64,000 nt of DNA, taken from NCBI GenBank assembly GCA_025358925.1, contig JANYHT010000010.1:1-64000 (forward strand), written 5' to 3'. The notes under the pieces were generated by a model. That model was not told the DNA's origin. It made no database searches and worked only from the letters and a program-made list of their open reading frames with translations. Shown one piece after another: positions 1 through 64,000 of the stretch. The position numbers and the translations under genes are program-made. Source of the DNA: Gemmatimonadaceae bacterium. GTDB lineage: Bacteria; Gemmatimonadota; Gemmatimonadetes; Gemmatimonadales; Gemmatimonadaceae. Every line of letters begins with the position of its first letter. The first letter of the stretch is position 1.

Positions 1-1024
1 CGCGCACTGCAGTACCAGCGCAATCCTGACACTCATCGTCCACGAGGAGCAACACGTCTCGGTCGTACGGCAGCAACCATCCAGCCCATGTGTTGAAACT
101 GCCGTTGAGCGGAATGTTGATCGTTCCCGGGACGTGCCCCAGCGCGAAGTTTGCGGCGGGTCGAATGTCCACCACCAACTGACCGGCATCGAGCACGCGA
201 GCGAGCGATGACGCATCGGCATGTTCGGGCTGCGGAAATGCGCCGAGCACGCGCGGGCCTTCCTTATTAATTCGCTTCATCTGCGCGAAGTATTTTGGTG
301 GCTCTGGCTGCCCGTCGAGAACGGTACGCACAAACTCGTCTTCATCAAGCGTGGCCACACCCCAATTCGCCACTTTTTCATATCCTACCGTGGATGACGA
401 AATCGCACCAAGCGCTTTGCCGCACGCGGAACCAGCACCATGCCCCGGCCACACTTGCAGATGATCGGGAAGCGCGCGAAAACGACGCAGTGATGCGAAG
501 AGCGTTCGGGCCGCTGCTTTCATCGTGCCCACATGGCCCGCTGCTTTTTCCAAAAGGTCCGGCCGCCCCACGTCTCCCACAAAAACGAAGTCGCCGGTGA
601 GAATTCCCCACGGCCCCGAGTCCGCGGGTGTATCCGTAACAATGAAACTGATGTGCTCGGGCGTATGTCCCGGCGTGTGCAATACGTCGAGTCGGATGTT
701 GCCGATCATGACGTGATCACCGTCCTTCAACAATCGCGCGCCATCCGCAGCAGCGAATGCGTACTTCCATTCGACGTCGCCTTCATCCGACAGTAACAGC
801 GTGGCGCCAGTTCGTGCGGCGAGTTCACGAGCACCGCTGACAAAGTCCGCGTGAATGTGCGTCTCGGTTACTTGCGTGATTCGTAATCCTTCTTTCGCCG
901 CCGTCTCGATGTATTGCGCGACGTCACGGTTCGGATCAACCACAATAGCTTCGCCGGTACGTTGGCAGCCAACCATGTAGCTCGCTTGCGCGAGCGGCTT
1001 GTCATAGAACCGCTGGAAGAACAT
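1..1024 (-). CDS. MBL-fold hydrolase with rhodanese domain (persulfide dioxygenase-like), partial
   Basis: An open frame runs on the minus strand from ATG at 1024 (MFFQRFYDK) off the left edge, so the C-terminus is missing. The N-terminal metallo-beta-lactamase domain has the THIHADF metal motif, HTPGHTPEH and a later GHGAGS. The C-terminal part has a rhodanese-like stretch (VVDIRPAANFALGHVPGTI). This MBL plus rhodanese order is typical of the persulfide dioxygenase/CstB-like group, which act on glutathione persulfide or other persulfides in the cytoplasm. It overlaps by 23 bases the end of the upstream TSUP exporter gene, a common partner in sulfur handling, so the two are probably co-transcribed. 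The rhodanese active-site Cys may be near or beyond the edge: a DDECQDCAG segment is visible at the very end. Confidence 0.9.
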   Translation of the reverse strand, partial: MFFQRFYDKPLAQASYMVGCQRTGEAIVVDPNRDVAQYIETAAKEGLRITQVTETHIHADFVSGARELAARTGATLLLSDEGDVEWKYAFAAADGARLLKDGDHVMIGNIRLDVLHTPGHTPEHISFIVTDTPADSGPWGILTGDFVFVGDVGRPDLLEKAAGHVGTMKAAARTLFASLRRFRALPDHLQVWPGHGAGSACGKALGAISSSTVGYEKVANWGVATLDEDEFVRTVLDGQPEPPKYFAQMKRINKEGPRVLGAFPQPEHADASSLARVLDAGQLVVDIRPAANFALGHVPGTINIPLNGSFNTWAGWLLPYDRDVLLLVDDECQDCAGTAVR

Positions 1025-1853
1025 CGGAGTGACCTCGGGAGACGCGTTCAGGAATCGCGCGGACTGCGCTTTGGCGGACTGCGCTTTGGCGCAATGCGCC
1101 TAGATTTTTGACAAGCACAAAGACGGCCAACACCAACAGAAAGACAGCGAACGCCCGCTTGAGCGCTGCTTGGGGGACACGCGCTGTGAGGGCGGTTCCG
1201 ACGAGTGCACCCGCTACTGCAATCGCGGTGAATACACTCAGAAAGCCCCAGTCAAATTGCACGGTGCCGAGATATCCGACGAAACCCGACGCCGAGTTCA
1301 TGGCGATGACGAGCAGCGATGTGCCAACGGCTTGGCGCATCGGCACGCGTGCGAGAATGACCAACGCCGGCACCACAAGAAAGCCGCCGCCAATTCCGAC
1401 GATGCCGGTCAGCACGCCAACCGCGAGCGCCGCGGGAGCGAGTTTCGCAAAACGTCGACTGAACGACGTCGCGTCGGCTTCATCGGTGTTTTCGGAAAGT
1501 CGGTTCCCTCGGAGCATCGACACGGCAGCACCGAGCATCACGACTGCGAGCAACGTGAGCTGCACGCCGCCGCTTAAGAAGACGGAAAGTTTTGCGCCGG
1601 CAAACGATCCCACCATCGCGACGAGACCAAACATGATCGCGGTTTGAATGCGTACGTTGCCCAACTTCCAATGAACGCCGGCGCTAATGAGGCTGGTGAC
1701 ACCGACAACGGGCAGGCTCATGGCGATGGCCGTTTTCGCTGGGAAGCCGAGCACGTAGACGAGGACGGGGACGGTGAGGATTGAGCCGCCGCCGCCGAGT
1801 AAGCCGAGCGTGAGCCCGATGAGGGCGGCGAGCGCGAAGCCGAGGAGGATCAC
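1002..1853 (-). CDS. TSUP-family (TauE/SafE) sulfur-compound exporter
   Basis: This is a hydrophobic protein of about 280 residues with glycine-rich first helix (GLLGGGGSILTVP) and a matching second-half motif (GIVGIGGGFLVVPAL), the two repeat signatures of the TSUP/TauE-SafE family. Members export sulfite or other sulfur anions across the inner membrane. The frame is open back to an ATG at 1979, but the family normally begins just before the first helix, so I prefer GTG at 1853; TTG at 1898 is an alternative. An inverted copy of the upstream repeat motif lies at 1899-1908, which also argues for a start below that point. The C-terminus carries a duplicated RQSAV from a 15-base tandem repeat. 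It is followed by the overlapping MBL-rhodanese gene. Confidence 0.87.
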   Translation of the reverse strand: MILLGFALAALIGLTLGLLGGGGSILTVPVLVYVLGFPAKTAIAMSLPVVGVTSLISAGVHWKLGNVRIQTAIMFGLVAMVGSFAGAKLSVFLSGGVQLTLLAVVMLGAAVSMLRGNRLSENTDEADATSFSRRFAKLAPAALAVGVLTGIVGIGGGFLVVPALVILARVPMRQAVGTSLLVIAMNSASGFVGYLGTVQFDWGFLSVFTAIAVAGALVGTALTARVPQAALKRAFAVFLLVLAVFVLVKNLGALRQSAVRQSAVRAIPERVSRGHSDVLPAVL

Positions 1854-1898
1854 CAGTGCCGCCGTGGGTGAGGTGCGCAAGATTACAACACTATTCAA

Positions 1899-2072
1899 CG
1901 AAATGGTAGAGTAATACGGTATAGTGTGATCCGCAACTGTGAAGTTGGGGTGAATTACCAGGTGGTGAGGTCGGTACAAACTGCCGACTTCACCTTAGCG
2001 TACTACCATTACGCACAATTCTATGCTACCATTACGCAGCGCTTAACGATACCATTTCGCGTGAACCGCGAC
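1899..2072. promoter_or_regulatory. Iteron-like operator region: three 23-base direct repeats and one inverted copy
   Basis: Three units begin at 2004, 2027 and 2050, exactly 23 bases apart, with conserved heads TACCATTACGCA, TACCATTACGCA and TACCATTTCGCG. A reverse-complement copy (CGAAATGGTA) lies at 1899-1908. The repeats lie between the TSUP gene and the DUF4143 ATPase gene, which are transcribed away from each other. Spacing of about two helical turns suits cooperative binding of a regulator on one DNA face. The regulator is unknown. Confidence 0.55.
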
Positions 2073-2095
2073 AAGCGTCCTCATCTCACCTGTCG

Positions 2096-3439
2096 ATGTC
2101 CTTGCCACCACACTCCAACGTTGGGCGACCGTACACGCCACGCGTCATTGACGACGAGCTTGACCGTCTGCTGGCGGGGCTGGGTGCCGTATCCCTCGAA
2201 GGTGCCAAAGCCGTCGGGAAGACGGCCACCGCCATGCGACGCGCGGCCCGCACCATGCGCTTGGACCGGCCCGCGGTAGCCCAAGTCGTCAGCGCCGACC
2301 CCGACGAGGCGGTGCGACCACCGTATCCCGTATTCTTCGACGAGTGGCAGCATGTTCCAGCCATCTGGGACGCAGTTCGGCGCCGAGTCGACGACGATCC
2401 AATACCGGGCCTCGCGATCTTGGCTGGGTCAGCGGCACCGCCCGTAAGCGCGCCCCCCACCCACACGGGAGCCGGCCGAATCGTGACGCGTCGCATGCGT
2501 CCCCTCACTGTCAGCGAACGACTTGAGGCCGACGGTTTTCCAGCGAACTCCCGGGACACTGTCTGCGTCAGCACACTGCTCAAACCAGGAGCGCGGCCAT
2601 CGCTGCACGGAGACTCCCCGTGGACGCTTGCGGCGTACGCCCGCGCGATCGTCGCCTCGGGCTTCCCCGCCATTCGGACCCTCTCCCCTGCGCTTCGTGA
2701 CGCGCAACTCTCGGGCTACGTGCACCACCTCACGACGCGCGACGTGCAAGAGGCTAACGGCGCTGCCGCGAATCCGGCGGCCGTACGGCGCTGGTTGCTG
2801 GCCTTCGCCGCCGCGACGAGCACCACGACCTCACTTGAGAAGCTCCGAAACCTCGCGACCGCAGGTGACGACATCCGGCCAGCCAAGACCACAGCGTTGC
2901 GGTACCGCGATGCGCTCGAACGTCTGTTTGTCTACGATCCCGTTCCCGGGTGGAAGCCCGGAGGCACGGCGCTCAGCCGACTCGGCGAAGCACCGAAAAT
3001 CCATCTCGTCGACCCCGGTCTCAGCGCGCATCTCTTAGGTGTCGACGAAGAAGCACTTATGGACGGCGTCTCCACCTCGCTTGTAGATGCCGTCCCAGCG
3101 GTGCGGGACGGAGGACTTTTCGGCGCGTTATTCGAGTCACTGGTTGCACAATCGATGCGCACGTATGCGCAGGCGTCCGATGTCGAGCATTTGCACGTCC
3201 GCACACACGGCGGCGAACATGAAATCGACGGTCTGCTCGTTCGTCGTGACCAGCGGTGTGTCGCCTACGAAGTCAAACTCGCCGGGACAATAAACGACCG
3301 CGATGTACGTCATCTACATTGGCTGCGGGAGCGACTCGGCGATCAGTTGTTGGACGCCATCGTTGTGCATTCGGGCCCGGCCGCATACCGACGTGATGAC
3401 GGGATCGGCGTCGTACCGGCCGCGATGCTGGTGCCTTGA
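2096..3439 (+). CDS. AAA_14/DUF4143-type ATP-binding protein
   Basis: This 447-residue protein has a P-loop at residues 36-43 (GAKAVGKT), a Walker B-like segment (VFFDEWQ) around residue 80 and a sensor-like ILAGSA. The C-terminal half carries the DUF4143 domain, ending in a restriction-endonuclease-like fold signature (EIDGLLVRRD followed by VAYEVKLAG). Proteins of this type are common stand-alone genes in bacteria and archaea and have no firmly established role; links to defence or mobile DNA have been suggested. It sits alone between the iteron region and a terminator plus tRNA-Cys. The GLLGAxE-like region (FGALFESLVAQS) is intact, so it appears functional. Confidence 0.85.
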   Translation: MSLPPHSNVGRPYTPRVIDDELDRLLAGLGAVSLEGAKAVGKTATAMRRAARTMRLDRPAVAQVVSADPDEAVRPPYPVFFDEWQHVPAIWDAVRRRVDDDPIPGLAILAGSAAPPVSAPPTHTGAGRIVTRRMRPLTVSERLEADGFPANSRDTVCVSTLLKPGARPSLHGDSPWTLAAYARAIVASGFPAIRTLSPALRDAQLSGYVHHLTTRDVQEANGAAANPAAVRRWLLAFAAATSTTTSLEKLRNLATAGDDIRPAKTTALRYRDALERLFVYDPVPGWKPGGTALSRLGEAPKIHLVDPGLSAHLLGVDEEALMDGVSTSLVDAVPAVRDGGLFGALFESLVAQSMRTYAQASDVEHLHVRTHGGEHEIDGLLVRRDQRCVAYEVKLAGTINDRDVRHLHWLRERLGDQLLDAIVVHSGPAAYRRDDGIGVVPAAMLVP

Positions 3440-3457
3440 GCGGCAAGTGACGACGCG

Positions 3458-3489
3458 AAAAAGCCGCCCCACATTCGGAGCGGCTTTTT
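3458..3489. terminator. Bidirectional rho-independent terminator
   Basis: A 10-base perfect stem (AAAAAGCCGC paired with GCGGCTTTTT) closes a 12-base loop. The A-run on one side and T-run on the other make it usable from both strands. It separates the ATPase gene from the minus-strand tRNA-Cys. Confidence 0.85.
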
Positions 3490-3497
3490 GACATCAG

Positions 3498-3568
3498 AGG
3501 CGCCGGTCGGAATCGAACCGACGGTGAGAGATTTGCAGTCTCCTGCCTTACCACTTGGCTACGGCGCC
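3498..3568 (-). tRNA. tRNA-Cys (GCA anticodon)
   Basis: On the minus strand the 7-base acceptor arm GGCGCCG pairs with CGGCGCC. The T arm contains GGTTCGATTCC, and the anticodon loop CTGCAAA gives anticodon GCA. The length is 71 bases with discriminator T, and no CCA is encoded. The short D-arm (CCAAGTGGTAAGG) is typical of tRNA-Cys. The terminator at 3458-3489 lies just downstream. Confidence 0.95.
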
Positions 3569-3699
3569 GAGATCGCGAACAGGTCATCCTTAACCACGCT
3601 CGCATTCGGAGGCGCAATCTACACGCATCCCCCACTTGGATGGTAGGACACAAAATCATTCGGCTTGACAATTAACGTTGCAACAAATACTTTTAATCC

Positions 3700-4164
3700 A
3701 TGATCGCTCCTGATGCGCGACCCGAAACTCGGAACAATGCTACGTCCGAAGCGATCCACGCCCTGCGTGCCGCAGCAGCGCATGTCGAGCACACGCTCGC
3801 CCGCACGCTCGACCCATTCGGCTTAAGCATGGCGCAATTCGCCGTCCTTCAAGTGATGGGTGAGGCTGCGGAAGAAAAGCTCGGCTGCGGAGAGATTGGT
3901 CGTCGGCTGGCCGCCCGCGCTCCAGATGTAACACGGTTGCTGGACAGGCTCGAAAGTGTTGGGTTGGTGGCGCGTAAACGCGATCAACAAGACCGACGTG
4001 TTGTCCATACGCACATCACCGCCGTTGGACTAGAGTTGCTCAACAAAGCTGTTCCGATGGTACGTGAGGCCGAAGAGCAGGCGTTAATAGATCTCGCCGT
4101 CGCCGACCGACACCACCTCGCGTCACTCCTCAAAGGCGTACAGCGCAACTGTCCCGGGAACTAA
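3700..4164 (+). CDS. MarR-family transcriptional regulator
   Basis: The protein has 154 residues with a winged-helix DNA-binding core: GEIGRRLAARAPDVTRLLDRLES is the recognition-helix region, and ARKRDQQDRRVV is the wing typical of MarR proteins. Such proteins repress nearby genes and release DNA on binding small phenolic or oxidising ligands. The nitroreductase gene begins 58 bases downstream on the same strand, so this regulator probably controls itself and that enzyme. The promoter region upstream (3600-3699) is AT-richer than the surroundings. Confidence 0.92.
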   Translation: MIAPDARPETRNNATSEAIHALRAAAAHVEHTLARTLDPFGLSMAQFAVLQVMGEAAEEKLGCGEIGRRLAARAPDVTRLLDRLESVGLVARKRDQQDRRVVHTHITAVGLELLNKAVPMVREAEEQALIDLAVADRHHLASLLKGVQRNCPGN

Positions 4165-4222
4165 AGCTTTATCTCGATAGTTGTTTCAACGACTTCCGTC
4201 TAACCAAAAGGAAAATACTAAG

Positions 4223-4879
4223 ATGATTACGTCACAGCACACGGCCGAGTTCCTGCAACACCGCGCCGGAGCATCGCCGCGCATCAGCGCCGCTGAAGCC
4301 GCGCTCGAACGTCGATCAGTCCGCAAATTCACCGATGCGCCCGTTAGCGAAGAGCTGATGGAGCAACTCCTCACGCTTGTTGGACGCGCACCGTCAGCCT
4401 ACAACGTGCAACCATGGCGCTTTGTCGTCGTGCGCGACCCGGTACTCCGTCAAGCATTACAGGGCGCCGCGTACAATCAACCGCAGGTTGGAAACGCGCC
4501 GGTGGTCATCGCGATTTACTCCGATATGGAAGACGCGCTCGCACATGTCGAAGAAATCGTGAACCCGGGGCTCGACGCCGCGAAGACGGCAGACACCGTG
4601 GCCATGTTACGTCGCACCTTTGGCGGCATGACGGACGAAGCGCGTGCCGTCTGGGGCAACGCACAAGCCAACATTGCCCTCGGCTATCTCCTGCTGCTCG
4701 CCGAGACTGAAGGCCTGGCCACGTCGCCCATGCTCGGCTTTCAACCCGATCAAGTAAAGGACATCCTCGGCATTCCAGCATCGGCAACAGTCACGGCACT
4801 GATCGCCCTCGGCTGGCCAGACGAAGAAGGGTACGCTTCACATCGTCATGACATTCAACGCGTCGCAAGCTTTCGCTAA
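4223..4879 (+). CDS. Nitroreductase-family FMN oxidoreductase
   Basis: The start chosen is ATG at 4223, preceded by AAAGGAAA, rather than the upstream 4181. The 218-residue protein has the family pattern: ALERRSVRKFTDAPV near residue 30, APSAYNVQPWRFVVV (FMN and substrate contacts) near residue 58, and a C-terminal VTALIALGWPDE. It should be a soluble FMN-dependent NAD(P)H oxidoreductase reducing nitro compounds, quinones or similar electrophiles; the natural substrate cannot be read. Pairing with MarR suggests induction by such compounds. A hairpin terminator follows. Confidence 0.9.
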   Translation: MITSQHTAEFLQHRAGASPRISAAEAALERRSVRKFTDAPVSEELMEQLLTLVGRAPSAYNVQPWRFVVVRDPVLRQALQGAAYNQPQVGNAPVVIAIYSDMEDALAHVEEIVNPGLDAAKTADTVAMLRRTFGGMTDEARAVWGNAQANIALGYLLLLAETEGLATSPMLGFQPDQVKDILGIPASATVTALIALGWPDEEGYASHRHDIQRVASFR

Positions 4880-4897
4880 ACGGCAGCCCACGGAGCA

Positions 4898-4928
4898 GAT
4901 GCTGCGGATATTTCACCGCAGCATCTTT
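4898..4928 (+). terminator. Hairpin terminator after nitroreductase gene
   Basis: A 10-base perfect stem GATGCTGCGG with CCGCAGCATC and an 8-base loop is followed by TTTCG. It ends only 6-9 bases before the ATG of the LON-domain gene, so it may also affect that gene's translation. Confidence 0.7.
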
Positions 4929-4933
4929 CGTGT

Positions 4934-5575
4934 ATGACCGCCTTTCAACTCCCGCTATTTCCGCTGGGTCTCGTACTGTTTCCCGGCGTGTCCGTACCGC
5001 TGCATCTGTTTGAGCCTCGATATCGACAATTATTGGCCGATGTTCGAGAAGCCGACGGACGTTTCGGCATCGTGTGCGGAATTCCTGGCGTCGCAGAACG
5101 TGATTTGCCTGAAGGCCGCGTTGGCTGCGTGGCCGAAATTACGCAGGTCAATATCCTGCCGGATGGGCGCGCGGACATTGTCGTGGTCGGACGCGAGTGC
5201 TTTGCATTTGAGCAGATGGTGGAAGACGATGCGCCCTATCACGTTGCCGTCGTTGCTCCGCTGGAAGATGAACACGACGTTGCGCCAATGATGCTCATTG
5301 TGTCGGCCGACGATGTCGCGACGCGATTCACGCGCGTCGTCAACGCCGTTCGCACCATTAATGACGACGCGCGTCCGATGCCCACGTTGCCCGACGACCC
5401 CGCGCAACTCGCCTACGTGATCGCGGCGATGATTGATCTGGATCTTGCTGAACAACAGGCATTACTGAGCGAGCGATCGCCCGCCATTCGACTCACTCGC
5501 GTTGATGCCGTGCTACGGCGCGTACTACCCGATCTCGAGATTCAATCGGCGATGCGTCAGGCGCGCGCAGACTGA
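4934..5575 (+). CDS. LON peptidase substrate-binding-domain protein
   Basis: A 213-residue protein matches the stand-alone LON N-terminal (PF02190-type) family: LPLFPLGLVLFPGVSVPLH then FEPRYRQLLADV and GRFGIV at the start. There is no AAA ATPase or serine-lysine protease domain, so it is not Lon itself. These proteins are widespread in bacteria and are thought to bind unfolded peptides; their function is unproven. It starts just past the nitroreductase terminator and stops 7 bases before the convergent ABC permease gene. Confidence 0.88.
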   Translation: MTAFQLPLFPLGLVLFPGVSVPLHLFEPRYRQLLADVREADGRFGIVCGIPGVAERDLPEGRVGCVAEITQVNILPDGRADIVVVGRECFAFEQMVEDDAPYHVAVVAPLEDEHDVAPMMLIVSADDVATRFTRVVNAVRTINDDARPMPTLPDDPAQLAYVIAAMIDLDLAEQQALLSERSPAIRLTRVDAVLRRVLPDLEIQSAMRQARAD

Positions 5576-5582
5576 CACTTAC

Positions 5583-6368
5583 TCACGTCCCAACGCGCGA
5601 CATCCTCGGCTGATGCAACCGTTGCGCACCGACGAGTACGGCCATGACGAACACAATCGCCGCACCACTCAGTGACACTGCAACGGACGGTCCGGGAATC
5701 ACAACCTTGTCAGTGACTTGCAGGAGTCGATTGGCTACAACCAACATCCACTGCCGCACACTGAGATAGTGAATGGCGGGGAATGTTGTACTGAGCACAC
5801 CTTCCCAGATGAGCACGTACAAAAGGCCGGCCACCAGCGAACGGCGCGTCATCAGCGAGAGCGCAGTGAACAAGGCCGCGTATGACGCACCACCGAATGC
5901 TGTAGCCAATGCGAACGCACGCGTCACGCCCTGCGGGTCACTCATGCCGGTCGCGATTTTGCCGGTGCCCCACACTGCGAACGCCGAGAGCAACGCCGTA
6001 CCAACGGACGCAAAGGCGACGCGGACGAACGTGATCCACCAACGCGGTGTCGTCGTGGTCACGAGGTAAAGCAGCGTGCCATCATCCGCTTCAGCACTGA
6101 ACGCACTCGTGCCCAATAGCAGTGCAATCACCGGTGTTGCTAACGCACAGACCAACTGATCGTAGCGTTGCATCAAGAACGGCACAGGATCGCCTGACAA
6201 CGCACCACGCGACGCGAACACCAGCGCAAACAGCATCGGGAGAAATACCAGCGCCAGCATCGCCAACAACAACACCGGTGTCATCGTGCGCGCCCACGAC
6301 ATGCGCAAGAGCACCAGCGCCGAACGCCAGAGCGAGACACGACCGAGCACAATCGGAGGGACAGTCAT
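5583..6368 (-). CDS. ABC-2-type transporter permease
   Basis: The 261-residue protein has about six hydrophobic segments and the ABC-2 layout, including the early ALVFASRGALSGDPVPF and SAEADDGTLLYLVTTTTPR, the gate region of multi-copper or antibiotic ABC-2 exporters. It is the last gene of a four-gene operon: its ATG at 6368 overlaps the TGA of the ATPase gene (ATGA). It should form the membrane part of the second ABC unit with the 6365-7297 ATPase. The substrate is unknown. Confidence 0.85.
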   Translation of the reverse strand: MTVPPIVLGRVSLWRSALVLLRMSWARTMTPVLLLAMLALVFLPMLFALVFASRGALSGDPVPFLMQRYDQLVCALATPVIALLLGTSAFSAEADDGTLLYLVTTTTPRWWITFVRVAFASVGTALLSAFAVWGTGKIATGMSDPQGVTRAFALATAFGGASYAALFTALSLMTRRSLVAGLLYVLIWEGVLSTTFPAIHYLSVRQWMLVVANRLLQVTDKVVIPGPSVAVSLSGAAIVFVMAVLVGAQRLHQPRMSRVGT

Positions 6369-7297
6369 CGCTCCACCAAATAGGCAAACACATGTTCGAG
6401 TGATTCATCTTGCGCTTCAATTTCGTACACCGTGAGCGCATGCTGTTGCGCGGCGGGTGCTAATGCGCGCGCCAACGCGGCGTAGTCGGTTGTGCGGACG
6501 AACACGCCGTCTTTCGCAACTTCGACGCCAAGCACGTCAAGCCGTTGCACCAACGCCGCGGCCAACGTGCGATCATCACTGGTACGCACGCGCACTGTGT
6601 GCGGGCGATCGGTCATCAACCGACGTAGCGTGCGATAATCGCCCGTCGCCGCAAGGCGTCCAGCAAGCATGACAAGAATCCGCGACGCAACGCCCTCAAT
6701 CTCCTCAAGAATGTGTGAACTGAGCAGCACCGCTGTGCCGTCCGCGGCGCGCGCCTCCAGCAACCGCATCATGTGGACGCGTTGTCGCGGATCGAGGCCG
6801 TTAAACGGTTCATCAAGCAACACCAACGTTGGTTCGTGCACCAACGCGGCGGCGAGTTTTGCGCGTTGTCGCATGCCCTTGCTAAAGCCATCCACGCGAC
6901 GATCGGCCACCGTGTCGAGCTCGACCAACGTGAGCGCGCGATTCACGGCCGTGCGAATATCGCGCACCCCAAGCATCGTCGCCCGCGCGGTGACAAATGC
7001 GCGCGCGGTGAGCATCCCTGGCAAAGCTTCACGCTCGGGGACCAGCGCGACCCGCGCATAGATCGACGGATGTTGAGCAGGTGCTTCGCCGTACACGAGC
7101 ACGCGACCATTGGCCGGCGTGAGAAGTCCAGCGGCCAGTTGCAACAGTGTACTCTTACCCGCACCGTTTGGGCCGAGGAGCCCGGTAATTCCGGCACCAA
7201 CGGTGCAGGAGATGTCGTTTACCGCCACAACGTCGCCGTACCATTGCGAGACGTGATCGAACACCAGCGGCATGATCGTTACGGTTGGTTCGCTCAT
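6365..7297 (-). CDS. ABC transporter ATP-binding protein
   Basis: The start is ATG at 7297 (MSEPTVTIMPLVFDHV), because it overlaps the upstream permease stop as ATGA; the longer frame to 7321 would intrude into that gene. Walker A is GPNGAGKST, the signature is GFSKGMRQR, and Walker B is LVLLDEP. About 310 residues with a C-terminal extension typical of ABC-2 ATPases. It should energise the permease encoded just downstream (5583-6368). Both overlaps are four-base ATGA, implying translational coupling and equal dosage. Confidence 0.9.
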   Translation of the reverse strand: MSEPTVTIMPLVFDHVSQWYGDVVAVNDISCTVGAGITGLLGPNGAGKSTLLQLAAGLLTPANGRVLVYGEAPAQHPSIYARVALVPEREALPGMLTARAFVTARATMLGVRDIRTAVNRALTLVELDTVADRRVDGFSKGMRQRAKLAAALVHEPTLVLLDEPFNGLDPRQRVHMMRLLEARAADGTAVLLSSHILEEIEGVASRILVMLAGRLAATGDYRTLRRLMTDRPHTVRVRTSDDRTLAAALVQRLDVLGVEVAKDGVFVRTTDYAALARALAPAAQQHALTVYEIEAQDESLEHVFAYLVER

Positions 7298-8178
7298 GCC
7301 GTTACCGTGCGGATACGCCATTGCGTGACCGCCGCACCAACCAGTCCGAGTGCCAGTTCAAGCGCGACGTAGACACGCACCGGCGCAGGCGGATTAAGCT
7401 CGAGGCCGCGCGTTTTTTCGTCGAATAAAATGAGTACCAACGTGCGCAGCGCGCGAATGGGATCGACGAGTTCCGCAACGCGCGGCTCAACGCCGGCCAG
7501 ATCATCGAGGCCGGTAGCAATCGCGGCGGCGACGAGAAACGCGCCGATGATAGCTGCGGTGGCGAATGCGCGTCGTGGCGTCCACGAGGCCAAAGCCGCG
7601 CCAACTCCGCTCAACATGGCGGCCGTGAGGGTCGCAATCGCTAGCATCGGCCAAATACGCGCGCCCATTTTCTCGAACGTCGCGATGGGATCGACGGCCA
7701 TGCCAATCTCGCCCACGTAGATGATGAGCAACGGCAAGAACGCGACAATGAACATCGCCGTAAACAACGCGAGCACGCGCGCGGAAGCGTATGACGTGCG
7801 TGAGACGGCTCGCGTAAGCAGGAGTGGCAGCACATGATGTTGTTGATCACGACTGAATAACTCTGGCGCTTGTGCCGCCACGAACAAGACAAACATGAGA
7901 AGTTGACCACCAATGAGCACGCCGTACTGAATGGGCGACGCGCCTTTGGTCAACGACAGGGCCAGCAGCATCGCCATCGTTGGCAACAGCGTAATGAGCA
8001 TCACGAACACCGGTACGATCTTCGCCTTTGCACTGCGGCCGAGTCCAAACATCGACCGAAGTCCCTGCCAGTATAGCGCGCGCCAGGCGCCAACAGCGCC
8101 AATGCGTGGCCCTTCGTAGCGGCGATAGCCCAGATCGTGAATGGCCGTGTCGTCGACAGTGTGCACGGGGTCGCTCAT
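7294..8178 (-). CDS. ABC-2-type transporter permease
   Basis: A 294-residue multi-span membrane protein (about six helices) with DLGYRRYEGPRIG near the N-terminus, a segment often seen in ABC-2 permeases paired with NosF-like ATPases. ATG at 8178 overlaps the ATPase stop (ATGA), and its own TGA overlaps the next ATPase start. It is the partner of the 8175-9044 ATPase. The operon therefore carries two ATPase-permease pairs in alternating order, either two exporters or one heteromeric complex. Confidence 0.87.
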   Translation of the reverse strand: MSDPVHTVDDTAIHDLGYRRYEGPRIGAVGAWRALYWQGLRSMFGLGRSAKAKIVPVFVMLITLLPTMAMLLALSLTKGASPIQYGVLIGGQLLMFVLFVAAQAPELFSRDQQHHVLPLLLTRAVSRTSYASARVLALFTAMFIVAFLPLLIIYVGEIGMAVDPIATFEKMGARIWPMLAIATLTAAMLSGVGAALASWTPRRAFATAAIIGAFLVAAAIATGLDDLAGVEPRVAELVDPIRALRTLVLILFDEKTRGLELNPPAPVRVYVALELALGLVGAAVTQWRIRTVTA

Positions 8179-9044
8179 AAAAACAAATCTTCGAGATGAC
8201 CGCGTCGACGCTCCAAGCGCAACACACCCACGTTGTCGGTCACAGCCGCATCGCGAATGATGTCGTACACCAGGCGGAGCGCCTGCTCATCGGCTGTGTC
8301 TGGAAGTGAGACCAACACGCGTTCGCGGTCCTGTTGTGCGCGCACGCCCATGCGTACGAGATGCACAGTAAACGCAGCAGCGTCGCCATCCACTTCCACA
8401 ACCAGCGTGCCAGTTGCCTCCGTCAGCGCGCCTAATCCTTCCGCACGCAGCAATCGACCGTTTTCGATCAACACAAACCCGTCGCATATGCGTTCGAGTT
8501 CACCGAGTAGGTGTGAGGAGACCAGCACGGAAATTCCAAAGTCATGTCCGGTGCGCTGAATGAGCGCGAGCATCTCATCGCGGCCGGCTGGATCGAGACC
8601 GTTGGTCGGTTCGTCAAGAATCAACAAGCGCGGATCGTGCACCAAGGCTTGCGCCAGCTTCACACGTTGCGCCATGCCGGTGGAGTACCCACCCATCGGC
8701 CGATAGCGTTCTTCGAAAAGCCCGACGTGTCGTAATACTTCCGCAGCGCGTTCGCGCGATGCTGCCGCTGGCAATCCGGAGCATCGTGCGAGCCACGACA
8801 CAAATTCCGTCGCGCTCATATCGGGCGGCAGACAATCGTGTTCCGGCATGTAGCCCACCAACGCGCGAATGGCATCGCGATGACGCACGACATCATGACC
8901 GAACACCGTCGCAGTGCCACTCGTGGGATCAACAAGACCCAAGAGAATTTTGACGAGTGTACTTTTGCCAGCGCCGTTTGCGCCCACCAGCCCCGTAATG
9001 CCCGGCTGAATCGCAACGGTTAACGCATCAAGCGCGATGACCAC
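8175..9044 (-). CDS. ABC transporter ATP-binding protein, start uncertain
   Basis: Walker A is GANGAGKST, the signature is GYSTGMAQR, and Walker B is LLILDEP, as in ABC-2 export ATPases. The first standard start is GTG at 9044 (MVIALDAL), but this removes the first beta strand that these ATPases always have. The frame continues upstream as IIEADALSRRYG before that GTG, a perfect family N-terminus, with no ATG, GTG or TTG available before an upstream in-frame stop. A non-standard start such as ATT at 9077 (behind GGAG) or ATA at 9080 is therefore likely. It follows the YgiT-type gene with almost no gap. Confidence 0.88.
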   Translation of the reverse strand: MVIALDALTVAIQPGITGLVGANGAGKSTLVKILLGLVDPTSGTATVFGHDVVRHRDAIRALVGYMPEHDCLPPDMSATEFVSWLARCSGLPAAASRERAAEVLRHVGLFEERYRPMGGYSTGMAQRVKLAQALVHDPRLLILDEPTNGLDPAGRDEMLALIQRTGHDFGISVLVSSHLLGELERICDGFVLIENGRLLRAEGLGALTEATGTLVVEVDGDAAAFTVHLVRMGVRAQQDRERVLVSLPDTADEQALRLVYDIIRDAAVTDNVGVLRLERRRGHLEDLFL

Positions 9045-9088
9045 GCCATATCGTCGCGAAAGCGCGTCCGCCTCAATTATGGCGATGA

Positions 9089-9559
9089 TTACTCCGCAGC
9101 GATGGTCACAGGGTCTTCGGCGCTCACGGGTAACACCACGCCGGCCTTCGCCGCACGACGTTCGATCGTATCGCGATCCGCCAAACTACGCATCAGCGCG
9201 TCGGCTTCACGATTCTGCAAATACCGTCCCTTTTCCCAACCTTCGAGAATGCCTTTCGGCGTGCCGTAGCAGAGTTCCGCGAATTGCGGAATGGTGAGGC
9301 CGAGTGATTCACGGAGTTGCCGAATGCCTTTGGGCGTGAGCAGTCCGTGTGCGTCGCGAATTCGATCAGTCGCGGCCTTCTCCGCGGCATCGCGCTGTTC
9401 AATGGTGCGATTTTCATGGGCGCACTTTTCACATTGAAAAAATTCGCGTGTGACGTCGGCCGCCATGCCACTCAATCGCATGGTGACCGCCTCGGTTTGG
9501 AGCGCGTAACGACCGCCGCAGCCGCGGTGGAGGGTGCCGTGCAGTGTCGCCAGACTCAT
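9089..9559 (-). CDS. YgiT-type zinc finger / helix-turn-helix protein
   Basis: The 156-residue protein has a central CEKCAHEN zinc-binding pair preceded by an upstream Cys (RGCGGRY), then an Xre-like HTH (LLTPKGIRQLRESLGLTIPQFAELCYG). This layout is known from MqsA/YgiT-like antitoxins and related regulators. No MqsR-like toxin is next to it. Instead its TAA at 9089-9091 adjoins the first ABC ATPase, so here it is more likely a repressor of the transporter operon. Its ATG at 9559 diverges from the EAL/HDOD gene, leaving about 100 bases for promoters of both. Confidence 0.8.
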   Translation of the reverse strand: MSLATLHGTLHRGCGGRYALQTEAVTMRLSGMAADVTREFFQCEKCAHENRTIEQRDAAEKAATDRIRDAHGLLTPKGIRQLRESLGLTIPQFAELCYGTPKGILEGWEKGRYLQNREADALMRSLADRDTIERRAAKAGVVLPVSAEDPVTIAAE

Positions 9560-9663
9560 GGAGGACAGTTCAGGAAGTGTCGTGCGGGGTGACTGAATCG
9601 TCGAAGGTTCGCTATGTGGAAGGTAAATGCGCCACCCACTCCATCGCTCCGGTTTGGTTTGTC

Positions 9664-10884
9664 ATGCCCAGCTTCTGTCTCGTTCGTCAACCCGTGTTTG
9701 GTGCCAACGGCGTCCTCCTCGGCTATGAAATCCGCTTTCGCAATGCGGAAGATGGACAGCACGCATTTTCGCAGAGCTTTCTGACCGGGTCGTTCGACGT
9801 CGCCCGTGCGAATTTGCCGGCTTTTCTCGTGGCGACGCGCGAACAGCTTTTGGACGACGCGTTTCAAATGGGCGATCCGGCAAATGCGATTCTGCTGCTG
9901 CCGCCCGATCTCTTGGTCGACGACGACGTGGTGCATGCCGTCGCACGGCATCGCGAGCGTGGTGGTACGATCGTACTCGATGGGCTGACCGACGCGGTGT
10001 CGCCATCGGAGGCGTTGTTGCCTCAGGCAACGTGGGTCCGCATGGATGTGCGCCTGCTGGGTGCGGATGAACTCTCGCGTGTGTGCGCGCGGGTGGTCGG
10101 TACTGGTGCGACACGCGCGCGAACGCCGCGACTGCTGGCCGGATATGTCTCGGATCAAACGCAATACGCTGCGACGACGGCACTGAAATTTGATGCGTTT
10201 CAGGGCATGTTTTTTAGTCGTGCCGAGCCGTTGCCTGCGGCCGACTTGCCGTCGACCACCGTGTCGGCGATGCGGCTCATGGGATTGGCGCGCAATGAAA
10301 ATGTGAAAGACCGCGAGCTTGAAGACGTGATCTCTACCGACCCGGTGTTGACGTTCCAACTCTTGCGTCTCGTGAATTCGGCCGCAACCGGTCTGCGTGG
10401 CGTCAGCTCCATTGGACAAGCGCTGCGGTTAATTGGTCGCTCGGCGTTTATGCGTTGGATGGCCGTCGCGGTGGCCGCGTCGCGTCGTTCAACGAATGGC
10501 GTCGATCAGGAATTGGTGCGTCACGCGGTGGAACGCGGACGTTTGCTGGAGCAATTGGCCGGCGGTCCACGTGAAGCGGGGACGCTGTTTTTGGTCGGAC
10601 TATTTTCATTACTCGACTCCGTTTTTCGGATGCCGCTGCCTGAAATAGTGTCGCGCGTCGCCTTGAGTGACGATGCGACGGCAGCGTTGCTTGAGGGGAC
10701 TGGACCATACGCTGACGCACTCGCGTTTGCCGATTCGTACGAACTTGGCATGTTTGAACACGCGCAAGAGTTGGCCACGGCCATGCACGTCGATCCGGCG
10801 AAGTTGAACGAGTTTTACACGACGGCGATGGCGTGGACTGCGGAGACGTTGTCACCGTCGCTTGAAGGCGCAGCTCGCGCGTAG
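9664..10884 (+). CDS. EAL/HDOD-domain signalling protein
   Basis: Start taken at ATG 9664 (MPSFCLVRQPVF), where family similarity begins; the frame is open 40 codons further up. The N-terminal half resembles a degenerate EAL domain (RQPVFGANGVLLGYEIRF, later FDAFQGMFFS). The C-terminal half is an HDOD domain (ISTDPVLTFQLLRLVNSAATG, SIGQALRLIGRSAFMRW). EAL-HDOD (YuxH-like) proteins usually lack phosphodiesterase activity and act as scaffolds linked to c-di-GMP control. The EAL catalytic glutamate motif is not present in recognisable form, consistent with that. Confidence 0.85.
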   Translation: MPSFCLVRQPVFGANGVLLGYEIRFRNAEDGQHAFSQSFLTGSFDVARANLPAFLVATREQLLDDAFQMGDPANAILLLPPDLLVDDDVVHAVARHRERGGTIVLDGLTDAVSPSEALLPQATWVRMDVRLLGADELSRVCARVVGTGATRARTPRLLAGYVSDQTQYAATTALKFDAFQGMFFSRAEPLPAADLPSTTVSAMRLMGLARNENVKDRELEDVISTDPVLTFQLLRLVNSAATGLRGVSSIGQALRLIGRSAFMRWMAVAVAASRRSTNGVDQELVRHAVERGRLLEQLAGGPREAGTLFLVGLFSLLDSVFRMPLPEIVSRVALSDDATAALLEGTGPYADALAFADSYELGMFEHAQELATAMHVDPAKLNEFYTTAMAWTAETLSPSLEGAARA

Positions 10885-10909
10885 TCACGCGCCGCACTAG
10901 TCTGCCGGT

Positions 10910-11479
10910 ATGACTCGTCTTCTTCAATACACCGCCGTGAGCCGCGTGCTTATGTGTTGCGCGTTAGTCGTTGCCGTGCTGGCCGGCTGCAGCACTCAAG
11001 ACCGGCCCGAAGCCGCGCACATTCGCGATACGACGACGCTCATTCCACCACGCATCGCGTCACCTGGCGATCCATCGTGTCCGCGCGATGGTTTATGGAA
11101 GAGCTGCGCGCTGGTGAGTCGGATGGTGCGCGCGGGACTCGTGTTTACCGCTACCGGCGAAACGACAAGAGTGGCCTACCTCAAGCCGCGCGCCATTCAC
11201 TATCGGGTGGGGAAGAACGCGTCGATGCTGGCGTTTTTCTATCCGGATACGGCCAGCGCGACACGCGCCTTCCTGGCGTTAGACACGATTCGTCTCACGC
11301 CGCGCGGCGACACGATTGGCGCGTGGCCTTCTCGGCCGACCGTGATTCGATCGGCGAATTTGTTGGTAGCGTTGTTTGATGCGGGAGGTACGCAGGCGGA
11401 GCGTATCGCGCTGGCCATTACGGCCGGAGCTCCGCAGGCGTACATGGCTCCGGTGTTGCCAAAAGCGCCGATTCCCTGA
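10910..11479 (+). CDS. Putative lipoprotein, function unknown
   Basis: The 189-residue protein starts with an n-region, a hydrophobic stretch and lipobox LAGC (Cys about residue 27), so it should be lipidated. The rest has no family I recognise; it contains FYPDTASATRAFLALDT and a DGLWKSCALVSRM segment. It follows the EAL/HDOD gene by 25 bases on the same strand and may be co-transcribed. The reading frame is supported by the lipobox and consistent codon use. Confidence 0.6.
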   Translation: MTRLLQYTAVSRVLMCCALVVAVLAGCSTQDRPEAAHIRDTTTLIPPRIASPGDPSCPRDGLWKSCALVSRMVRAGLVFTATGETTRVAYLKPRAIHYRVGKNASMLAFFYPDTASATRAFLALDTIRLTPRGDTIGAWPSRPTVIRSANLLVALFDAGGTQAERIALAITAGAPQAYMAPVLPKAPIP

Positions 11480-11684
11480 CCCTACTTTGTACGGAGTATC
11501 TTCGGTAAACCGTGTTGTAGAGTTTGGTAGCGAGTATTTTTTGCGTTTGTGAGCGTTTTGGCTCTGCAATCTGCATTTTACTCTAGAATTTTTAGCGCGG
11601 CAGCACCAGTTTTCTGCATAACGAGCACGATCTCTCCTACATGTGATTGCGCGCTCGGCTCACCATTTTGAGGTTCATTCGGCC

Positions 11685-13907
11685 ATGGCTTCACCGAACA
11701 ATCCGCGCAGCATGGCGCTGCGCGAAGTCACGACGCGCCCCGTTCGCATTACCCCTCGTCCCGAAGAAAATGGCGTGCAACAGCCTGTGAGCGCCTGGTA
11801 TGGCTGCAACACGCTGAGCCTGCGCCAGATGCGCGCTAAACTTCCCAAATCCGTCTATCAGAAACTTGCCGCCGCCATCCGGCTCGGCAAAAAGCTCGAT
11901 TCTGATATCGCGCCAACCGTCGCGCAGGTCATCAAGGAATGGGCAATTTCGCGCGGCGTTTCGCACTTCACGCACTGGTTTCAGCCACAAACGGGACTCA
12001 CGGCCGAAAAACATGATGCGTTCCTGAACTTCGACGAGAACAAACTGCCCATCGAATCGTTCACGGGTGAGCAACTCATTCAGTCGGAGCCGGACGCTTC
12101 GAGCTTTCCGTCGGGTGGTTTGCGCGCGACATGGGAAGCGCGCGGCTATACGGCGTGGAATCCGTCATCACCAGTCTTTATTTCGGAAACCGGTGGCACG
12201 AAGTATCTCTGCGTGCCGTCCGTGTTTATCGGGTATAACGGCGAAGCGTTGGACGAAGTCACGCCGTTGCTGCGCAGCTCCGACGTGTTGTCTGCGCGCG
12301 CGATGGAACTCCTCGAAATTATCGGCGACAAAGGCGTCTTACGTGTCACAACGACGCTTGGCGCGGAGCAAGAGTTTTTCCTGATTGATCGCGCGCATTT
12401 CGCGTTACGCCCTGATTTGATCATGGCCAACCGCGCACTCGTTGGCGCGCCGCCACCACGCGGTCAACAACTCGAAGATCACTACTTCGGTGGTATTCCC
12501 GAGCGCGTGCAAGCGTGCATTAGTGAAGTCGAACTCGAGCTGTACAAGCTCGGCGTGCCGATCGTCACGCGTCACAACGAAGTGGCGCCGTGTCAGTTCG
12601 AAATGGCGCCGATTTTTGAAGACACCGACATCGCGACGGATCACAACCAGCTCGTCATGGCAATCTTGCGCAAAGTCGCGCTCCGTCATGGTCTGCAAGC
12701 AATTGTTGCGGAGAAGCCGTTTGCGGGCGTGAACGGGTCTGGCAAGCATTGCAACTGGTCGATGGCAATCACATCGGACAACGATCTTGATGGCACGAAC
12801 TTGCTCAAGCCGGGCAAAACGCCGCATCAAAATCTGCGCTTCTTGATGTTCTTGGCGGCGGTGCTGAAGGGGGTACACAAGCATGCCGGTCTGTTGCGCG
12901 CGGGTATTGCCACGAGCGGTAATGAACATCGACTGGGCGCCAACGAAGCACCACCGGCCATTATTTCCGCGTTTGTCGGAAGCATGTTGACGCGCGTGAT
13001 CGAAGACATTGCAGCAGCCAAAACGTCGCCGACGAATGCGGAACAGGCGATGCTGAAATTGGGCGTTGCGAAACTGCCTGAGGTGGAGCAGGACAACACG
13101 GATCGCAATCGCACATCCCCGTTCGCCTTTACCGGAGCGAAGTTTGAATTTCGCGCGGTTGGTGGTTCGCAGAGCATTGCGTTTCCCGTGATGCTGCTGC
13201 AGGCCGCAGTCGCCGAAGCGATTAGCGATCTGACTGAGAAGTTGCGCAAAGAACTCAAGACCATCAAAAGCACGGACGATGCGGTGTTGAAAGTGGTGCG
13301 CGCCGCGTTTAAAGAAACGGCGGCGGTACGCTTTGAGGGCAACAACTATGCGGATGAGTGGGTGGTTGAAGCGCAGCGCCGTGGCTTACTCAACCTGCGC
13401 CGCACGCCGGAAGCGTTGGCACAACTCACAACAGATGAAGCGAAGTCGCTCTTTAAATCCACGGGCATTCTCACGTCTGTGGAGTTGGAGAGTCGCTACC
13501 ATGTGCGCCTCGAACGCTACATCAAAGATATTTTGATCGAGTTGCACACGATTCAAGAGATGGTGGATACGCAGATTCTCCCTGCCTCGTACGCATATCT
13601 TGGTTCGATTGCGAGTGCGGCAGGCCAAGGGCATGCGGCAGGCATCAACATGCAACCGCTCGTTGATGCGGCCAACGCAACAAGCAAGCTGGTCGCCACC
13701 TTGCAGAAGAAGCGCTCCGAGTTGGCAAAGGTCACCACGAAGGCCGAGGCGTTGCATCAGGATGCGGCGGCGCAGGCAACGTACCTCACGTCGACTGGCT
13801 GCGACACGATGGCTGAAGTGCGCGATGCCGCCGATGCGCTAGAGCTTGTGGTGGGTGATGAGTATTGGCCGTTGCCGCGCTACCGTGAGATGTTGTTTCC
13901 GGTGTGA
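11685..13907 (+). CDS. glnN: Glutamine synthetase type III
   Basis: About 740 residues, the usual length for GS III (types I and II are much shorter). Key features are the N-terminal WYGCNTLSLRQMR, THWFQPQTGLTAEKHDAF, GAEQEFFLIDR, and NEVAPCQFEMAPIFE in the active site, followed by KPFAGVNGSGKHCNWS. It catalyses ATP-dependent synthesis of glutamine from glutamate and ammonia in the cytoplasm, as a dodecamer of two hexamer rings. ATG 11685 is chosen over GTG 11643, which lacks a ribosome site; ATG 11712 is also possible. The upstream 11480-11640 is AT-rich and probably holds the promoter. A strong hairpin follows the stop. Confidence 0.95.
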   Translation: MASPNNPRSMALREVTTRPVRITPRPEENGVQQPVSAWYGCNTLSLRQMRAKLPKSVYQKLAAAIRLGKKLDSDIAPTVAQVIKEWAISRGVSHFTHWFQPQTGLTAEKHDAFLNFDENKLPIESFTGEQLIQSEPDASSFPSGGLRATWEARGYTAWNPSSPVFISETGGTKYLCVPSVFIGYNGEALDEVTPLLRSSDVLSARAMELLEIIGDKGVLRVTTTLGAEQEFFLIDRAHFALRPDLIMANRALVGAPPPRGQQLEDHYFGGIPERVQACISEVELELYKLGVPIVTRHNEVAPCQFEMAPIFEDTDIATDHNQLVMAILRKVALRHGLQAIVAEKPFAGVNGSGKHCNWSMAITSDNDLDGTNLLKPGKTPHQNLRFLMFLAAVLKGVHKHAGLLRAGIATSGNEHRLGANEAPPAIISAFVGSMLTRVIEDIAAAKTSPTNAEQAMLKLGVAKLPEVEQDNTDRNRTSPFAFTGAKFEFRAVGGSQSIAFPVMLLQAAVAEAISDLTEKLRKELKTIKSTDDAVLKVVRAAFKETAAVRFEGNNYADEWVVEAQRRGLLNLRRTPEALAQLTTDEAKSLFKSTGILTSVELESRYHVRLERYIKDILIELHTIQEMVDTQILPASYAYLGSIASAAGQGHAAGINMQPLVDAANATSKLVATLQKKRSELAKVTTKAEALHQDAAAQATYLTSTGCDTMAEVRDAADALELVVGDEYWPLPRYREMLFPV

Positions 13908-13936
13908 GTGCGGTTGCTGATTTTGTGTGGTGTCGT

Positions 13937-13972
13937 ACAACGGGCCGACGCTTAGAAGCGTCGGCCCGTTGT
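13937..13972 (+). terminator. Long GC-rich hairpin after glutamine synthetase
   Basis: A 16-17 base perfect stem (arms ACAACGGGCCGACGCTT and the complement) closes on a very short loop. There is no T-run after it, so it may stop transcription by structure alone or protect the 3' end. Confidence 0.7.
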
Positions 13973-13979
13973 GTATCGG

Positions 13980-14397
13980 TCTGACCGAGCAGCAACAGCA
14001 TAACAGCACAGCAAGTACGCCTATACGAACAGAAGCCAGGAAAACGCACGGATACCGCGCATCGTCTTGTATCTGTTCAGTTTATCCGTGTCCGTTTGCA
14101 GATGCGATGCGTTGGTTGAACCACAACTGCAAGCCGCGAATTTCTGCGAATGAACGCGAATGTGCTCCGAATGACATTCCAGCTGGATCGAGCGTTGCCA
14201 GTATCGCATTTTTATTGTAAAAAGGTGCGACGCCAGCCGCACGTCGACACGCCACTTGGCATTGCACCGTCCAAATTCGCGTCATTCGCGTAATTCGCGT
14301 AATTCGCGGTGGGCAGTGGCTGGTTGGCAACCCGTGTCTATTCAGGGTATCCCTGTCCTTGCCGTTCCGCCGTTCGTCTCCGGCACCAAACACAACG
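13980..14397. repeat. Intergenic region with ATTCGCG-type repeat mosaic
   Basis: No gene is seen in these about 420 bases. At 14277-14312 short units of the form ATTCGCGT/AATTCGCGT occur four times in a row. Around 14133-14165 similar pieces (GCGAATTTCTGCGAATG, AACGCGAATG) occur, and 14080-14100 has a GTTTATCCGTGTCCG piece. Such low-complexity, TTCGCG-rich intergenic mosaics recur in several bacterial phyla. A related piece lies at 39388-39440 in this window. Confidence 0.5.
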
Positions 14398-14964
14398 CTA
14401 CTCCCCCAGCGCCCTGATAAACAGCGCATTGATATCAACCGCCAGTACATCCGAAGTACCGTCCGCACGCCACACCAGTCGCTCATCAAGCAACTCCGCG
14501 CGTTCATCCGTCGGCAACCATCGCTCAATCACACGTGCCGATACGTCGACAATCCAATATTCAACATCCATACGCTGGTACAAGCGACGCTTTCGCACCC
14601 GATCTGTTCGACCCGAACTCGGTGACAAAATTTCCACCACCAGCAGCAAGCGCGACGCAGCCTCCCAATTCACAGGGAGTTTCCCGTTGATCGCCGGCAC
14701 GACAAAAATATCCGGCTGCACCAGCGTGAATAGGTCTGGTTCAATTTCGCCTGGACCATTGAGCACGTAGCCAATACCGTCGCGCCGCACGTAGTCACGG
14801 AGCAGGAGCGTGAGTTCTACCGCCACCGACTGATGTGAAAACGCCGGACCGGGACTCACAAAGAGTTCTCCGTCAATAACCTCGTACTGCTTTCCCGGCT
14901 CCTGCGGAAGCGCACGCACTTCCGCAGCGGTCCAGCGACGTGACTCAATTGCAGGCATGGCCAT
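14398..14964 (-). CDS. Uma2-family (DUF820) putative endonuclease
   Basis: Start placed at ATG 14964 (MAMPAIESRRW); an upstream extension to 15189 runs over the next gene's promoter and lacks family similarity. The 188-residue protein has YEVIDGELFVSPGPAFSHQ, PDIFVV and the LLLVVEILSPSS-R-x-K pattern, the PD-(D/E)XK nuclease-like core of Uma2. The E-x-L-S-P-S and downstream Lys are present. These proteins are common in many copies in cyanobacteria and other bacteria, and their role is unknown. Confidence 0.88.
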   Translation of the reverse strand: MAMPAIESRRWTAAEVRALPQEPGKQYEVIDGELFVSPGPAFSHQSVAVELTLLLRDYVRRDGIGYVLNGPGEIEPDLFTLVQPDIFVVPAINGKLPVNWEAASRLLLVVEILSPSSGRTDRVRKRRLYQRMDVEYWIVDVSARVIERWLPTDERAELLDERLVWRADGTSDVLAVDINALFIRALGE

Positions 14965-15165
14965 AGTATGCTCGGCTCGGCAAACGGTGTGCAAGGGTGC
15001 ATGCACCACGATGGTCGAGTTCACTGTTGGCACGGTCACCAATCCGTTGCCTCCGTTGCCTTTCCGATGCGCGAGTCTAGCGCGCCGCGCACCCGCAGCG
15101 CAGCATCCAGGAGCAACGACAAACCACGCATCACGGTCGTGCAATTTCTGCATTCGGAGCGCTGC

Positions 15166-15576
15166 ATGGGAACGATCGACATTGCCCAACGTCTTGTCGC
15201 GCTAATCGGCCCGTGGGATGGTGTTGACGTCAGCCCAGCGCGGTTCGGGACCGTCGAATTTCGCGTTCAACGCCGTGAAATCGGACACGTCCATGCGTCT
15301 GGTGTTGCCGACTTACCGTTTCCCGTACGTATGCGACGCGATCTCGTCTCTGGCGGTCGCGCCTCGCCACACCGCACACTACCGCATTCCGGGTGGGTGA
15401 GTTTTTACATTCGCACGGAAAATGATATTCCGGCCGCCGTCGAACTCTTTCGACTCAACTACGATCGACTGCGCGGACTCGATGCGCGTGGACGCGATGC
15501 ACGCAGCGGCCTGTCGCCGATCACCGGTACCATCACTATCCTCGGCGATCATGCTGCGGACGATTTACCCGCGTAG
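15166..15576 (+). CDS. Luciferase-domain (DUF5519-like) protein
   Basis: Start at ATG 15166 (MGTIDIAQRL) where similarity begins. The protein of about 136 residues shows the family pattern: GTVEFRVQRREIGHVH, then DLPFPVRMRRDLV, LPHSGWVSFYIRTENDI and a final LFRLNYDRL. Despite the family name (PF17648-type), most bacterial members have no shown light-emitting activity and the function is unknown. It is divergent from the Uma2 gene and 70 bases before the S9 peptidase. Confidence 0.75.
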   Translation: MGTIDIAQRLVALIGPWDGVDVSPARFGTVEFRVQRREIGHVHASGVADLPFPVRMRRDLVSGGRASPHRTLPHSGWVSFYIRTENDIPAAVELFRLNYDRLRGLDARGRDARSGLSPITGTITILGDHAADDLPA

Positions 15577-15646
15577 CGCGTATAGGTGTACAAGACCAAA
15601 TAACACGGCCCCCAATCGTTTCCACGACTGTCCCGGACTCTCATCG

Positions 15647-17779
15647 ATGTCGCATCAGCCGTTGTCCATTACCGCAACCGCACGACGCAGCCTGTGCGCA
15701 CCACTCATCGCGCTCACCGTCGCGCTGCCCGTCGCCACACACGCGCAAGACCGGCTCAAGTCCATGCCGGGGTACGAACAATATCAGCGCATGGCCAGCC
15801 AAATTCCTGGCTCGGTGAAGCCTGGAGCAGTCACCGTGAAATGGGCGGCCGATAGTCGGAGTTTTGACTATTCGCTCGACGGCGCGCGCATGCGTTTCGA
15901 TATCACGACGCGGAAGGCCGCGCCGACAGCGAACGATGCCGCGACACTAAATGGGCGTGGCGGGCGTGGTTTCGGCGGCGGTCCCGCACGCGGACGCCAA
16001 GTCACGTCTGCTTTGTCACCCGACAGCACGCGCAAAGCGTTTTATCGTGAGCGCAATTTGTACGTGAGCGATACGTCAGGTCGCAACGAATTTCCCGTCA
16101 CAACCGATGGTAGTGAAGCCAAGCGCATCAAGTACGGCACCGCATCATGGGTCTATGGCGAAGAGCTCGGCCAGATTACCGCTATGTGGTGGAATCCCAC
16201 TGGTACCAAAATCGCGTACTATCGCTTCGACGAAAGCCCGGTGAAGGACTACTACTTGGGCATGGATCAAACGAAGGTGCAGGCCGCGGTCGACATTGAA
16301 GCATACCCGAAAGCTGGCGCACCAAATCCGGTGGTCGATGTTTATGTGTACGATGTTGCAACGAAGCAAACCGTGAAGCTGGATGTCCGCGATGGTAAGC
16401 TGTCCGCCAATGATGTTGTTGGATACTACGTCTACCACGTGGCATGGTCGCCCGATGGTAAATCGCTCACGTTCAATCGCACCAATCGTCGACAAAATAC
16501 GCTCGACTTCACCGCCTGTGATCCGGAGAAAGGATCCTGTCACGTTGTGGTGCACGAGGAGTGGCCCGCCAGTTGGATTGAGAACAATCCGTCCATGCAA
16601 TATTTGGCCGATGGACAGCGCTTTATCTGGGCATCAGAACGTACAGGCTTTCGGAACTTCTACTTGTATGACATGAGCGGCAAACTGCTCACGACACTCA
16701 CCAATCATGCATTCGAAGTCGCCAACGTTGTGAAGGTTGATGAAGTGGCGAAAACGATGTGGTATATGGCGCGCGATGGCGACAATCACATGAAGATGCA
16801 GCTGCATCGAGTCTCGCTTGACGGCAAACTGGATCGTCGGCTCACTGACGTCGCGTCGAACCATTCACCGCAGATCTCACCAGACGGCAAGTGGTTTGTT
16901 GACGTGACGCAAACGCACGATCAAGCGCCCATTACCAGTCTCGTCGAAGTCGCAAGTGGTAAAGTGGTCGCCGAATTGGCGAAGAGCGACATGACCAAGT
17001 TTGATGCGCTCAAGTTGCAACGTTCGGAACTCTATACGTACAAGGCGGCCGACGGCGTCACCGACTTGCACGGACTCATCTTCAAGCCGTCAAATTTCGA
17101 TGCGAGCAAGAAATATCCAGTGCTCGTCACCGTGTACGCCGGGCCCGCAACGAATGGCGCACGCGAAACGTTTTCTCTGCCGAGTGCGCTGACCGAGTAT
17201 GGGTTTATTGTGTTGTCACTTGATTCGCGCAGTGCCGCGGGTCGCGGAAAAAAGTTTCTTGATGCGATCTATCAGAAACTCGGCACCGTCGAAATTGATG
17301 ATCAGGCGGCGGGCGTGACGGCGTTGAAAAATCGACCGTACGTGGACTTGCAGCGTGTTGGAATTTTTGGCACCTCATACGGCGGGTACGCGTCGGCCTT
17401 GGCCATTCTGCGATATCCAACGGTGTTTCAGGCGGCAAGTGCGTCGTCAGCCGTCACAGATTGGCGCAATTACGATACGATTTACACCGAACGTTACATG
17501 TGGATTCCGCAAGAGAATGCGGGCTACGAAGAAGGAAGCGCAGCCAAGTATGCGGACAAACTTACGGGTCGCTTGATGCTCTATTACGGCACAGCAGACA
17601 ACAACGTGCATCCATCTAACACGATGCAGTTGGTCACCGCGCTACAGAAGGCCGGCAAATCGTTTGAACTTCAAGTGGGTCCCGATCAGGGACACACCGG
17701 ATTGAATCAGGCGCGCATGATGGAGTTTTTCATCGAGAATCTCGTGCTCAAGCCCATCTCAAATCGCGCTGCGATGTAG
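15647..17779 (+). CDS. S9-family (DPP IV-like) prolyl peptidase, secreted
   Basis: Start at ATG 15647 gives a signal peptide (LIALTVALPVATHA-QD); the frame before it has no support. About 710 residues: an N-terminal beta-propeller domain (DPP IV N-terminal type) and a C-terminal alpha/beta hydrolase. The nucleophile motif is GTSYGGYAS, the acid lies in YYGTADNNVHPSN and the His in DQGHTGLN. It should cleave dipeptides after proline or alanine in the periplasm. The stop codon abuts the stop of the convergent gene with no gap. Confidence 0.92.
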   Translation: MSHQPLSITATARRSLCAPLIALTVALPVATHAQDRLKSMPGYEQYQRMASQIPGSVKPGAVTVKWAADSRSFDYSLDGARMRFDITTRKAAPTANDAATLNGRGGRGFGGGPARGRQVTSALSPDSTRKAFYRERNLYVSDTSGRNEFPVTTDGSEAKRIKYGTASWVYGEELGQITAMWWNPTGTKIAYYRFDESPVKDYYLGMDQTKVQAAVDIEAYPKAGAPNPVVDVYVYDVATKQTVKLDVRDGKLSANDVVGYYVYHVAWSPDGKSLTFNRTNRRQNTLDFTACDPEKGSCHVVVHEEWPASWIENNPSMQYLADGQRFIWASERTGFRNFYLYDMSGKLLTTLTNHAFEVANVVKVDEVAKTMWYMARDGDNHMKMQLHRVSLDGKLDRRLTDVASNHSPQISPDGKWFVDVTQTHDQAPITSLVEVASGKVVAELAKSDMTKFDALKLQRSELYTYKAADGVTDLHGLIFKPSNFDASKKYPVLVTVYAGPATNGARETFSLPSALTEYGFIVLSLDSRSAAGRGKKFLDAIYQKLGTVEIDDQAAGVTALKNRPYVDLQRVGIFGTSYGGYASALAILRYPTVFQAASASSAVTDWRNYDTIYTERYMWIPQENAGYEEGSAAKYADKLTGRLMLYYGTADNNVHPSNTMQLVTALQKAGKSFELQVGPDQGHTGLNQARMMEFFIENLVLKPISNRAAM

Positions 17780-18499
17780 TTATCGCGGCGTGAACGACAC
17801 CTGTTCCGGCTGCGGCACTTTGATTGGCTGCGCCGGAGCAGCGCCTTCACCCAACGCCTGTTGTTCGGCGCGCTTGGACAGCAGTTGCGTCACAAATCGC
17901 TGTCCTTCGGACACGCGTTCGATTTCAATTGCAATGGAATCGACCGCCTGCTCCACACGCTCGAGGCGCGCGGTATTTTCCATTAATTGCGGCGACGGTT
18001 TTGGTACGGCCGAGCGGCGCAGAATTGACCGCGCAAAAGCTAACGCGATTGGTGCGAGCACAGCCAGTGTGAACACGATCGAAATCGCGGTCATTTGACC
18101 GGAGCCTAAGCCGCCTCCGCTCCGCGAACCGCCGTTTTCCGCTTCGGACGTCGCAACAAGCGCACCGGGTGCCGCCGCCAACTGCTGACCGTTCGCCGCA
18201 ATATCAGTTTCCAATTGTGCGATGCGCTGGTCCATCACCATCAGTCTCTGCTCAATACCCGTTCGCGCGGGACCGCTAGGACTCTTCATGAGCGCGCGCG
18301 CAGCGTCATCGCGTCGCGTTTGTACAGAATTCAGTTGACGGGACAGCTCACTGCGCTTCGCCTTGAGCGCATCGACGTCCACTTGGGTCATCGGACGGGC
18401 TTGGAGTTCCGTCGCCAGCACGTTGATCGCCGCCGGAGCGGTCGGTGCCGTTGGAGACGTGGGCGCCGGGATGGTTGGTGCGACTTTGGTGACTTGCAT
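17780..18499 (-). CDS. Coiled-coil protein with one membrane helix, function unknown
   Basis: The 239-residue protein has a Pro/Ala/Thr-rich N-terminus, a long charged helical stretch (about 35-105, VDALKAKRSELSRQLNSVQ and IAQLETDIAA) likely to form a coiled coil, a Gly/Ser-rich linker (GGSRSGGGLGSG), one hydrophobic helix (AISIVFTLAVLAPIALAF) and a second helical region. No family recognised. Composition and frame use support a real gene. The upstream gap to the divergent M20 peptidase is 119 bases. Confidence 0.6.
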   Translation of the reverse strand: MQVTKVAPTIPAPTSPTAPTAPAAINVLATELQARPMTQVDVDALKAKRSELSRQLNSVQTRRDDAARALMKSPSGPARTGIEQRLMVMDQRIAQLETDIAANGQQLAAAPGALVATSEAENGGSRSGGGLGSGQMTAISIVFTLAVLAPIALAFARSILRRSAVPKPSPQLMENTARLERVEQAVDSIAIEIERVSEGQRFVTQLLSKRAEQQALGEGAAPAQPIKVPQPEQVSFTPR

Positions 18500-18618
18500 A
18501 TAGAAACCTACGCAGGGAACGAAGATGCGGTTACAGGTGCTCTGGCATCAATTTGGCCTGTTCCACACTATACCATTGCTCGCGCCGCCTTCTACCGACT
18601 CATCTCTCCGTGCCGCCG

Positions 18619-19815
18619 ATGACCACGATTGCTCCCACGTTGGATGTGATAGCCCTCCTCAATGAGGCGAAGGCCTTCACGCCGCAGTTGGTCGCGTGGC
18701 GCCGACATCTCCATATGCATCCCGAAGTTGCGTTTCACGAACACGAGACATCGCGCTTCGTGCGCGACGTACTGAGTACCATTGATGGTATTTCGGTGAC
18801 GCGTCCGACAGAAACGAGTGTGATGGCGGTGTTACGGGGCGGACAGCCCGGTCCCACCATTGCCGTGCGCGCCGACATTGACGCGTTGCCAATCCTGGAA
18901 GAAAACGACGTGGGCTATCGCTCACAGGTCGACGGGGCTATGCACGCCTGTGGGCATGATGGACACACAGCCATCGTGCTCGCGCTCGTCACGTTATTTG
19001 CGCGCCATCGCGATGCGATGCGAGGCGAAGTGCGTTTCCTTTTTCAGCACGCCGAAGAACTGGCCCCGGGCGGCGCAGACGAGATGGTGAAACAAGGCGT
19101 GATGGACGGCGTCGATCATGTGATCGGATTGCATTTGTGGTCCACGTTACCATGTGGGTTGATCGGACTTATCGCTGGACCGGCCATGGCGGCGCCCGAC
19201 AATTTCCAGTGCCATATCATCGGCAAAGGCGGACATGCGGCCGCACCGCATGAAGCCGTCGACCCGATCGCTGTTGGCGCGTTGGTCGTTACCGCATTGC
19301 AGCACATCGTGTCGCGCGCGCTCGATCCACTCGATCCGGTTGTCATCTCGGTTACGCAGTTCATTGCCGGTAGTGCGTACAACGTCATTCCCAACACGGC
19401 ATATCTCGCCGGCACGGTTCGAACGTTTGACGCGAAACTTCGCACCCGCGTGCCCGAACTCATGGAACGCGTCATCAAAGGTGTGACGGAAGCGCATGGT
19501 GCGACGTACGATTTTGCACTCGAGCGCGGCTATCGACCCGTCGTCAACGATCCCGTGCTTACCACGCGACTGGAACAGATCGTCACACGCACCTTCGGCG
19601 ACGAGACGCTCTTCCCCCTTCGGCCAACGATGGGTGGTGAAGACTTTTCGGCCTATCAACAGAAAGCGCCCGGTGTGTTTGCATTTGTTGGTGCGGGCAA
19701 TGTGGCTGAGGGTGTTGCGTTTCCGCACCATCATCCGCGTTTTCAAATCGATGAACGTTCATTGGATATTGGCCTGCGGTACCTCGTTGCGGCCACGTTT
19801 GACTTACTCAGCTAG
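18619..19815 (+). CDS. M20-family amidohydrolase (hippurate/N-acyl amino acid hydrolase type)
   Basis: Start at ATG 18619 (MTTIAPTLDV). About 398 residues with RRHLHMHPEVAFHEHET, the metal motif MHACGHDGHTA, FQHAEELAPGGADEM (catalytic and metal Glu) and the late GGEDFSAYQQKAPG. This is the M20D pattern, cytoplasmic dimetal enzymes that split N-acyl amino acids, hippurate or peptidoglycan-like amides. All metal ligands are visible. Only 24 bases separate it from the truncated symporter gene, so both may once have belonged to a peptide or acid uptake and hydrolysis unit. Confidence 0.92.
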   Translation: MTTIAPTLDVIALLNEAKAFTPQLVAWRRHLHMHPEVAFHEHETSRFVRDVLSTIDGISVTRPTETSVMAVLRGGQPGPTIAVRADIDALPILEENDVGYRSQVDGAMHACGHDGHTAIVLALVTLFARHRDAMRGEVRFLFQHAEELAPGGADEMVKQGVMDGVDHVIGLHLWSTLPCGLIGLIAGPAMAAPDNFQCHIIGKGGHAAAPHEAVDPIAVGALVVTALQHIVSRALDPLDPVVISVTQFIAGSAYNVIPNTAYLAGTVRTFDAKLRTRVPELMERVIKGVTEAHGATYDFALERGYRPVVNDPVLTTRLEQIVTRTFGDETLFPLRPTMGGEDFSAYQQKAPGVFAFVGAGNVAEGVAFPHHHPRFQIDERSLDIGLRYLVAATFDLLS

Positions 19816-19839
19816 TTGTGCCATGACCCGCAACTTCTA

Positions 19840-20472
19840 ATGTCGAAATTTCGCGCGCACCATATTTTGCTGTTTGTATTTTTCATCGGATTTGCAGCGT
19901 TGCTCTCGGTGCCGGGCCTTAAGGGCGCTGACGTAGACTTGGCCTTGTTGCGTGTGACGAAGCTCACGTTCGGCCCGTGGATTGTTGGACTCGTTGGCGC
20001 GGCCGGATTGCTCACGGCGTTGGTGCCAGGCTCGCTTATCCTGATGGCCAGCGCCACCACGCTGTCGCGCATTTTCAGACCAACCACGAGTGATCAGCCT
20101 ACCGGATCCATTGTCCTAGCGCGCGCCTTGGTACCGGTAATTGCGGGTATTGCGCTGGTGTTCACCTTTCGGGGTGGTGACACATTGGTCGCATTGCTGT
20201 TGATGGCATACAGCATGGTGACACAGCTTTTTCCGAGCTTATTGGCGAGCTTAGCTGCGCGACGTTGGGTGACAAGCGCCGGTGCGATGACCGGTATTGT
20301 CGTGGGCGAACTGACGGTGGCTGTGGTCGCAGTCACACATGTCAAGCTGCCCGAACTTCTGCCCGATTTTCCGCGCGCATTGACCGACATGAACATCGGC
20401 GTTGTGGCGTTGGCGCTGAATGTGGCGGCGATGTGGGCGGTGAGTGCGATGCAGACACGTCGACGAACCTGA
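19840..20472 (+). pseudogene. C-terminal half of a sodium:solute symporter (SSS family), truncated
   Basis: The 210 residues begin within what is normally the middle of an SSS symporter: ILLFVFFIGFAALLSVPGL, then AAGLLTALVPGSLILMASATTLSR, LARALVPVIAGIALVFTFRGGDTLVALLLMAYSMVTQLFP and GVVALALNVAAMWAVSA. These match the last five or six helices of monocarboxylate/proline-type SSS transporters, which have about 480-500 residues. The N-terminal helices that form the sodium site are absent; only 24 bases separate the frame from the preceding peptidase. It is either a deletion remnant or a shortened relic frame. I do not expect transport activity. Confidence 0.75.
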
Positions 20473-20585
20473 GGCGAACGCTGGCTCACGGCGAGGTTGC
20501 GCTCTAGTTTCGCAGTACCCAAGCGTGTTGGTCCCGCACGGCAACGCAACACTGTACCGAACATCTCGCCTAGGAGAATATCTGT

Positions 20586-21047
20586 ATGTCCAAGAATACG
20601 ACGCGCTGGACGCTCGTCGCGACTGCTGCCTTATGCGTCGCGTTATCCTCAAGCGCTGGCGCACAGGCCGCGATGGCCGCGTGCAAAGACGGTTCAACCT
20701 CTGTGTCGGGCAAAGGCGCGTGTAGCGGACATGGTGGCGTGGACAAAAAGGCGACGAAAGCTGCCGCAGCCGCGATGAAGTCGGCAAAGGCCGTCGCGAC
20801 GAAACCTGCATCAGCGATGGCCAAGCCCGTCACCGCGCCCACGCCCGCGCCGATGGTCAAGCCCGCGCCGATGGTCAAGCCCATGACTGCACCAATGCCT
20901 GTGGCGCCGACGACAGCGAGCAACCCCGGACGGCCAACGGCCAAGTGCAAAGACAGTTCAATGTCGTTCGCAAAGGGACATTCCGGCGCGTGTAGCGGGC
21001 ACGGCGGCGTTGCAGAATGGCTCGACGGTACGGCGAAAAAACCGTAG
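20586..21047 (+). CDS. Secreted DUF3761-type repeat protein
   Basis: The 153-residue protein has a signal peptide (ATAALCVALSSSAGAQA) and two copies of a short Cys motif: CKDGSTSVSGKGACSGHGGV near residue 33 and CKDSSMSFAKGHSGACSGHGG near residue 118. This CKDG-GACSGHGGV unit is the DUF3761 signature. The two copies are joined by an Ala/Lys/Pro-rich linker with near-repeats (PAPMVKPAPMVKP). The linker looks extended and flexible and basic. The function is unknown; likely periplasmic or extracellular. Confidence 0.75.
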   Translation: MSKNTTRWTLVATAALCVALSSSAGAQAAMAACKDGSTSVSGKGACSGHGGVDKKATKAAAAAMKSAKAVATKPASAMAKPVTAPTPAPMVKPAPMVKPMTAPMPVAPTTASNPGRPTAKCKDSSMSFAKGHSGACSGHGGVAEWLDGTAKKP

Positions 21048-21102
21048 TGATTGCCTGATCGCGTACCGGATGCGACGTCAGATTCGTATCCGGTACGTGC
21101 GA

Positions 21103-21702
21103 TCAGCGAGTTTTCTTTTTCGCGAGTTTTTTTCCGTTCACTGACTCTGCTTCAAGTACAACGCCGCCGAGTATGTGGGAGCGTGTTTTGCCCTCGGCGC
21201 GCACGGCATCGCCAACCACCAACTGCAATCGCTTCATGCCTTCGGGTTTCAAATGAATAAAGTCTCCGCTTTCCAGCACAACACCATTGGGTTCGCCGTG
21301 TTTGGCAAAGTTTAAATACTTCACTGTGCCTACAATTTTTGAACGACCGTCGGCATCGCCACCAACGGACAATGGTTTTCCGGCATCGTTGAGCACGGCA
21401 ACAAGCCGATACACGCGATGCAGCTCGTCATTGTCGCTCTCGTCATCCAAGCCAACGCGCACCGTCACGCGATCACCCGCGCGCAGTGATCGGGCGAGCG
21501 CGTCGCTGCACTCCTGTGGTATCACGACTTGTACTTGTGCGTCACCGAGCGCGATATACAACCCTTCAACCGCACCTTTCGGATTGAACACGAATTGCAG
21601 TAGCGTGCCCGAGAGCGTCTGCGTTTTCGCAGTACGAGACGTTGACGACCGCGCTGTCGCAGGGGAGTCGTTTGATCGCGTCGTCGCTTTCTTAATCGGC
21701 AT
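21103..21702 (-). CDS. Hypothetical basic protein with two beta-rich repeats
   Basis: The 199-residue protein has Lys/Arg/Ser-rich ends and a middle made of two beta-rich segments: LSGTLLQFVFNPKGAVEGLYIALGD and IVGTVKYLNFAKHGEPNGVVLESGDFIHLKPEG. The two look like paired OB-fold-like units around a G-x-V/L-N/K-x-G-E/V-x-G pattern. No named family recognised. Basic tails hint at nucleic-acid contact, but that is inference. Confidence 0.6.
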   Translation of the reverse strand: MPIKKATTRSNDSPATARSSTSRTAKTQTLSGTLLQFVFNPKGAVEGLYIALGDAQVQVVIPQECSDALARSLRAGDRVTVRVGLDDESDNDELHRVYRLVAVLNDAGKPLSVGGDADGRSKIVGTVKYLNFAKHGEPNGVVLESGDFIHLKPEGMKRLQLVVGDAVRAEGKTRSHILGGVVLEAESVNGKKLAKKKTR

Positions 21703-21865
21703 ATAACGTGTGCGGGAGAACGTTTACGATGTGCCGCGGTATCAGTTGTTCGCGTTGCACGAGCCGTGCCAATAGAGGCGGCGAAATTCTTATCTCCCCT
21801 ATTGGGCGGTAACGCTGGTAGGTTTGATGCATTGTTGTTCACCTTCACCCGTTCTGTCCCCACTT

Positions 21866-22264
21866 ATGCGCATTCCATCGCCCCGCCGTCTCTTCGCTGC
21901 GGCTGCCATGCTGCTCTCCGTGGCTACTGTCACTGCCGCTGCACAACGCGCTTTTGCTGATGTCTCGGGCAAGTGGCTTTTTAGCGTCGCCACGCCAGAT
22001 CGGACGCAAGAATCCATCATGACTCTCAAACAAGAGGGTGACCTACTCACGGGCATCGTAGAAATCGAGCAGATGGGCACAAGAAACCTCGCCGGCTCCG
22101 TGAAAGGCGATACTGTGCGCTTTGCCTTCTCAATCGACATGCAGGGCACACAGCTCGATCTTCGCGGCGCCGGATTGCTCTCGGATAAAGACAACTTCAC
22201 GGGCCAGCTTGAACTACCGAGCGGCATGGGCATGTTTCCGTTCACAGCCAAACGTCAGCCGTAA
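21866..22264 (+). CDS. Secreted hypothetical protein
   Basis: Start at ATG 21866 (MRIPSPRRLFAA) gives a clean signal peptide ending in TAAAQ; the frame before it is unlikely. The mature 110 residues have a beta-rich pattern (VSGKWLFSVATPD, LKQEGDLLTGIVEI, GTQLDLRGAGLLSDKDNFTGQL) resembling small periplasmic beta-barrel or lipocalin-like proteins seen in this kind of genome. Function unknown. A hairpin terminator follows. Confidence 0.65.
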   Translation: MRIPSPRRLFAAAAMLLSVATVTAAAQRAFADVSGKWLFSVATPDRTQESIMTLKQEGDLLTGIVEIEQMGTRNLAGSVKGDTVRFAFSIDMQGTQLDLRGAGLLSDKDNFTGQLELPSGMGMFPFTAKRQP

Positions 22265-22280
22265 AACAGCTGTCACACGG

Positions 22281-22315
22281 CAAAGCGGCGGCGAGCAATT
22301 CTCGGCGCCGCTTTG
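22281..22315. terminator. Hairpin terminator between convergent genes
   Basis: Stem arms CAAAGCGGCG and CGCCGCTTTG are perfect with a 15-base loop. It lies between the secreted hypothetical gene (plus) and the thioesterase gene (minus), so it can serve both. Confidence 0.7.
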
Positions 22316-22322
22316 CTATTGG

Positions 22323-22706
22323 TCACGAAAAGCACGCTCGTAACTCTGGTGGAATACGTGTCACGCGACCAGTTGCGCGATTGAGGAGACACCACAGCGT
22401 CCGTGCGTTGGTCAGCACACGACTGTCGACGGTGCGCACAATCTCTGTGAAGCGTTCAAACCGTCGTGAGTCAATCGCGCCAATCCACGTTCGTGCGGTG
22501 ATCGCATCGCCCGGCAACGCTGCGTGTTTGTAGTCAATCTCGTGACGCGTAGCCACCCACCCGAACGCTTGCTGCAACGCAGGAGTCGCATTGGCCCGCC
22601 AGTGCGAGATGGCCACATCCTGCACCCAGCGCAGATACACGACGTTGTTGACGTGCTGCATGTCGTCGATATCCTCGGGCAGAATAACAATGGGAATTTC
22701 GAACAT
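22323..22706 (-). CDS. Acyl-CoA thioesterase, hot-dog fold (4HBT/YbgC type)
   Basis: The 127-residue protein shows DIDDMQHVNNVVYLRWVQDVAI, the hot-dog helix with the DxxxHxNN-like active-site pattern, and AALPGDAITARTWIG and NARTLWCLLNRATGRVTRIP strands. It should hydrolyse acyl-CoA thioesters in the cytoplasm. It lies 15 bases downstream of the PLP enzyme gene on the same strand and is probably in its operon. Confidence 0.85.
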   Translation of the reverse strand: MFEIPIVILPEDIDDMQHVNNVVYLRWVQDVAISHWRANATPALQQAFGWVATRHEIDYKHAALPGDAITARTWIGAIDSRRFERFTEIVRTVDSRVLTNARTLWCLLNRATGRVTRIPPELRACFS

Positions 22707-22721
22707 GGTTGACGGGGCGAC

Positions 22722-23999
22722 CTACGCCGCGATCTCGCGCAGCGCCTTCACAAATATGTCCAGCTCCAAAGTGGTCGTAAACACGTGCGGCGTGACGCGC
22801 ACGCCAGCGACGCCGTTGTTGTTGATCGCCACCGTGAAAATGCGGTATTTGTCGAGCAACGTCTTGGCCAAATCGCCGGGCTTCATGCCGTTGACGCCAA
22901 CGTTGGCAATGGCGCAGGAGCGTTCCGTTTGCGCGGGCGTATTAACGACAATGTTGGTGTTGGTTCGGACTTGCTCCGTCCAATAGCGCTGCAGATACCG
23001 CAGTCGCGCACTCTTGCGCGCGATGCCAATCGACTCGTGAAAGCGTACGGCGTCCTGAATCGCCAAGTCAGTTGCGACGGGATGTGTTCCGGTGTGGTTG
23101 AGCTTGGAGATATCGCTATCCGCAAAACTGGTGTCGCCGAACATCTGCCAAAGTCCAGCAATGCGATCCTTGCGCACGTACAACAGCCCCGCACCAAGCG
23201 GTGTGCCGAGCCATTTGTGCAGACTGCTGGCGTAGTAGTCCACGCCACCGAGATCGTCGATCTTAAAGTCGAGTTGCGCGAACGCATGCGCACCGTCCAC
23301 CATCACCTGCACATCATGTCGGTGCGCCATTTCGACCACTTTGCGCACCGGCAAAATATGGCCGGTGATATTGATCATGTGGCACATCATGATCACACGC
23401 GTTTTCGGAGTGATAGCGCGTTCGTAGACTTGTACTATCTCGTCGTCGGATACGGGATGCAGTGGCACCGTGACGAGCGTGTTCACCACGCCGTGTCGTC
23501 GCGCTTGCAATTTAAACATGTCAATCAGCGACCCGTAGTCGTGCACGGCCATGATCGCTTCGTCACCCGCATGCCAGTCGAAGCCATTGATGACAGTGTC
23601 AATTGCCTCGGTGGTATTGCGCGTAATGATCACGTCGTCGGCCGACGCGCCCAACAGTCTTGCCACTTCCTTCCGTGAGGCGAGCTTATCACTCACTTGC
23701 TTGGTGCGCATGTAAAACGACGACACCGCATTGATCTGCCGGATGTGCGCGATGTACTGCTCGAGTACTTCGCTGGACGCCAACGAAAAATACCCGTTCT
23801 CCAGTTGAATGAAATCCGGTGTAACGGTATATCGGCGACGCACACTATCCCAAAACTCATCGTCGCGCGCTAACTCTTGTGGTGCGCGATGCGCAACTTG
23901 CGAAAAAACGCGCTCGAGCTCGGCAAACGGTAGCAGTGCATACGTACCAGCGGCCGTGGCGATGGACTGGATAAATTGACGCTTGCTCAGTGGTTGCAT
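22722..23999 (-). CDS. Class V aminotransferase-like PLP enzyme with Tat-like leader
   Basis: The 425-residue protein has fold-type I features: TRNTTEAIDTVINGF, a VMVDGAHAFAQLDF segment (cofactor Asp) and the Schiff-base Lys in SSLHKWLGTPLG. It most resembles isopenicillin-N-epimerase-like or cysteine-desulfurase-like class V enzymes. The N-terminus SKRQFIQSIATAAGTYALLPF looks like a twin-arginine or related signal with only one Lys-Arg, so export is possible but not certain. The substrate is not readable. Confidence 0.85.
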   Translation of the reverse strand: MQPLSKRQFIQSIATAAGTYALLPFAELERVFSQVAHRAPQELARDDEFWDSVRRRYTVTPDFIQLENGYFSLASSEVLEQYIAHIRQINAVSSFYMRTKQVSDKLASRKEVARLLGASADDVIITRNTTEAIDTVINGFDWHAGDEAIMAVHDYGSLIDMFKLQARRHGVVNTLVTVPLHPVSDDEIVQVYERAITPKTRVIMMCHMINITGHILPVRKVVEMAHRHDVQVMVDGAHAFAQLDFKIDDLGGVDYYASSLHKWLGTPLGAGLLYVRKDRIAGLWQMFGDTSFADSDISKLNHTGTHPVATDLAIQDAVRFHESIGIARKSARLRYLQRYWTEQVRTNTNIVVNTPAQTERSCAIANVGVNGMKPGDLAKTLLDKYRIFTVAINNNGVAGVRVTPHVFTTTLELDIFVKALREIAA

Positions 24000-24047
24000 C
24001 TGCGAATGCTACGACGCAACGGCGCTGTCGTCCAGCGGAGTACCGTT

Positions 24048-24077
24048 TTACACGCGCTTACACGCGCTTACACGCGC
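24048..24077. repeat. Three tandem copies of a 10-base unit at a gene end
   Basis: TTACACGCGC occurs three times without gaps. The third copy includes the stop codon of the minus-strand ketopantoate-reductase-like gene. The stop occurs in the first copy reached by its frame, so length change would not alter the protein. Confidence 0.8.
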
Positions 24078-25006
24078 GTAACCCGACCCGCCGCACGACG
24101 TGCTTCATACGCCTTGAGATGCGTGAACGCGAGTGACAACATCGCGTCGTCCACACCATGCTGTCGTGCTCGATCCAGCATGAAGCCCACAATGTGATCG
24201 CTCTCCACCGCGCCACCCGCTTCGAGATCGCGCAACATCGATGCGCTCATTCGACTGGCCGTATTGGTCAGGACGCTGCGTGAAAATTCTATCGCGGCCG
24301 GACGCGGCGGATGTCCTTCATGGGTTGCCACTTCGATGTTCGCATCAAGCGTGCGCAACATCACCGCCTTCCCCCCGGGCGCCGCCAGGATTTCCCCAAC
24401 GTTGGCGCGAAAAAGCACGGTCGACACCGCAACCGTCGTGAGCATCACCGCCTTCTCCCACATCGATTGAACGATATCGTCGGCAAGCTCCCAATCAATG
24501 ATGCTCTTGGCAAGCGCGTCAGCAAACATTTGCGCGCGCGGTGACGTGGAGCAGTCACGTTCACCGAAAATCAGTTTCTGAATCATATCCACATGCTGAA
24601 TCACGCCATCGGCGCGCATCGTCACGTTGACCAAGCATGCTCCGCCCATCACCTGCGACGCGCCGAACCGTTCATCGAGGCGATCAAGATGCGACATACC
24701 GTTCAGCATCGGGATCACCGCGCACGTACCGTTCATCGCGGGAGCGATTGCGTCAGCCGCCGAATCAAAATCGTACGCCTTACATGTCAAAAAGACGAAA
24801 TCGTACCCCGGCTTGAGTTCGTCTGCAGTCACTGTTTGCACTGGCATGTTGATATCGCCGTGCAAACTCGTCACGCGCAATCCATCACGTCGCAGTTGTT
24901 CGCGCCGAGCCGGACGTACGAGAAAGGTGACATCGGCACCAGAAGCAGCGAGCCGCCCGCCAAAGTATCCGCCCACACCGCCAGCGCCCAAGACGAGCAG
25001 TTTCAT
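24068..25006 (-). CDS. panE: 2-dehydropantoate 2-reductase (ketopantoate reductase) family
   Basis: Start at ATG 25006 ([19 protein letters not shown]), with the NADP-binding GxGxxG at the very N-terminus. About 312 residues with [22 protein letters not shown], and the C-terminal domain [23 protein letters not shown]. The family reduces ketopantoate to pantoate with NADPH in coenzyme A synthesis. Several paralogues of this family do other reductions, so panE is a likely but not certain name. It diverges from selO. Confidence 0.85.
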
Positions 25007-25154
25007 CGCAACCGTTCTCCCACGAAGGAATCGCCACGCAACGCGCAAAAGTGGCGGGATGATGCAAGGAGGATATTACATTGCGACCAGGCGTTTTGCG
25101 TCAGTGCACTCGGCGCACCCGCAGCATCTCGTACCACATCACGCCGTCGCATCC

Positions 25155-26747
25155 ATGACCGATCTTATCACCGAAGTGTCGTCGCTCACGTTCGATAATC
25201 GCTTTGTTTCCGACCTTCCCGGCGACGCCGAGACGTCCGCGCGCCGTCGTCACGTAGTCGGCGCATGCTGGAGTGCCGCGGCGCCTACGCCGGTGGCAGC
25301 GCCGCACCTGATGGCTTACGCGCGCGAGGTGGCGGCCATGGTGGGCTTCACTGAGGCAGACGTGGCATCGCAGCAGTTCGCTGATGTGTTTGGTGGCAAC
25401 GCACTATTGCCAGGCATGCAACCCTATGCGGCGTGTTACGGTGGACATCAGTTTGGCAATTGGGCCGGTCAACTCGGTGATGGTCGTACGATGTCGCTCG
25501 GCGAAGTGGTCAATGCGCGCGGTGAGCGATGGGAGCTGCAACTGAAAGGCGCTGGCCCAACGCCGTATTCGCGCACTGCCGATGGTCGTGCCGTGCTGCG
25601 ATCATCCATTCGTGAATTTTTGTGCAGTGAAGCGATGCATCATTTGGGTGTGCCAACGACGCGAGCACTTTCACTGGTGACCACCGGTGAGCCCGTGCTG
25701 CGCGACATGTTCTATGATGGCAACGCGCACGACGAGCCCGGCGCGATTGTGTGTCGTGTAGCGCCCTCCTTTATTCGCTTCGGTAATTTCGAAATCTTGG
25801 CTGCACGAAACGACATCGCATTGCTCACGCAACTTGTAGACTTCACCATTGCGCGTGACTTTCCTCACATCACCGGGACTGTCGGCGAACGTCGTGCCGC
25901 TTGGTTTGCTGAAGTGTGCGAAACCACTGCGGTGATGATTGTCCACTGGATGCGCGTGGGTTTTGTACACGGCGTCATGAACACGGACAACATGTCCATA
26001 CTCGGCCTCACCGTTGACTACGGTCCGTATGGATGGCTCGATAACTTCGATCCGACATGGACGCCGAATACCACCGACGCCAGCGGTCGTCGGTATCGGT
26101 TTGGGCAACAGCCCGCCGTTGCGCAGTGGAATCTCATGCGACTCGCCGACGCATTGCGTCCGCTTTTTGATTCCACAACACCGCTACAAGACGCATTGGC
26201 GCGCTATCACGCGGTGTACACCGCTCAGTATGAGGCGATGACAGCGACGAAGTTTGGCTTTCGTGCGCATGGCGATGTGGAGCAGACGCTCATCCGCGAT
26301 GCATTCACATTGTTGAATGATGCGAACGTAGACTACACGCTGTTCTTTCGTGCACTGGGCGAAATACCCGATTCGTTGCCAGAGTTTTCGCAAACATTGT
26401 TATTGCTGGGTGATGTGTTTTACGACGAGCGCGCGTTGCTCGCGCACGGTGATGCGTTGGCCGATTGGATGGTGCGGTGGCATGCGCACACAGTGCACGG
26501 GGAAGACGGGTTTGCGGCGCGACGCGCGCGCATGCATGCAGTCAATCCGCGCTATGTGTTGCGAAATTACCTCGCGCAGCAAGCCATTGACCTTGCCACG
26601 ATGGGAGATGGATCGATGGTGCAGACGTTGCTTGAGGTGATGCGACGTCCGTACGAGGATCAGCCGCAATATGCGCAGTTTGCTGCCAAACGTCCCGAGT
26701 GGGCGATGAATAAGGCCGGCTGTTCGATGCTGTCGTGTTCGTCGTGA
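25155..26747 (+). CDS. selO: SelO/YdiU-type protein adenylyltransferase (AMPylase)
   Basis: Start at ATG 25155 ([24 protein letters not shown] is the family N-terminus; the longer frame is spurious). The 530 residues include [60 protein letters not shown] and [28 protein letters not shown], containing catalytic Asn and Asp. SelO transfers AMP to Ser, Thr or Tyr of other proteins with a kinase fold turned around. The C-terminus GCSMLSCSS keeps Cys where eukaryotic SelO has selenocysteine. The PP-loop gene follows 22 bases later. Confidence 0.95.
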
Positions 26748-26769
26748 CAACGGGAAGTGGGACTAGGGC

Positions 26770-27447
26770 GTGATCAACACGCCGATCGTCCTTGCGTGGA
26801 GTGGCGGCAAGGACAGTGCGATGGCGCTCGCCGCGCTGCGTGCCGACCCGTCGTGGAATGTCGTCGGGCTCGTGACGGCGGTGACTACGGGTTTCGATCG
26901 CATCAGCATTCACGGCGTACGACGCACGATTTTACATGCGCAAGCGGAGTCAATTGGACTGCCATTGGTCGAAGCGTGGCTCGAGCCGATGTCGTCGAAC
27001 GAGGCATATGAGGCCTCATGGGAGATGGCTCTGCGCAACGCGAAGAAGGCGTTGGGTGTCGTACGACACGTTGCCTATGGTGATCTATTTTTAGCAGACG
27101 TGCGCGCGTACCGTGACGCGCTGATGATGCGGTTGGGATACGATCCCGTGTATCCGTTGTGGGAGAAACCCACGGACGCGCTCGCGCAGGCATTCATTGC
27201 GGACGGCTATCGCGCGGTGGTCACATGCGTGGACACCACACAAATCGATGCCGAGTTTGCGGGACGCGAATACAACCAGCGCCTGTTGGCCGACTTGCCA
27301 ACAAGCGCTGATCCTTGCGGCGAGCATGGCGAATTTCATACCTGTGTGCTTGCCGGTCCCGTGTTTCGTTCGCCGTTGCAGGTATCGATTGGCGAACGCG
27401 TGCTGCGCAATGAACGTTTTCAGTATTGCGATCTCGTGCCGGTGTAA
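26770..27447 (+). CDS. PP-loop ATPase, diphthine-ammonia ligase family (DUF71)
   Basis: GTG at 26770 behind GGGAAGTGGG is the start (MINTPIVLAWSGGKDSAMAL). The 225-residue protein has the PP-loop SGGKDS for pyrophosphate release, GDLFLADVRAYRDALMMRLGYDPVYPLW, and the DUF71 end DPCGEHGEFHTCVLAGPVF. In eukaryotes and archaea this family forms diphthamide amide; bacterial members have other, largely unknown amidation roles. It probably shares a transcript with selO. Confidence 0.88.
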   Translation: MINTPIVLAWSGGKDSAMALAALRADPSWNVVGLVTAVTTGFDRISIHGVRRTILHAQAESIGLPLVEAWLEPMSSNEAYEASWEMALRNAKKALGVVRHVAYGDLFLADVRAYRDALMMRLGYDPVYPLWEKPTDALAQAFIADGYRAVVTCVDTTQIDAEFAGREYNQRLLADLPTSADPCGEHGEFHTCVLAGPVFRSPLQVSIGERVLRNERFQYCDLVPV

Positions 27448-27519
27448 CGCTGCGTCTTACGGCGCCTGCTTCTTGGTCATGACGAACTGTGTACTCCAAA
27501 CAAACAGGGTTCCAATCAA

Positions 27520-28896
27520 TTACGCCGGCACCACCTCTGGCGCGAGTACGCGCGCCGTTACGCCATTCAATTTCCGATTCAGCTCACGTCGCAACAACAG
27601 CAAACTGATCACTGTCTGCCCCGTCACGGTGATCACGGACAACACCCACATTTGCTTCAGCTCAAAGCCGGCGCGGTGTGATAACCAAATGGCTGGCAGT
27701 GCAAAGGTGACAACACGTGTTGCACTGCTAATCATCGACGGTACCGTGTTGCCGAGTGCTTGAAACATGCCGCTGCAGGTGAAGATGATGCCTTGGGCAA
27801 CGAAATTCCACGAGATCACGTGCAGAAACTGCGTGCCCACACTGATAACCGCGGCGTCACTCGTAAACACTTGTAAAAGCCAATCGGCGCGCCACTGACA
27901 CAACAGTGTGGTGGCGAACATCGCGACGCTCCCAATCATGGCGGCTGAGCGAAATGTTTCGCGCGTGCGATCGGCGAGACCTGCGCCAACGTTTTGACCG
28001 GCAATCGGCGCGGCAGCGAATGCCACGGCCATCGCTGGCAAGAAGATGCCTTGCATGATGCGGGATCCTAAACCATACCCTGCTTGCGCCGACGCACCAA
28101 AATCACGAATGATGAAGTACGTGGTCGCCATCATGACAAACATCAATGCAAACTCGCCACCCGCAGGGAGGCCGATTTTCAGAATGCGTAGCCACGTCGC
28201 GAACTGCGCACGCATGAGTGACGTGTCGATGGACACGAATTTTTCGAGTCGCAAGAAATACGTCCACAGCATCACGACACCAACGCCAACGGCAATCGAA
28301 CTTGCGAGGCCGGCACCGGCGGTGCCCATCGGTTTGTGCGTGACCCATCCGGCGATCAGCACCGGCGCTAACAGTGCATTGAGTAGCACCGTAAACACTT
28401 GGACAATCATCATTGGTTTCGCGATGCCCGTGCCACGGAGCGCGGAGCCCAATGTGATCATCGCGAATTGCAAGGCCAGCGCGGGTAAGTACCATCGTAG
28501 GTAGGATGCGCCGGCCTCGCTCGTCGCAGCGCTCGCGCCAATGGCGTTCATGTATGCGCCGGAGAATGCGTAGCCTGCCGCGAGCGTGAGCACCGCGCAA
28601 AATGCAGCGAACACCAAGCTTTGATTGAATACGAGGTTCGCGTCGACCCGATCTTTGCGGCCCGCTGCGTGCGAGATGAGCACCATCGTCCCGACGCCTA
28701 AAATTTGCGTCAGTGCCATCACGATGAATTGCAGATTGCCGGCGGCGCTCACGCCGGCAATCGATGCTTCACCTAACTTCGCGACGAAGTACAAGTCGAC
28801 GAAATAGTACAGTGTCTGAAACACCATGCCCGCCGCCATCGGTGCGGCGAGCCGCAAGATGTGTTTGCTAATTGAGCCCTGCGTTAAGTCATGCAT
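27520..28896 (-). CDS. MATE-family efflux transporter
   Basis: Start at ATG 28896 (MHDLTQGSISKHILRLAAP); the ORF to 28932 would overlap the upstream gene further. About 458 residues and 12 predicted helices, with the family pattern LAAPMAAGMVFQTLYYFVDLYFVAKLG and GTGIAKPMMIVQ in the first half and PIAGQNVGAGL in the second. It expels cationic drugs or metabolites with Na+ or H+. It overlaps the DUF2239 gene by 8 bases and should be co-transcribed. Confidence 0.92.
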   Translation of the reverse strand: MHDLTQGSISKHILRLAAPMAAGMVFQTLYYFVDLYFVAKLGEASIAGVSAAGNLQFIVMALTQILGVGTMVLISHAAGRKDRVDANLVFNQSLVFAAFCAVLTLAAGYAFSGAYMNAIGASAATSEAGASYLRWYLPALALQFAMITLGSALRGTGIAKPMMIVQVFTVLLNALLAPVLIAGWVTHKPMGTAGAGLASSIAVGVGVVMLWTYFLRLEKFVSIDTSLMRAQFATWLRILKIGLPAGGEFALMFVMMATTYFIIRDFGASAQAGYGLGSRIMQGIFLPAMAVAFAAAPIAGQNVGAGLADRTRETFRSAAMIGSVAMFATTLLCQWRADWLLQVFTSDAAVISVGTQFLHVISWNFVAQGIIFTCSGMFQALGNTVPSMISSATRVVTFALPAIWLSHRAGFELKQMWVLSVITVTGQTVISLLLLRRELNRKLNGVTARVLAPEVVPA

Positions 28897-29536
28897 GGTG
28901 CGCATCCAGTTCGTGAAAGACTGCGTCGGCAAGTCGCGTCACATGCTCGCGAAGATCTTGTGGCCACGACGCTGCATAGTGGGCAAATCGCGAAGCGTCG
29001 CCCCCGAATAGGGCGCGTGTGGCTTCTTCGAACCCCGGCTGATTGCCTAACATCGCCGACATGAAGCGATATGTCGATTCTTGCGCGTGTCGACGGCGAT
29101 CTTTCCCGCCGCTCGCCATTCGCGCGTGCTCGACGAGCTTTCGCAACGTCACCGACGCACCACCCGGCTGTGATCCGAGCCACTCCCAATGCCTCGGTAA
29201 CAGCGTAATTTCGCGCGCCACAACGCCGAGCTTTGGTCGACCGCGTGTTGGTTTGGCGTCGTCGTCAGACATTGTCGTAGACGGCGTTTCGGTCGTCGCG
29301 CTCGGTAACGGAAACCGCGCGAGCACGTCGTCAAGCGTTCCACGAAGGTCGAGCTCGAGAGGCTCACTTGTTGCGTCATTTACGACGAGCACCGGTCCGC
29401 GAGCGCCGGCGTGCGTCGCGAGTTTCGCGGCATGCGCCACTTCGCGCGCGGTGCCGCTACCGATGGCGCGGACTCCGTCGAATGCCGTATATATGGGACT
29501 TGGTGCGTGAGTGAGGGCGGATGATTCGACGGACAT
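28889..29536 (-). CDS. DUF2239-family protein
   Basis: Start at ATG 29536 (MSVESSALTH). The 215-residue protein matches DUF2239: YTAFDGVRAIGSGTAREVAHA, a variable acidic linker, GRPKLGVVAREITLLPRHWEWL, GGASVTLRKLVEHAR, and the C-terminal FMSAMLGNQPGFEEATRALF. The family is a common stand-alone regulator-like protein with no known role. It heads the operon with the MATE exporter, behind a consensus promoter. Confidence 0.85.
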   Translation of the reverse strand: MSVESSALTHAPSPIYTAFDGVRAIGSGTAREVAHAAKLATHAGARGPVLVVNDATSEPLELDLRGTLDDVLARFPLPSATTETPSTTMSDDDAKPTRGRPKLGVVAREITLLPRHWEWLGSQPGGASVTLRKLVEHARMASGGKDRRRHAQESTYRFMSAMLGNQPGFEEATRALFGGDASRFAHYAASWPQDLREHVTRLADAVFHELDAHHA

Positions 29537-29573
29537 AGTCTCTGCTGGAAGGGGCGAAAATACACTGCGACGG

Positions 29574-29601
29574 ATTATATCCGGATAAATATCAATGTCA
29601 A
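29574..29601 (-). promoter_or_regulatory. Near-consensus sigma-70 promoter for DUF2239-MATE operon
   Basis: On the minus strand TTGACA (29601-29596) and TATAAT (29579-29574) are separated by 16 bases, both perfect hexamers. The region is strongly AT-rich against the GC-rich background. The start codon is at 29536, leaving about a 30-base leader. Confidence 0.75.
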
Positions 29602-29713
29602 TATTATACGGGTAAAATACTAAAAATGGTTGTCGTAGCCTTCCAACCATTGGGAAACTTTCGCTGTCCGACGTCGTAGCTGCGTACAGCCACTTTTCCT
29701 TGTTATCCGTCCG

Positions 29714-32293
29714 ATGCGCCGTTGCTTACCGATCCTGTTCCTTGCCGTCGCCGGCCCATCGCTGTCGGCAGCACAGGAGCACTCCGCGCCTGGGCCGAGT
29801 GCTGCACGCGAGGTGGCACGTGCGCCACGCTCACCACTGTTATTTGGTTCCGCGACGCGCACCACGCAGCCGCCGGTGCTTGACGGTCGCGACGACGATG
29901 TCGCGTGGAAATCGGCGCATGTCATTGATCAATTTCTGGAGTACGAACCCAATTCTGGCGCGACACCGCGATTTCGCACGGAGGTTCGCGTGCTGTATGA
30001 CGACAAGTATCTGTACGTGCTCGGCCGCATGTTTGACCCTGCACCCGACAGCATTGTGTCGTTGCTGTCGCGCCGAGACGTGCGTACAGAAAGTGAGCAG
30101 CTCAAGTTGGTGATTGATTCGTATCATGATCGACGCACTGCGTATCAGTTTGCCGTGAACCCGGCCGGTGTAAAGCGCGATTTTTATGTGTATGATGACA
30201 AGAACGAAGACGATACGTGGGACGCGGTGTGGGATGTTGCGACACGGATCGACTCGTTGGGATGGGTCGCCGAGTTTCGTATTCCGTTTAGCCAAATTCG
30301 ATTCAACAAAGAACGCGACAAGACATTTGGCCTGATGGTGGTCCGCGATATTGCACGCACCAAACAACGCATTTCGTGGCCGCTGCTACAGCGCGACATG
30401 CAGGGCTACGTCTCGCAAGCTGGTGAGATGGACGGTATCAACGGATTGCCGCAGCCTCGGCGTTTGGAAGTAAGTCCGTACGTGGTGACAAAAAACAGTA
30501 CGCGTCGTGATCCGTTGGGGGCGTACTCGACGCCGCAAGCGTTAGCGTTGGGCACTGATATGAAACTCGGCTTGGGTTCAAATCTGACGCTTGACGCGAC
30601 TATCAATCCTGATTTCGGTCAAGTGGAGGCCGATCCATCAGTGCTTAACTTGAGTGCGTTCGAACAATTCTTTGAAGAACGTCGATCGTTTTTTCTCGAA
30701 GGGGCGGGAATTTTTCAGTTTCGGACAGCGTGCAATGATATCGATCAGGGATGTACTGGATTGTTCTACTCGCGGCGCATTGGGCGTTCGCCGCAGTTAC
30801 GCGGTTTATACGGCAACGATGACAGCCCCAGCGCATCGGGCATTCTTGGCGCGACGAAACTGAGTGGACGACTGGCGAGTGGATTGTCTGTCGGCATGTT
30901 GGCGGCGGTGACTGAACGCGAGCTCGGCGGTGAACAGCGCACGTTAGAGCCGCAAAGCACCTATGTGGTTGCCCGGTTGAGCCAAGACCTTCGCCGAGGA
31001 CAAACGGGTATTGGCCTGATGCTGACCGGCGTTGATTGATCACTCGATCAATGGAGCGCGCCATATTTGCGCAACAACGCCGTTACGGGTGGTCTCGATA
31101 TGCGACATCGGTTTGGTAGCAACAATTACGAGGTGTCGGCGAATGTGGCGGCGAGTCGTGTTGCCGGTTCGGCGGCGGCGATTGCGGCGACGCAGCGCAA
31201 TAGTGTGCATCAGTACAACCGACCGGATGATGCGCTGGAATACGACCCCACGCGGACGGCGCTGTCGGGCGATCTCGCACGCATTTCACTGAGCAAGTTT
31301 GGTGGCGGAATTACTCGATTTCAGTCAGTATTTCAGCGTTTCTCGCCCGGCTTTGAGTCTAATGATGTTGGGTTTCAATCACGCGCTGACGAGCAGCTAT
31401 TTCGCAATTGGTTCTCGTTGCAGTACACGAAGCCGCGTTTATTTTATCGCCGCCTGCAGGCCAATTTTAATACGACCAACACGTGGAATACGGCGGGCTT
31501 GGCGCTTGGACAGAGTGTCAATACGAACGTGCATAGCGAGTTAAACAACACGTGGTGGATTCACGCGGGCGGCAATCTGGAGGGTCTTACCGCAACGTAT
31601 GATGATCGTGTGGCGCGTGGTGGTCCGGCGGTACGTCAGAGTCGGTCGTGGAGTATGTGGGGCGGCGTGGAGTTTGATCGTCGGAAGTGGCTGACGCCGG
31701 TTGTGTTCACAGGCGCACATCAAGGTGACGCGGGCAAGTCGTCCGGGTGGTGGATCAACCCGTCGTTGAATGTGCGCGTTGCTTCACGGATCTCTGCGTC
31801 GGTCGGAGCGAATTACAATCACGAGGTCAACGACGCGCAGTGGTTCACGAATGTTGCATCGACAACGGGCGGACCAACCCGCTACACATTTGCGCGATTA
31901 GATCAGACCACGGTGAGCATGACGGGGCGCATCAACTACACCGCCTCACCAACCCTCTCGCTGCAACTGTACGCACAACCGTTTGTGAGCACGGGCGACT
32001 ACAGCGACTGGCGCGAGCTGAAGGATCCACGCGCCGCTGCGTATTCCGATCGGTTTACGCGCTACAGCACGTCGCGGCCCAGCGGATTTAATGTTCGTGA
32101 TTTCAATTCCAACACGGTCATTCGGTGGGAATATCGACCGGCGTCAACGCTCTTTTTTGTGTGGCAGCAGGGGCGCGATGGCAGTGATGCAACGGCCACG
32201 GGTTTCAAGTTTCGGCGCGACGTGTCTGGGGTGTTCGACTTACATCCGATGAACACGTTTTTGATCAAGGCGAGCTTTTGGTTTACTCCGTAG
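29714..32293 (+). pseudogene. DUF5916/CBM9-like outer-membrane protein interrupted by one in-frame TGA
   Basis: The intact reading would be about 859 residues: signal peptide (ILFLAVAGPSLSAA), a CBM9-like N-terminal domain (LDGRDDDVAWKSAHVIDQF, RTEVRVLYDDKYLYVLGRM) and a beta-barrel DUF5916 domain ending in an aromatic FWFTP. Codon 442 is TGA at 31037-31039. The frame then continues as SLDQWSAPYLRNNAVTGG to 32293 with no shift, a seamless family match. The family has an Arg or similar there; CGA to TGA is a one-base change. Either a nonsense mutation or a sequencing error. Two proteins (start TTG 31067 for the second) are unlikely to fold separately. Confidence 0.8.
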
Positions 32294-33005
32294 CTCCCCG
32301 CAAACTACTCAACAACATCGCGTCACCCGACTTCTGAATTCGAAACAGAAAGTTCTGCTCCACCAGCTGTCGCACTGGTCGACCCGCTAGTTTAGCGGGT
32401 CGAAATTTCATATGCAGCAACGCGTCACGCACCGCATCGACAAATGCAGTATCGCTTGGCGCCATGACGTGAAATGACGAAATATCCGGACGCCCGGTGG
32501 TATCGACCACAAATTGTGCGATGACGCCACCTTGCACGCCTTTCGCCAATAAGTGTGCGGGATAGACCGGACCGATGCTTGTAGGATCGCGCTCTGCAAC
32601 GGAGTCCACCTCGACTTCCGACAAGACACGAATCACTTCCGGTGCAGCAACGACCGGCTCGCTCGCGATGTCGCCACCGATGCGCGGGGCGGGCACAGGA
32701 TTGAGAAGCTCGTCAACATTCGCGGCCAGCGTGTGCGGCACAGGCGCAACGGGCTGTCCACCAAGGCCAATAAAATTCACATGCTCCGGCGCGCTATGAA
32801 CGATGGGTCGAACAAACGGCGCGAGGAATGATGGATTTCCCGAGAGCTGCTGCCGTGGTTGCTGATGCGCATATGCCCAGACGAGTGTGAGTGCCAGGAC
32901 GCACGAGGCTTGCGCGCTCACACTCAGAACCAGCTGCGCGACATGACGCAACGTGGTGCGTCGTGTCGACTCCAGTAGCGTAATCCGCATCGCGTGCGTG
33001 GGCAT
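32283..33005 (-). CDS. TonB-family energy transducer
   Basis: Start at ATG 33005 (MPTHAMRITLLESTRR). About 240 residues: short N-terminus, one membrane helix (LSVSAQASCVLALTLVWAYA), a Pro-rich middle (PVAPVPHTL, LLNPVPAPRIGG), and the TonB C-terminal domain (YPAHLLAKGVQGGVIAQFVVDTTGRPDISSF, LLHMKFRPAKLAGRPVRQLVEQNFLF). It spans the periplasm to energise outer-membrane receptors or secretion. It follows the FKBP lipoprotein by 19 bases and overlaps the convergent DUF5916 gene end. Confidence 0.88.
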   Translation of the reverse strand: MPTHAMRITLLESTRRTTLRHVAQLVLSVSAQASCVLALTLVWAYAHQQPRQQLSGNPSFLAPFVRPIVHSAPEHVNFIGLGGQPVAPVPHTLAANVDELLNPVPAPRIGGDIASEPVVAAPEVIRVLSEVEVDSVAERDPTSIGPVYPAHLLAKGVQGGVIAQFVVDTTGRPDISSFHVMAPSDTAFVDAVRDALLHMKFRPAKLAGRPVRQLVEQNFLFRIQKSGDAMLLSSLRGATE

Positions 33006-33024
33006 TGCGTTTTGTCGCACCGCG

Positions 33025-33573
33025 TTACTTCGCGGCACTGACGGCAGCCCACGCGGCGCACGCGGGTGGAGGCGCTTGCTGTCCACGCGGCGTCGCGTCA
33101 GTCCGTGGTAAGGTGTCGGCAACGGCCATCAGTTCGACATCAAAAATGAGCTCAGCTTTGGCTGGAATGGCAGGAGGTCGGCCAATTTCTCCGTACGCAA
33201 GCTGGTATGGAATAAACAATCGCCGCTGACCACCCACACGCATTCCTTCAAAGCCAACATCCCATCCAGCAATCACGCGACGCGCGCCCTGTGCAAACGC
33301 AATCGGCGCACGAGGCCTTCCGTCGGGCGTGGTATCGCGCGATGAATCAAACTTCGTCCCGTTGGTAAGCCATCCGGTGTAGTGCGCATATACACATTTG
33401 CGTGACGCCATCACCGCGCCGGTCCCGAGTTTTGCGTCGATCGAGCGCAGCGCGAACAGCGTGGCGGGCTTGCCCTCGAGTGATGGAATGGATTGCGGTA
33501 ACGGCGCCGTGCGGTGGATCACACACGCACTCATGTTCGCCGTGAGCATGACGAGCAGTACGGTTGATTTCAT
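33025..33573 (-). CDS. FKBP-type peptidyl-prolyl isomerase, likely lipoprotein
   Basis: Start at ATG 33573 (MKSTVLLVMLTANMSAC). The leader ends at a possible lipobox MSAC, weaker than consensus. The FKBP domain is clear: YAHYTGWLTNGTKFDSSRD, GWDVGFEGMRVGGQRRLFIPYQLAYGE and PAKAELIFDVEL. It should speed proline isomerisation in the periplasm. The Pro/Ala/Cys tail after it is not part of the fold. Co-transcribed with the TonB gene. Confidence 0.87.
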   Translation of the reverse strand: MKSTVLLVMLTANMSACVIHRTAPLPQSIPSLEGKPATLFALRSIDAKLGTGAVMASRKCVYAHYTGWLTNGTKFDSSRDTTPDGRPRAPIAFAQGARRVIAGWDVGFEGMRVGGQRRLFIPYQLAYGEIGRPPAIPAKAELIFDVELMAVADTLPRTDATPRGQQAPPPACAAWAAVSAAK

Positions 33574-33663
33574 GAAACGAACGTACATCGTTGTTATACG
33601 AAACGTGAGCCGCGAAGGGAAACGGGCACCGGCGTAGCGCCCATACGCGAATACTAGCGGCGG

Positions 33664-34128
33664 TCAGCGGTCGCGCCGCAATTCTTGAATGTGCTCGTTC
33701 AGGAAATAGTGCGATAACGTCTCGTCAGGCAGTGCCTCTGCGCCATCAATCACGCCCACACACGACGCCGTCCCACAGAGACACGTAAACGGCGTCGCCA
33801 TGCGCCACTCCGTGGAGGGGTAGAAAAAACCGAGCTCTTCACCCTTCGGGATATCGCGAATGGCAATCACCGCAAACGACGTCGTGTCGACAATGACATT
33901 TGGATCGCACGAATGATTGAGGTATGTCAGTAACCCCAGCCCATCAATATGCCGATGCGCGGAGATCTGTACGGTGTATTTGCTCGGCGCATCAACCTCT
34001 TCGTATCCAATAATTGGCGCGATCACCTCGCCGGCTTGCACGTTCTTCCCGGCGACAATACGCTTGCCCTTGAGATCATCGTCAGGCATCACCATCAGCG
34101 AGTAGGCCTGCGACGTCGATTCAATCAT
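33664..34128 (-). CDS. SET-domain protein methyltransferase (stand-alone)
   Basis: The 154-residue protein has the SET core: GLLTYLNHSCDPNVIV (the NHS-C-x-P-N SAM/substrate motif), FAVIAIRDIPKGEELGFFYPS, and a post-SET Cys cluster CLCGTASCVG. Most bacterial SET proteins methylate lysine side chains or lysine-like amines. It is the last gene of the four-gene ATP-grasp operon; its ATG overlaps the TGA of the membrane gene (ATGA). It is a relative of the SET domain fused to the second ATP-grasp, so the operon carries two SET domains. Confidence 0.88.
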   Translation of the reverse strand: MIESTSQAYSLMVMPDDDLKGKRIVAGKNVQAGEVIAPIIGYEEVDAPSKYTVQISAHRHIDGLGLLTYLNHSCDPNVIVDTTSFAVIAIRDIPKGEELGFFYPSTEWRMATPFTCLCGTASCVGVIDGAEALPDETLSHYFLNEHIQELRRDR

Positions 34129-34994
34129 GATGAAACCTCATCGGTTGGTATGCGGCGCAGAATATCTTTCAGCGCACTGAGTCGTTGAATGGTGTACGGA
34201 ACGGTTTCAAGTCCGGCGGCAAATTTCAGAATGTAATTGTAAATCACGATGATACCGCCAACCTGTAGCGTTGTGCGTCCCATGCTGGTCGTCACCAAAA
34301 GTGATCCAGTGATCACAAGGAGCACGAGCACTTCCGTCGCGCCAAAATTCCACGCCTCTTGATCGGATAGACGAATTTGCCAACGACGCAGCGCGTGATA
34401 ATGCGTGGTGATTGCGGTCGCGTCAGTACCAGCAATGATGTCCACTTGTTTTTCCAGCTCGTCGTGTTTGCCTTGGCTGAGCCGCATCGTTGCGCGTCCG
34501 TACACACCACTTAACAACAGCACCGGCAGTAACACACCGAGGCAAATCAGCGTGACGGTACTGTCATAGAGGTAGAGAATGACCAGCGAGCCAATGACGT
34601 TGTAGAGCGCTTCAATGACGTAGTTAAAATCAAATTCAAGAAAATCCACCACCTGTCGCGCGAGCGTCGAGTGCGCACTGAGTTTGGACACGTCACGTTG
34701 CGCACCACTGCGGACCAGCACCCGCGTCACAAATGACGTGTAAATCGCCGTAAAGGTGCGCGTGTCATACATGTGCCGCGCCGTACCAATGAGCAACCAC
34801 GCGAGGTGTACCACTGTGAGGCGAATAAGACCGCTGTAATGACCGGCCAGTAACCCGTCGACCGCGACGCCCAAAAAATATGGACGCATCAACGTGCCCA
34901 GCATCTCCAGCGCAAACAACGTGTACGTCAGCGCGAGTTGATACCGAAACTCGTGAAGCACGCGCGTGATAGACGTGGTCCGAATTTCGGTCAT
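34125..34994 (-). CDS. Stand-alone six-helix ABC exporter membrane domain (no ATPase)
   Basis: Start at ATG 34994 (MTEIRTTSITRVLHEFRYQL), overlapping the upstream TGA as ATGA. About 289 residues with six helices in an ABC exporter (type IV) pattern and coupling regions, for example VDFLEFDFNYVIEALYNVIGSLVILYLYD and GRATMRLSQGKHDELEKQVDII. There is no Walker A, signature or Walker B anywhere in it, and no ATPase gene in the operon. It resembles the ABC_membrane_3-type six-helix domain found alone in some bacteria. It may need an ATPase encoded elsewhere or act as a different carrier. Confidence 0.8.
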   Translation of the reverse strand: MTEIRTTSITRVLHEFRYQLALTYTLFALEMLGTLMRPYFLGVAVDGLLAGHYSGLIRLTVVHLAWLLIGTARHMYDTRTFTAIYTSFVTRVLVRSGAQRDVSKLSAHSTLARQVVDFLEFDFNYVIEALYNVIGSLVILYLYDSTVTLICLGVLLPVLLLSGVYGRATMRLSQGKHDELEKQVDIIAGTDATAITTHYHALRRWQIRLSDQEAWNFGATEVLVLLVITGSLLVTTSMGRTTLQVGGIIVIYNYILKFAAGLETVPYTIQRLSALKDILRRIPTDEVSS

Positions 34995-36424
34995 TCGGAT
35001 CTCATCGCGGCCTCGCGCGCGCTTACGGAATTGCCAGCTGCACCGCGCACCGTACCTCGACAGCGTGCAGCGCCACAGCTGCATTGAAACGGTTCGCTTT
35101 GCTCGTTCATCATCATGCCATAGTCCAGCGTGAGCTCCTCACCCTTCGCAATAGCGCGCACCGCAACCACGTTGAGCCCCACATACACGGTGCTTGGGTC
35201 ACACGAATGATTTTGCGGTGACCACGCCCGCGGGTCCGTATCCCACAAGGCATACACCTCGGCGCTCAACGGATACGCGTATCGACGGAATGCCCGCTGA
35301 TCGTCGCTGCTCCAGTCGGCGTACACGTGACGCTGCGTCACGATACGATGCGCGCGGCCTTCGCCGCGATAGACCACGCCCCCTTTGGGTAACGCCTGTG
35401 TGGCAAAAATTCCGTAGCCAGAGACGCCGTTGCCTTGCACACGGTACGCTGGCTGACGGATCGCGTGACGCGCCAGACCCTCGGAGATTATCCACGTGGC
35501 AAATCCCGCTTGGCCGATACCGTCATAGCGCAGGATATGATCGGCAGAGCCTTCATATCCATCAGCGTAAAATACCGAGCAGGTGAAATTGACTTCGAGA
35601 AAAAATAATTCGCCGGCTGCGTTCATGCGAAAGTCCATGCGCGCATATCCAACGCCACCAAAGGCCGCGAACACGCGTTGCGCGGCGCCTTGCAGTTGTG
35701 CTCGCAGCGCATCGTCGTGGACGGGCACGTTGGCATTCGGATGCAAGTCCGACGTCTTGAGCGCATAGGTTTTATACAACGTGCCTTCGGGAAACTGATA
35801 TTCGACCGGCATCAATGCACGCGCGGGCGCACATTCATTTGTACTACCCAGCACCAATACCGTAAACTCGCGGCCGGCGATGTACTCCTCGACCAAAAGC
35901 TCGTCGTATTCGTCCAGCAGCTGACTGACCTGCGTCACCAACTCGCGTTCGTCACGCACGAACGAATGCGCGTCGATGCCTAAGCTGTCACCAGCGTGTG
36001 ACGGCTTGACAAACAATGGAAATTGCAGTCGCGTCGCGACGTCGTGTGCGTCAGCCACAGTGCGCACCAACCCATGTGCCGGCGTGCGTACATCGGCCGT
36101 ATACGCGACGTACTTCATCAAGGCCTTGGACGGATCGTACAGGTGCGCTGGCGGACCCGTGTACGGCAGATTGAGCAGGTCAAGCGAATAGATAACGTCG
36201 ATGGACGGCACGTCCCAATCCAAATAGCCTTCGCACAAATTGACGAAAATATCGTAGCCCTCGCGAGACAATCGCTTGAGCTGTTTATATGTGGTCAACT
36301 TGTTCAATGCGACGTGATGCACTGTGTGTTGCGGCAAGAGCGCGGAGAGATCACGCGCCGGATCGTAGTTGCCGTAGTCAATCGCGGACGACGAATAGTC
36401 CGGCTGCAACACACACACCTTCAT
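34991..36424 (-). CDS. ATP-grasp ligase fused to SET methyltransferase domain
   Basis: The 477-residue protein combines two enzymes. Residues about 1-315 form a D-Ala-D-Ala-ligase-like ATP-grasp: LFVKPSHAGDSLGI (ATP lysine and small loop), LVEEYIAGREFTVLVLGS, GGVGYARMDFRM and FFLEVNFTCSVF (metal site). Residues about 330-460 form a SET domain: GYGIFATQALPKGGVVYRGEG, PQNHSCDPSTVYVG, GEELTLDYG and post-SET CSCGAARCRG. Fusing amide-bond formation to methylation in one chain implies both act on the same product. ATG 36424 overlaps the upstream ATP-grasp stop (ATGA). The substrate is unknown. Confidence 0.85.
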   Translation of the reverse strand: MKVCVLQPDYSSSAIDYGNYDPARDLSALLPQHTVHHVALNKLTTYKQLKRLSREGYDIFVNLCEGYLDWDVPSIDVIYSLDLLNLPYTGPPAHLYDPSKALMKYVAYTADVRTPAHGLVRTVADAHDVATRLQFPLFVKPSHAGDSLGIDAHSFVRDERELVTQVSQLLDEYDELLVEEYIAGREFTVLVLGSTNECAPARALMPVEYQFPEGTLYKTYALKTSDLHPNANVPVHDDALRAQLQGAAQRVFAAFGGVGYARMDFRMNAAGELFFLEVNFTCSVFYADGYEGSADHILRYDGIGQAGFATWIISEGLARHAIRQPAYRVQGNGVSGYGIFATQALPKGGVVYRGEGRAHRIVTQRHVYADWSSDDQRAFRRYAYPLSAEVYALWDTDPRAWSPQNHSCDPSTVYVGLNVVAVRAIAKGEELTLDYGMMMNEQSEPFQCSCGAARCRGTVRGAAGNSVSAREAAMRSE

Positions 36425-37551
36425 GACGCTGCGATGGGGGCGAATGACGGAACTGCCGCTAATGCGTCGTCAAGAATTTCACTGATTGCCTGGGCGTATG
36501 ACTGGTTGGCGAAGCGAAGGATCGCCCCAATCGACGTGCAATCTTCGTCCTCGGAAATGCCGCACTGTGCGTTCACCTCGAGTACGTAGAGTTGATCGGT
36601 GACGGGATCGTAGCGCAGGTCCACGCGACCGTAGCCCGTGCCTTCCACCGCTACGTACGCCGCCCAACTGATGTCGCTGATCGATTGGCTCAACGCATCT
36701 GGCGCTGCGGCGTACTGCCACAAGTATTCGTCATCGCCGAGTGGTGTTTCGCGCTCGTAGATTTCCCACAGTCGATCGAAGGAGAGGAGCTGTTCGTTCG
36801 CGGGGAGACGCTCGTGGAAGACACGTTCGATGGGGGGATACACGCGGCGGCGCTCCGGCGCATCGTGCGAACCAATAATGAACGTCGTAAATTCTCGGCC
36901 GGTGATGAACGATTCGACAAAGACACCGCCGCCGGTGAGGTTCCAACCGCGATACCCATCGTATAATAGCTCGACTTCGCGACGTAACTCGGTGGGTGTG
37001 TTCACGACCGACTTGATGGTGATGCCCATGCTTCCAGCCGACACAGCCGGCTTTACAATGAGTGGTGCGCCGAGCCGTGTGAATACGCTCGCATCGTTGA
37101 CGGCATCGCGAGCGAGCACTTCCCACGCGGGCGTGGGCACACCGGCGGCGTCGAAGGCCGTCTTCATCACGATCTTCGACGTTGTCAACTCGTAAAAGCG
37201 CGCGTCGGCACCGGTGTGGCAGAGACCCAACGACTGCATGCGACGTATGACGCTCACACCCGGCACACCGTTAAGCTCGTCGCCGTCGCAAAGATTGAGC
37301 ACAATGGGCGTGTACCCGTCCGAGTCGCGGATAACGCGATTGATCGTGGACGCAAAGTTGTCCATCGTGACCAGTTCCCACCGCCACTCCAACGCCAACG
37401 TCGAGAACACGCGTTCATACTCGGCGCGACTCTGACTGTAGTCGTTGTAGTAATCGAGGTTGAGGTCTGCGGTCTCGATATACGGCGCAAATACCCAAAC
37501 AAGTAGCGGCGCGGTGAGCGGCGCATCTGCAGCCAGCAGCGTTGCGGTCAT
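36421..37551 (-). CDS. ATP-grasp ligase, D-Ala-D-Ala-ligase-like
   Basis: Start at ATG 37551 (MTATLLAADAP). About 376 residues with YTPIVLNLCDGDELNGVPG (N-terminal domain), APLIVKPAVSAGSMGITIKSV (ATP-binding), VFVESFITGREFTTFIIG, and GYGRVDLRYDPVTDQLYVLEVN (metal-binding D/E-x-N). It is a paralogue of the next gene's ATP-grasp part and has no SET domain. Such ligases join a carboxylate to an amine with ATP. First gene of the operon; the 275 bases upstream hold no other gene and should contain its promoter. Confidence 0.87.
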   Translation of the reverse strand: MTATLLAADAPLTAPLLVWVFAPYIETADLNLDYYNDYSQSRAEYERVFSTLALEWRWELVTMDNFASTINRVIRDSDGYTPIVLNLCDGDELNGVPGVSVIRRMQSLGLCHTGADARFYELTTSKIVMKTAFDAAGVPTPAWEVLARDAVNDASVFTRLGAPLIVKPAVSAGSMGITIKSVVNTPTELRREVELLYDGYRGWNLTGGGVFVESFITGREFTTFIIGSHDAPERRRVYPPIERVFHERLPANEQLLSFDRLWEIYERETPLGDDEYLWQYAAAPDALSQSISDISWAAYVAVEGTGYGRVDLRYDPVTDQLYVLEVNAQCGISEDEDCTSIGAILRFANQSYAQAISEILDDALAAVPSFAPIAAS

Positions 37552-37825
37552 GTGGGCTGGATAAGGTGTGGCCGACGCGGTCGCATCATAGTACACGTGT
37601 TACTGCGCGTCGTCCAATGCACATATCGACGACTGGCGACGCGTGACCTATACATTGGATTAACAAGAGACAAACTCAGGACCGCGACCTCCACGCCCGA
37701 CACAAGCTGCGGAGGCGCAATTCTTAGCCTTCACGCCGTTTGCGTCGCGCGGCCGAAGCATCTTATATCTTGCAAAATGGTTCGAGCAGGATGGCCGACG
37801 CTCCCATCTCCCGAGAACGCGCGAT

Positions 37826-38417
37826 ATGAAGTGGAACCTCGACAAGGGCTTGTTCGGTGGTCTCGCGCTCTTGGCGATTTTGCTGTTGGGCAATGCAAAC
37901 GATTGGTTTCTTAAACCTGCAGCAACTGCGGAATGACGTTGCATCGGAGACGCACGCGCAGCGCGTCGCGACAGCTGCCACTACGCTGCTCTCACTGGCG
38001 AGCGATGCAGAGGCAGGGCAGCGCGGTTTTCTGATCTCAGGAGAAGACACATATCTCGAACCGTACTTTACAGCTCGAAACGCGTTGTCCACCATCGTAG
38101 ATACACTGCGTGTGCTCACGCTAAACGATCGCGAGCAGCAGGCCAGAATCACTGCATTGCTACGCGTGCTTGCCAAGCGTCTAAAATTGTTGGAGAATGC
38201 AATAGTGACCTATCAAACGCTGGGGTTCGATGCGGTGCGTCGGCAGGTCCTGACGAATAGTGGCACGGTCACCATGGATACACTGCGAACGCAAACCGCT
38301 CTAATTCTTTCAGCCGATAGTGCGGTGTTGTCGGCGCGCCGATCACGCGCGACGCGTTCGTATCAAATCGCGCTGCTTGCGGACGTCGTCATGTTGTTGC
38401 TTGACTACGTGCGTTAA
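37826..38417 (+). pseudogene. CHASE3-type sensor fragment, frameshifted and truncated
   Basis: ATG 37826 opens MKWNLDKGLFGGLALLAILLLG, a first membrane helix, then meets a stop; the correct continuation lies in another frame (MQTIGFLNLQQLRNDV from about 37893) and runs to 38417. This restored chain is CHASE3: QRVATAATTLLSLASDAEAGQRGFLISGEDTYLEPY, then IALLADVVMLLL, the beginning of the second helix. There it stops; the histidine kinase or cyclase output domain is absent. Its TAA overlaps the stop of the LigD-like gene. One base gained or two lost, plus loss of the 3' part, make a remnant. Confidence 0.75.
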
Positions 38418-39316
38418 GATTTCTCTAACGACTCCAGCGTGTCGATGAGATGCTGACTGATGCGCTGCTTACAACTGAGCATGCCCGACCATGGATTCGC
38501 GCGCTGCCGCTTTACCGTTGTCAGCGCGAATGCGAGTGGGAATGGCTCGCCGTGCCGCATGGCGCGTACCGAACGCCACGAACGCGGTACTGCCACGGGC
38601 GCGCCGGCACGCGCGCGCGTTGACCACGGTGCGACCGCCGTTGCACCACGAACGTTGCGCAAATAGTCGATAAAGATGCGTCCGGTACGCGCAGCCTTTG
38701 CGGCGACATCTACGAGTCCCGTTGGGTTAGTGTGCACCAGCTGCGAAGTGATCAGGCGCGAAAAACGACTCACTTGTTCCCACGTGGCACGTCGCGCAAT
38801 TGGCACCACCACATGCAGGCCTTTGCCGCCTGTTGTTTTCACCCACGACTGCAGTTCATAACTGAGCAATAGCATTCGCAATCGATTGGCCGTCTGTACA
38901 ACGCTCGACCATGCGACGTCTGGCGACGGATCCAAATCGAAAACGACACGATCAGGCGAATCGGGTAGATCAATCCGCGATGCCCAGCAATGGAATTCAA
39001 CCACACCGAACTGAACAAGCGAGACCAGACCTTTGGCAGAACGAACATAGAGATATGGTGCGACTTCTCCGTCGGCTTCGACAATGTCGATCGTACCGAC
39101 ACCGTCCGGCAATGCGCCCGTCCAATGCTTTTGATAGAAGCAGGCGCCATTCGCTCCGGCCGGGCATCGCAACACTGACAGCGGACGACACGCAACGTGT
39201 GGTAGCATCTGCGGCGCGACGTTGGCGTAGTACGATGCGAGTTCGCCTTTGCTCACGGTCGAATCTGCGAACATCAACCGGTCCGCATGCGTGATGGTGA
39301 CACCCAAGACATCCAT
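38414..39316 (-). CDS. LigD-type polymerase/primase domain protein
   Basis: Start at ATG 39316 (MDVLGVTITHADRLMFAD). The 300 residues match the polymerase domain of NHEJ LigD: YYANVAPQMLPHVACRPLSVLRCP, FYQKHWTGALPDGV, DLDPSPDVAW (the D-x-D metal site) and GGKGLHVVVPI. No ligase, phosphoesterase domain or Ku is beside it. It can add or fill nucleotides at DNA breaks. Stand-alone polymerase units occur in several bacteria. Its 3' end butts against the truncated CHASE3 frame. Confidence 0.87.
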   Translation of the reverse strand: MDVLGVTITHADRLMFADSTVSKGELASYYANVAPQMLPHVACRPLSVLRCPAGANGACFYQKHWTGALPDGVGTIDIVEADGEVAPYLYVRSAKGLVSLVQFGVVEFHCWASRIDLPDSPDRVVFDLDPSPDVAWSSVVQTANRLRMLLLSYELQSWVKTTGGKGLHVVVPIARRATWEQVSRFSRLITSQLVHTNPTGLVDVAAKAARTGRIFIDYLRNVRGATAVAPWSTRARAGAPVAVPRSWRSVRAMRHGEPFPLAFALTTVKRQRANPWSGMLSCKQRISQHLIDTLESLEKS

Positions 39317-39395
39317 TCTTTCTCGTGGTGCAATTGACGGGCCATGGCGTAGTTGATTTATACCACCGCAAAACAACTGCTGACCGCGAATTACG

Positions 39396-39435
39396 CGAAT
39401 GCCGCGAATTGAGATGGCTCAATTCGCGGCATTCG
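39396..39435. repeat. Perfect 18-base inverted repeat, TTCGCG-type element
   Basis: Arms CGAATGCCGCGAATTGAG and CTCAATTCGCGGCATTCG are exact complements around a 4-base loop. It lies downstream of the M14 peptidase gene (minus) and upstream of the LigD-like gene, so it may be a terminator without a T-run. Adjacent GCGAATTACGCGAAT links it to the repeat mosaic at 14277-14312. Confidence 0.7.
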
Positions 39436-39468
39436 TGGGCGCTGACCAACTTTCGTTTCTCTATTTCT

Positions 39469-42400
39469 TTATTTGATCGCGTTCACTCGACCGGCGTTCA
39501 GGTTGTCGAAATTGAGAATTGTGTTGAAGACCAAGAAGTACGAACCGATCGTCGTGCCGCGATACACCGGATTATTGGCGAACAACACCACGTGGCCTTT
39601 GTCGAGCGGTGAGTCTACCACCACGGGTCGTTGCGCAATGGTCCCACCACCATCCAACAGTCCCGACACTAACAACACATTCTGCTCGGCGAAGCGCAGC
39701 GGTACGCGCGGACGCTGTGCAGGTGGAATGATGTTGAGTGGCGTGCGCAACTGATCTTCGGTGGGCACGGCCACTTGCCACGGCATCGTTGGTGCTGGCG
39801 TGGGAAGCGTGTCGACGCGCGCAATCATGGCCGGTCGTCCTTGCACGACGTCGGCATCGTCCGCGGTGCCGCGCCCTGTTGCGCGAACGGGTGCTCCACC
39901 GGCGCCACGTCCCCCACCACCGCCGCCGCCACGACCCGCGCGCGAATTGCTCACGCCCAGTGCCATTCCGTCCGCGCTGTACACCGCAAGGTTATCCGGA
40001 ATGCCGTACACAATCGGACTCTTGTCATCCACGAGTTTTGTGCGGAGTAGCGTTCCAACCACTTCCTTGTTTGACGGCGTGGTAGAACTGACGCCGCTGG
40101 TGAGACCGAACTGAATAGCGAATTCTGCAGTGCTCTCTACCGTGATCATCACGCCACCGTTGCTGACAAACTGCTGCATTTTGGCTAAGCCATCCCAGCC
40201 GAGTCCGGGGCGCATGTCGTCGGTTTGTGCCCAGGTGCCGATGGCTGGCGTTTCGGGAGTGTTCTTCCACGGAATCGCGTTGCGCCACTGCGGCATGCCT
40301 TGAATGATCGAGAGTGGTGAACCGCTACCTGGTGCGAGAATGAGCACGTCGTAGATCGCGTTCAAGTCGCCCTTTTTGGGAATGTCCTGAAAGCTGATGT
40401 AGTCGTACGGAATGGAGAGCGCGTCGAATGCTTGCCGCCACCAGCCTTCTGTTTGTGTACTGCTCCAACTGTGTACGAACGCGACGCGTGCGGCGCGAAG
40501 CGGATGCATGGCCACCGTTGGTGCGGCGGCGAGTGCGGTGACGTCGAGGCCTAGCGTTTTGGTTGCTTTGTCTAGGGCGTCACGTTCCACATTACGAATG
40601 ACAAACGATCCGCGATTAAACCTTTTGCCTGATGCCTCGAACGGCTCTTCGGCCGCTTGGAAGTCGGCGTCTTTGAACTGGTAGCGCAGCGATGCCAGTG
40701 CGTTGTCCGCATTGTGATTAATCGCGAACACTGTGCCGTTGCCCGTTACGCCACCCGGTGCCGTGATCACTCCCGTCACTTTCGTCACGGGCACTTTCAA
40801 CACCATGGTATCGAGTACGCGTGCCGCTTGTACCGCGAAGCCTTCGGGGAATGTCCAGCCTGTGTCGTCGTACGGATTTTTTTGCGGATCGGTGGGCGAC
40901 CAAAATTGGTAGTCGAGAATCGCATCGGCGATGCGCGAGTACGGTTGGTCCATGCGAATGATGTAGCTACCGGCCGGGAACTTGCGCATCTCCATTGTTG
41001 GCGGCTTGACCGAGTCAGTGACAGCCGGTGCGTTTGCTGCTGCACCACTGCGACCACCGCGTCCCGCACCATTCGCCGCCGCAACGGGGCGACGCACTGG
41101 CATGCTGACCGTGAACTCGGATGTCGCGCGCGAAATTTCCACGGCTTGTTTTTGCAACACGCGCAGGAGGTCGGCTTGTGCGCCGAGTCGTGGATCTGCC
41201 GCTGACAACACATACGCGGCCGGACCTTCTGTCGTGGCCTTCGCGATGGAGCGTTTGCTCTTCTCGTAAAAGTTGCGCAGCAGTTGCAAGCGATTGTTCG
41301 CTGTGTAGCTGAGCGAGACCAACAACCCTGTTTGTTCGTAGTTGTTGTTGTTGCGCAGCGACCACTTGAAGCGGCCCGTGATTGGCGGGTTTTGTCGATA
41401 CCAACTGCGTGACGTTTCGTTGGGCGACAGTACACGTTCGACGGTTTCGGCCGTGCCACCATTGCCAAACGTTTCGTACAGGCGACTGATGCCGTTGTGT
41501 GTCGCGGCGATGAACATCAAGTAGCCCGGCGACCATGTGTCGAAGCCACCGTGTGCGTACACGCCCGGCATGCCGAGTCGTGTCATTTCTTGCACGTTGT
41601 TCCAGCCGATGATTTGCCATTCGTTGGTGAGGAGCGGATCAATCCACGCGTTGTATGGTCCGTCGCCAATGGTGTTGTCGTATAAGAACGAGCCGGATTC
41701 GTGCAGGTCGTGCAACACTTGTGCTTTGAAACCGACGTAGGTGTTGAGCACATTTTGCGTGAGCTTGAGTGTCATGCCCATGGCGTCGCGATTGTTATCG
41801 TGTGCGACGTAATGTCCCCAATAGATCACATTTGGCGGCGTCTGTCCCGGGTGCGTCATCTTCCAATTGAATACGTCGACCACGCGATCGCGTCCGTCCA
41901 CTTCAACGATGGGTGTGATGAGTGTGATGACGTGATCGCGGATGTTGCGAATGTATGGGCTCTCGTCGACCGCTAAGCGATATGCCAACTCCATTAGTGC
42001 CGACGGCGCGCCGGCTTCGGTGCTGTGAATGGTGCCGGTGACGTAGTACACTGGCGCTGCGGTCTTCGCGATTTCGTCTGCTTGCGCGTCGTTCATGCCG
42101 ATGGTGCGCGGGTCTGCCAACTTCGCCAACTGCGCCTTGTTTGCATCGAGTTTGTTCATCAATGCTTCTGACGCGACGGCGACGGCGATCATCTCGCGCC
42201 CTTCTTCTGTCGTGCCGATGGAGAAGACGCGTACCCGTGGTGACGACTTCGCGAGCAGTCGCATGTACGCGTACACTTCCGTGCTGTTGGGCAACTTGGT
42301 GGGCGCGCCGGCGATGTCGCCTAAGATCGCTTTCGGTGTTGGGACTGTTTTAGACGCTGGTAAATAATCGACGAGCGCAGACATGAAGAACGGTTCGGTC

Positions 42401-42579
42401 GTGTACTCGCGAATTTTCTTCGTGTACTCGGCGTCGATGGCTTGTGCGGGATTGCGACCGGGTTTGGCGGCGGCGTCTTGCGCGAACGCCGAGTGCGGGG
42501 CGAGGGTGAGTAGCGCGGAGAGTGCGAGCAGCGGTGACGTGCGGATGACCGCGTCTGGCCGGATGGAGCGCCACAACAT
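39469..42579 (-). CDS. Very long M14-type zinc carboxypeptidase-like protein, secreted
   Basis: Start at ATG 42579 behind GAGG, giving a signal peptide (LLALSALLTLAPHSAFA-QD). About 1036 residues. The M14 domain (about 60-430) shows TIGTTEEGREM, the zinc pair HSTEAG and the later HDLHESG, consistent with a carboxypeptidase. The remaining 600 residues include a glutamine-amidotransferase-like/ThuA-type domain (DVLILAPGSGSP, FVSNGGVMITVEST) and low-complexity Gly/Arg stretches (GRGGGGGGGRGAGG). This long form is typical of Gemmatimonadota-like genomes. It should act in the periplasm or outside. Substrate unknown. Confidence 0.88.
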   Translation of the reverse strand: MLWRSIRPDAVIRTSPLLALSALLTLAPHSAFAQDAAAKPGRNPAQAIDAEYTKKIREYTTEPFFMSALVDYLPASKTVPTPKAILGDIAGAPTKLPNSTEVYAYMRLLAKSSPRVRVFSIGTTEEGREMIAVAVASEALMNKLDANKAQLAKLADPRTIGMNDAQADEIAKTAAPVYYVTGTIHSTEAGAPSALMELAYRLAVDESPYIRNIRDHVITLITPIVEVDGRDRVVDVFNWKMTHPGQTPPNVIYWGHYVAHDNNRDAMGMTLKLTQNVLNTYVGFKAQVLHDLHESGSFLYDNTIGDGPYNAWIDPLLTNEWQIIGWNNVQEMTRLGMPGVYAHGGFDTWSPGYLMFIAATHNGISRLYETFGNGGTAETVERVLSPNETSRSWYRQNPPITGRFKWSLRNNNNYEQTGLLVSLSYTANNRLQLLRNFYEKSKRSIAKATTEGPAAYVLSAADPRLGAQADLLRVLQKQAVEISRATSEFTVSMPVRRPVAAANGAGRGGRSGAAANAPAVTDSVKPPTMEMRKFPAGSYIIRMDQPYSRIADAILDYQFWSPTDPQKNPYDDTGWTFPEGFAVQAARVLDTMVLKVPVTKVTGVITAPGGVTGNGTVFAINHNADNALASLRYQFKDADFQAAEEPFEASGKRFNRGSFVIRNVERDALDKATKTLGLDVTALAAAPTVAMHPLRAARVAFVHSWSSTQTEGWWRQAFDALSIPYDYISFQDIPKKGDLNAIYDVLILAPGSGSPLSIIQGMPQWRNAIPWKNTPETPAIGTWAQTDDMRPGLGWDGLAKMQQFVSNGGVMITVESTAEFAIQFGLTSGVSSTTPSNKEVVGTLLRTKLVDDKSPIVYGIPDNLAVYSADGMALGVSNSRAGRGGGGGGGRGAGGAPVRATGRGTADDADVVQGRPAMIARVDTLPTPAPTMPWQVAVPTEDQLRTPLNIIPPAQRPRVPLRFAEQNVLLVSGLLDGGGTIAQRPVVVDSPLDKGHVVLFANNPVYRGTTIGSYFLVFNTILNFDNLNAGRVNAIK

Positions 42580-42913
42580 GAAAACCTCGTTGAGAGTCGG
42601 GGGCTGAGCGGAAGCGACGTCAGCAAGCGGGGAAGAACGTGGCGCGGGGGTGTGGGCGCAAGGACGGGGGGGGGGTGATGGTGCGGCGGTTTGGCGCGCG
42701 GGCAGTTTATGCTGCATTATGCGCTGTATAAATCCGGCGAGGGCGCGCGTGGACGAATTGGTGTAAGGTCAAGACCTCGTGCGATTTGCGGACATTTGTT
42801 AGACGAGGTGCATTTTTGTTTAGGCTGCAGAATTGCGCTACATAAGCGGCGCGACGCTGCCTTCGCATACAGTCTAATCCCCGTTAGATAGATAGATCTT
42901 TTAACCGATCGGC
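42580..42913. other. Intergenic region with a run of ten G and a GATA repeat
   Basis: About 330 bases without a gene. A 10-base G run lies at 42666-42675 in the leader of the minus-strand M14 gene (C run in its mRNA). TAGATAGATAGAT occurs at about 42885-42897, before the plus-strand hypothetical. GTATAAATCC (about 42724) is a possible -10 element. Confidence 0.6.
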
Positions 42914-43501
42914 ATGAATTCGAAATCCGTATTCTTCGCATCGTTCTCATTGTTCGTGCTTTCGACAGTAAGTAGTCATTCTCAAACCCACTCCGAGTTG
43001 CTTGGTCGTGCGTTCCTTAATCGACCATATACACTCATGGATCACGCAATCGATGCGCTTGATCGAGAAGCGTCACAATGGGCGGCCGGACACATAGGCT
43101 CCAAGTATTCGAAGGATTTTGTTGAGCCGGCCTATGGCATGATCATTGACGGCAACGCGTTCCGGAGCGAGAAAGGCGATTCGATGATCGTGGCGCTTTC
43201 TTTGGCTCCGAATCGAATCGTCGGTATACCTTCGGAGATTTGTCGAAAGCATCTGCAGCAGCTAAGCAAATTGTTGTTGGGAACCGGTCGCGACGTCGTG
43301 GGGCGCGACATGCACATCAAGACAATGGCAATGCGATTGGGCCCATCCGTGTCGACTGATACGACTGCAGCCTATGCGGCGGCAGAATATTTGGTCCAAC
43401 GCACAAAAGTTGTACTAACAATAGATGAGTTGGAGAAGTCAAAATACGTTTCCTGCACGTTCGTCCTCGCGACTGGAGCCATATATGCCGGCGTTAAGTA
43501 A
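42914..43501 (+). CDS. Secreted hypothetical protein
   Basis: The 195-residue protein begins with a signal peptide (FFASFSLFVLSTVSSHS-QT). The mature part has no family I recognise; it is mixed helix/strand with LGTGRDVVGRDMHIKTMAMRLG in the middle. Base composition is less GC-rich than neighbours (many TT, AT and AAA codons), so it may be a recent arrival. It marks the left edge of the accessory island. Function unknown. Confidence 0.6.
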   Translation: MNSKSVFFASFSLFVLSTVSSHSQTHSELLGRAFLNRPYTLMDHAIDALDREASQWAAGHIGSKYSKDFVEPAYGMIIDGNAFRSEKGDSMIVALSLAPNRIVGIPSEICRKHLQQLSKLLLGTGRDVVGRDMHIKTMAMRLGPSVSTDTTAAYAAAEYLVQRTKVVLTIDELEKSKYVSCTFVLATGAIYAGVK

Positions 43502-43763
43502 CTGTGGTCTGCGCGTGAACTATCTGACGAGCGTTGCTGCTGACGAACGCAGGAGTGTTGTGACGGTTGTCGCTGTGTAATCTCGGCTGCGCCTCGTTCA
43601 CAGCTCTTCCAGTTGGCGCGTTTGCAGCAGAACGCGGCGTTAGACCTCAGCACCACCATCAGCGACAACCCGACCATCGCTGCGTGCGAGCGTCCGTTTC
43701 GCGAGTCGACCAGCGCAGCGTCGGCGCTTGCGAGGGCAACTCGTACGAAGCAGGTTCATACTT

Positions 43764-43985
43764 ATGGCATCGCCTCCGATCCTCGACCAAGTGCTACAAC
43801 TGCCGCCCGATGAACGTATCCGGCTTATTGAGGATGCGTGGGCGAGCTTGGCTGCGGCGCCCGAGAGTGTTCCAGTCCCCGACTGGCACCGCGAGTTGCT
43901 CGACGATCGACTGGCGGACGTGAGCGAGGTGGGAGATCGCACGTGGGATGACGTCAAGCGCAGCGCGCGGCGCGGCGGGTCGTGA
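43764..43985 (+). CDS. Addiction-module antitoxin (TIGR02574/PHD-like)
   Basis: Start at ATG 43764 (MASPPILDQVLQLPPDERIRL). The 73-residue protein has the addiction-module component pattern: VLQLPPDERIRLIEDAWASL followed by VPVPDWHRELLDDRL. It should bind and neutralise the ParE/RelE-type partner directly downstream and repress the operon. The stop overlaps the toxin start (GTGA). The antitoxin is intact, while the toxin frame is not. Confidence 0.85.
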   Translation: MASPPILDQVLQLPPDERIRLIEDAWASLAAAPESVPVPDWHRELLDDRLADVSEVGDRTWDDVKRSARRGGS

Positions 43986-44284
43986 TCTGGCGGATCCAAT
44001 TCACGGCACTCGCTGCTGACGACGTGGCGGATGCGCGCGTGGCATGCCGCGTCGCGGTCCGGGTTGGGCGAGGACTTCCTCGCCGATGTCGAGCGAGTCC
44101 TGGAGGTAATCAAACAGCATCCCGAGGCCTGCCCGGTCGTGCATCGCACCTTGCGGCGCGGCCTCCTCCATCAGTTTCCGTATTCCGTGTACTATCGGCT
44201 GCTCCCCGCGAAGGGCCGACCATTGAGATGCGCGCGTGCGTGCATCAACGCCAGCACCCGCGCACATGGCGTCGGCGCGCCTGA
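43982..44284 (+). pseudogene. ParE/RelE-type toxin with two compensating frameshifts
   Basis: GTG 43982 opens VIWRIQFTALAADDVADAR, the usual ParE start. The next part (WHAASRSGLGEDFLADVERVLEVIKQHPEACPVVHRTLRRGLLHQFPYSVYYRLL) is in another frame, from about 44040 to 44200. The end (EMRACVHQRQHPRTWRRRA) is back in the first frame. The first slip looks like loss of one CG in a CG-run, the second like loss of one C in a C-run, together three bases. Translated as it stands, the centre is scrambled, so the toxin should be dead. The IS481-like end begins at its stop codon. Confidence 0.78.
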
Positions 44285-44855
44285 ACAGTCGGGAACATCG
44301 GTAACACTGTGGTCCAGCAACATGGGTAGCACTTTGGCTATCCCGTGATGATGTACTCGTGTTCGTTGAAGGTCGCACGCAGTACCGTGTTGCAGTAGAT
44401 GATCCATTGCCCATCATCGACTTCTTCGAGACCAATCGTTTGATCGGTCATCGCATTGGCGAGCTAGAGTAAGCGCGTGCCAAAGCGAAACGTGCCCCCC
44501 GTCGTAATCTTCTTCGTCAAGCAGTGGCCCGGATATTCCAGACGCGGGAGCGTGTCGGGATACGGACGGTTGGACGCGGCGTACTGCGAGGCCGGTGGCG
44601 TTTGTTGTCAGTGCTCATGCGGCCGTTCGGTGTTGTATTCGCACCGCAACGCATCGCAGTTGCGCTGTTGCTGTGCACACGTGCGTTGGACGGGCGGGAT
44701 GGCTTGTCGCTTCATGGTGCGATGCAGAAGTTCGTGCGCGCCATTCGCTTGCGGCTGTCCCGGATGAATGCGCTGATGTTGAATGCCGAGTCGCATCCAC
44801 CACACATGCAAGTACGACAGCCCGTGAATGGCCTGCGTCGCGTTTTGTATTCGAC
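44282..44855 (-). mobile_element. Decayed IS481-family transposase remnant with terminal end
   Basis: Read on the minus strand: ATQAIHGLSYLHVWWMRLGIQHQRIHPGQPQANGAHE (catalytic core), LLHRTMKRQAIPP, PHEH, then a TGA, YPDTLPRLEYPGHCLTKK, a TAG, and LANAMTDQTIGLEEVDDGQW to the natural end. The order is that of IS481 transposases, but only the C-terminal half remains. Two in-frame stops disable it. Its outer end on the plus strand is TGAACAGTCGGGAACATCGG, like the end of the second remnant at 52021. Confidence 0.78.
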
Positions 44856-44859
44856 CGTC

Positions 44860-45199
44860 AACCGCCGCCGACCTGACCGCACGGTGATACCCCTCTCAAC
44901 GACCAGACTACTAGTGAACTCGACATCAGTGCGACCTCCTGCGCCCCCAACTAAGCTCACCAATTAGGCGATGGAAATCGTCTCACCGCATATTGGCAGG
45001 CGGAGAGCCGAGGTGGCTTTGTTCTGATGGGTGACGTATCAACAATCGGTTGCACTTTCGAGTTCGTGGGTATGGCAGAGAAGGTAAAGTCCCTCGTGCT
45101 TCTGCTTCTCGACGAAGAGCACAGCAGCACAACATATGCGGCCATAACGACTTTTCCGATCACGGAGTCTCCGTCAACTGGCGCGCCGAGCCTGATAAA
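44860..45199. other. Gap without recognised gene
   Basis: About 340 bases between the IS481 remnant and the NRPS stop codon. A 77-codon plus-strand frame (45027-45260) has no family resemblance and crosses into the NRPS. I see no promoter, repeat or RNA here. Confidence 0.4.
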
Positions 45200-48100
45200 C
45201 TATCGGTCGAGGCAAACTTTCAGTTGCAGCGCCGCGTCTTTGACAAAATCACGAATGTAGGATTCGTGATCGCCAGGGACCACATGCACATTAATCTCAC
45301 CGCGTACGATGTCGGACCAACCCGCAGCGGGATCTGTGTTTTCGCGCTCACTAGCAATCATATCTACCGAGCCGTGATACGCTGTTGGTTGGTACCGTCG
45401 CAGCGTGCCCACGTAGCCGGCGCGCACGAGGTCGGCGGGGTCTACTACGCATCCTGGCACCGGCGTCGCGTCGAAGGCCAAGCGCATCTTGTGGACCAGG
45501 TATGACCACCGATGCTTCCAATCGAGCACTCGCGTTACCTGCCAGTGGTGTACCACTCGGTCGAGATAGTAGTTGAGGTTCCATCGCGCCGAAAGCCGAC
45601 GAAGTATGCCCCTCCGCAACTCGCGCAGAAAACGCTGGCGTGTCGGGAACTCAGTATCCATCATCACAAGCGTATGCACCTGCTCCCCCTCGCGTTCGAG
45701 TTGTCTTGCGAGTTCGAATGCGACGACACCGCCAATGCAGTTGCCAACCAATCGGTACGGACCGCGCGGCTGCACCGCACGAATTTCGTCGAGATAGTCC
45801 GCCACCATCGCTTCGACACTGGCGTGAGCCGACTCCACGCCGTCGGCACTTCGGGCGCGCAACCCATAGAACGTGAACCCCTCGCCGACGAAGTGAACTA
45901 GTCTGGCGTAGACAAGGAATTCATAATCGCCCCCGAACCCACCAGGCAGGAAGAAGATCGAGCGATCGCCAGTGCCGGGTTTGAGTAGAAAAAGATATCG
46001 CCACGGCGATGGTGCTCTTCGATCACGGAACTGATTCGATGCCTCGGCGCTGATGCGCAGCGTGAGGTCAGCGACCGTCGGATGTTCAAACAGCGCTCGG
46101 AGCGGCAAGTCGACGAGCAGCTCCGTGCGGATCCGCGCGACGATCCTCGTCGCCAGCATTGAGTGTCCGCCGAGGTCGAAGAAGTTCGCATCGGACGAGA
46201 TCTGCTCGATCTGCAGTACGTCGCGCCATATCGCCGCGACCGCTTGCTCGATGTTCGTAGTGGCGGAGATGAACGGTCGACCAGGATTGCCGACGTCGTC
46301 GTAAGGTGACGGCAGCAACGTCCGATTTACTTTTCCCGTCGGTGACAACGGAAGTGACTCCAGGACGACAACGCGTGACGGGATCATGTACGCTGGAAGC
46401 GTGAGCCGCAGATTCTCGCGCATCGCGTCTGCATTGAACGCGCCTTCGGGTTTCGCGACCACATAGGCCACCAGCGTTTGTTCGCCGCGAACATTTTCGC
46501 GAACGACGACCGCGACATCACGAATCCCCGCCTGCTGTCGGATCACATTCTCGATCTCGCCGAGCTCGATACGGTAACCGCGAAGCTGCACCTGATCATC
46601 GCGTCGTCCAATAAACTCGATCAGACCATCCCGACGATAGCGCGCGAAATCGCCGGTCCGATACATGCGTGAGCCTGTGCTTCCAAATGGGTTGGGAATA
46701 AAGCGCTCGGCGGTCAGCGCCGGATGACCGACGTAGCCGCGAGCCAAGCCATCGCCCGCGATATACAGTTCTCCTACGACACCAACTGGAACGGGTTGCC
46801 GATACGCATCAAGCAGATACACCTCAGTATTCGCGATCGGACGACCTATCGGCACCGATCGACTAGACACAGCGAGCGGCTGCAGCATACGATGACAGCA
46901 GGCAAACGTCGTGCTCTCAGTCGGACCGTAGCCGTTAATGATCGTAGTGTTCGGCAGCAACTCTTGCGCGCGCAATACGTGTGGCACCGACAGCGCCTCT
47001 CCCCCCACCAACAGCTGTCGGACGCCGGCGAGCGCTTCCGGCGCGCTGTCGATGACACTGTTGAACATCGACGACGTGAGCCACAGCGTATTGATCGCGT
47101 GCGCGCGCAGCACGTCGCCGAGTTCATGCGGAGAAGGAAGGTGCCCTGCATACAGCACGCATGTGCCGCCGTGAAGCAGCGCGCCCCAGATCTCGAAGTT
47201 CGAAGAGTCGAACGACAGCGACGCCATCTGCAGGATCCGCTGTTGCCGATTGAGCTCGGCGAAGTCGATCCCGAAAAGCAAACGCAGTACGCCGCGATGC
47301 GGCACTGCGACGCCTTTCGGGCGCCCCGTCGAACCGGAGGTGTACATCACGTACGCCAGGTCATTCGGGCCGGTACTGCATTCCGTATTTGTCGACGGAT
47401 TGGCTGCGAGCTGAGTGCGCTCCGCGTCGACACAGATCATCGGTCTGCCCCATGGCGCACATTTGGCCCGATTCGCTGTATCTGTCAGCAGAATACGAAC
47501 GTCGGTCTCCTGCGCGATGAACGACAGTCGCTCGTCAGGATAGCCAGGGTCCAGCGGTACGTAGGCGCCGCCGACCTTCAGAATAGCGAGCGTGCTGACG
47601 ATCATGTCGACGCTCCGCCCCATGCAGATGCCAACCATCACGCCGAGACCCACCCCATCGAACCGGAGCCGGTGCGCCAACTGATTCGCGCGCGCATTCA
47701 ACTGCGCATAAGTCAGTCGGTCGTCTCCCGATACGAGGGCTGCCGCATCTGGTGTCGCCTCGACCTGTTCTTCGAAGCGGCGATGAATTGTGGTGTGGTC
47801 GGGATACGCGACGTGCGTGTGATTCCATTCAGACAGAAGCATCGCACGCTCAGACGCGTGCAGCATCTCAAGGTCATGGATGCGTGTGTCCGGGTTCGCG
47901 ATCACCGCGTTCACCAGCGCGCGAAAATGTGCGGCCATCTGCTCCACAGTCGCTAAATCGAAGAGCGCCGTGTTGTACTCCCACAGGAACGTGACGCCGC
48001 TGCGGTTATACTGCCGATCGCGCTTAGATCGCTGCTCAGCATGCGGAACAGCGACGACGTTCAAGTCGAACTTGGCAGACCGATTGCTGATCAGCTCTAC

Positions 48101-51100
48101 ACAACTGAATTCGATGCCGGGTATGGTGGGCTCATCGAGTGGAGAGTCATGAAAGCTGAACATGACTTGAAACAGCGGATTCCGGCTGGCGTCGGTTCTG
48201 GGATTAACCGCGCGAACTACATGATCGAACGGCGCGTCCTGATGTGCGAACGCCTGAATGGCTGTTTTTCGAACATCGGCCAAAAACGTGCGAAAGCTCA
48301 GATTTTCCCGAAGCACAGATCGGAGCACGACATTATTAACCAGCATGCCGAGGAGGTCCTCAGTCTCGGTCCACCGTCGGTTCGCGATGCCACTACCGAT
48401 GCAAAGATCTTCCTGTCCCGAGTAGCGATGCAACAGCGTCAGGAACACCGCTTCAAGCGTGTGGAATAGTGTGGCGCCCACTCGGTCGCTGAGTTCGCGC
48501 AGCGCGGCGTACACCTCGTCGCTGAGTTCAAACTCATGCACTGCGCCTTGAAAACTTTGAACGGGCGGACGCGCGCGATCCGTGGGCAGTTCAAGCACCG
48601 ACGCGTCATGCAATTGTGCGGTCCAGTACTCAAGCTGCCTAGTGAGCTCGTCACCGCTTAACCATTGGCGTTGCCAGACCGCAAAGTCAGCAAATTGAAT
48701 CAGTGGCGGTTGCAGGGGCGACGGCACACCGGTTGAATAGGCGTGATACAGCTGCAACAACTCGCGACGGAACACGTTGAATGACCAACCGTCGTGTATT
48801 AGATGATGCTCGATGTGCAGTAAGGCGAACTTGTCATCATCCAATCGAAACAACGACCACCGAATCAGTGGGAGGAGCGACATATCAAATAACGTCGACG
48901 TTTCGATCTGAATGTGTTGCTGCAACTCGGCGTCACGTCGCTCGGGCGGAATAGTGCGTAAGTCGACGATGGGCATCTCCACTGAAAACGGCGAATGCAC
49001 CGACTGCGAAGGCACGCCGTCGGTATCGCAGAACGTCGTGCGCAAAATCTCGTGACGGTTAATAAGCGTGTTGAGACACGTGCGCAAAATCGTGGTATCC
49101 AGTGGCCCAGCGAAACACAACAACGTCTGAAAGTTGTAGGCGAGACTCATGGGATCGAGCTGCTGAAGAAACCAGACGCGCTCTTGCGAAAAGGACAGCG
49201 GGAGTGGACGATCTCTCGGTGCGATTGAGATGGAAGAGCGCACGACGCGTGTCGCGGTCTTTCCACCGTGTGCCGCAACGGCCTTCGCGAGGTCAGCGAC
49301 GGTAACGCTTGCGAAGGTCACGGACAACGGCATGTCGATGCCGAATACATCTCGGATGCGTGACGTCACTTGCGTGGCCCGCAACGAGTGGCCGCCGAGC
49401 TCAAAGAAATTGTCGTGCGCGCCGATCTCTTCGATGCCGAGCACTGTCGACCAGATACGCGCCAACGCAATCTCGAGGTCGCCCGACGGCGCCACGAACG
49501 TCGCACCGGCGCTCTCGCGCGTGAAGCGCGGTGCGGGGAGGCGCGCCTTGTCAGTCTTACCCGTTGGCGTGAGAGGCAGCGCATCGAGCAACGTCACGCT
49601 GGTCGGTACCATATGAACGGGCAACTTGGTCTTGAGAAACGCGATCAGATCCGTGACGCCCGTAGTCGGCGTGCGCTTAAGAACGACGTAGGCCGCCAAT
49701 TGCTTATCGTGGCGATCATCGTCGCGCGCGACGACGACGACGTCGTGCACATCCGGATGGCTTCGGAGCGTCACCTCAATTTCTCCAAGCTCGATGCGAA
49801 ATCCGCGCACCTTCACCTGATCATCAACCCGGCCCATGAACTCAATGCGGCCGTTGCGGTTCGTGCGCGCAAGATCTCCGGTGCGGTACATCCGTGCACC
49901 CGCCAGGTTACTGCACGGGTCCGGCAAGAATTTCTTCGCGGTCAGCGCGGCGTCATTGAGATAGCCACGCGCCACGCCCGCGCCAGCGATGTACAGCTCG
50001 CCGATAACCTCAACGGCACATGGCTCGCCGTGAGCATCGAGGATACGCGCTGCAGTTCCGTCGATCGGACGACCGATAGGAATCTCGTCGTCCGCCGACA
50101 GGGGTGGTTCATCCGGATCGTTCGGACTGAAGAAGATCGAAGCGACTGTCGCTTCCGTCGGTCCGTACCCGTTGACCCAGCGGATCTGTTCTCCAGCAAG
50201 GTTGTTCCAAGTCGACAACACCTGCGCCGACGCCTTCTGTCCACCCACAATCACCAATCGCAACGCGTCCGAAAGGACATCGTCGTAGTGCGCGAGGTAC
50301 GCCACCCACTCGTGCCAGAAAGCTGTGGGAAGATCTACGACAGAAATGCGCGTATCGCGCAGCCACGCGGTAAAGTCACGCCCCGCTCCGACGACGCCGG
50401 GCGGATGCAACACAATCGCCGCGCCGCGCATCCACGTCGGAAACAGCTCTTCGACCGAGATGTCAAACGCAATCGATGTGCACTGCGCCACGCGGTCGTA
50501 CGGTCGAAGATCAAGGTAGGTCGCGATCGCGAGGTTGTGGTTGACGACGCCGCGATGTTCGACCAGCACACCGCGAGGTACCCCAGTCGATCCGGACGTG
50601 TACATGATGTACGCAAGGTTCCGTGCGGTGACGCCGCTGACCGGTCGCTCGACGGATTCCTGCGCCACCGTTGCCCATTCCGAATCGAGCATCACAGTCG
50701 CGACTACCGCTCCAAGATCGAGCGTCGCGAATTTAGACTGCGTGAGCAGAACACTGGGTCGTGTCTCCTCAACCATCAGCGCGAGCCGATCGCGGGGATA
50801 CTCGGGATCGAGTGGAACGTAGGCACCACCAGCCTTGAGAACGCCGAGTAACGCGACGGTCATCTCGAGTGAGCGCTCAAGACACACGGCGACGCATCGG
50901 TCGGGGCCGATACCTTGTCGTTGCAGATAGTGCGCCAGTTGATTCGCGCGTTGATCGAGTTCTCGGTAGGTGAGCTGCGACGCACCAAATTCAACTGCGA
51001 TAGCGTCCGGGGTCATCTCGACTTGCCGTTCGATCAGTTGATGGATACACATCTCCGTGCAGCGCGCGATCGAGTGCTGCACGGCATCCATAGCGACTCG

Positions 51101-51154
51101 AGAAACGGTAGTGGGACGCATCTGGGGAGTTATCAGGTCGACATTATTAGACAT
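45200..51154 (-). CDS. Two-module nonribosomal peptide synthetase, A-T-C-A-T-TE, with Cys-type thioesterase
   Basis: Start at ATG 51154 (MSNNVDLITP); 1984 residues. A1 (about 35-540) has TSGSTGVPRG (186-191) and TPTGKTDK. T1 has LGGHS, Ser about 590. The condensation domain (about 650-1085) has HHLIHDG at 783-789. A2 (about 1125-1610) has TSGSTGRPKG. T2 has LGGHS, Ser about 1665. The thioesterase (about 1720-1984) has GNCIGG with Cys about 1806, Asp in MMDTE and His in GDHES. The protein should build a dipeptide, one unit per module, and release it by hydrolysis or cyclisation. My reading of the ten specificity positions is D-I-E-D-V-V-G-V-A-K for A1 (no assignment) and D-S-F-W-L-G-G-F-A-K for A2 (aliphatic, perhaps valine-like). 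A divergent phosphopantetheinyl transferase serves it. Confidence 0.93.
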   Translation of the reverse strand: MSNNVDLITPQMRPTTVSRVAMDAVQHSIARCTEMCIHQLIERQVEMTPDAIAVEFGASQLTYRELDQRANQLAHYLQRQGIGPDRCVAVCLERSLEMTVALLGVLKAGGAYVPLDPEYPRDRLALMVEETRPSVLLTQSKFATLDLGAVVATVMLDSEWATVAQESVERPVSGVTARNLAYIMYTSGSTGVPRGVLVEHRGVVNHNLAIATYLDLRPYDRVAQCTSIAFDISVEELFPTWMRGAAIVLHPPGVVGAGRDFTAWLRDTRISVVDLPTAFWHEWVAYLAHYDDVLSDALRLVIVGGQKASAQVLSTWNNLAGEQIRWVNGYGPTEATVASIFFSPNDPDEPPLSADDEIPIGRPIDGTAARILDAHGEPCAVEVIGELYIAGAGVARGYLNDAALTAKKFLPDPCSNLAGARMYRTGDLARTNRNGRIEFMGRVDDQVKVRGFRIELGEIEVTLRSHPDVHDVVVVARDDDRHDKQLAAYVVLKRTPTTGVTDLIAFLKTKLPVHMVPTSVTLLDALPLTPTGKTDKARLPAPRFTRESAGATFVAPSGDLEIALARIWSTVLGIEEIGAHDNFFELGGHSLRATQVTSRIRDVFGIDMPLSVTFASVTVADLAKAVAAHGGKTATRVVRSSISIAPRDRPLPLSFSQERVWFLQQLDPMSLAYNFQTLLCFAGPLDTTILRTCLNTLINRHEILRTTFCDTDGVPSQSVHSPFSVEMPIVDLRTIPPERRDAELQQHIQIETSTLFDMSLLPLIRWSLFRLDDDKFALLHIEHHLIHDGWSFNVFRRELLQLYHAYSTGVPSPLQPPLIQFADFAVWQRQWLSGDELTRQLEYWTAQLHDASVLELPTDRARPPVQSFQGAVHEFELSDEVYAALRELSDRVGATLFHTLEAVFLTLLHRYSGQEDLCIGSGIANRRWTETEDLLGMLVNNVVLRSVLRENLSFRTFLADVRKTAIQAFAHQDAPFDHVVRAVNPRTDASRNPLFQVMFSFHDSPLDEPTIPGIEFSCVELISNRSAKFDLNVVAVPHAEQRSKRDRQYNRSGVTFLWEYNTALFDLATVEQMAAHFRALVNAVIANPDTRIHDLEMLHASERAMLLSEWNHTHVAYPDHTTIHRRFEEQVEATPDAAALVSGDDRLTYAQLNARANQLAHRLRFDGVGLGVMVGICMGRSVDMIVSTLAILKVGGAYVPLDPGYPDERLSFIAQETDVRILLTDTANRAKCAPWGRPMICVDAERTQLAANPSTNTECSTGPNDLAYVMYTSGSTGRPKGVAVPHRGVLRLLFGIDFAELNRQQRILQMASLSFDSSNFEIWGALLHGGTCVLYAGHLPSPHELGDVLRAHAINTLWLTSSMFNSVIDSAPEALAGVRQLLVGGEALSVPHVLRAQELLPNTTIINGYGPTESTTFACCHRMLQPLAVSSRSVPIGRPIANTEVYLLDAYRQPVPVGVVGELYIAGDGLARGYVGHPALTAERFIPNPFGSTGSRMYRTGDFARYRRDGLIEFIGRRDDQVQLRGYRIELGEIENVIRQQAGIRDVAVVVRENVRGEQTLVAYVVAKPEGAFNADAMRENLRLTLPAYMIPSRVVVLESLPLSPTGKVNRTLLPSPYDDVGNPGRPFISATTNIEQAVAAIWRDVLQIEQISSDANFFDLGGHSMLATRIVARIRTELLVDLPLRALFEHPTVADLTLRISAEASNQFRDRRAPSPWRYLFLLKPGTGDRSIFFLPGGFGGDYEFLVYARLVHFVGEGFTFYGLRARSADGVESAHASVEAMVADYLDEIRAVQPRGPYRLVGNCIGGVVAFELARQLEREGEQVHTLVMMDTEFPTRQRFLRELRRGILRRLSARWNLNYYLDRVVHHWQVTRVLDWKHRWSYLVHKMRLAFDATPVPGCVVDPADLVRAGYVGTLRRYQPTAYHGSVDMIASERENTDPAAGWSDIVRGEINVHVVPGDHESYIRDFVKDAALQLKVCLDR

Positions 51155-51239
51155 ACAACATCTGAAAGGGCATCGCAGCCTAAAGGTTCGAGATAGATAA
51201 CATGAGCACAGGGACAGCATTCACCAGCAGCCCGTACCA

Positions 51240-51974
51240 ATGACGATTGGCGAGACAGTCTGGTCATCCGGTCCATGGCCGTTCCGATTCGTTCCGCTTA
51301 TCGGCACGAACCAAGACATTGTCCTTGCCGCGCTCTTTCCAGATGGCGTGGTGTTTGAGCAGATGGATCCGGCCAGCGCGGACATCCGGACCTTGCACGC
51401 TGAAGAGGCGGCGATCGTTGTCAATGCCGTAGAGAGTCGACAAAGGGAGTTCGCGGCTGGTCGTTTGTGCGCTCGGCGCGCACTTGCTCGACTCGGTAGC
51501 CCCGTGGCCGCGCTCCTCGTGGAGTCGGATAGACGCCCGCGATGGCCCTATGGCACCGTCGGGAGTATTTCCCACACCGAAGGATTTTGCGGGGTCGCCG
51601 CAACGAACCTCGCAATTGTAATCGGAATTGGGTTTGACGTCGAACCGAGGGCGGCACTGCCACTCGACGTCTGGCCCACCGTATTATCCGACGCCGAGCA
51701 TCAAAGTCTGCACGCAATGCCCGACCGCGATCGCGGAGTCTATGCGCGATTGGCGTTTAGTGCCAAGGAGGCGTTCTACAAGTGCTATCGAAGCACGGGA
51801 GGAGGCTGGCTTGATTTTCACGACATCGAGATTCGTTTCTCGGCGGCACCGGGCGAGATGACAGCGGAAGTTCTGGCACGGAAACGCCTGTGGAATCGCG
51901 CACCGAGCGTGCTCGGTGCGTTCGCAATATCGAGTCAGTTCATCTTCACAGCGTTCACCATGATCGAACGATAG
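51240..51974 (+). CDS. 4'-phosphopantetheinyl transferase, EntD/Npt type
   Basis: The 244-residue protein has the family motifs in order: EFAAGRLCARRAL, GSISHTEGFCGVA, GIGFDVEP (metal Asp and Glu), and FSAKEAFYKC (metal Glu, Lys). It moves the phosphopantetheine arm from CoA onto the Ser of the two T domains of the divergent NRPS. Start codons of the two genes are 85 bases apart, so they share a promoter region. It is the only accessory enzyme seen with this NRPS. Confidence 0.92.
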   Translation: MTIGETVWSSGPWPFRFVPLIGTNQDIVLAALFPDGVVFEQMDPASADIRTLHAEEAAIVVNAVESRQREFAAGRLCARRALARLGSPVAALLVESDRRPRWPYGTVGSISHTEGFCGVAATNLAIVIGIGFDVEPRAALPLDVWPTVLSDAEHQSLHAMPDRDRGVYARLAFSAKEAFYKCYRSTGGGWLDFHDIEIRFSAAPGEMTAEVLARKRLWNRAPSVLGAFAISSQFIFTAFTMIER

Positions 51975-52020
51975 ACATGATTCTTTCAGCAATCGTATCA
52001 CCGCGCGAACGCACCGAGAT

Positions 52021-52440
52021 TGTACAGTCGGGAAGATCGGTGACACTCTGTCCGGGGACATCGTGAACAGTCGTTCTTGAGAGACGGTGCGCCGGTGATG
52101 GTGCGGGTGTGCTCGTCGAAGCGCCCGAGCAGCGTTTCGTCGTCGATCACGTTCCAGCGTCCGTCCTGCACCTCCTCGAGACCGATCATCTCGCCGTTGA
52201 GTGCTTGCGTTAAGCACTGTTGTGCGTTGTGGAGTCGGAACGTGCCGGCCGTGCTGACGCGACGGACCTCGAAGTGACCGGGATAGCTCGGCGGGATAAT
52301 GCGCGTCGGGATAATGCGCGTCGGGAGTGGTCGCGCCGACGAATGCCAGCGCGACGCGGGTGTTTCATCGGTGAGCGCCTCGTGCGGCCGCCCGTGGTTG
52401 TCGGTCTGCCGGACGGTGTTGAAGACCCGTTGCTGTGAAG
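52021..52440 (-). mobile_element. Second IS481-family transposase C-terminal remnant
   Basis: On the minus strand a single open frame reads VFNTVRQTDNHGRPHEALTDETPASRWH, a PTRII unit twice (15-base tandem repeat), SYPGHFEVRRVSTAGTFRLHNAQ, LNGEMIGLEEVQDGRW and FDEHTRTITG. The outer end at 52021 (plus) is TGTACAGTCGGGAAGATCGG. The N-terminal half and the other end are missing. It is a different IS481 subtype from the 44282 remnant, but the ends share CAGTCGGGAA-ATCGGT. The NRPS-PPTase pair lies exactly between them. Confidence 0.75.
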
Positions 52441-52661
52441 CTCGGTTGGCTGCGGTGTGCGACGTGTTTGTGACCGTTGATCAGAATCTTCCATTTCAGC
52501 AGCGATTGGACGTGCGGTCGTTCGCCACCATCATGCTCGTCGCCCCGTCGAACCGACTCGGTGAGCTTCTCCCATTGGTCGCGGGCTTGCGCGCGGCGAT
52601 TGATCAGGCACAAGCAGGTGCAGTCATTCGCGTAGCTCGCGAACAAACCGTTGCAGACTGA
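52441..52661 (+). pseudogene. PIN-like (DUF5615-type) toxin fragment, 5' truncated
   Basis: The frame from about 52441 reads CDVFVTVDQNLPFQQ, then FATIMLVAPSNRLGELLPLVAGLRAAIDQAQAGAVIRVA, the C-terminal half of PIN-like proteins that follow DUF433 or similar antitoxins. The catalytic N-terminal part is missing; the IS481 remnant begins where the homology stops, so the element or a later deletion removed it. Confidence 0.65.
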
Positions 52662-52755
52662 CAGCCGCACTGTTGTAGGGCGTGAGCGCGCGGCTCGGCC
52701 CAACGCGCGCGTTATACGGCGCAATCGAGATCGATACGGTGCGAGCGTCGCGTCC

Positions 52756-53130
52756 TTAGTGCTTCTGGCGGACGGACGTAGGTTTCCGGACGCTCGCGGC
52801 CACTTTTCGGACCGATTTCTTCGCCGGTTTGACGAGGACTTCTTTCCGCGGACGCCCACCTTTCGCGCCGTTCTTTCGAGCAGCGACGGCTTTCCGCACG
52901 GATGTGGATTTTCCCACCATGCTCGCCAGATGTTGCCGCCGCTCGGCCGGACTCACGGCCGCGAGCAGCAAGCCCGGCACACTCAGGTCGATGTCCAACG
53001 CCGCCCAGCGCACCGCGCCGCCGGACCTATCAACTTCGACCGCGGCGCGTTGTGGCACGGTCGCCGTACGTAGCGCGGGGATTGATCGCACGGGAAATCC
53101 GAAGAGGCACCCGTTCGTAGTTGCAGTGAG
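52756..53130 (-). pseudogene. C-terminal half of a DUF2442-family protein
   Basis: Read on the minus strand from about 53130: TTNGCLFGFPVRSIPALRTATVPQRAAVEVD, SGGAVRWAALDIDLSVPGLLLAAV, then a basic tail KSTSVRKAVAARKNGAKGGRPRKEV. This is the second half of DUF2442 proteins. No ATG, GTG or family N-terminus precedes it: upstream the frame runs antisense into another gene. The missing first half lies at 54059-54250 on the same strand. Confidence 0.72.
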
Positions 53131-53170
53131 ACCTGCGTCGAACTGGTCCCTCCATGAGTTCGTTGATCCA

Positions 53171-53560
53171 ATGGACGACAGCAAGGGCGTGTCTGCCACG
53201 CTTGTATCAGACAATGTGCTCGGCCGATTTCGCCTCAACGGATCGCTCACGGTGCGGTGCTTTAAACGTAAGGTAGATATTATCGTAGATTGGGGGCAAT
53301 TTCTCGGTGACAACACGTTCGTGAGGACGCGATTTGACGAAGAAAACCCTGAGGGCGAATCTTGGAGAAAAGCTTCGTCGGGCGGCACTGCGTTGTTCTA
53401 CTATTTCGATAAGCGCGGCTTTCTCGACCGACTGATGCGCGCGCAGCGTTTGATCTTAGAAGCGACGCCGTACGATGCGCCGAAGACCGCAGCGATTTTT
53501 ACTGTAGCTGGTAGCACGCTGGCGCTCGCACCGGTGCTCAATCAATGTTCGAAAAAATAA
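53171..53560 (+). CDS. Hypothetical protein, probably 5' truncated
   Basis: From ATG 53171 the 129 residues read MDDSKGVSATLVSDN, LTVRCFKRKVDIIVDWGQFLG, TFVRTRFDEENPEGESW, and TALFYYFDKRGFLDRLMRAQRLILEATPYD. The layout (paired beta strands, an R-x-R-F-D segment, a W-S/K...-F strand) resembles a periplasmic or secretion-related family whose members have an N-terminal signal and domain, missing here. Similarity may begin at about 53140 (NWSLHEFVDP) without a start codon. It lies inside the segment splitting DUF2442. Confidence 0.55.
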   Translation: MDDSKGVSATLVSDNVLGRFRLNGSLTVRCFKRKVDIIVDWGQFLGDNTFVRTRFDEENPEGESWRKASSGGTALFYYFDKRGFLDRLMRAQRLILEATPYDAPKTAAIFTVAGSTLALAPVLNQCSKK

Positions 53561-53618
53561 AGACGCTTTCTATCAACAGTGCTTTCTCGACGATCACTCT
53601 TACGTTCGATGCGGCCTC

Positions 53619-53647
53619 TTGACACCGGCTGGAGCCGGTGCTATAGT
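53619..53647 (+). promoter_or_regulatory. Consensus promoter with palindromic operator in the spacer
   Basis: TTGACA (53619-53624) and TATAGT (53642-53647) are 17 bases apart. An 18-base palindrome CACCGGCTGGAGCCGGTG occupies 53623-53640, covering the spacer. This is a classic arrangement for repression. No plus-strand gene follows it closely; the nearest downstream gene is on the other strand. Confidence 0.6.
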
Positions 53648-53709
53648 TCCTGTGTGCAGAGCGACTGCTCGCACAACCACCACCTCGTTCAGTGTTTGCC
53701 CCTGTAGCC

Positions 53710-54027
53710 TTATCGTGCACCGCGTCGGCCGGGCGGCTGCATTGCGCGCGGTGCGACGGTGATCACCACGTGGCCCTTGCGGTCGCGGGCAACGCTGTTC
53801 ACGCGTTGCACCCAATCGGCAAGCTGCCGCGGCATCGCGCGCCCGCCAAGCCAATCGCGCAAGTTGTCCGCGTCGCGCGCAAGCACATCACGTGCAAACG
53901 CAGCCTGTGATCCACCAGCCGTTTCCCACGCGCCGACGAGTGCGGACAGACAGGCTCGCGCACACGCGTTGTCTGCTGGCGCGTCCGGCATCTCGTCAGC
54001 TGCGCTCGTGATCGTGAGTGCGCTCAC
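53710..54027 (-). CDS. Hypothetical protein with HTH-like segment
   Basis: The 105-residue frame has ACLSALVGAWETAGGSQAAFARDV followed by NLRDWLGGRAMPRQLADWVQRV, which could be a helix-turn-helix, and a basic end. No family recognised. It lies on the same strand as, and between, the two DUF2442 halves, so it is part of the insert. Coding support is modest. Confidence 0.45.
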   Translation of the reverse strand: MSALTITSAADEMPDAPADNACARACLSALVGAWETAGGSQAAFARDVLARDADNLRDWLGGRAMPRQLADWVQRVNSVARDRKGHVVITVAPRAMQPPGRRGAR

Positions 54028-54058
54028 GGTGCGCCGCCTGTCGTTCGTTGTGTGTTCG

Positions 54059-54250
54059 TCATTTGGTGCTCGGTCGCCTCGTCGGTGAGTGCGCTAGGTC
54101 AACGCAATATTCGAGCACGACGCGCTCCGCCGTGCGGTCGTAGCGCGCGCTGGTGGCGCGCAACCCGTGTGTGCGTGCCTGCGCTTCGCGCGCGCGTGCG
54201 CCGGGGATCTGCGCGAGAATGTCCGCCTCGCTCAACGCTGCGTTACGCAT
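54059..54250 (-). pseudogene. N-terminal half of the split DUF2442 gene
   Basis: ATG 54250 opens MRNAALSEADILAQIPGARAREAQARTHGL, then ATSARYDRTAERVVLE, the standard start of this DUF2442 type, where it would go on with L-T-N-G-C-L-F-G-F-P. Here it breaks off near 54105 and runs on in unrelated sequence to a stop. The continuation, starting TTNGCLFGFPV, is found at about 53130 on the same strand. Its start overlaps the stop of the DUF4160 frame. Confidence 0.7.
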
Positions 54251-54414
54251 GATACTTCCTCCAGTGAATGATCCAGCACGTCTCCACGTGCGCTTCGACC
54301 AACCGCCCGCTGCCACGACATCCGCTTTGTACACATGCACATGCGACGGTCCATGCTCGCGCGGCGGCAGGAAGACCCTGATTTGAAAGCCGTCCTGCTC
54401 CAAACCGTGGGCAT
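54243..54414 (-). pseudogene. DUF4160 gene with frameshifts and internal deletion
   Basis: ATG 54414 opens MPTV, then a shift leads to EQDGFQIRVFLPPREHGPSHVHVYKAD, the DUF4160 core. About 25 codons are lacking after KA. A further shift gives GRLVEAHVETCWIIHWRKYHA, the usual end, with TAA at 54243-54245. Its stop overlaps the ATG of the DUF2442 half. The DUF4160-DUF2442 pair is a common TA-like unit; both members are broken here. Confidence 0.65.
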
Positions 54415-54681
54415 GATGAACATTAAACCCATCGGTTGGGTTTATCCACGAGCAACGCGCTCTTCACTCTCGACTGTTTACAGCGCGCGTCTTGCAATGT
54501 TGCCTCACATCACAACGTGACTCGCGCGACCGCACGATTCGCTCGTGCGCGTATCATCTTGACATCGCGCGATTGATGATGCCTAACCGTGCGTTTGCTG
54601 TGACGAACGCGCGCGTTAGAACGCGCGGGCCAGTTTTGTATTAGATTGAGCATTCTTGGAATTTCACCCGAGGAACGTTGC

Positions 54682-54891
54682 ATGTTTTTGACCCTGGAGA
54701 TCGAAGAAGAAGCCGACGGGCGCTTTATCGCCGAGGTGCCAGACTTGCCCGGCGTCGTCGCCTATGGCACTACCCAGGAACAGGCCGTCGCGCGCGCGCA
54801 AGCGCTCGCCCTGCGTGTCTTGGCCGACCGATTAGAGAATGGAGAACCCGCGCCCAGCTTGCTGCCGCTCGACTTCCGCGCGGCGTCCTAG
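54682..54891 (+). CDS. hicB: HicB-type antitoxin
   Basis: Start at ATG 54682 behind GAGGAA. The 69 residues read MFLTLEIEEEADGRFIAEVPDLPGVVAYG, then TTQEQAVARAQALALRVLADRLENGE, the HicB partial RNase-H fold with the usual LPGVVAYG. It neutralises HicA. The order HicB then HicA is known. HicA follows 11 bases after its stop. Confidence 0.85.
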   Translation: MFLTLEIEEEADGRFIAEVPDLPGVVAYGTTQEQAVARAQALALRVLADRLENGEPAPSLLPLDFRAAS

Positions 54892-54902
54892 CAAGCAGCC
54901 GA

Positions 54903-55115
54903 ATGAGCGAGTGGCCAGCGGCGAAAGCGCGGCGTGTATTGGCAGCGTTGTTGCGTATTGGATGGGCCGTAAAGCGCGAGGCAAGTTCACATTAAGTGTT
55001 AACTCATCCCGATTGGCCGGACACGATATTCGCGTTTCACGACAGCGAAGAAATTGGGCCGCGCATGCTCGCGCGCATTGCGAAGAAAACCGGGTTGCGT
55101 CCGGAAGATGTGTGA
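54903..55115 (+). pseudogene. hicA: HicA-type toxin with in-frame stop codon
   Basis: ATG 54903 opens MSEWPAAKARRVLAALLRIGWAVKREASSH, then TAA at 54993-54995, then without a shift VLTHPDWPDTIFAFHDSEEIGPRMLARIAKKTGLRPEDV and TGA at 55115. The family has Lys or Arg at the TAA position, after the catalytic SSH. One base change (AAA to TAA) explains it. The product would be 30 residues and lack most of the dsRNA-binding fold, so the toxin should be inactive unless read through. Confidence 0.82.
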
Positions 55116-55266
55116 ACCGACGCATCCGTGCGGGAGCGTTCGACCGAGCGTTGCTGCAGTTGTTATGAAGCGGCTGGCCCCCCCGGCGACGTGGTGGCAG
55201 TGTTGAGCGCCACAGGTGTTACACGCGGTCGATGCCGCACCAGACTGCCCGAGGAGACCAGCCACC

Positions 55267-56303
55267 ATGTATACGATAGGAATTGATCTGCACAAACGCG
55301 AGAGTCAACTCTGTATTCAAACGGGCGACGGCGTGTTTGTGGAACGCCGCATTGCGACGACGCGCGAGCGATTCACCGCGGTGCTCGCGCCGTATGCGCC
55401 CGCGCGTGTGTTGCTCGAGGCGGCCACCGAAAGTGAATGGGTCGCGCGGCATCTCGAAGCCGACGGGCATACGGTGATCGTCGCCGATCCCAATTTCGCG
55501 CCGATGTATGCCACGCGCTCACGGCGCGTGAAAACTGACAAACGCGATGCGCGCACCCTCTGCGAAGCGTGTGCGCGGGGCACGTACCAATCGACGCATC
55601 GGCTGTCCGAAGCGCAGCGGCATGTGCGCGCCGAACTCACCGTGCGAGAGACGCTCGTGCGGACGCGCACCCGATGTGTCGCCGTGATCAAGGCGGCGGT
55701 GAGACGCGAAGGGTTGCGCTTGAGCGTGGGCACTCCAGAACACACCGCGCGGAAAGTGGCCGTGTTGCCGCTCGGCGATGCCACGCGCGTCGAAGTCGCG
55801 CCGCTGCTCGCGCGCATCGCGATGTGCAATACGCAGATCGACGAGGCCGACGACCGCTTGACCCTGCTCGCCGCCACGAGTGCGCCCGCGCGTTTGTTGC
55901 AATCGATGCCAATGATCGGACCCGTGACCGCGTTAGGCTTTGTCGCGGCGCTCGATGACATTGCCCGATTCCCGAGTGCGTCCCATGTCGCCGCCTACCT
56001 CGGACTCGTGCCGAGCGAATACAGCTCCGGTGAACGACAACAACGCGCCACATCACGAAACGCGGCGATACGCGCACCCGATGGTTGCTCGTCGAAGCCG
56101 CGTGGCGCATCATGCGGTCCAAGAATCCCACCGTCGCCCCACTGCAACTCTGGACGGCGCGGATCATCGCACGGCGCGGTCGCCGAATCGCGATCGTGGC
56201 GCTGGCCCGCCGTTTGGCGACGCTCTGTTACGCAATGTGGCGCACGAATACACCGTATCACGCGACTCGTCTTCAGCACGCGCCATTGGAGGGGGTCGCG
56301 TAA
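55267..56303 (+). mobile_element. IS110-family element with frameshifted transposase
   Basis: ATG 55267 opens MYTIGIDLHKRES with the first catalytic Asp. LLEAATESEW, DPNFAPMYATRSRRVKTDKRDA (DEDD motif) and a C-terminal PMIGPVTALGFVAALDDIARFPSASHVAAYLGLVPSE (transposase_20) follow. At about 56047 the frame leaves the family; the proper continuation HITKRGDTRTRWLLVEAAWRIM runs in another frame to 56303. One G lost in GCG-GCC explains it. The catalytic Ser region is scrambled, so it is probably inactive. No terminal repeats are expected for IS110. Confidence 0.85.
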
Positions 56304-56548
56304 CGATTGCACCACAACCGATTGCATCGCGTGTATGCATGATGAGATGACCGACAGGACCAGGAGACGCGTCCTTTGACTGGGCCGCTGGTGAGGCCGT
56401 GCTGCAGTTTGCGTCCCTGTGTCCCCGTATAATCAACTGCGCGAGCGACCTCGTCGCTGAAGTACGAGCGCGAACAGAAGACTGAGCGGCACCTCGTCGA
56501 CGTGACACACGCACCACACCCAGCACATGCACGGCAGCATCCCCGTGC

Positions 56549-56878
56549 GTGCAACAACAAGCACCCCCCAACTGCCCCATTAACTGGCTTGACATTTCAA
56601 CCCGCTTCACAGAGACGTTGGAGCGAGAAACATCGCGCGGGCGTGTGTATCGCATCCGGTTAGGACCCGGTCAGGCGACGAGCCTGCACCGACACGCCCA
56701 ACCGGGCCTGTTAATTCAAATCAGCAATGGCAAGGTCGTGTTGACCGGCGATGCTTCCGCGGCATCCAGTGCTCAATCCGGGACGGGCGCATGGTGGTGG
56801 CGTGAAGCAGGCAACATCCATTCGATTAGAAATGCGAGTGACGCGCCGATTGAGTTGGTCGAGATCGATTGGAAATGA
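56549..56878 (+). CDS. Cupin-domain protein
   Basis: The 109 residues form a small cupin: RIRLGPGQATSLHRHAQPGLLIQISNG is motif 1 with HRH and a missing Glu, and NIHSIRNASDAPIELVEIDWK is motif 2 with His. The metal site therefore may be partial. Such small cupins bind a ligand or metal. Start ATG 56549 is uncertain (MQQQAPPNCP). It separates the IS110 element from TA remnants. Confidence 0.72.
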   Translation: MQQQAPPNCPINWLDISTRFTETLERETSRGRVYRIRLGPGQATSLHRHAQPGLLIQISNGKVVLTGDASAASSAQSGTGAWWWREAGNIHSIRNASDAPIELVEIDWK

Positions 56879-56924
56879 CGGTGCATGGGGAGGCGTGTCG
56901 ACAGCGTCCGAGGTGCCATCGTTG

Positions 56925-57053
56925 ATGGTCGACCGAAACGCTGAAGTTCTCGCTGAGCATTCGCTGATGTGGCCGACCTCCGATCGTGCTCGGCTTGCGC
57001 TTGTTGCTCGCGAGTATTGAGCCGAGCGAGGCGGACGTGGAGGCTGCGTGGGA
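56925..57053 (+). pseudogene. Addiction-module antitoxin remnant, frameshifted
   Basis: ATG 56925 opens MVDRNAEVLAEHSLMWPTSDRARLAL, then a shift near 57000 continues as LLASIEPSEADVEAAWD, the two halves of the addiction-module component. It ends in an abrupt join to DUF4160 sequence at about 57050. Confidence 0.6.
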
Positions 57054-57158
57054 TGTTCGTTCTCGAGTGGCACGAATTACATCACGCTGAGCTCATTGCC
57101 AGTTGGGAACGCGCGCGGTTGCGCGAACCATTACTGCCCATCGCGCCACTCGATCAAG
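57054..57158 (+). pseudogene. DUF4160 C-terminal remnant
   Basis: Frame from 57054: FVLEWHELHHAELIASWERARLREPLLPIAPLD, the typical DUF4160 end. The N-terminal two-thirds is missing; an addiction-module remnant sits directly in front. An intact DUF2442 partner follows. Confidence 0.65.
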
Positions 57159-57179
57159 TGCTCTCTCACCCCTCCACGC

Positions 57180-57428
57180 ATGCTCCACATTCTCAGCGTC
57201 CAGCCTACAGCCGAGTATCGATTGCAGTTGAGATTCGACGATGGCGTTGAAGGTGAAGTCGATCTATGTGCCGAGTTGACCGGCACCGTCTTCGAACCAT
57301 TGCGCAATGTGGAGCTGTTTCGCCAAGTCATGACTGATGCGGAACTGCACACCATCGCGTGGCCAAGTGGCGCTGACTTCGCGCCCGAGTTCTTGCGCAC
57401 CTTAGTCCGGCAGCGATCGGCTGCATAA
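57180..57428 (+). CDS. DUF2442-family protein
   Basis: Start at ATG 57180 (MLHILSVQPTAEYRL). The 82 residues match the short DUF2442 type: LQLRFDDGVEGEVDLCAEL, VFEPLRNVELFRQVMTDAELHTIAWPSGADFAPEFL. It usually follows DUF4160 and is regarded as its partner (possible antitoxin). Here DUF4160 is only a remnant, so this is another case of a partner outliving its mate. Confidence 0.85.
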   Translation: MLHILSVQPTAEYRLQLRFDDGVEGEVDLCAELTGTVFEPLRNVELFRQVMTDAELHTIAWPSGADFAPEFLRTLVRQRSAA

Positions 57429-57544
57429 TGGCGAGAAGCTCTGAACTAGCTCGCGGATGCGGCTCTCACCGAGCATCGTACAGCTACTCGGTTGTCACAA
57501 TCTGTATGCAATACTAATTTCGTACTTATCTCTTTCACACTGAG

Positions 57545-57790
57545 GTGGTTGTGGCCAAGACCCAATTGACGTCCCGTCGCGCCGCGGCGTCCCGTACACG
57601 CAAGAACGTGCTGATCGATCAGGGAAAACTTGATGCTGCGAAAAAAGCGCTCGGCGCGCCAACCGAGACGGCAACGATTGATGCCGCGCTCGATCTCGTG
57701 GTGTTTCGGAGCGAGGTCTTTCATGCCCTTGACCGAGTCGCTGCGACAGGTGCGCTTGCGCCCGCCGCGCGGACTCGACGCGCAGGATGA
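57545..57790 (+). CDS. VapB-type antitoxin
   Basis: Start at GTG 57545 (alternative GTG 57551). The 81-residue protein contains TRKNVLIDQGKLDAAKKALGAPTETATIDAAL, the ribbon-helix-helix DNA-binding type. It binds the PIN toxin and represses the operon. The stop overlaps the toxin ATG as ATGA. Confidence 0.8.
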   Translation: MVVAKTQLTSRRAAASRTRKNVLIDQGKLDAAKKALGAPTETATIDAALDLVVFRSEVFHALDRVAATGALAPAARTRRAG

Positions 57791-58236
57791 TCTACACCCT
57801 CGATACAAACATCCTCGTCGATGCGGTACGCCAGCCAGCCGACCTGGAGCAGTTGAAGCAATTCCTGAATTGGGCGTTGCCGCAGACCGCGCTATCAAGC
57901 GTTGTCGCGAGCGAATTACTTGCGGGTGCGCGAACGGATGCTGCGCGTCGGCTCGTCGAACGCGAATTGTTGGACGCATTCGATCGACGAGGGCGGATTG
58001 TTGCACCGAGTTCTGAGGCATGGACCAAGACGGGATTGCTGCTCGGCCGATTCGGCGGAACCACTATTGGAGCGTCATGGCAAAATGATCTCCTGCTCGC
58101 GCACACGGCGCGCGAGCGTGGGTGGTGCGTGATTACGCGTGACAAAGATTTCGACCGCATTCGAACGCACCTGAAGGGGCTGCGCGTGTCGGCACCGTAT
58201 CCACGGCGGCCGACCGGTGCATGGGCCGCTGTATGA
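57787..58236 (+). CDS. VapC-type PIN-domain toxin
   Basis: The 149 residues begin MIYTLDTNILVDAVRQP with the first catalytic Asp. VASELLAGART supplies the Glu, ASWQNDLLLAHTARERG the third acidic residue, and VITRDKDFDRI the last Asp. It should cut tRNA or rRNA when freed from VapB. The full acidic set is present and the frame is open, so this is the only intact TA pair of the island. Confidence 0.9.
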   Translation: MIYTLDTNILVDAVRQPADLEQLKQFLNWALPQTALSSVVASELLAGARTDAARRLVERELLDAFDRRGRIVAPSSEAWTKTGLLLGRFGGTTIGASWQNDLLLAHTARERGWCVITRDKDFDRIRTHLKGLRVSAPYPRRPTGAWAAV

Positions 58237-58310
58237 CGTCGCGACGACGGCTTGTGACTGCCCCAGCTTCGCACATCGCGCGTGCAGCGCATCACCCAGT
58301 CGGAGCTGAA

Positions 58311-59537
58311 TTACAGGCTCTTCAAATACTGCACGAGATCAGCCTTTTGCGTACTCGTGAGATTGAGTGATTTTCGCGTGTTGTACAATTCCACCACGGC
58401 ATCGAGCGTCGGCGCCACACCATTGTGAAAGTACGGCGCGTGTTGCCACAGTCCGCGCAGTGGCGTGGTCCGGTACATCTTCGTGGCGCTGCGCGAGGCC
58501 AAGCTTGGGCCGCCGTTTGGCTCGGGCTCGCTCACAACTTCTGTCGGCGCGTGCAACCGTGAATTGGCGTCACTGAACAAAGCACCAGTGTGACAGGATG
58601 CACATTTTCCAGCGCCAGTGAACACGACCTGTCCGCGTTTGGCCGCCGCTGGGTCGAAACTTCCGGCTGTTGCAGTCGGAGGTGAAAGACTGAGCTGATA
58701 CGCCTGCAGCGCCGGCAAAAATGCAGACACAGAGTCGGGAAGATTTTGTACATCGTCTGGTGGAGTCATGCGCTTTTCGACGAATGACCCGTGCCCGTGC
58801 ATTTGCGTGACCGCAACGTACCGATTCCAATAGGCGACGTCCGCTCCGTCGCCCGTGTACGTGACGCTGTGCATGCCAAGGAGACCGTAGGCCGGAGGAA
58901 TGACCGACGGATTGTTCTGTCCGTCAAAATTGTAGCGGGCGTCATATTTTCCTTTGCCCCACGAGTTGTAAACCGCCTTCTGGGCAGCCGTTAACGCGGG
59001 TGAGAGTGCGATAATTGCACCGGGATTTAGATCGTGGTTGGGCCAACCGTCGAGCCGTTTACCGATTCCTGCAGCGAACGAGTTGTCGACGGTTGAATGG
59101 CAGAGCGCGCAGGTAATACCAACGCGAGTGAGCACGTCTCGGCCGTTGACCGTCGTCACCGTACCACGCAGCCCTACCACGGCGTTCAGCTTGAGCAATG
59201 CAACCGTAGTCGCGGGACTGGTGAGGCTGATCGACTTGTTCTGAATGCCCTGCACTACGGCGGGCGGAAGTGAGTCGGTGTCGACCTTCAGACCGACCGA
59301 AAGCGCCGTGGTGGGATCAACCGCGGTCCGGATGACTTCATGCATACGGAGCGTATCTGTCCAGAAGGTCTCATCGCCAAACGTTGCGTAGCGAAAAATG
59401 ACTTTGCCTTGGGCAACAGCAGTGGGATCCAACGTCTCAGCAGGAGGAGCGGCGCGCTCTTTGTCGCAACCGGATGTGCCAAACACGAACGCCAATCCGG
59501 TCAGAATTATTGTAACAGCGCGGGGAGTCGGCGACAT
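58311..59537 (-). CDS. Dihaem cytochrome c lipoprotein, MauG/peroxidase-like
   Basis: Start at ATG 59537 (MSPTPRAVTIIL) behind GGAAAG. The leader ends at lipobox FGTSGC, so it is lipidated. About 408 residues with two haem sites, CALCH (about residue 145) and CASCH (about residue 315), then APYFHNGVAPTLDAVVELYN, typical of the dihaem peroxidase/MauG-like group. It should carry electrons or oxidise substrates at the membrane surface. Diverges from the AraC regulator with 105 bases between. Confidence 0.88.
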   Translation of the reverse strand: MSPTPRAVTIILTGLAFVFGTSGCDKERAAPPAETLDPTAVAQGKVIFRYATFGDETFWTDTLRMHEVIRTAVDPTTALSVGLKVDTDSLPPAVVQGIQNKSISLTSPATTVALLKLNAVVGLRGTVTTVNGRDVLTRVGITCALCHSTVDNSFAAGIGKRLDGWPNHDLNPGAIIALSPALTAAQKAVYNSWGKGKYDARYNFDGQNNPSVIPPAYGLLGMHSVTYTGDGADVAYWNRYVAVTQMHGHGSFVEKRMTPPDDVQNLPDSVSAFLPALQAYQLSLSPPTATAGSFDPAAAKRGQVVFTGAGKCASCHTGALFSDANSRLHAPTEVVSEPEPNGGPSLASRSATKMYRTTPLRGLWQHAPYFHNGVAPTLDAVVELYNTRKSLNLTSTQKADLVQYLKSL

Positions 59538-59642
59538 GGAATTCTTTCCGTGTGGCAGGAATAGTCCGTGATGTGAACATGTCAACCAAGTGTGCGACAG
59601 GTGCTCCGTCTTGTAGAATCTTGATGCTGTTAAACGAGGTGC

Positions 59643-60575
59643 ATGCGTATGAACACTGAGGGTCAGGCTCGCGGTGGTCACTGCCAAGTTGATCACGCCG
59701 ACATCGTTTCGCTCGACACCGCGTCAGGCGATCGCGCGGAGCTCATGCGTACCTCGTATCAACGGCAGGTTTTCCCACGACATAGTCACGACTACTTCAC
59801 ACTGGGCCTGATGTTGCGCGGGGCGGGAACGCTATGGCATCGCGGTGCGGAGCACATCGCGTATCGCGGCGACGTCGTGGTGATTCCGCCGGGGGAAATT
59901 CATACGGGTGGGCAAACGCGCGGAACGACCGTGCTCTCATATCTTGCCGTTCACCTATCGACAAAACTTTTCGCAGCGTATGCCAGCGCTGACGAGAGCG
60001 GAGGTGAACGCGTTCCATATCTTTCTGCCGGCATTATTCGCGACAAAATTGTCGCGGCACAGCTTCGCCGATTGGACCTCGTTATGCGCGGCGTTCAAGG
60101 TGCCGCTGCGATTGACGACGGCATTGTGGACGACGCGCTTCACGCAGCGATCGCGCAGCTGCTTCGTCACGGCGAGACGCCGCTTTCGTCGCCGAGTCTC
60201 GCGCGTACACGCGAACCCGAATTCGTGCGCATTGTTCGCGAGGTCATCGCCGACTGCTACGCCGACAATACTCAAACCTCTTTACGCGCGTTGGCTGTTC
60301 AAGTGGGCGTCACTACCTCTCACCTTGTCCGTGTGTTTACGCATTCCGTAGGATTGTCACCGCATCAGTATCTTCTTCAAATGCGCGTTAGTCGAGCGAG
60401 CACGTTGTTGGCCCAAGGAGTGCAATTATCGTTCGTGGCAGCGATGACTGGGTTTGTCGATCAGAGTCACCTCACCACGCAGTTCAAACGGTTCGTTGGC
60501 ACGACGCCGGCATCATATCAACGGAGCGTGAGTGCGCGCGCTGGTCTGCACGCGAATCCGCGCTCCAGTCGATGA
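59643..60575 (+). CDS. AraC-family transcriptional regulator
   Basis: ATG 59643 (or 59649). The 310-residue protein has an N-terminal AraC-binding cupin (FPRHSHDYFTLGLMLRGAGTLWHRG, VVVIPPGEIH) and the C-terminal double HTH (TSLRALAVQVGVTTSHLVRVFTHSVGLSPHQYL, MTGFVDQSHLTTQFKRFVGTTPASYQR). It is divergent from the cytochrome gene and probably regulates it or itself. Confidence 0.9.
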   Translation: MRMNTEGQARGGHCQVDHADIVSLDTASGDRAELMRTSYQRQVFPRHSHDYFTLGLMLRGAGTLWHRGAEHIAYRGDVVVIPPGEIHTGGQTRGTTVLSYLAVHLSTKLFAAYASADESGGERVPYLSAGIIRDKIVAAQLRRLDLVMRGVQGAAAIDDGIVDDALHAAIAQLLRHGETPLSSPSLARTREPEFVRIVREVIADCYADNTQTSLRALAVQVGVTTSHLVRVFTHSVGLSPHQYLLQMRVSRASTLLAQGVQLSFVAAMTGFVDQSHLTTQFKRFVGTTPASYQRSVSARAGLHANPRSSR

Positions 60576-60578
60576 GAT

Positions 60579-60809
60579 ATGACGAGCATGAGCGATCCCG
60601 CTGCAGCATCGACGCTGATCGAAGGCAGCGCTCGACGATTGTACAAAGTGCATCAAGGTTTGAAATCGGCGATTACGGACGATCGAATGCCGGGGGAACT
60701 AACTAGCCGCGTCTGTCAGTGGACGGTCCCGATTGCAGGCTGCCGCGGCATCGCTCGTGAGTTCGTCGTAGCTCTTGCCGCTAAGTCCAATTCGGCCTAG
60801 CCTTCGTTT
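60579..60809 (+). other. Gap with one unsupported frame
   Basis: A 73-codon plus-strand frame opens 3 bases after the AraC stop (MTSMSDPAAAS). No family resemblance, and codon use is unconvincing. No other feature seen. Confidence 0.3.
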
Positions 60810-61037
60810 ATGAATGCCACGGAGCGCATCACCATTGAGCCTGGAAAGCGGAGCGGCAAACCTTGCATCCGCGGGCTCCGGATTACTGTCGACGACGTGC
60901 TCTCCTCTCTCGCTGCGGGGATGTGTGAGGCGGAAATTCTGGCAGACTTTCCCGACCTAGAGCACGAGGATGTTCTCGCTGTGTTTGCGTTTGCGGCCGA
61001 TCGCGAGCGTCGCATGACCATCAATTCGGCCGCGTAG
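60810..61037 (+). CDS. DUF433-family antitoxin-like protein
   Basis: The 75 residues read TERITIEPGKRSGKPCIRGLRITVDDVLSSLAAGMCEAEILADFPDLEHEDVLAVFAFAADRERR, the full DUF433 pattern including the P-C-I-R-G-x-R motif. DUF433 proteins carry an HTH and pair with DUF5615 PIN-like proteins. The partner starts 13 bases downstream and is broken. Confidence 0.88.
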   Translation: MNATERITIEPGKRSGKPCIRGLRITVDDVLSSLAAGMCEAEILADFPDLEHEDVLAVFAFAADRERRMTINSAA

Positions 61038-61049
61038 TCACAGCTGCCA

Positions 61050-61303
61050 GTGACGGTGCGCCAACTGTTTGACGAAAATCTCAGTCCCGCACTGGTTCGT
61101 GACTTGGCGGATCTTTCCCTGCGTCAGAACATGTACGCAATCGGCGATTGCAATCGGCACCGGACCACGAGATTTGGCGTCGTGCGGCAACGGATGGATT
61201 CTTGATCGTAACGAAAGACGATGACTTTCGACAACGCAGTTTCTTCTATGGTTTTCCGCCGCAAGTATTTTGGTTGCGGCCTCGTCTCCGGAAGCGAACA
61301 TGA
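61050..61303 (+). pseudogene. DUF5615 PIN-like toxin, frameshifted
   Basis: GTG 61050 opens VTVRQLFDENLSPALVRDLADL with the first Asp. Near 61103 one T is missing from a T run; the family continues in another frame: FPASEHV, HEIWRRAATDGFLIVTKDDDFRQRSFFYGFPPQVFWLR to 61303. The C-terminus after LR is also unlike the family. As it stands the product ends in unrelated residues, so it should be inactive. Confidence 0.78.
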
Positions 61304-61576
61304 TGTTGTTCGAGTTGATAGCGTCACAGTGTCGCCCCCCGCGCTGTTAAGCGGCGCCGACAGGGAAACGGTAATTGTCTCCAGAGACCCTTCTCGTTGA
61401 AGTACGTCGATTCCATATCCAATTCCCCGGCGCGCACCGTGCACCTACTGGTCCAGCAACCGAACGACACACCACTGCGCTACAACATTGTGCTTCCGCT
61501 AACGTCGACATTGAAGTAGCGACGCGAATCGCGCATGCCGTGTGGCGAAATGTTTTTTACGAGGCCTTAACCGTCT
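61304..61576. other. Gap without recognised gene
   Basis: About 270 bases between the broken DUF5615 frame and the nfu stop. I find no gene, hairpin or repeat. Confidence 0.4.
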
Positions 61577-62206
61577 TCACGAGTTTTGCGATTGGTAGAA
61601 AGGTTTTGCCCCGGCCGTGTGGTCTGTCGTGTCGATGATGTCCACGATCTCCGGGGCGACCCTGCGCACTTTCACTTCGAACCCACGCCGCAGTGTGAGT
61701 TGCGAGGCCGCGCATCCTTGGCACCCGCCGCTCATGGTGACAAAAAGGTTTCCGTCCTTCACGTCGACAATGGAAATTTTTCCGCCGTGGGCAGCGATGG
61801 CGCGATTGACTTGCAAGTCCAGAAGTTCCTGAATGACGGTGCGAACCTCAGCGTCGGTGCGCCCCGCCGCACCAGTCGTAAGCGGGGCCGCGAGAATCGC
61901 TGGTACTCCTGCGACGAGATGCGCACGAATGACCGTTCCGATTGCCGATTTCAGTGTCGACCATGAGGCGTCTGAATGCTTGCCGACCGTCACTACGTTC
62001 TCGGTAATGAGCACGTTGATCACACCCGGAAGCTCGAATAACTGCTTGGCGAGCGGTGAACTGCTGGTCAATTCCTTGGCCTGATAAAAGAATGGACCGC
62101 CCGGTTGTATCAATTGGCCAACGCTGAACTTGCATGTGTCGGGATCAGCAACGGAAGAAATGGCACGGATCGTAATCGTCTGATCGAGCGGCAGGACATC
62201 AAACAT
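61577..62206 (-). CDS. Nfu/NifU-type iron-sulfur cluster scaffold
   Basis: The 209-residue protein has an Nfu N-terminal domain (ADPDTCKFSVGQLIQPGG, LAKQLFELPGVINVLITENVVTV) and the NifU-like C-terminal domain (AHGGKISIVDVKDGNLFVTMSGGCQGCAASQLTL) with the CxxC that holds a [4Fe-4S] cluster. It carries clusters to target enzymes. The ATG at 62206 overlaps the end of the Mrp gene by 8 bases, so both are translated together. Confidence 0.93.
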   Translation of the reverse strand: MFDVLPLDQTITIRAISSVADPDTCKFSVGQLIQPGGPFFYQAKELTSSSPLAKQLFELPGVINVLITENVVTVGKHSDASWSTLKSAIGTVIRAHLVAGVPAILAAPLTTGAAGRTDAEVRTVIQELLDLQVNRAIAAHGGKISIVDVKDGNLFVTMSGGCQGCAASQLTLRRGFEVKVRRVAPEIVDIIDTTDHTAGAKPFYQSQNS

Positions 62207-63449
62207 CTTCCACCACCTTTGCGGCGAAGCGTTCGGCCAAGGCTCGCAGGTGCTTCAGCGAATAGATGCCAGTACTGTGGCCGTCGTTCCAACGGAATAC
62301 GATCGCGTAGTTGCCAGCGCTGGTGATCCCCTGCGGGGTCACGTCCAGCGCGACGCTTTTTGGATCGAGGAGCGCACGTCCGCTCATCTCCTCCACGCAG
62401 AGGGCACACGGGCAGGCCAACCGCAGGTCGCGAACGTCGAAGTCGTCACTGCGACCGTCTTCCCACAGCACAGATAACGTACGCGGATCTCGTCGACGGA
62501 AACCGACAGGGGTGGTTGCAGATCCCATCGGTCGCACAGAGCGATCCATCCAAGCCGGCTCACCATCATTCGTTTCCCAGTTCCAAACGAATGCGCCAAG
62601 CACCGTCGTTGGCAGCTCCTCGAGTCGACGAATAAGCTCCGTCGCGATCGCGACGTACGCCTTGGCTGCGACCGAACTTGGCTTGTTGGCCACGATCGGA
62701 CGTCCCTCGTCTCCACCAGTGACAATGTCGGCGTCGAGCGGAATGGCTCCCAGAAATTGGACGCCAAGTTCGATACTCATTCGTTCGCCACCGCCACGCC
62801 GGAAAATGTCCGTGTGTTCTTGACAGTGCGGGCAGGTGAAGCCGCTCATGTTCTCGATGATGCCGAGGATCGCGACGTTCAGGGTCTCGAACGCGCGCAG
62901 ACCGCGGCGGGCGATCTTGAGGCTCACATCCTGCGGCGTCGTCACGACTATGGCACCGGATAGCGGGATGCTTTGAGCCAAAGTCAGCTGCGTGTCGCCG
63001 GTACCTGGCGGAAAATCGAGAATCAAATAATCGAGACGCCCCCACTGCACGGAGCCGATGAACATTTTTAGGTATTTGCCAACCATCGGCCCGCGTAAGA
63101 TGGGGGGGTTGTCGTCACCAGTGAGCATGCCCATCGAGATCGCCTTCAGGCCGAATCGTTGCGCGGGGATAATCTTCTGGTCCGCCGTCGTCTCGGGCTT
63201 CTCGCCGGTGGGAAGTCCGAGCATGACCGGAACGCTCGGGCCCAAGATGTCCGCGTCAAGCAGGCCGACGCGATACCCGGCTTGCTGGAGCGCGAGGGCG
63301 AGATTGACGCTGACGGTGGATTTTCCTACGCCGCCTTTGCCGCTGGCCACCGCGATGATGTGCTTGATGCCCGGCAATTTTTCACGGTCGGCGGAGAGCT
63401 CGGACGACGCGCTCGGCGCGGCGTCATGGTTCGGACGGGTGGACTGCAT
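62199..63449 (-). CDS. Mrp/NBP35-type P-loop ATPase fused to DUF971
   Basis: The 416 residues start with a short tail and the deviant Walker A GKGGVGKSTVSVNLA, then VGLLDADILGPSVP, LDFPPGTGDTQLTLAQ and SGFTCPHCQEHTDIF (cluster-binding CxxC). From about residue 290 a DUF971 domain follows (VLWEDGRSDDFDVRDLRLACPCALC, VALDVTPQGITSAGNYAIVFRWNDGHSTGIYS). Mrp proteins carry Fe-S clusters; DUF971 is often found with them. Operon with Nfu. Confidence 0.93.
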   Translation of the reverse strand: MQSTRPNHDAAPSASSELSADREKLPGIKHIIAVASGKGGVGKSTVSVNLALALQQAGYRVGLLDADILGPSVPVMLGLPTGEKPETTADQKIIPAQRFGLKAISMGMLTGDDNPPILRGPMVGKYLKMFIGSVQWGRLDYLILDFPPGTGDTQLTLAQSIPLSGAIVVTTPQDVSLKIARRGLRAFETLNVAILGIIENMSGFTCPHCQEHTDIFRRGGGERMSIELGVQFLGAIPLDADIVTGGDEGRPIVANKPSSVAAKAYVAIATELIRRLEELPTTVLGAFVWNWETNDGEPAWMDRSVRPMGSATTPVGFRRRDPRTLSVLWEDGRSDDFDVRDLRLACPCALCVEEMSGRALLDPKSVALDVTPQGITSAGNYAIVFRWNDGHSTGIYSLKHLRALAERFAAKVVEDV

Positions 63450-63511
63450 GTCAGCTCCAATTAACAGGACGGTGGCTCAGTTTAAGAAAATGCTCACCTT
63501 ACGTGTATTTG

Positions 63512-63540
63512 TAAAGCAAGCACTTTGCAAACTTGCTTAA
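63512..63540. promoter_or_regulatory. Palindromic operator between Fe-S genes and regulator
   Basis: AAGCAAG (63514-63520) and CTTGCTT (63532-63538) are exact inverted arms with an 11-base spacer, extended by one more pair beyond a mismatch. It lies between the divergent mrp-type gene and the winged-helix regulator, a natural site for that regulator. Confidence 0.55.
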
Positions 63541-63567
63541 CAACAGGCCAACCTGCAGGTTACGAGC

Positions 63568-64000
63568 ATGAGCCAAGTAACTCCCGGTTCCGGTCGGGAC
63601 CGTGTCCTCTTCCAGCTTAAAACGCACGGGCCCCAAACTGCGGCGCGGATGGGGAAACGGTTGGACGTAACGGCCATGGCTGTCCGCCAGCACCTCGCCG
63701 TCCTTCACGGTGAAGGGTTGGTCAACTTCACGGATGAGCGGCGGAAGGTCGGTCGGCCGGCACGCGTATGGCAACTTACGCCCTACGCCAATGATCGATT
63801 TCCCGACTCCCATGCGGAGCTCGCGGTCGACATGCTCGGAGCGATTCAGGACGTCCTTGGGGAAGAAGGCCTCGAACGCCTGACCGCCGAGAGGACGCGC
63901 TCGCAGTTGCGAAGCTATCGGGAGCGGATGCCCAGCCCGGACCTGCCGCTTGAAGAATGCGTAGCCGCCCTAGCGAGTATCCGACGCGAGGAAGGCTACA
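63568..64000 (+). CDS. Winged-helix regulator, SufR/ArsR-like, partial
   Basis: ATG 63568 opens MSQVTPGSGRDRVLFQLKTHGPQTAARMGKRL, then DVTAMAVRQHLAVLHGEGLVNF and RKVGRPARVWQLT, a DeoR/SufR-type winged helix. ELAVDMLGAIQDVLGEEGLERL follows and the frame leaves the right edge. SufR-type proteins carry an Fe-S cluster near the C-terminus, not visible here. Divergent from Nfu-Mrp, so it is a good candidate for control of these genes. Confidence 0.83.
   Translation, partial: MSQVTPGSGRDRVLFQLKTHGPQTAARMGKRLDVTAMAVRQHLAVLHGEGLVNFTDERRKVGRPARVWQLTPYANDRFPDSHAELAVDMLGAIQDVLGEEGLERLTAERTRSQLRSYRERMPSPDLPLEECVAALASIRREEGY

Follow-up and report, generated by a model that had tools for sequence, protein, structure and literature searches.

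The window, a stretch of 64,000 nucleotides of a Gemmatimonadaceae bacterium, was found to carry a real and widely conserved four-gene cassette which has apparently not been described before. On balance, the four genes probably act together, converting free amino acids into a methylated, peptide-like small molecule with neither a ribosome nor an NRPS involved, and exporting this product. A self-contained cassette which ligates and methylates amino acids and then exports the product would be the simplest account of the observations.

The original prediction, made from the letters of the window, described a four-gene ATP-grasp/SET/ABC-membrane operon with an ATGA overlap at three of three junctions, and both the coordinates and the Pfam assignments bear this out. 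The genes follow each other on the minus strand, from 37551 to 33664, in the order AG1, AG2-SET, membrane gene and solo SET (Table 1), and each of the junctions is a 4-base ATGA overlap. The predicted parts, namely two Ddl-like ATP-grasp proteins, one of them fused to a SET domain, a stand-alone six-helix ABC membrane domain and a free SET protein, were likewise recovered by Pfam. Dala_Dala_lig_C was detected in AG1 (E 2e-15) and in AG2-SET (E 9e-23), and the SET domain in the fusion (E 2.5e-9) and in the solo protein (E 2e-11). P0003 matched ABC_membrane_3 over nearly the whole profile (E 3.9e-42), and no ABC_tran domain was found in it by Pfam. Within AG2-SET, the ATP-grasp part spans approximately residues 1-325 and the SET part approximately residues 327-460. 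An alternative start of AG1 is the GTG at 37596. The arrangement of the operon is not due to chance, since the 4-base AG1/AG2 overlap recurs in 18 of the 21 Gemmatimonadota loci which possess both genes, and other phyla were found to have the gene set as well.

Table 1. Features of the four-gene operon, in positions of the window.
Feature	Coordinates	Strand	Description
ATP-grasp 1 (AG1)	36421..37551	-	376 aa; D-Ala-D-Ala-ligase superfamily carboxylate-amine ligase; ATG start at 37551
AG2-SET (ATP-grasp 2 with C-terminal SET fusion)	34991..36424	-	477 aa
Fused SET domain of AG2-SET	34994..35461	-	NHSC, DY and post-SET CxCGxxxC motifs
ABC membrane protein (P0003)	34125..34994	-	289 aa; six-helix; ABC_membrane_3 (PF13748); without nucleotide-binding domain
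Solo SET protein (P0004)	33664..34128	-	154 aa; BurB-class

Relatives of the fusion were collected by a scan of genome contigs, which returned 544 candidates, and the best 80 of these 544, belonging to several phyla, were kept. Around AG2-SET in these best 80, many of whose contigs are short, AG1 was present in 69 cases; 46 had a solo SET and 24 a membrane gene. The homologues were checked for having only random neighbours; the partners were found instead to co-occur across phyla. Among 197 Chitinophagaceae genomes, AG2-SET and the solo SET are each present in 59 and both in 57 (Fisher 1.6e-44, kinship ignored), and six of these genomes keep the two genes even though these are distant from each other or placed on separate contigs. 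The membrane gene was found in 26 of the same 197 genomes, 25 of which also possess AG2-SET (Fisher 2.1e-14, kinship again ignored). The cassette occurs in approximately 30% of the sampled Chitinophagaceae and also in Gemmatimonadota, Cyanobacteria, Chloroflexi, Verrucomicrobia and others. The usual order in Bacteroidota is SET, AG1, AG2-SET and membrane gene, whereas the SET gene comes last in the window. AG1 adjoins AG2-SET in nearly all the Gemmatimonadota family members found. In this phylum, close solo SETs occur in G000, G273, G122 and G286, and the membrane gene is present in four of the 45 genomes tested, only where AG2-SET is present. Not every part of the cassette is obligatory, because in 18 of the 21 Gemmatimonadota loci with AG1 and AG2-SET neither a solo SET nor a membrane gene adjoins the pair, and AG1 is missing from distant relatives of AG2-SET (35-38%).

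To our knowledge, SET domains are known almost exclusively as protein-lysine methyltransferases, BurB being a rare exception. This SET enzyme S-methylates free methionine to S-methylmethionine (PMC12542666, PMC7496086). As judged from profile, predicted fold and tree, the solo SET is nearer to this amino-acid methyltransferase than to the histone methyltransferases. The profile of the solo SET family matched BurB over nearly the full length with an E of 2.7e-24, the best histone methyltransferase reaching only 1.2e-10, and the predicted structure of the solo SET (pLDDT 90) has BurB as its best fold match. The solo SETs and BurB group together in the tree at 94%. BurB is also the best sequence match of P0004, and the two share the region Y-x-STE...F-x-C-x-CG...C...I-x-GA. 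The fused SETs constitute a separate clade at 100%, which rules out the two SETs as recent duplicates; the fused SET is about equally close to BurB and to MLL1 in the profile search. Neither SET is missing the key residues for which both were checked: the N, H and C of NHSC, the catalytic Tyr and the Cys of the post-SET CxCGxxxC are invariant or nearly so in both. The 'amine methylation' of the original prediction could not be established, as the nearest characterised SET enzyme, BurB, methylates sulphur. A second group of BurB-like SETs, displaying an N(A/T)TE motif, was observed elsewhere in Gemmatimonadaceae genomes (L154-L163), and more distant BurB-like SETs lie at other sites in several other Gemmatimonadaceae.

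The first rival explanation to be weighed is a modification of proteins or tags, in which amino acids would be attached to a protein by the ATP-grasps and the lysines of this protein methylated by the SETs. The almost equal fit of the fused SET to MLL1 is compatible with this, in that a protein may be the substrate of this domain, and the eukaryotic TTLL12 does unite SET-like and tubulin-ligase (ATP-grasp) domains (PMC3520985). Both ligases fall on the Ddl branch, however, the solo SET groups with BurB, a transport gene belongs to the set and the genes are not accompanied by one for a conserved small protein, so that protein modification is considered unlikely. An S-methylmethionine/DMSP-type osmolyte pathway, in which S-methylmethionine would be made by the solo SET and stored, through the ligases, in peptide or conjugated form, is given a similarly low probability. 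The closest match of the solo SET is indeed an S-methylmethionine maker (PMC12542666, PMC7496086), but the identity between the two is merely about 30%, the SAM contacts His72, Arg133 and His138 of BurB are not all kept in alignments of the solo SET family, and neither burI-, burD- or burE-like genes nor genes for an SMM decarboxylase, an aminotransferase and an aldehyde dehydrogenase were found among the operon neighbours scanned.

A search of 102 loci for a precursor peptide brought up no conserved small ORF. The largest family is present in 10 of these loci, which all share one flanking neighbourhood, and the small ORFs that did come up are situated next to flanking genes or antisense to them. 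It is therefore unlikely that a ribosomal precursor is encoded nearby. On this ground a graspetide-like RiPP, in which the ATP-grasps would cross-link a ribosomal peptide to be methylated by the SETs, was rejected as very improbable. Graspetide loci do typically combine ATP-grasp, methyltransferase and ABC exporter genes (PMC8939145), but the overlaps within the operon leave no space for an internal precursor gene and Pfam assigns both ligases to Dala_Dala_lig_C.

The two ATP-grasp proteins appear to be intact carboxylate-amine ligases whose substrates would differ from those of Ddl, since they keep the ATP and Mg residues, have lost the D-Ala motifs and score far below the Ddl cut-off. Upon alignment with the Ddl of the same genome, AG1 and AG2 retain the Lys and Glu with which Ddl binds ATP, as well as its Arg/Asp/Glu/Asn set, which serves Mg and phosphoryl transfer. 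Neither has the GGxSxE or HGxxGEDG motif or the GMTxxSL loop, by which the two D-alanines are bound in Ddl. The curated Ddl family TIGR01205 has a cut-off of 245.65 bits, and the pair scored 86 and 60 bits, against 304 bits for the separate Ddl gene of the genome. A loss of key residues in the ATP-grasp parts was looked for as well, and the catalytic residues proved invariant on alignment, both in AG1 (K/E/R/D/N, nine homologues) and in AG2-SET (39 sequences). The AF2 model of AG2-SET (pLDDT 92.4, pTM 0.88) has Ddl as its top Foldseek matches among solved structures (E 2.4e-19). A cell-wall role, in which the product of the ligases would be a modified D-Ala-D-X that serves peptidoglycan or resistance to antibiotics, agrees with their membership of the Ddl superfamily but is rejected as highly improbable, given the missing motifs, the true Ddl elsewhere in the genome, the lack of adjoining van-type or cell-wall genes and the presence of methyltransferases, which would be roleless there.

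Neither P0003 nor the rest of the operon was found to supply a nucleotide-binding domain or an NBD gene. At the Gemmatimonadota locus G286, a complete ABC exporter takes the place of the membrane domain between SET and AG1, with a 4-base overlap with AG1; an AG2 without SET converges on this row of three genes. Other variants were encountered. In the Brasilonema locus (L136) a FemAB-like acyltransferase lies between SET and AG1, and loci of the Chloroflexi type (L145, L149) comprise SET and AG2-SET only. A cyanobacterial locus (L144) combines two AG1 copies with an AG2 that has no SET and with an ectoine-synthase-like cupin. Next to them are encoded an HlyD-like protein, a cyclic-nucleotide-binding protein and an NRPS whose single module includes a methyltransferase domain. 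This locus (L144/L187, cyanobacterium UBA8803) is likely a natural-product cluster; its NRPS module was seen to be organized as A-MT-T-TE, with a PRMT5-like methyltransferase match.

The window contains an NRPS as well. This two-module protein of 2006 aa (A-T-C-A-T-TE, 45200-51220) is located approximately 8 kb from the operon and is accompanied by a divergent phosphopantetheinyl transferase (51240-51974). No locus of this genome other than the NRPS locus itself (45200-51974) matched the first A domain of the NRPS at E 1e-60. An NRPS also lies about 10 kb from the cassette copy of G122 and adjoins that of L144. The proximity of NRPS and cassette, although not a general feature, is perhaps no coincidence, and an NRPS as obligatory partner was ruled out, most AG2-SET genomes having no close match. 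Substrate prediction from the NRPS specificity codes was dropped as unsafe, since it yielded no more than an acidic residue, at position 239, in the adenylation domain of L144 and in the first adenylation domain of the window NRPS. Among the other genes of the window are an M14 carboxypeptidase-like protein near the ligase pair (39469-42717; about 1000 aa), a stand-alone LigD primase-polymerase domain protein (38414-39376) and a DUF5916 outer-membrane-type protein (29714-32293) in which an in-frame TGA at 31037 separates two halves that keep one and the same frame. The M14 carboxypeptidase-like protein was also observed near the ligase pair, in varying orientation, in several Gemmatimonadaceae (L051, L053, L055, L058-L060, L062, L064, L067, L096 and L121).

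Of the two readings offered by the original prediction, a methylated and exported peptide-like product or a methylated peptide tag, the former is supported indirectly by the conserved catalytic residues, the co-occurrence of the genes, the BurB-like solo SET, the lack of a precursor and the exporter of G286. The lost D-Ala motifs, the separate Ddl of the genome and the neighbourhood of L144 also speak in favour of the cassette reading, whereas the missing ATPase and NBD gene, the parts which are not obligatory and the likeness of the fused SET to MLL1 speak against it. The synthesis could be envisaged as follows. AG1 and AG2 would each activate a carboxylate with ATP as an acyl phosphate and couple it to an amine, probably sequentially. 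The BurB-class solo SET would methylate a free amino-acid building block on sulphur or nitrogen, and the SET domain fused to AG2 would methylate the substrate or product of AG2 in cis. The ABC-type membrane protein would then export the product, via a borrowed ATPase or another mechanism. More tentatively, the ligase-methyltransferase fusion may define an undescribed and widespread pathway, the products of which would be methylated small peptides of a new class (sulfonium or quaternary ammonium) and the dedicated tailoring enzymes of which would be SETs. Should the cassette reading be true, SET enzymes would be regular tailoring enzymes of small molecules, and the cassette would point to a metabolite that is common in bacteria abounding in fresh water and soil.

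The original prediction knew of no characterised system of this composition, and this still holds: neither the fusion nor the cassette is described in the open papers searched. In these papers, the combination of ATP-grasp and SET domain led only to TTLL12 and to an unrelated paper, and no description was found of ATP-grasp, SET domain and ABC transporter together. The various parts can nevertheless be compared with known systems. Both ATP-grasp proteins share with Ddl the fold and the residues for ATP, Mg and phosphoryl transfer, but they differ from it by the lost substrate-pocket motifs, by scores far under the curated cut-off, by the SET fusion of AG2 and by a context other than the cell wall. 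P0003 has the ABC-type transmembrane domain of the type IV ABC exporters (ABC_membrane_3), but the window operon has no ATPase domain or adjoining ATPase gene, a full exporter being substituted only in G286. BurB (PDB 9l4t, 9l4v), which acts as methionine S-methyltransferase in the malleicyprol pathway of Burkholderia, is likewise a small solo SET protein; its partners in the bur pathway are a decarboxylase, an aminotransferase and a dehydrogenase, whereas the solo SET considered here sits with ATP-grasp ligases. TTLL12 also unites SET-like and ATP-grasp ligase domains in one polypeptide, but it is eukaryotic and its ATP-grasp belongs to another family, that of the tubulin ligases. BacD of bacilysin is an ATP-grasp dipeptide ligase of an antibiotic pathway. 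PGM1 of pheganomycin is an ATP-grasp ligase of another such pathway (PMC8939145). Ligases of this type join amino acids into small peptides, with tailoring and export genes alongside, but their pathways have neither a SET methyltransferase nor a ligase-SET fusion. The cassette, undescribed in the papers searched as is its fusion, would belong with these ATP-grasp ligase natural-product pathways, which are of an already known kind.
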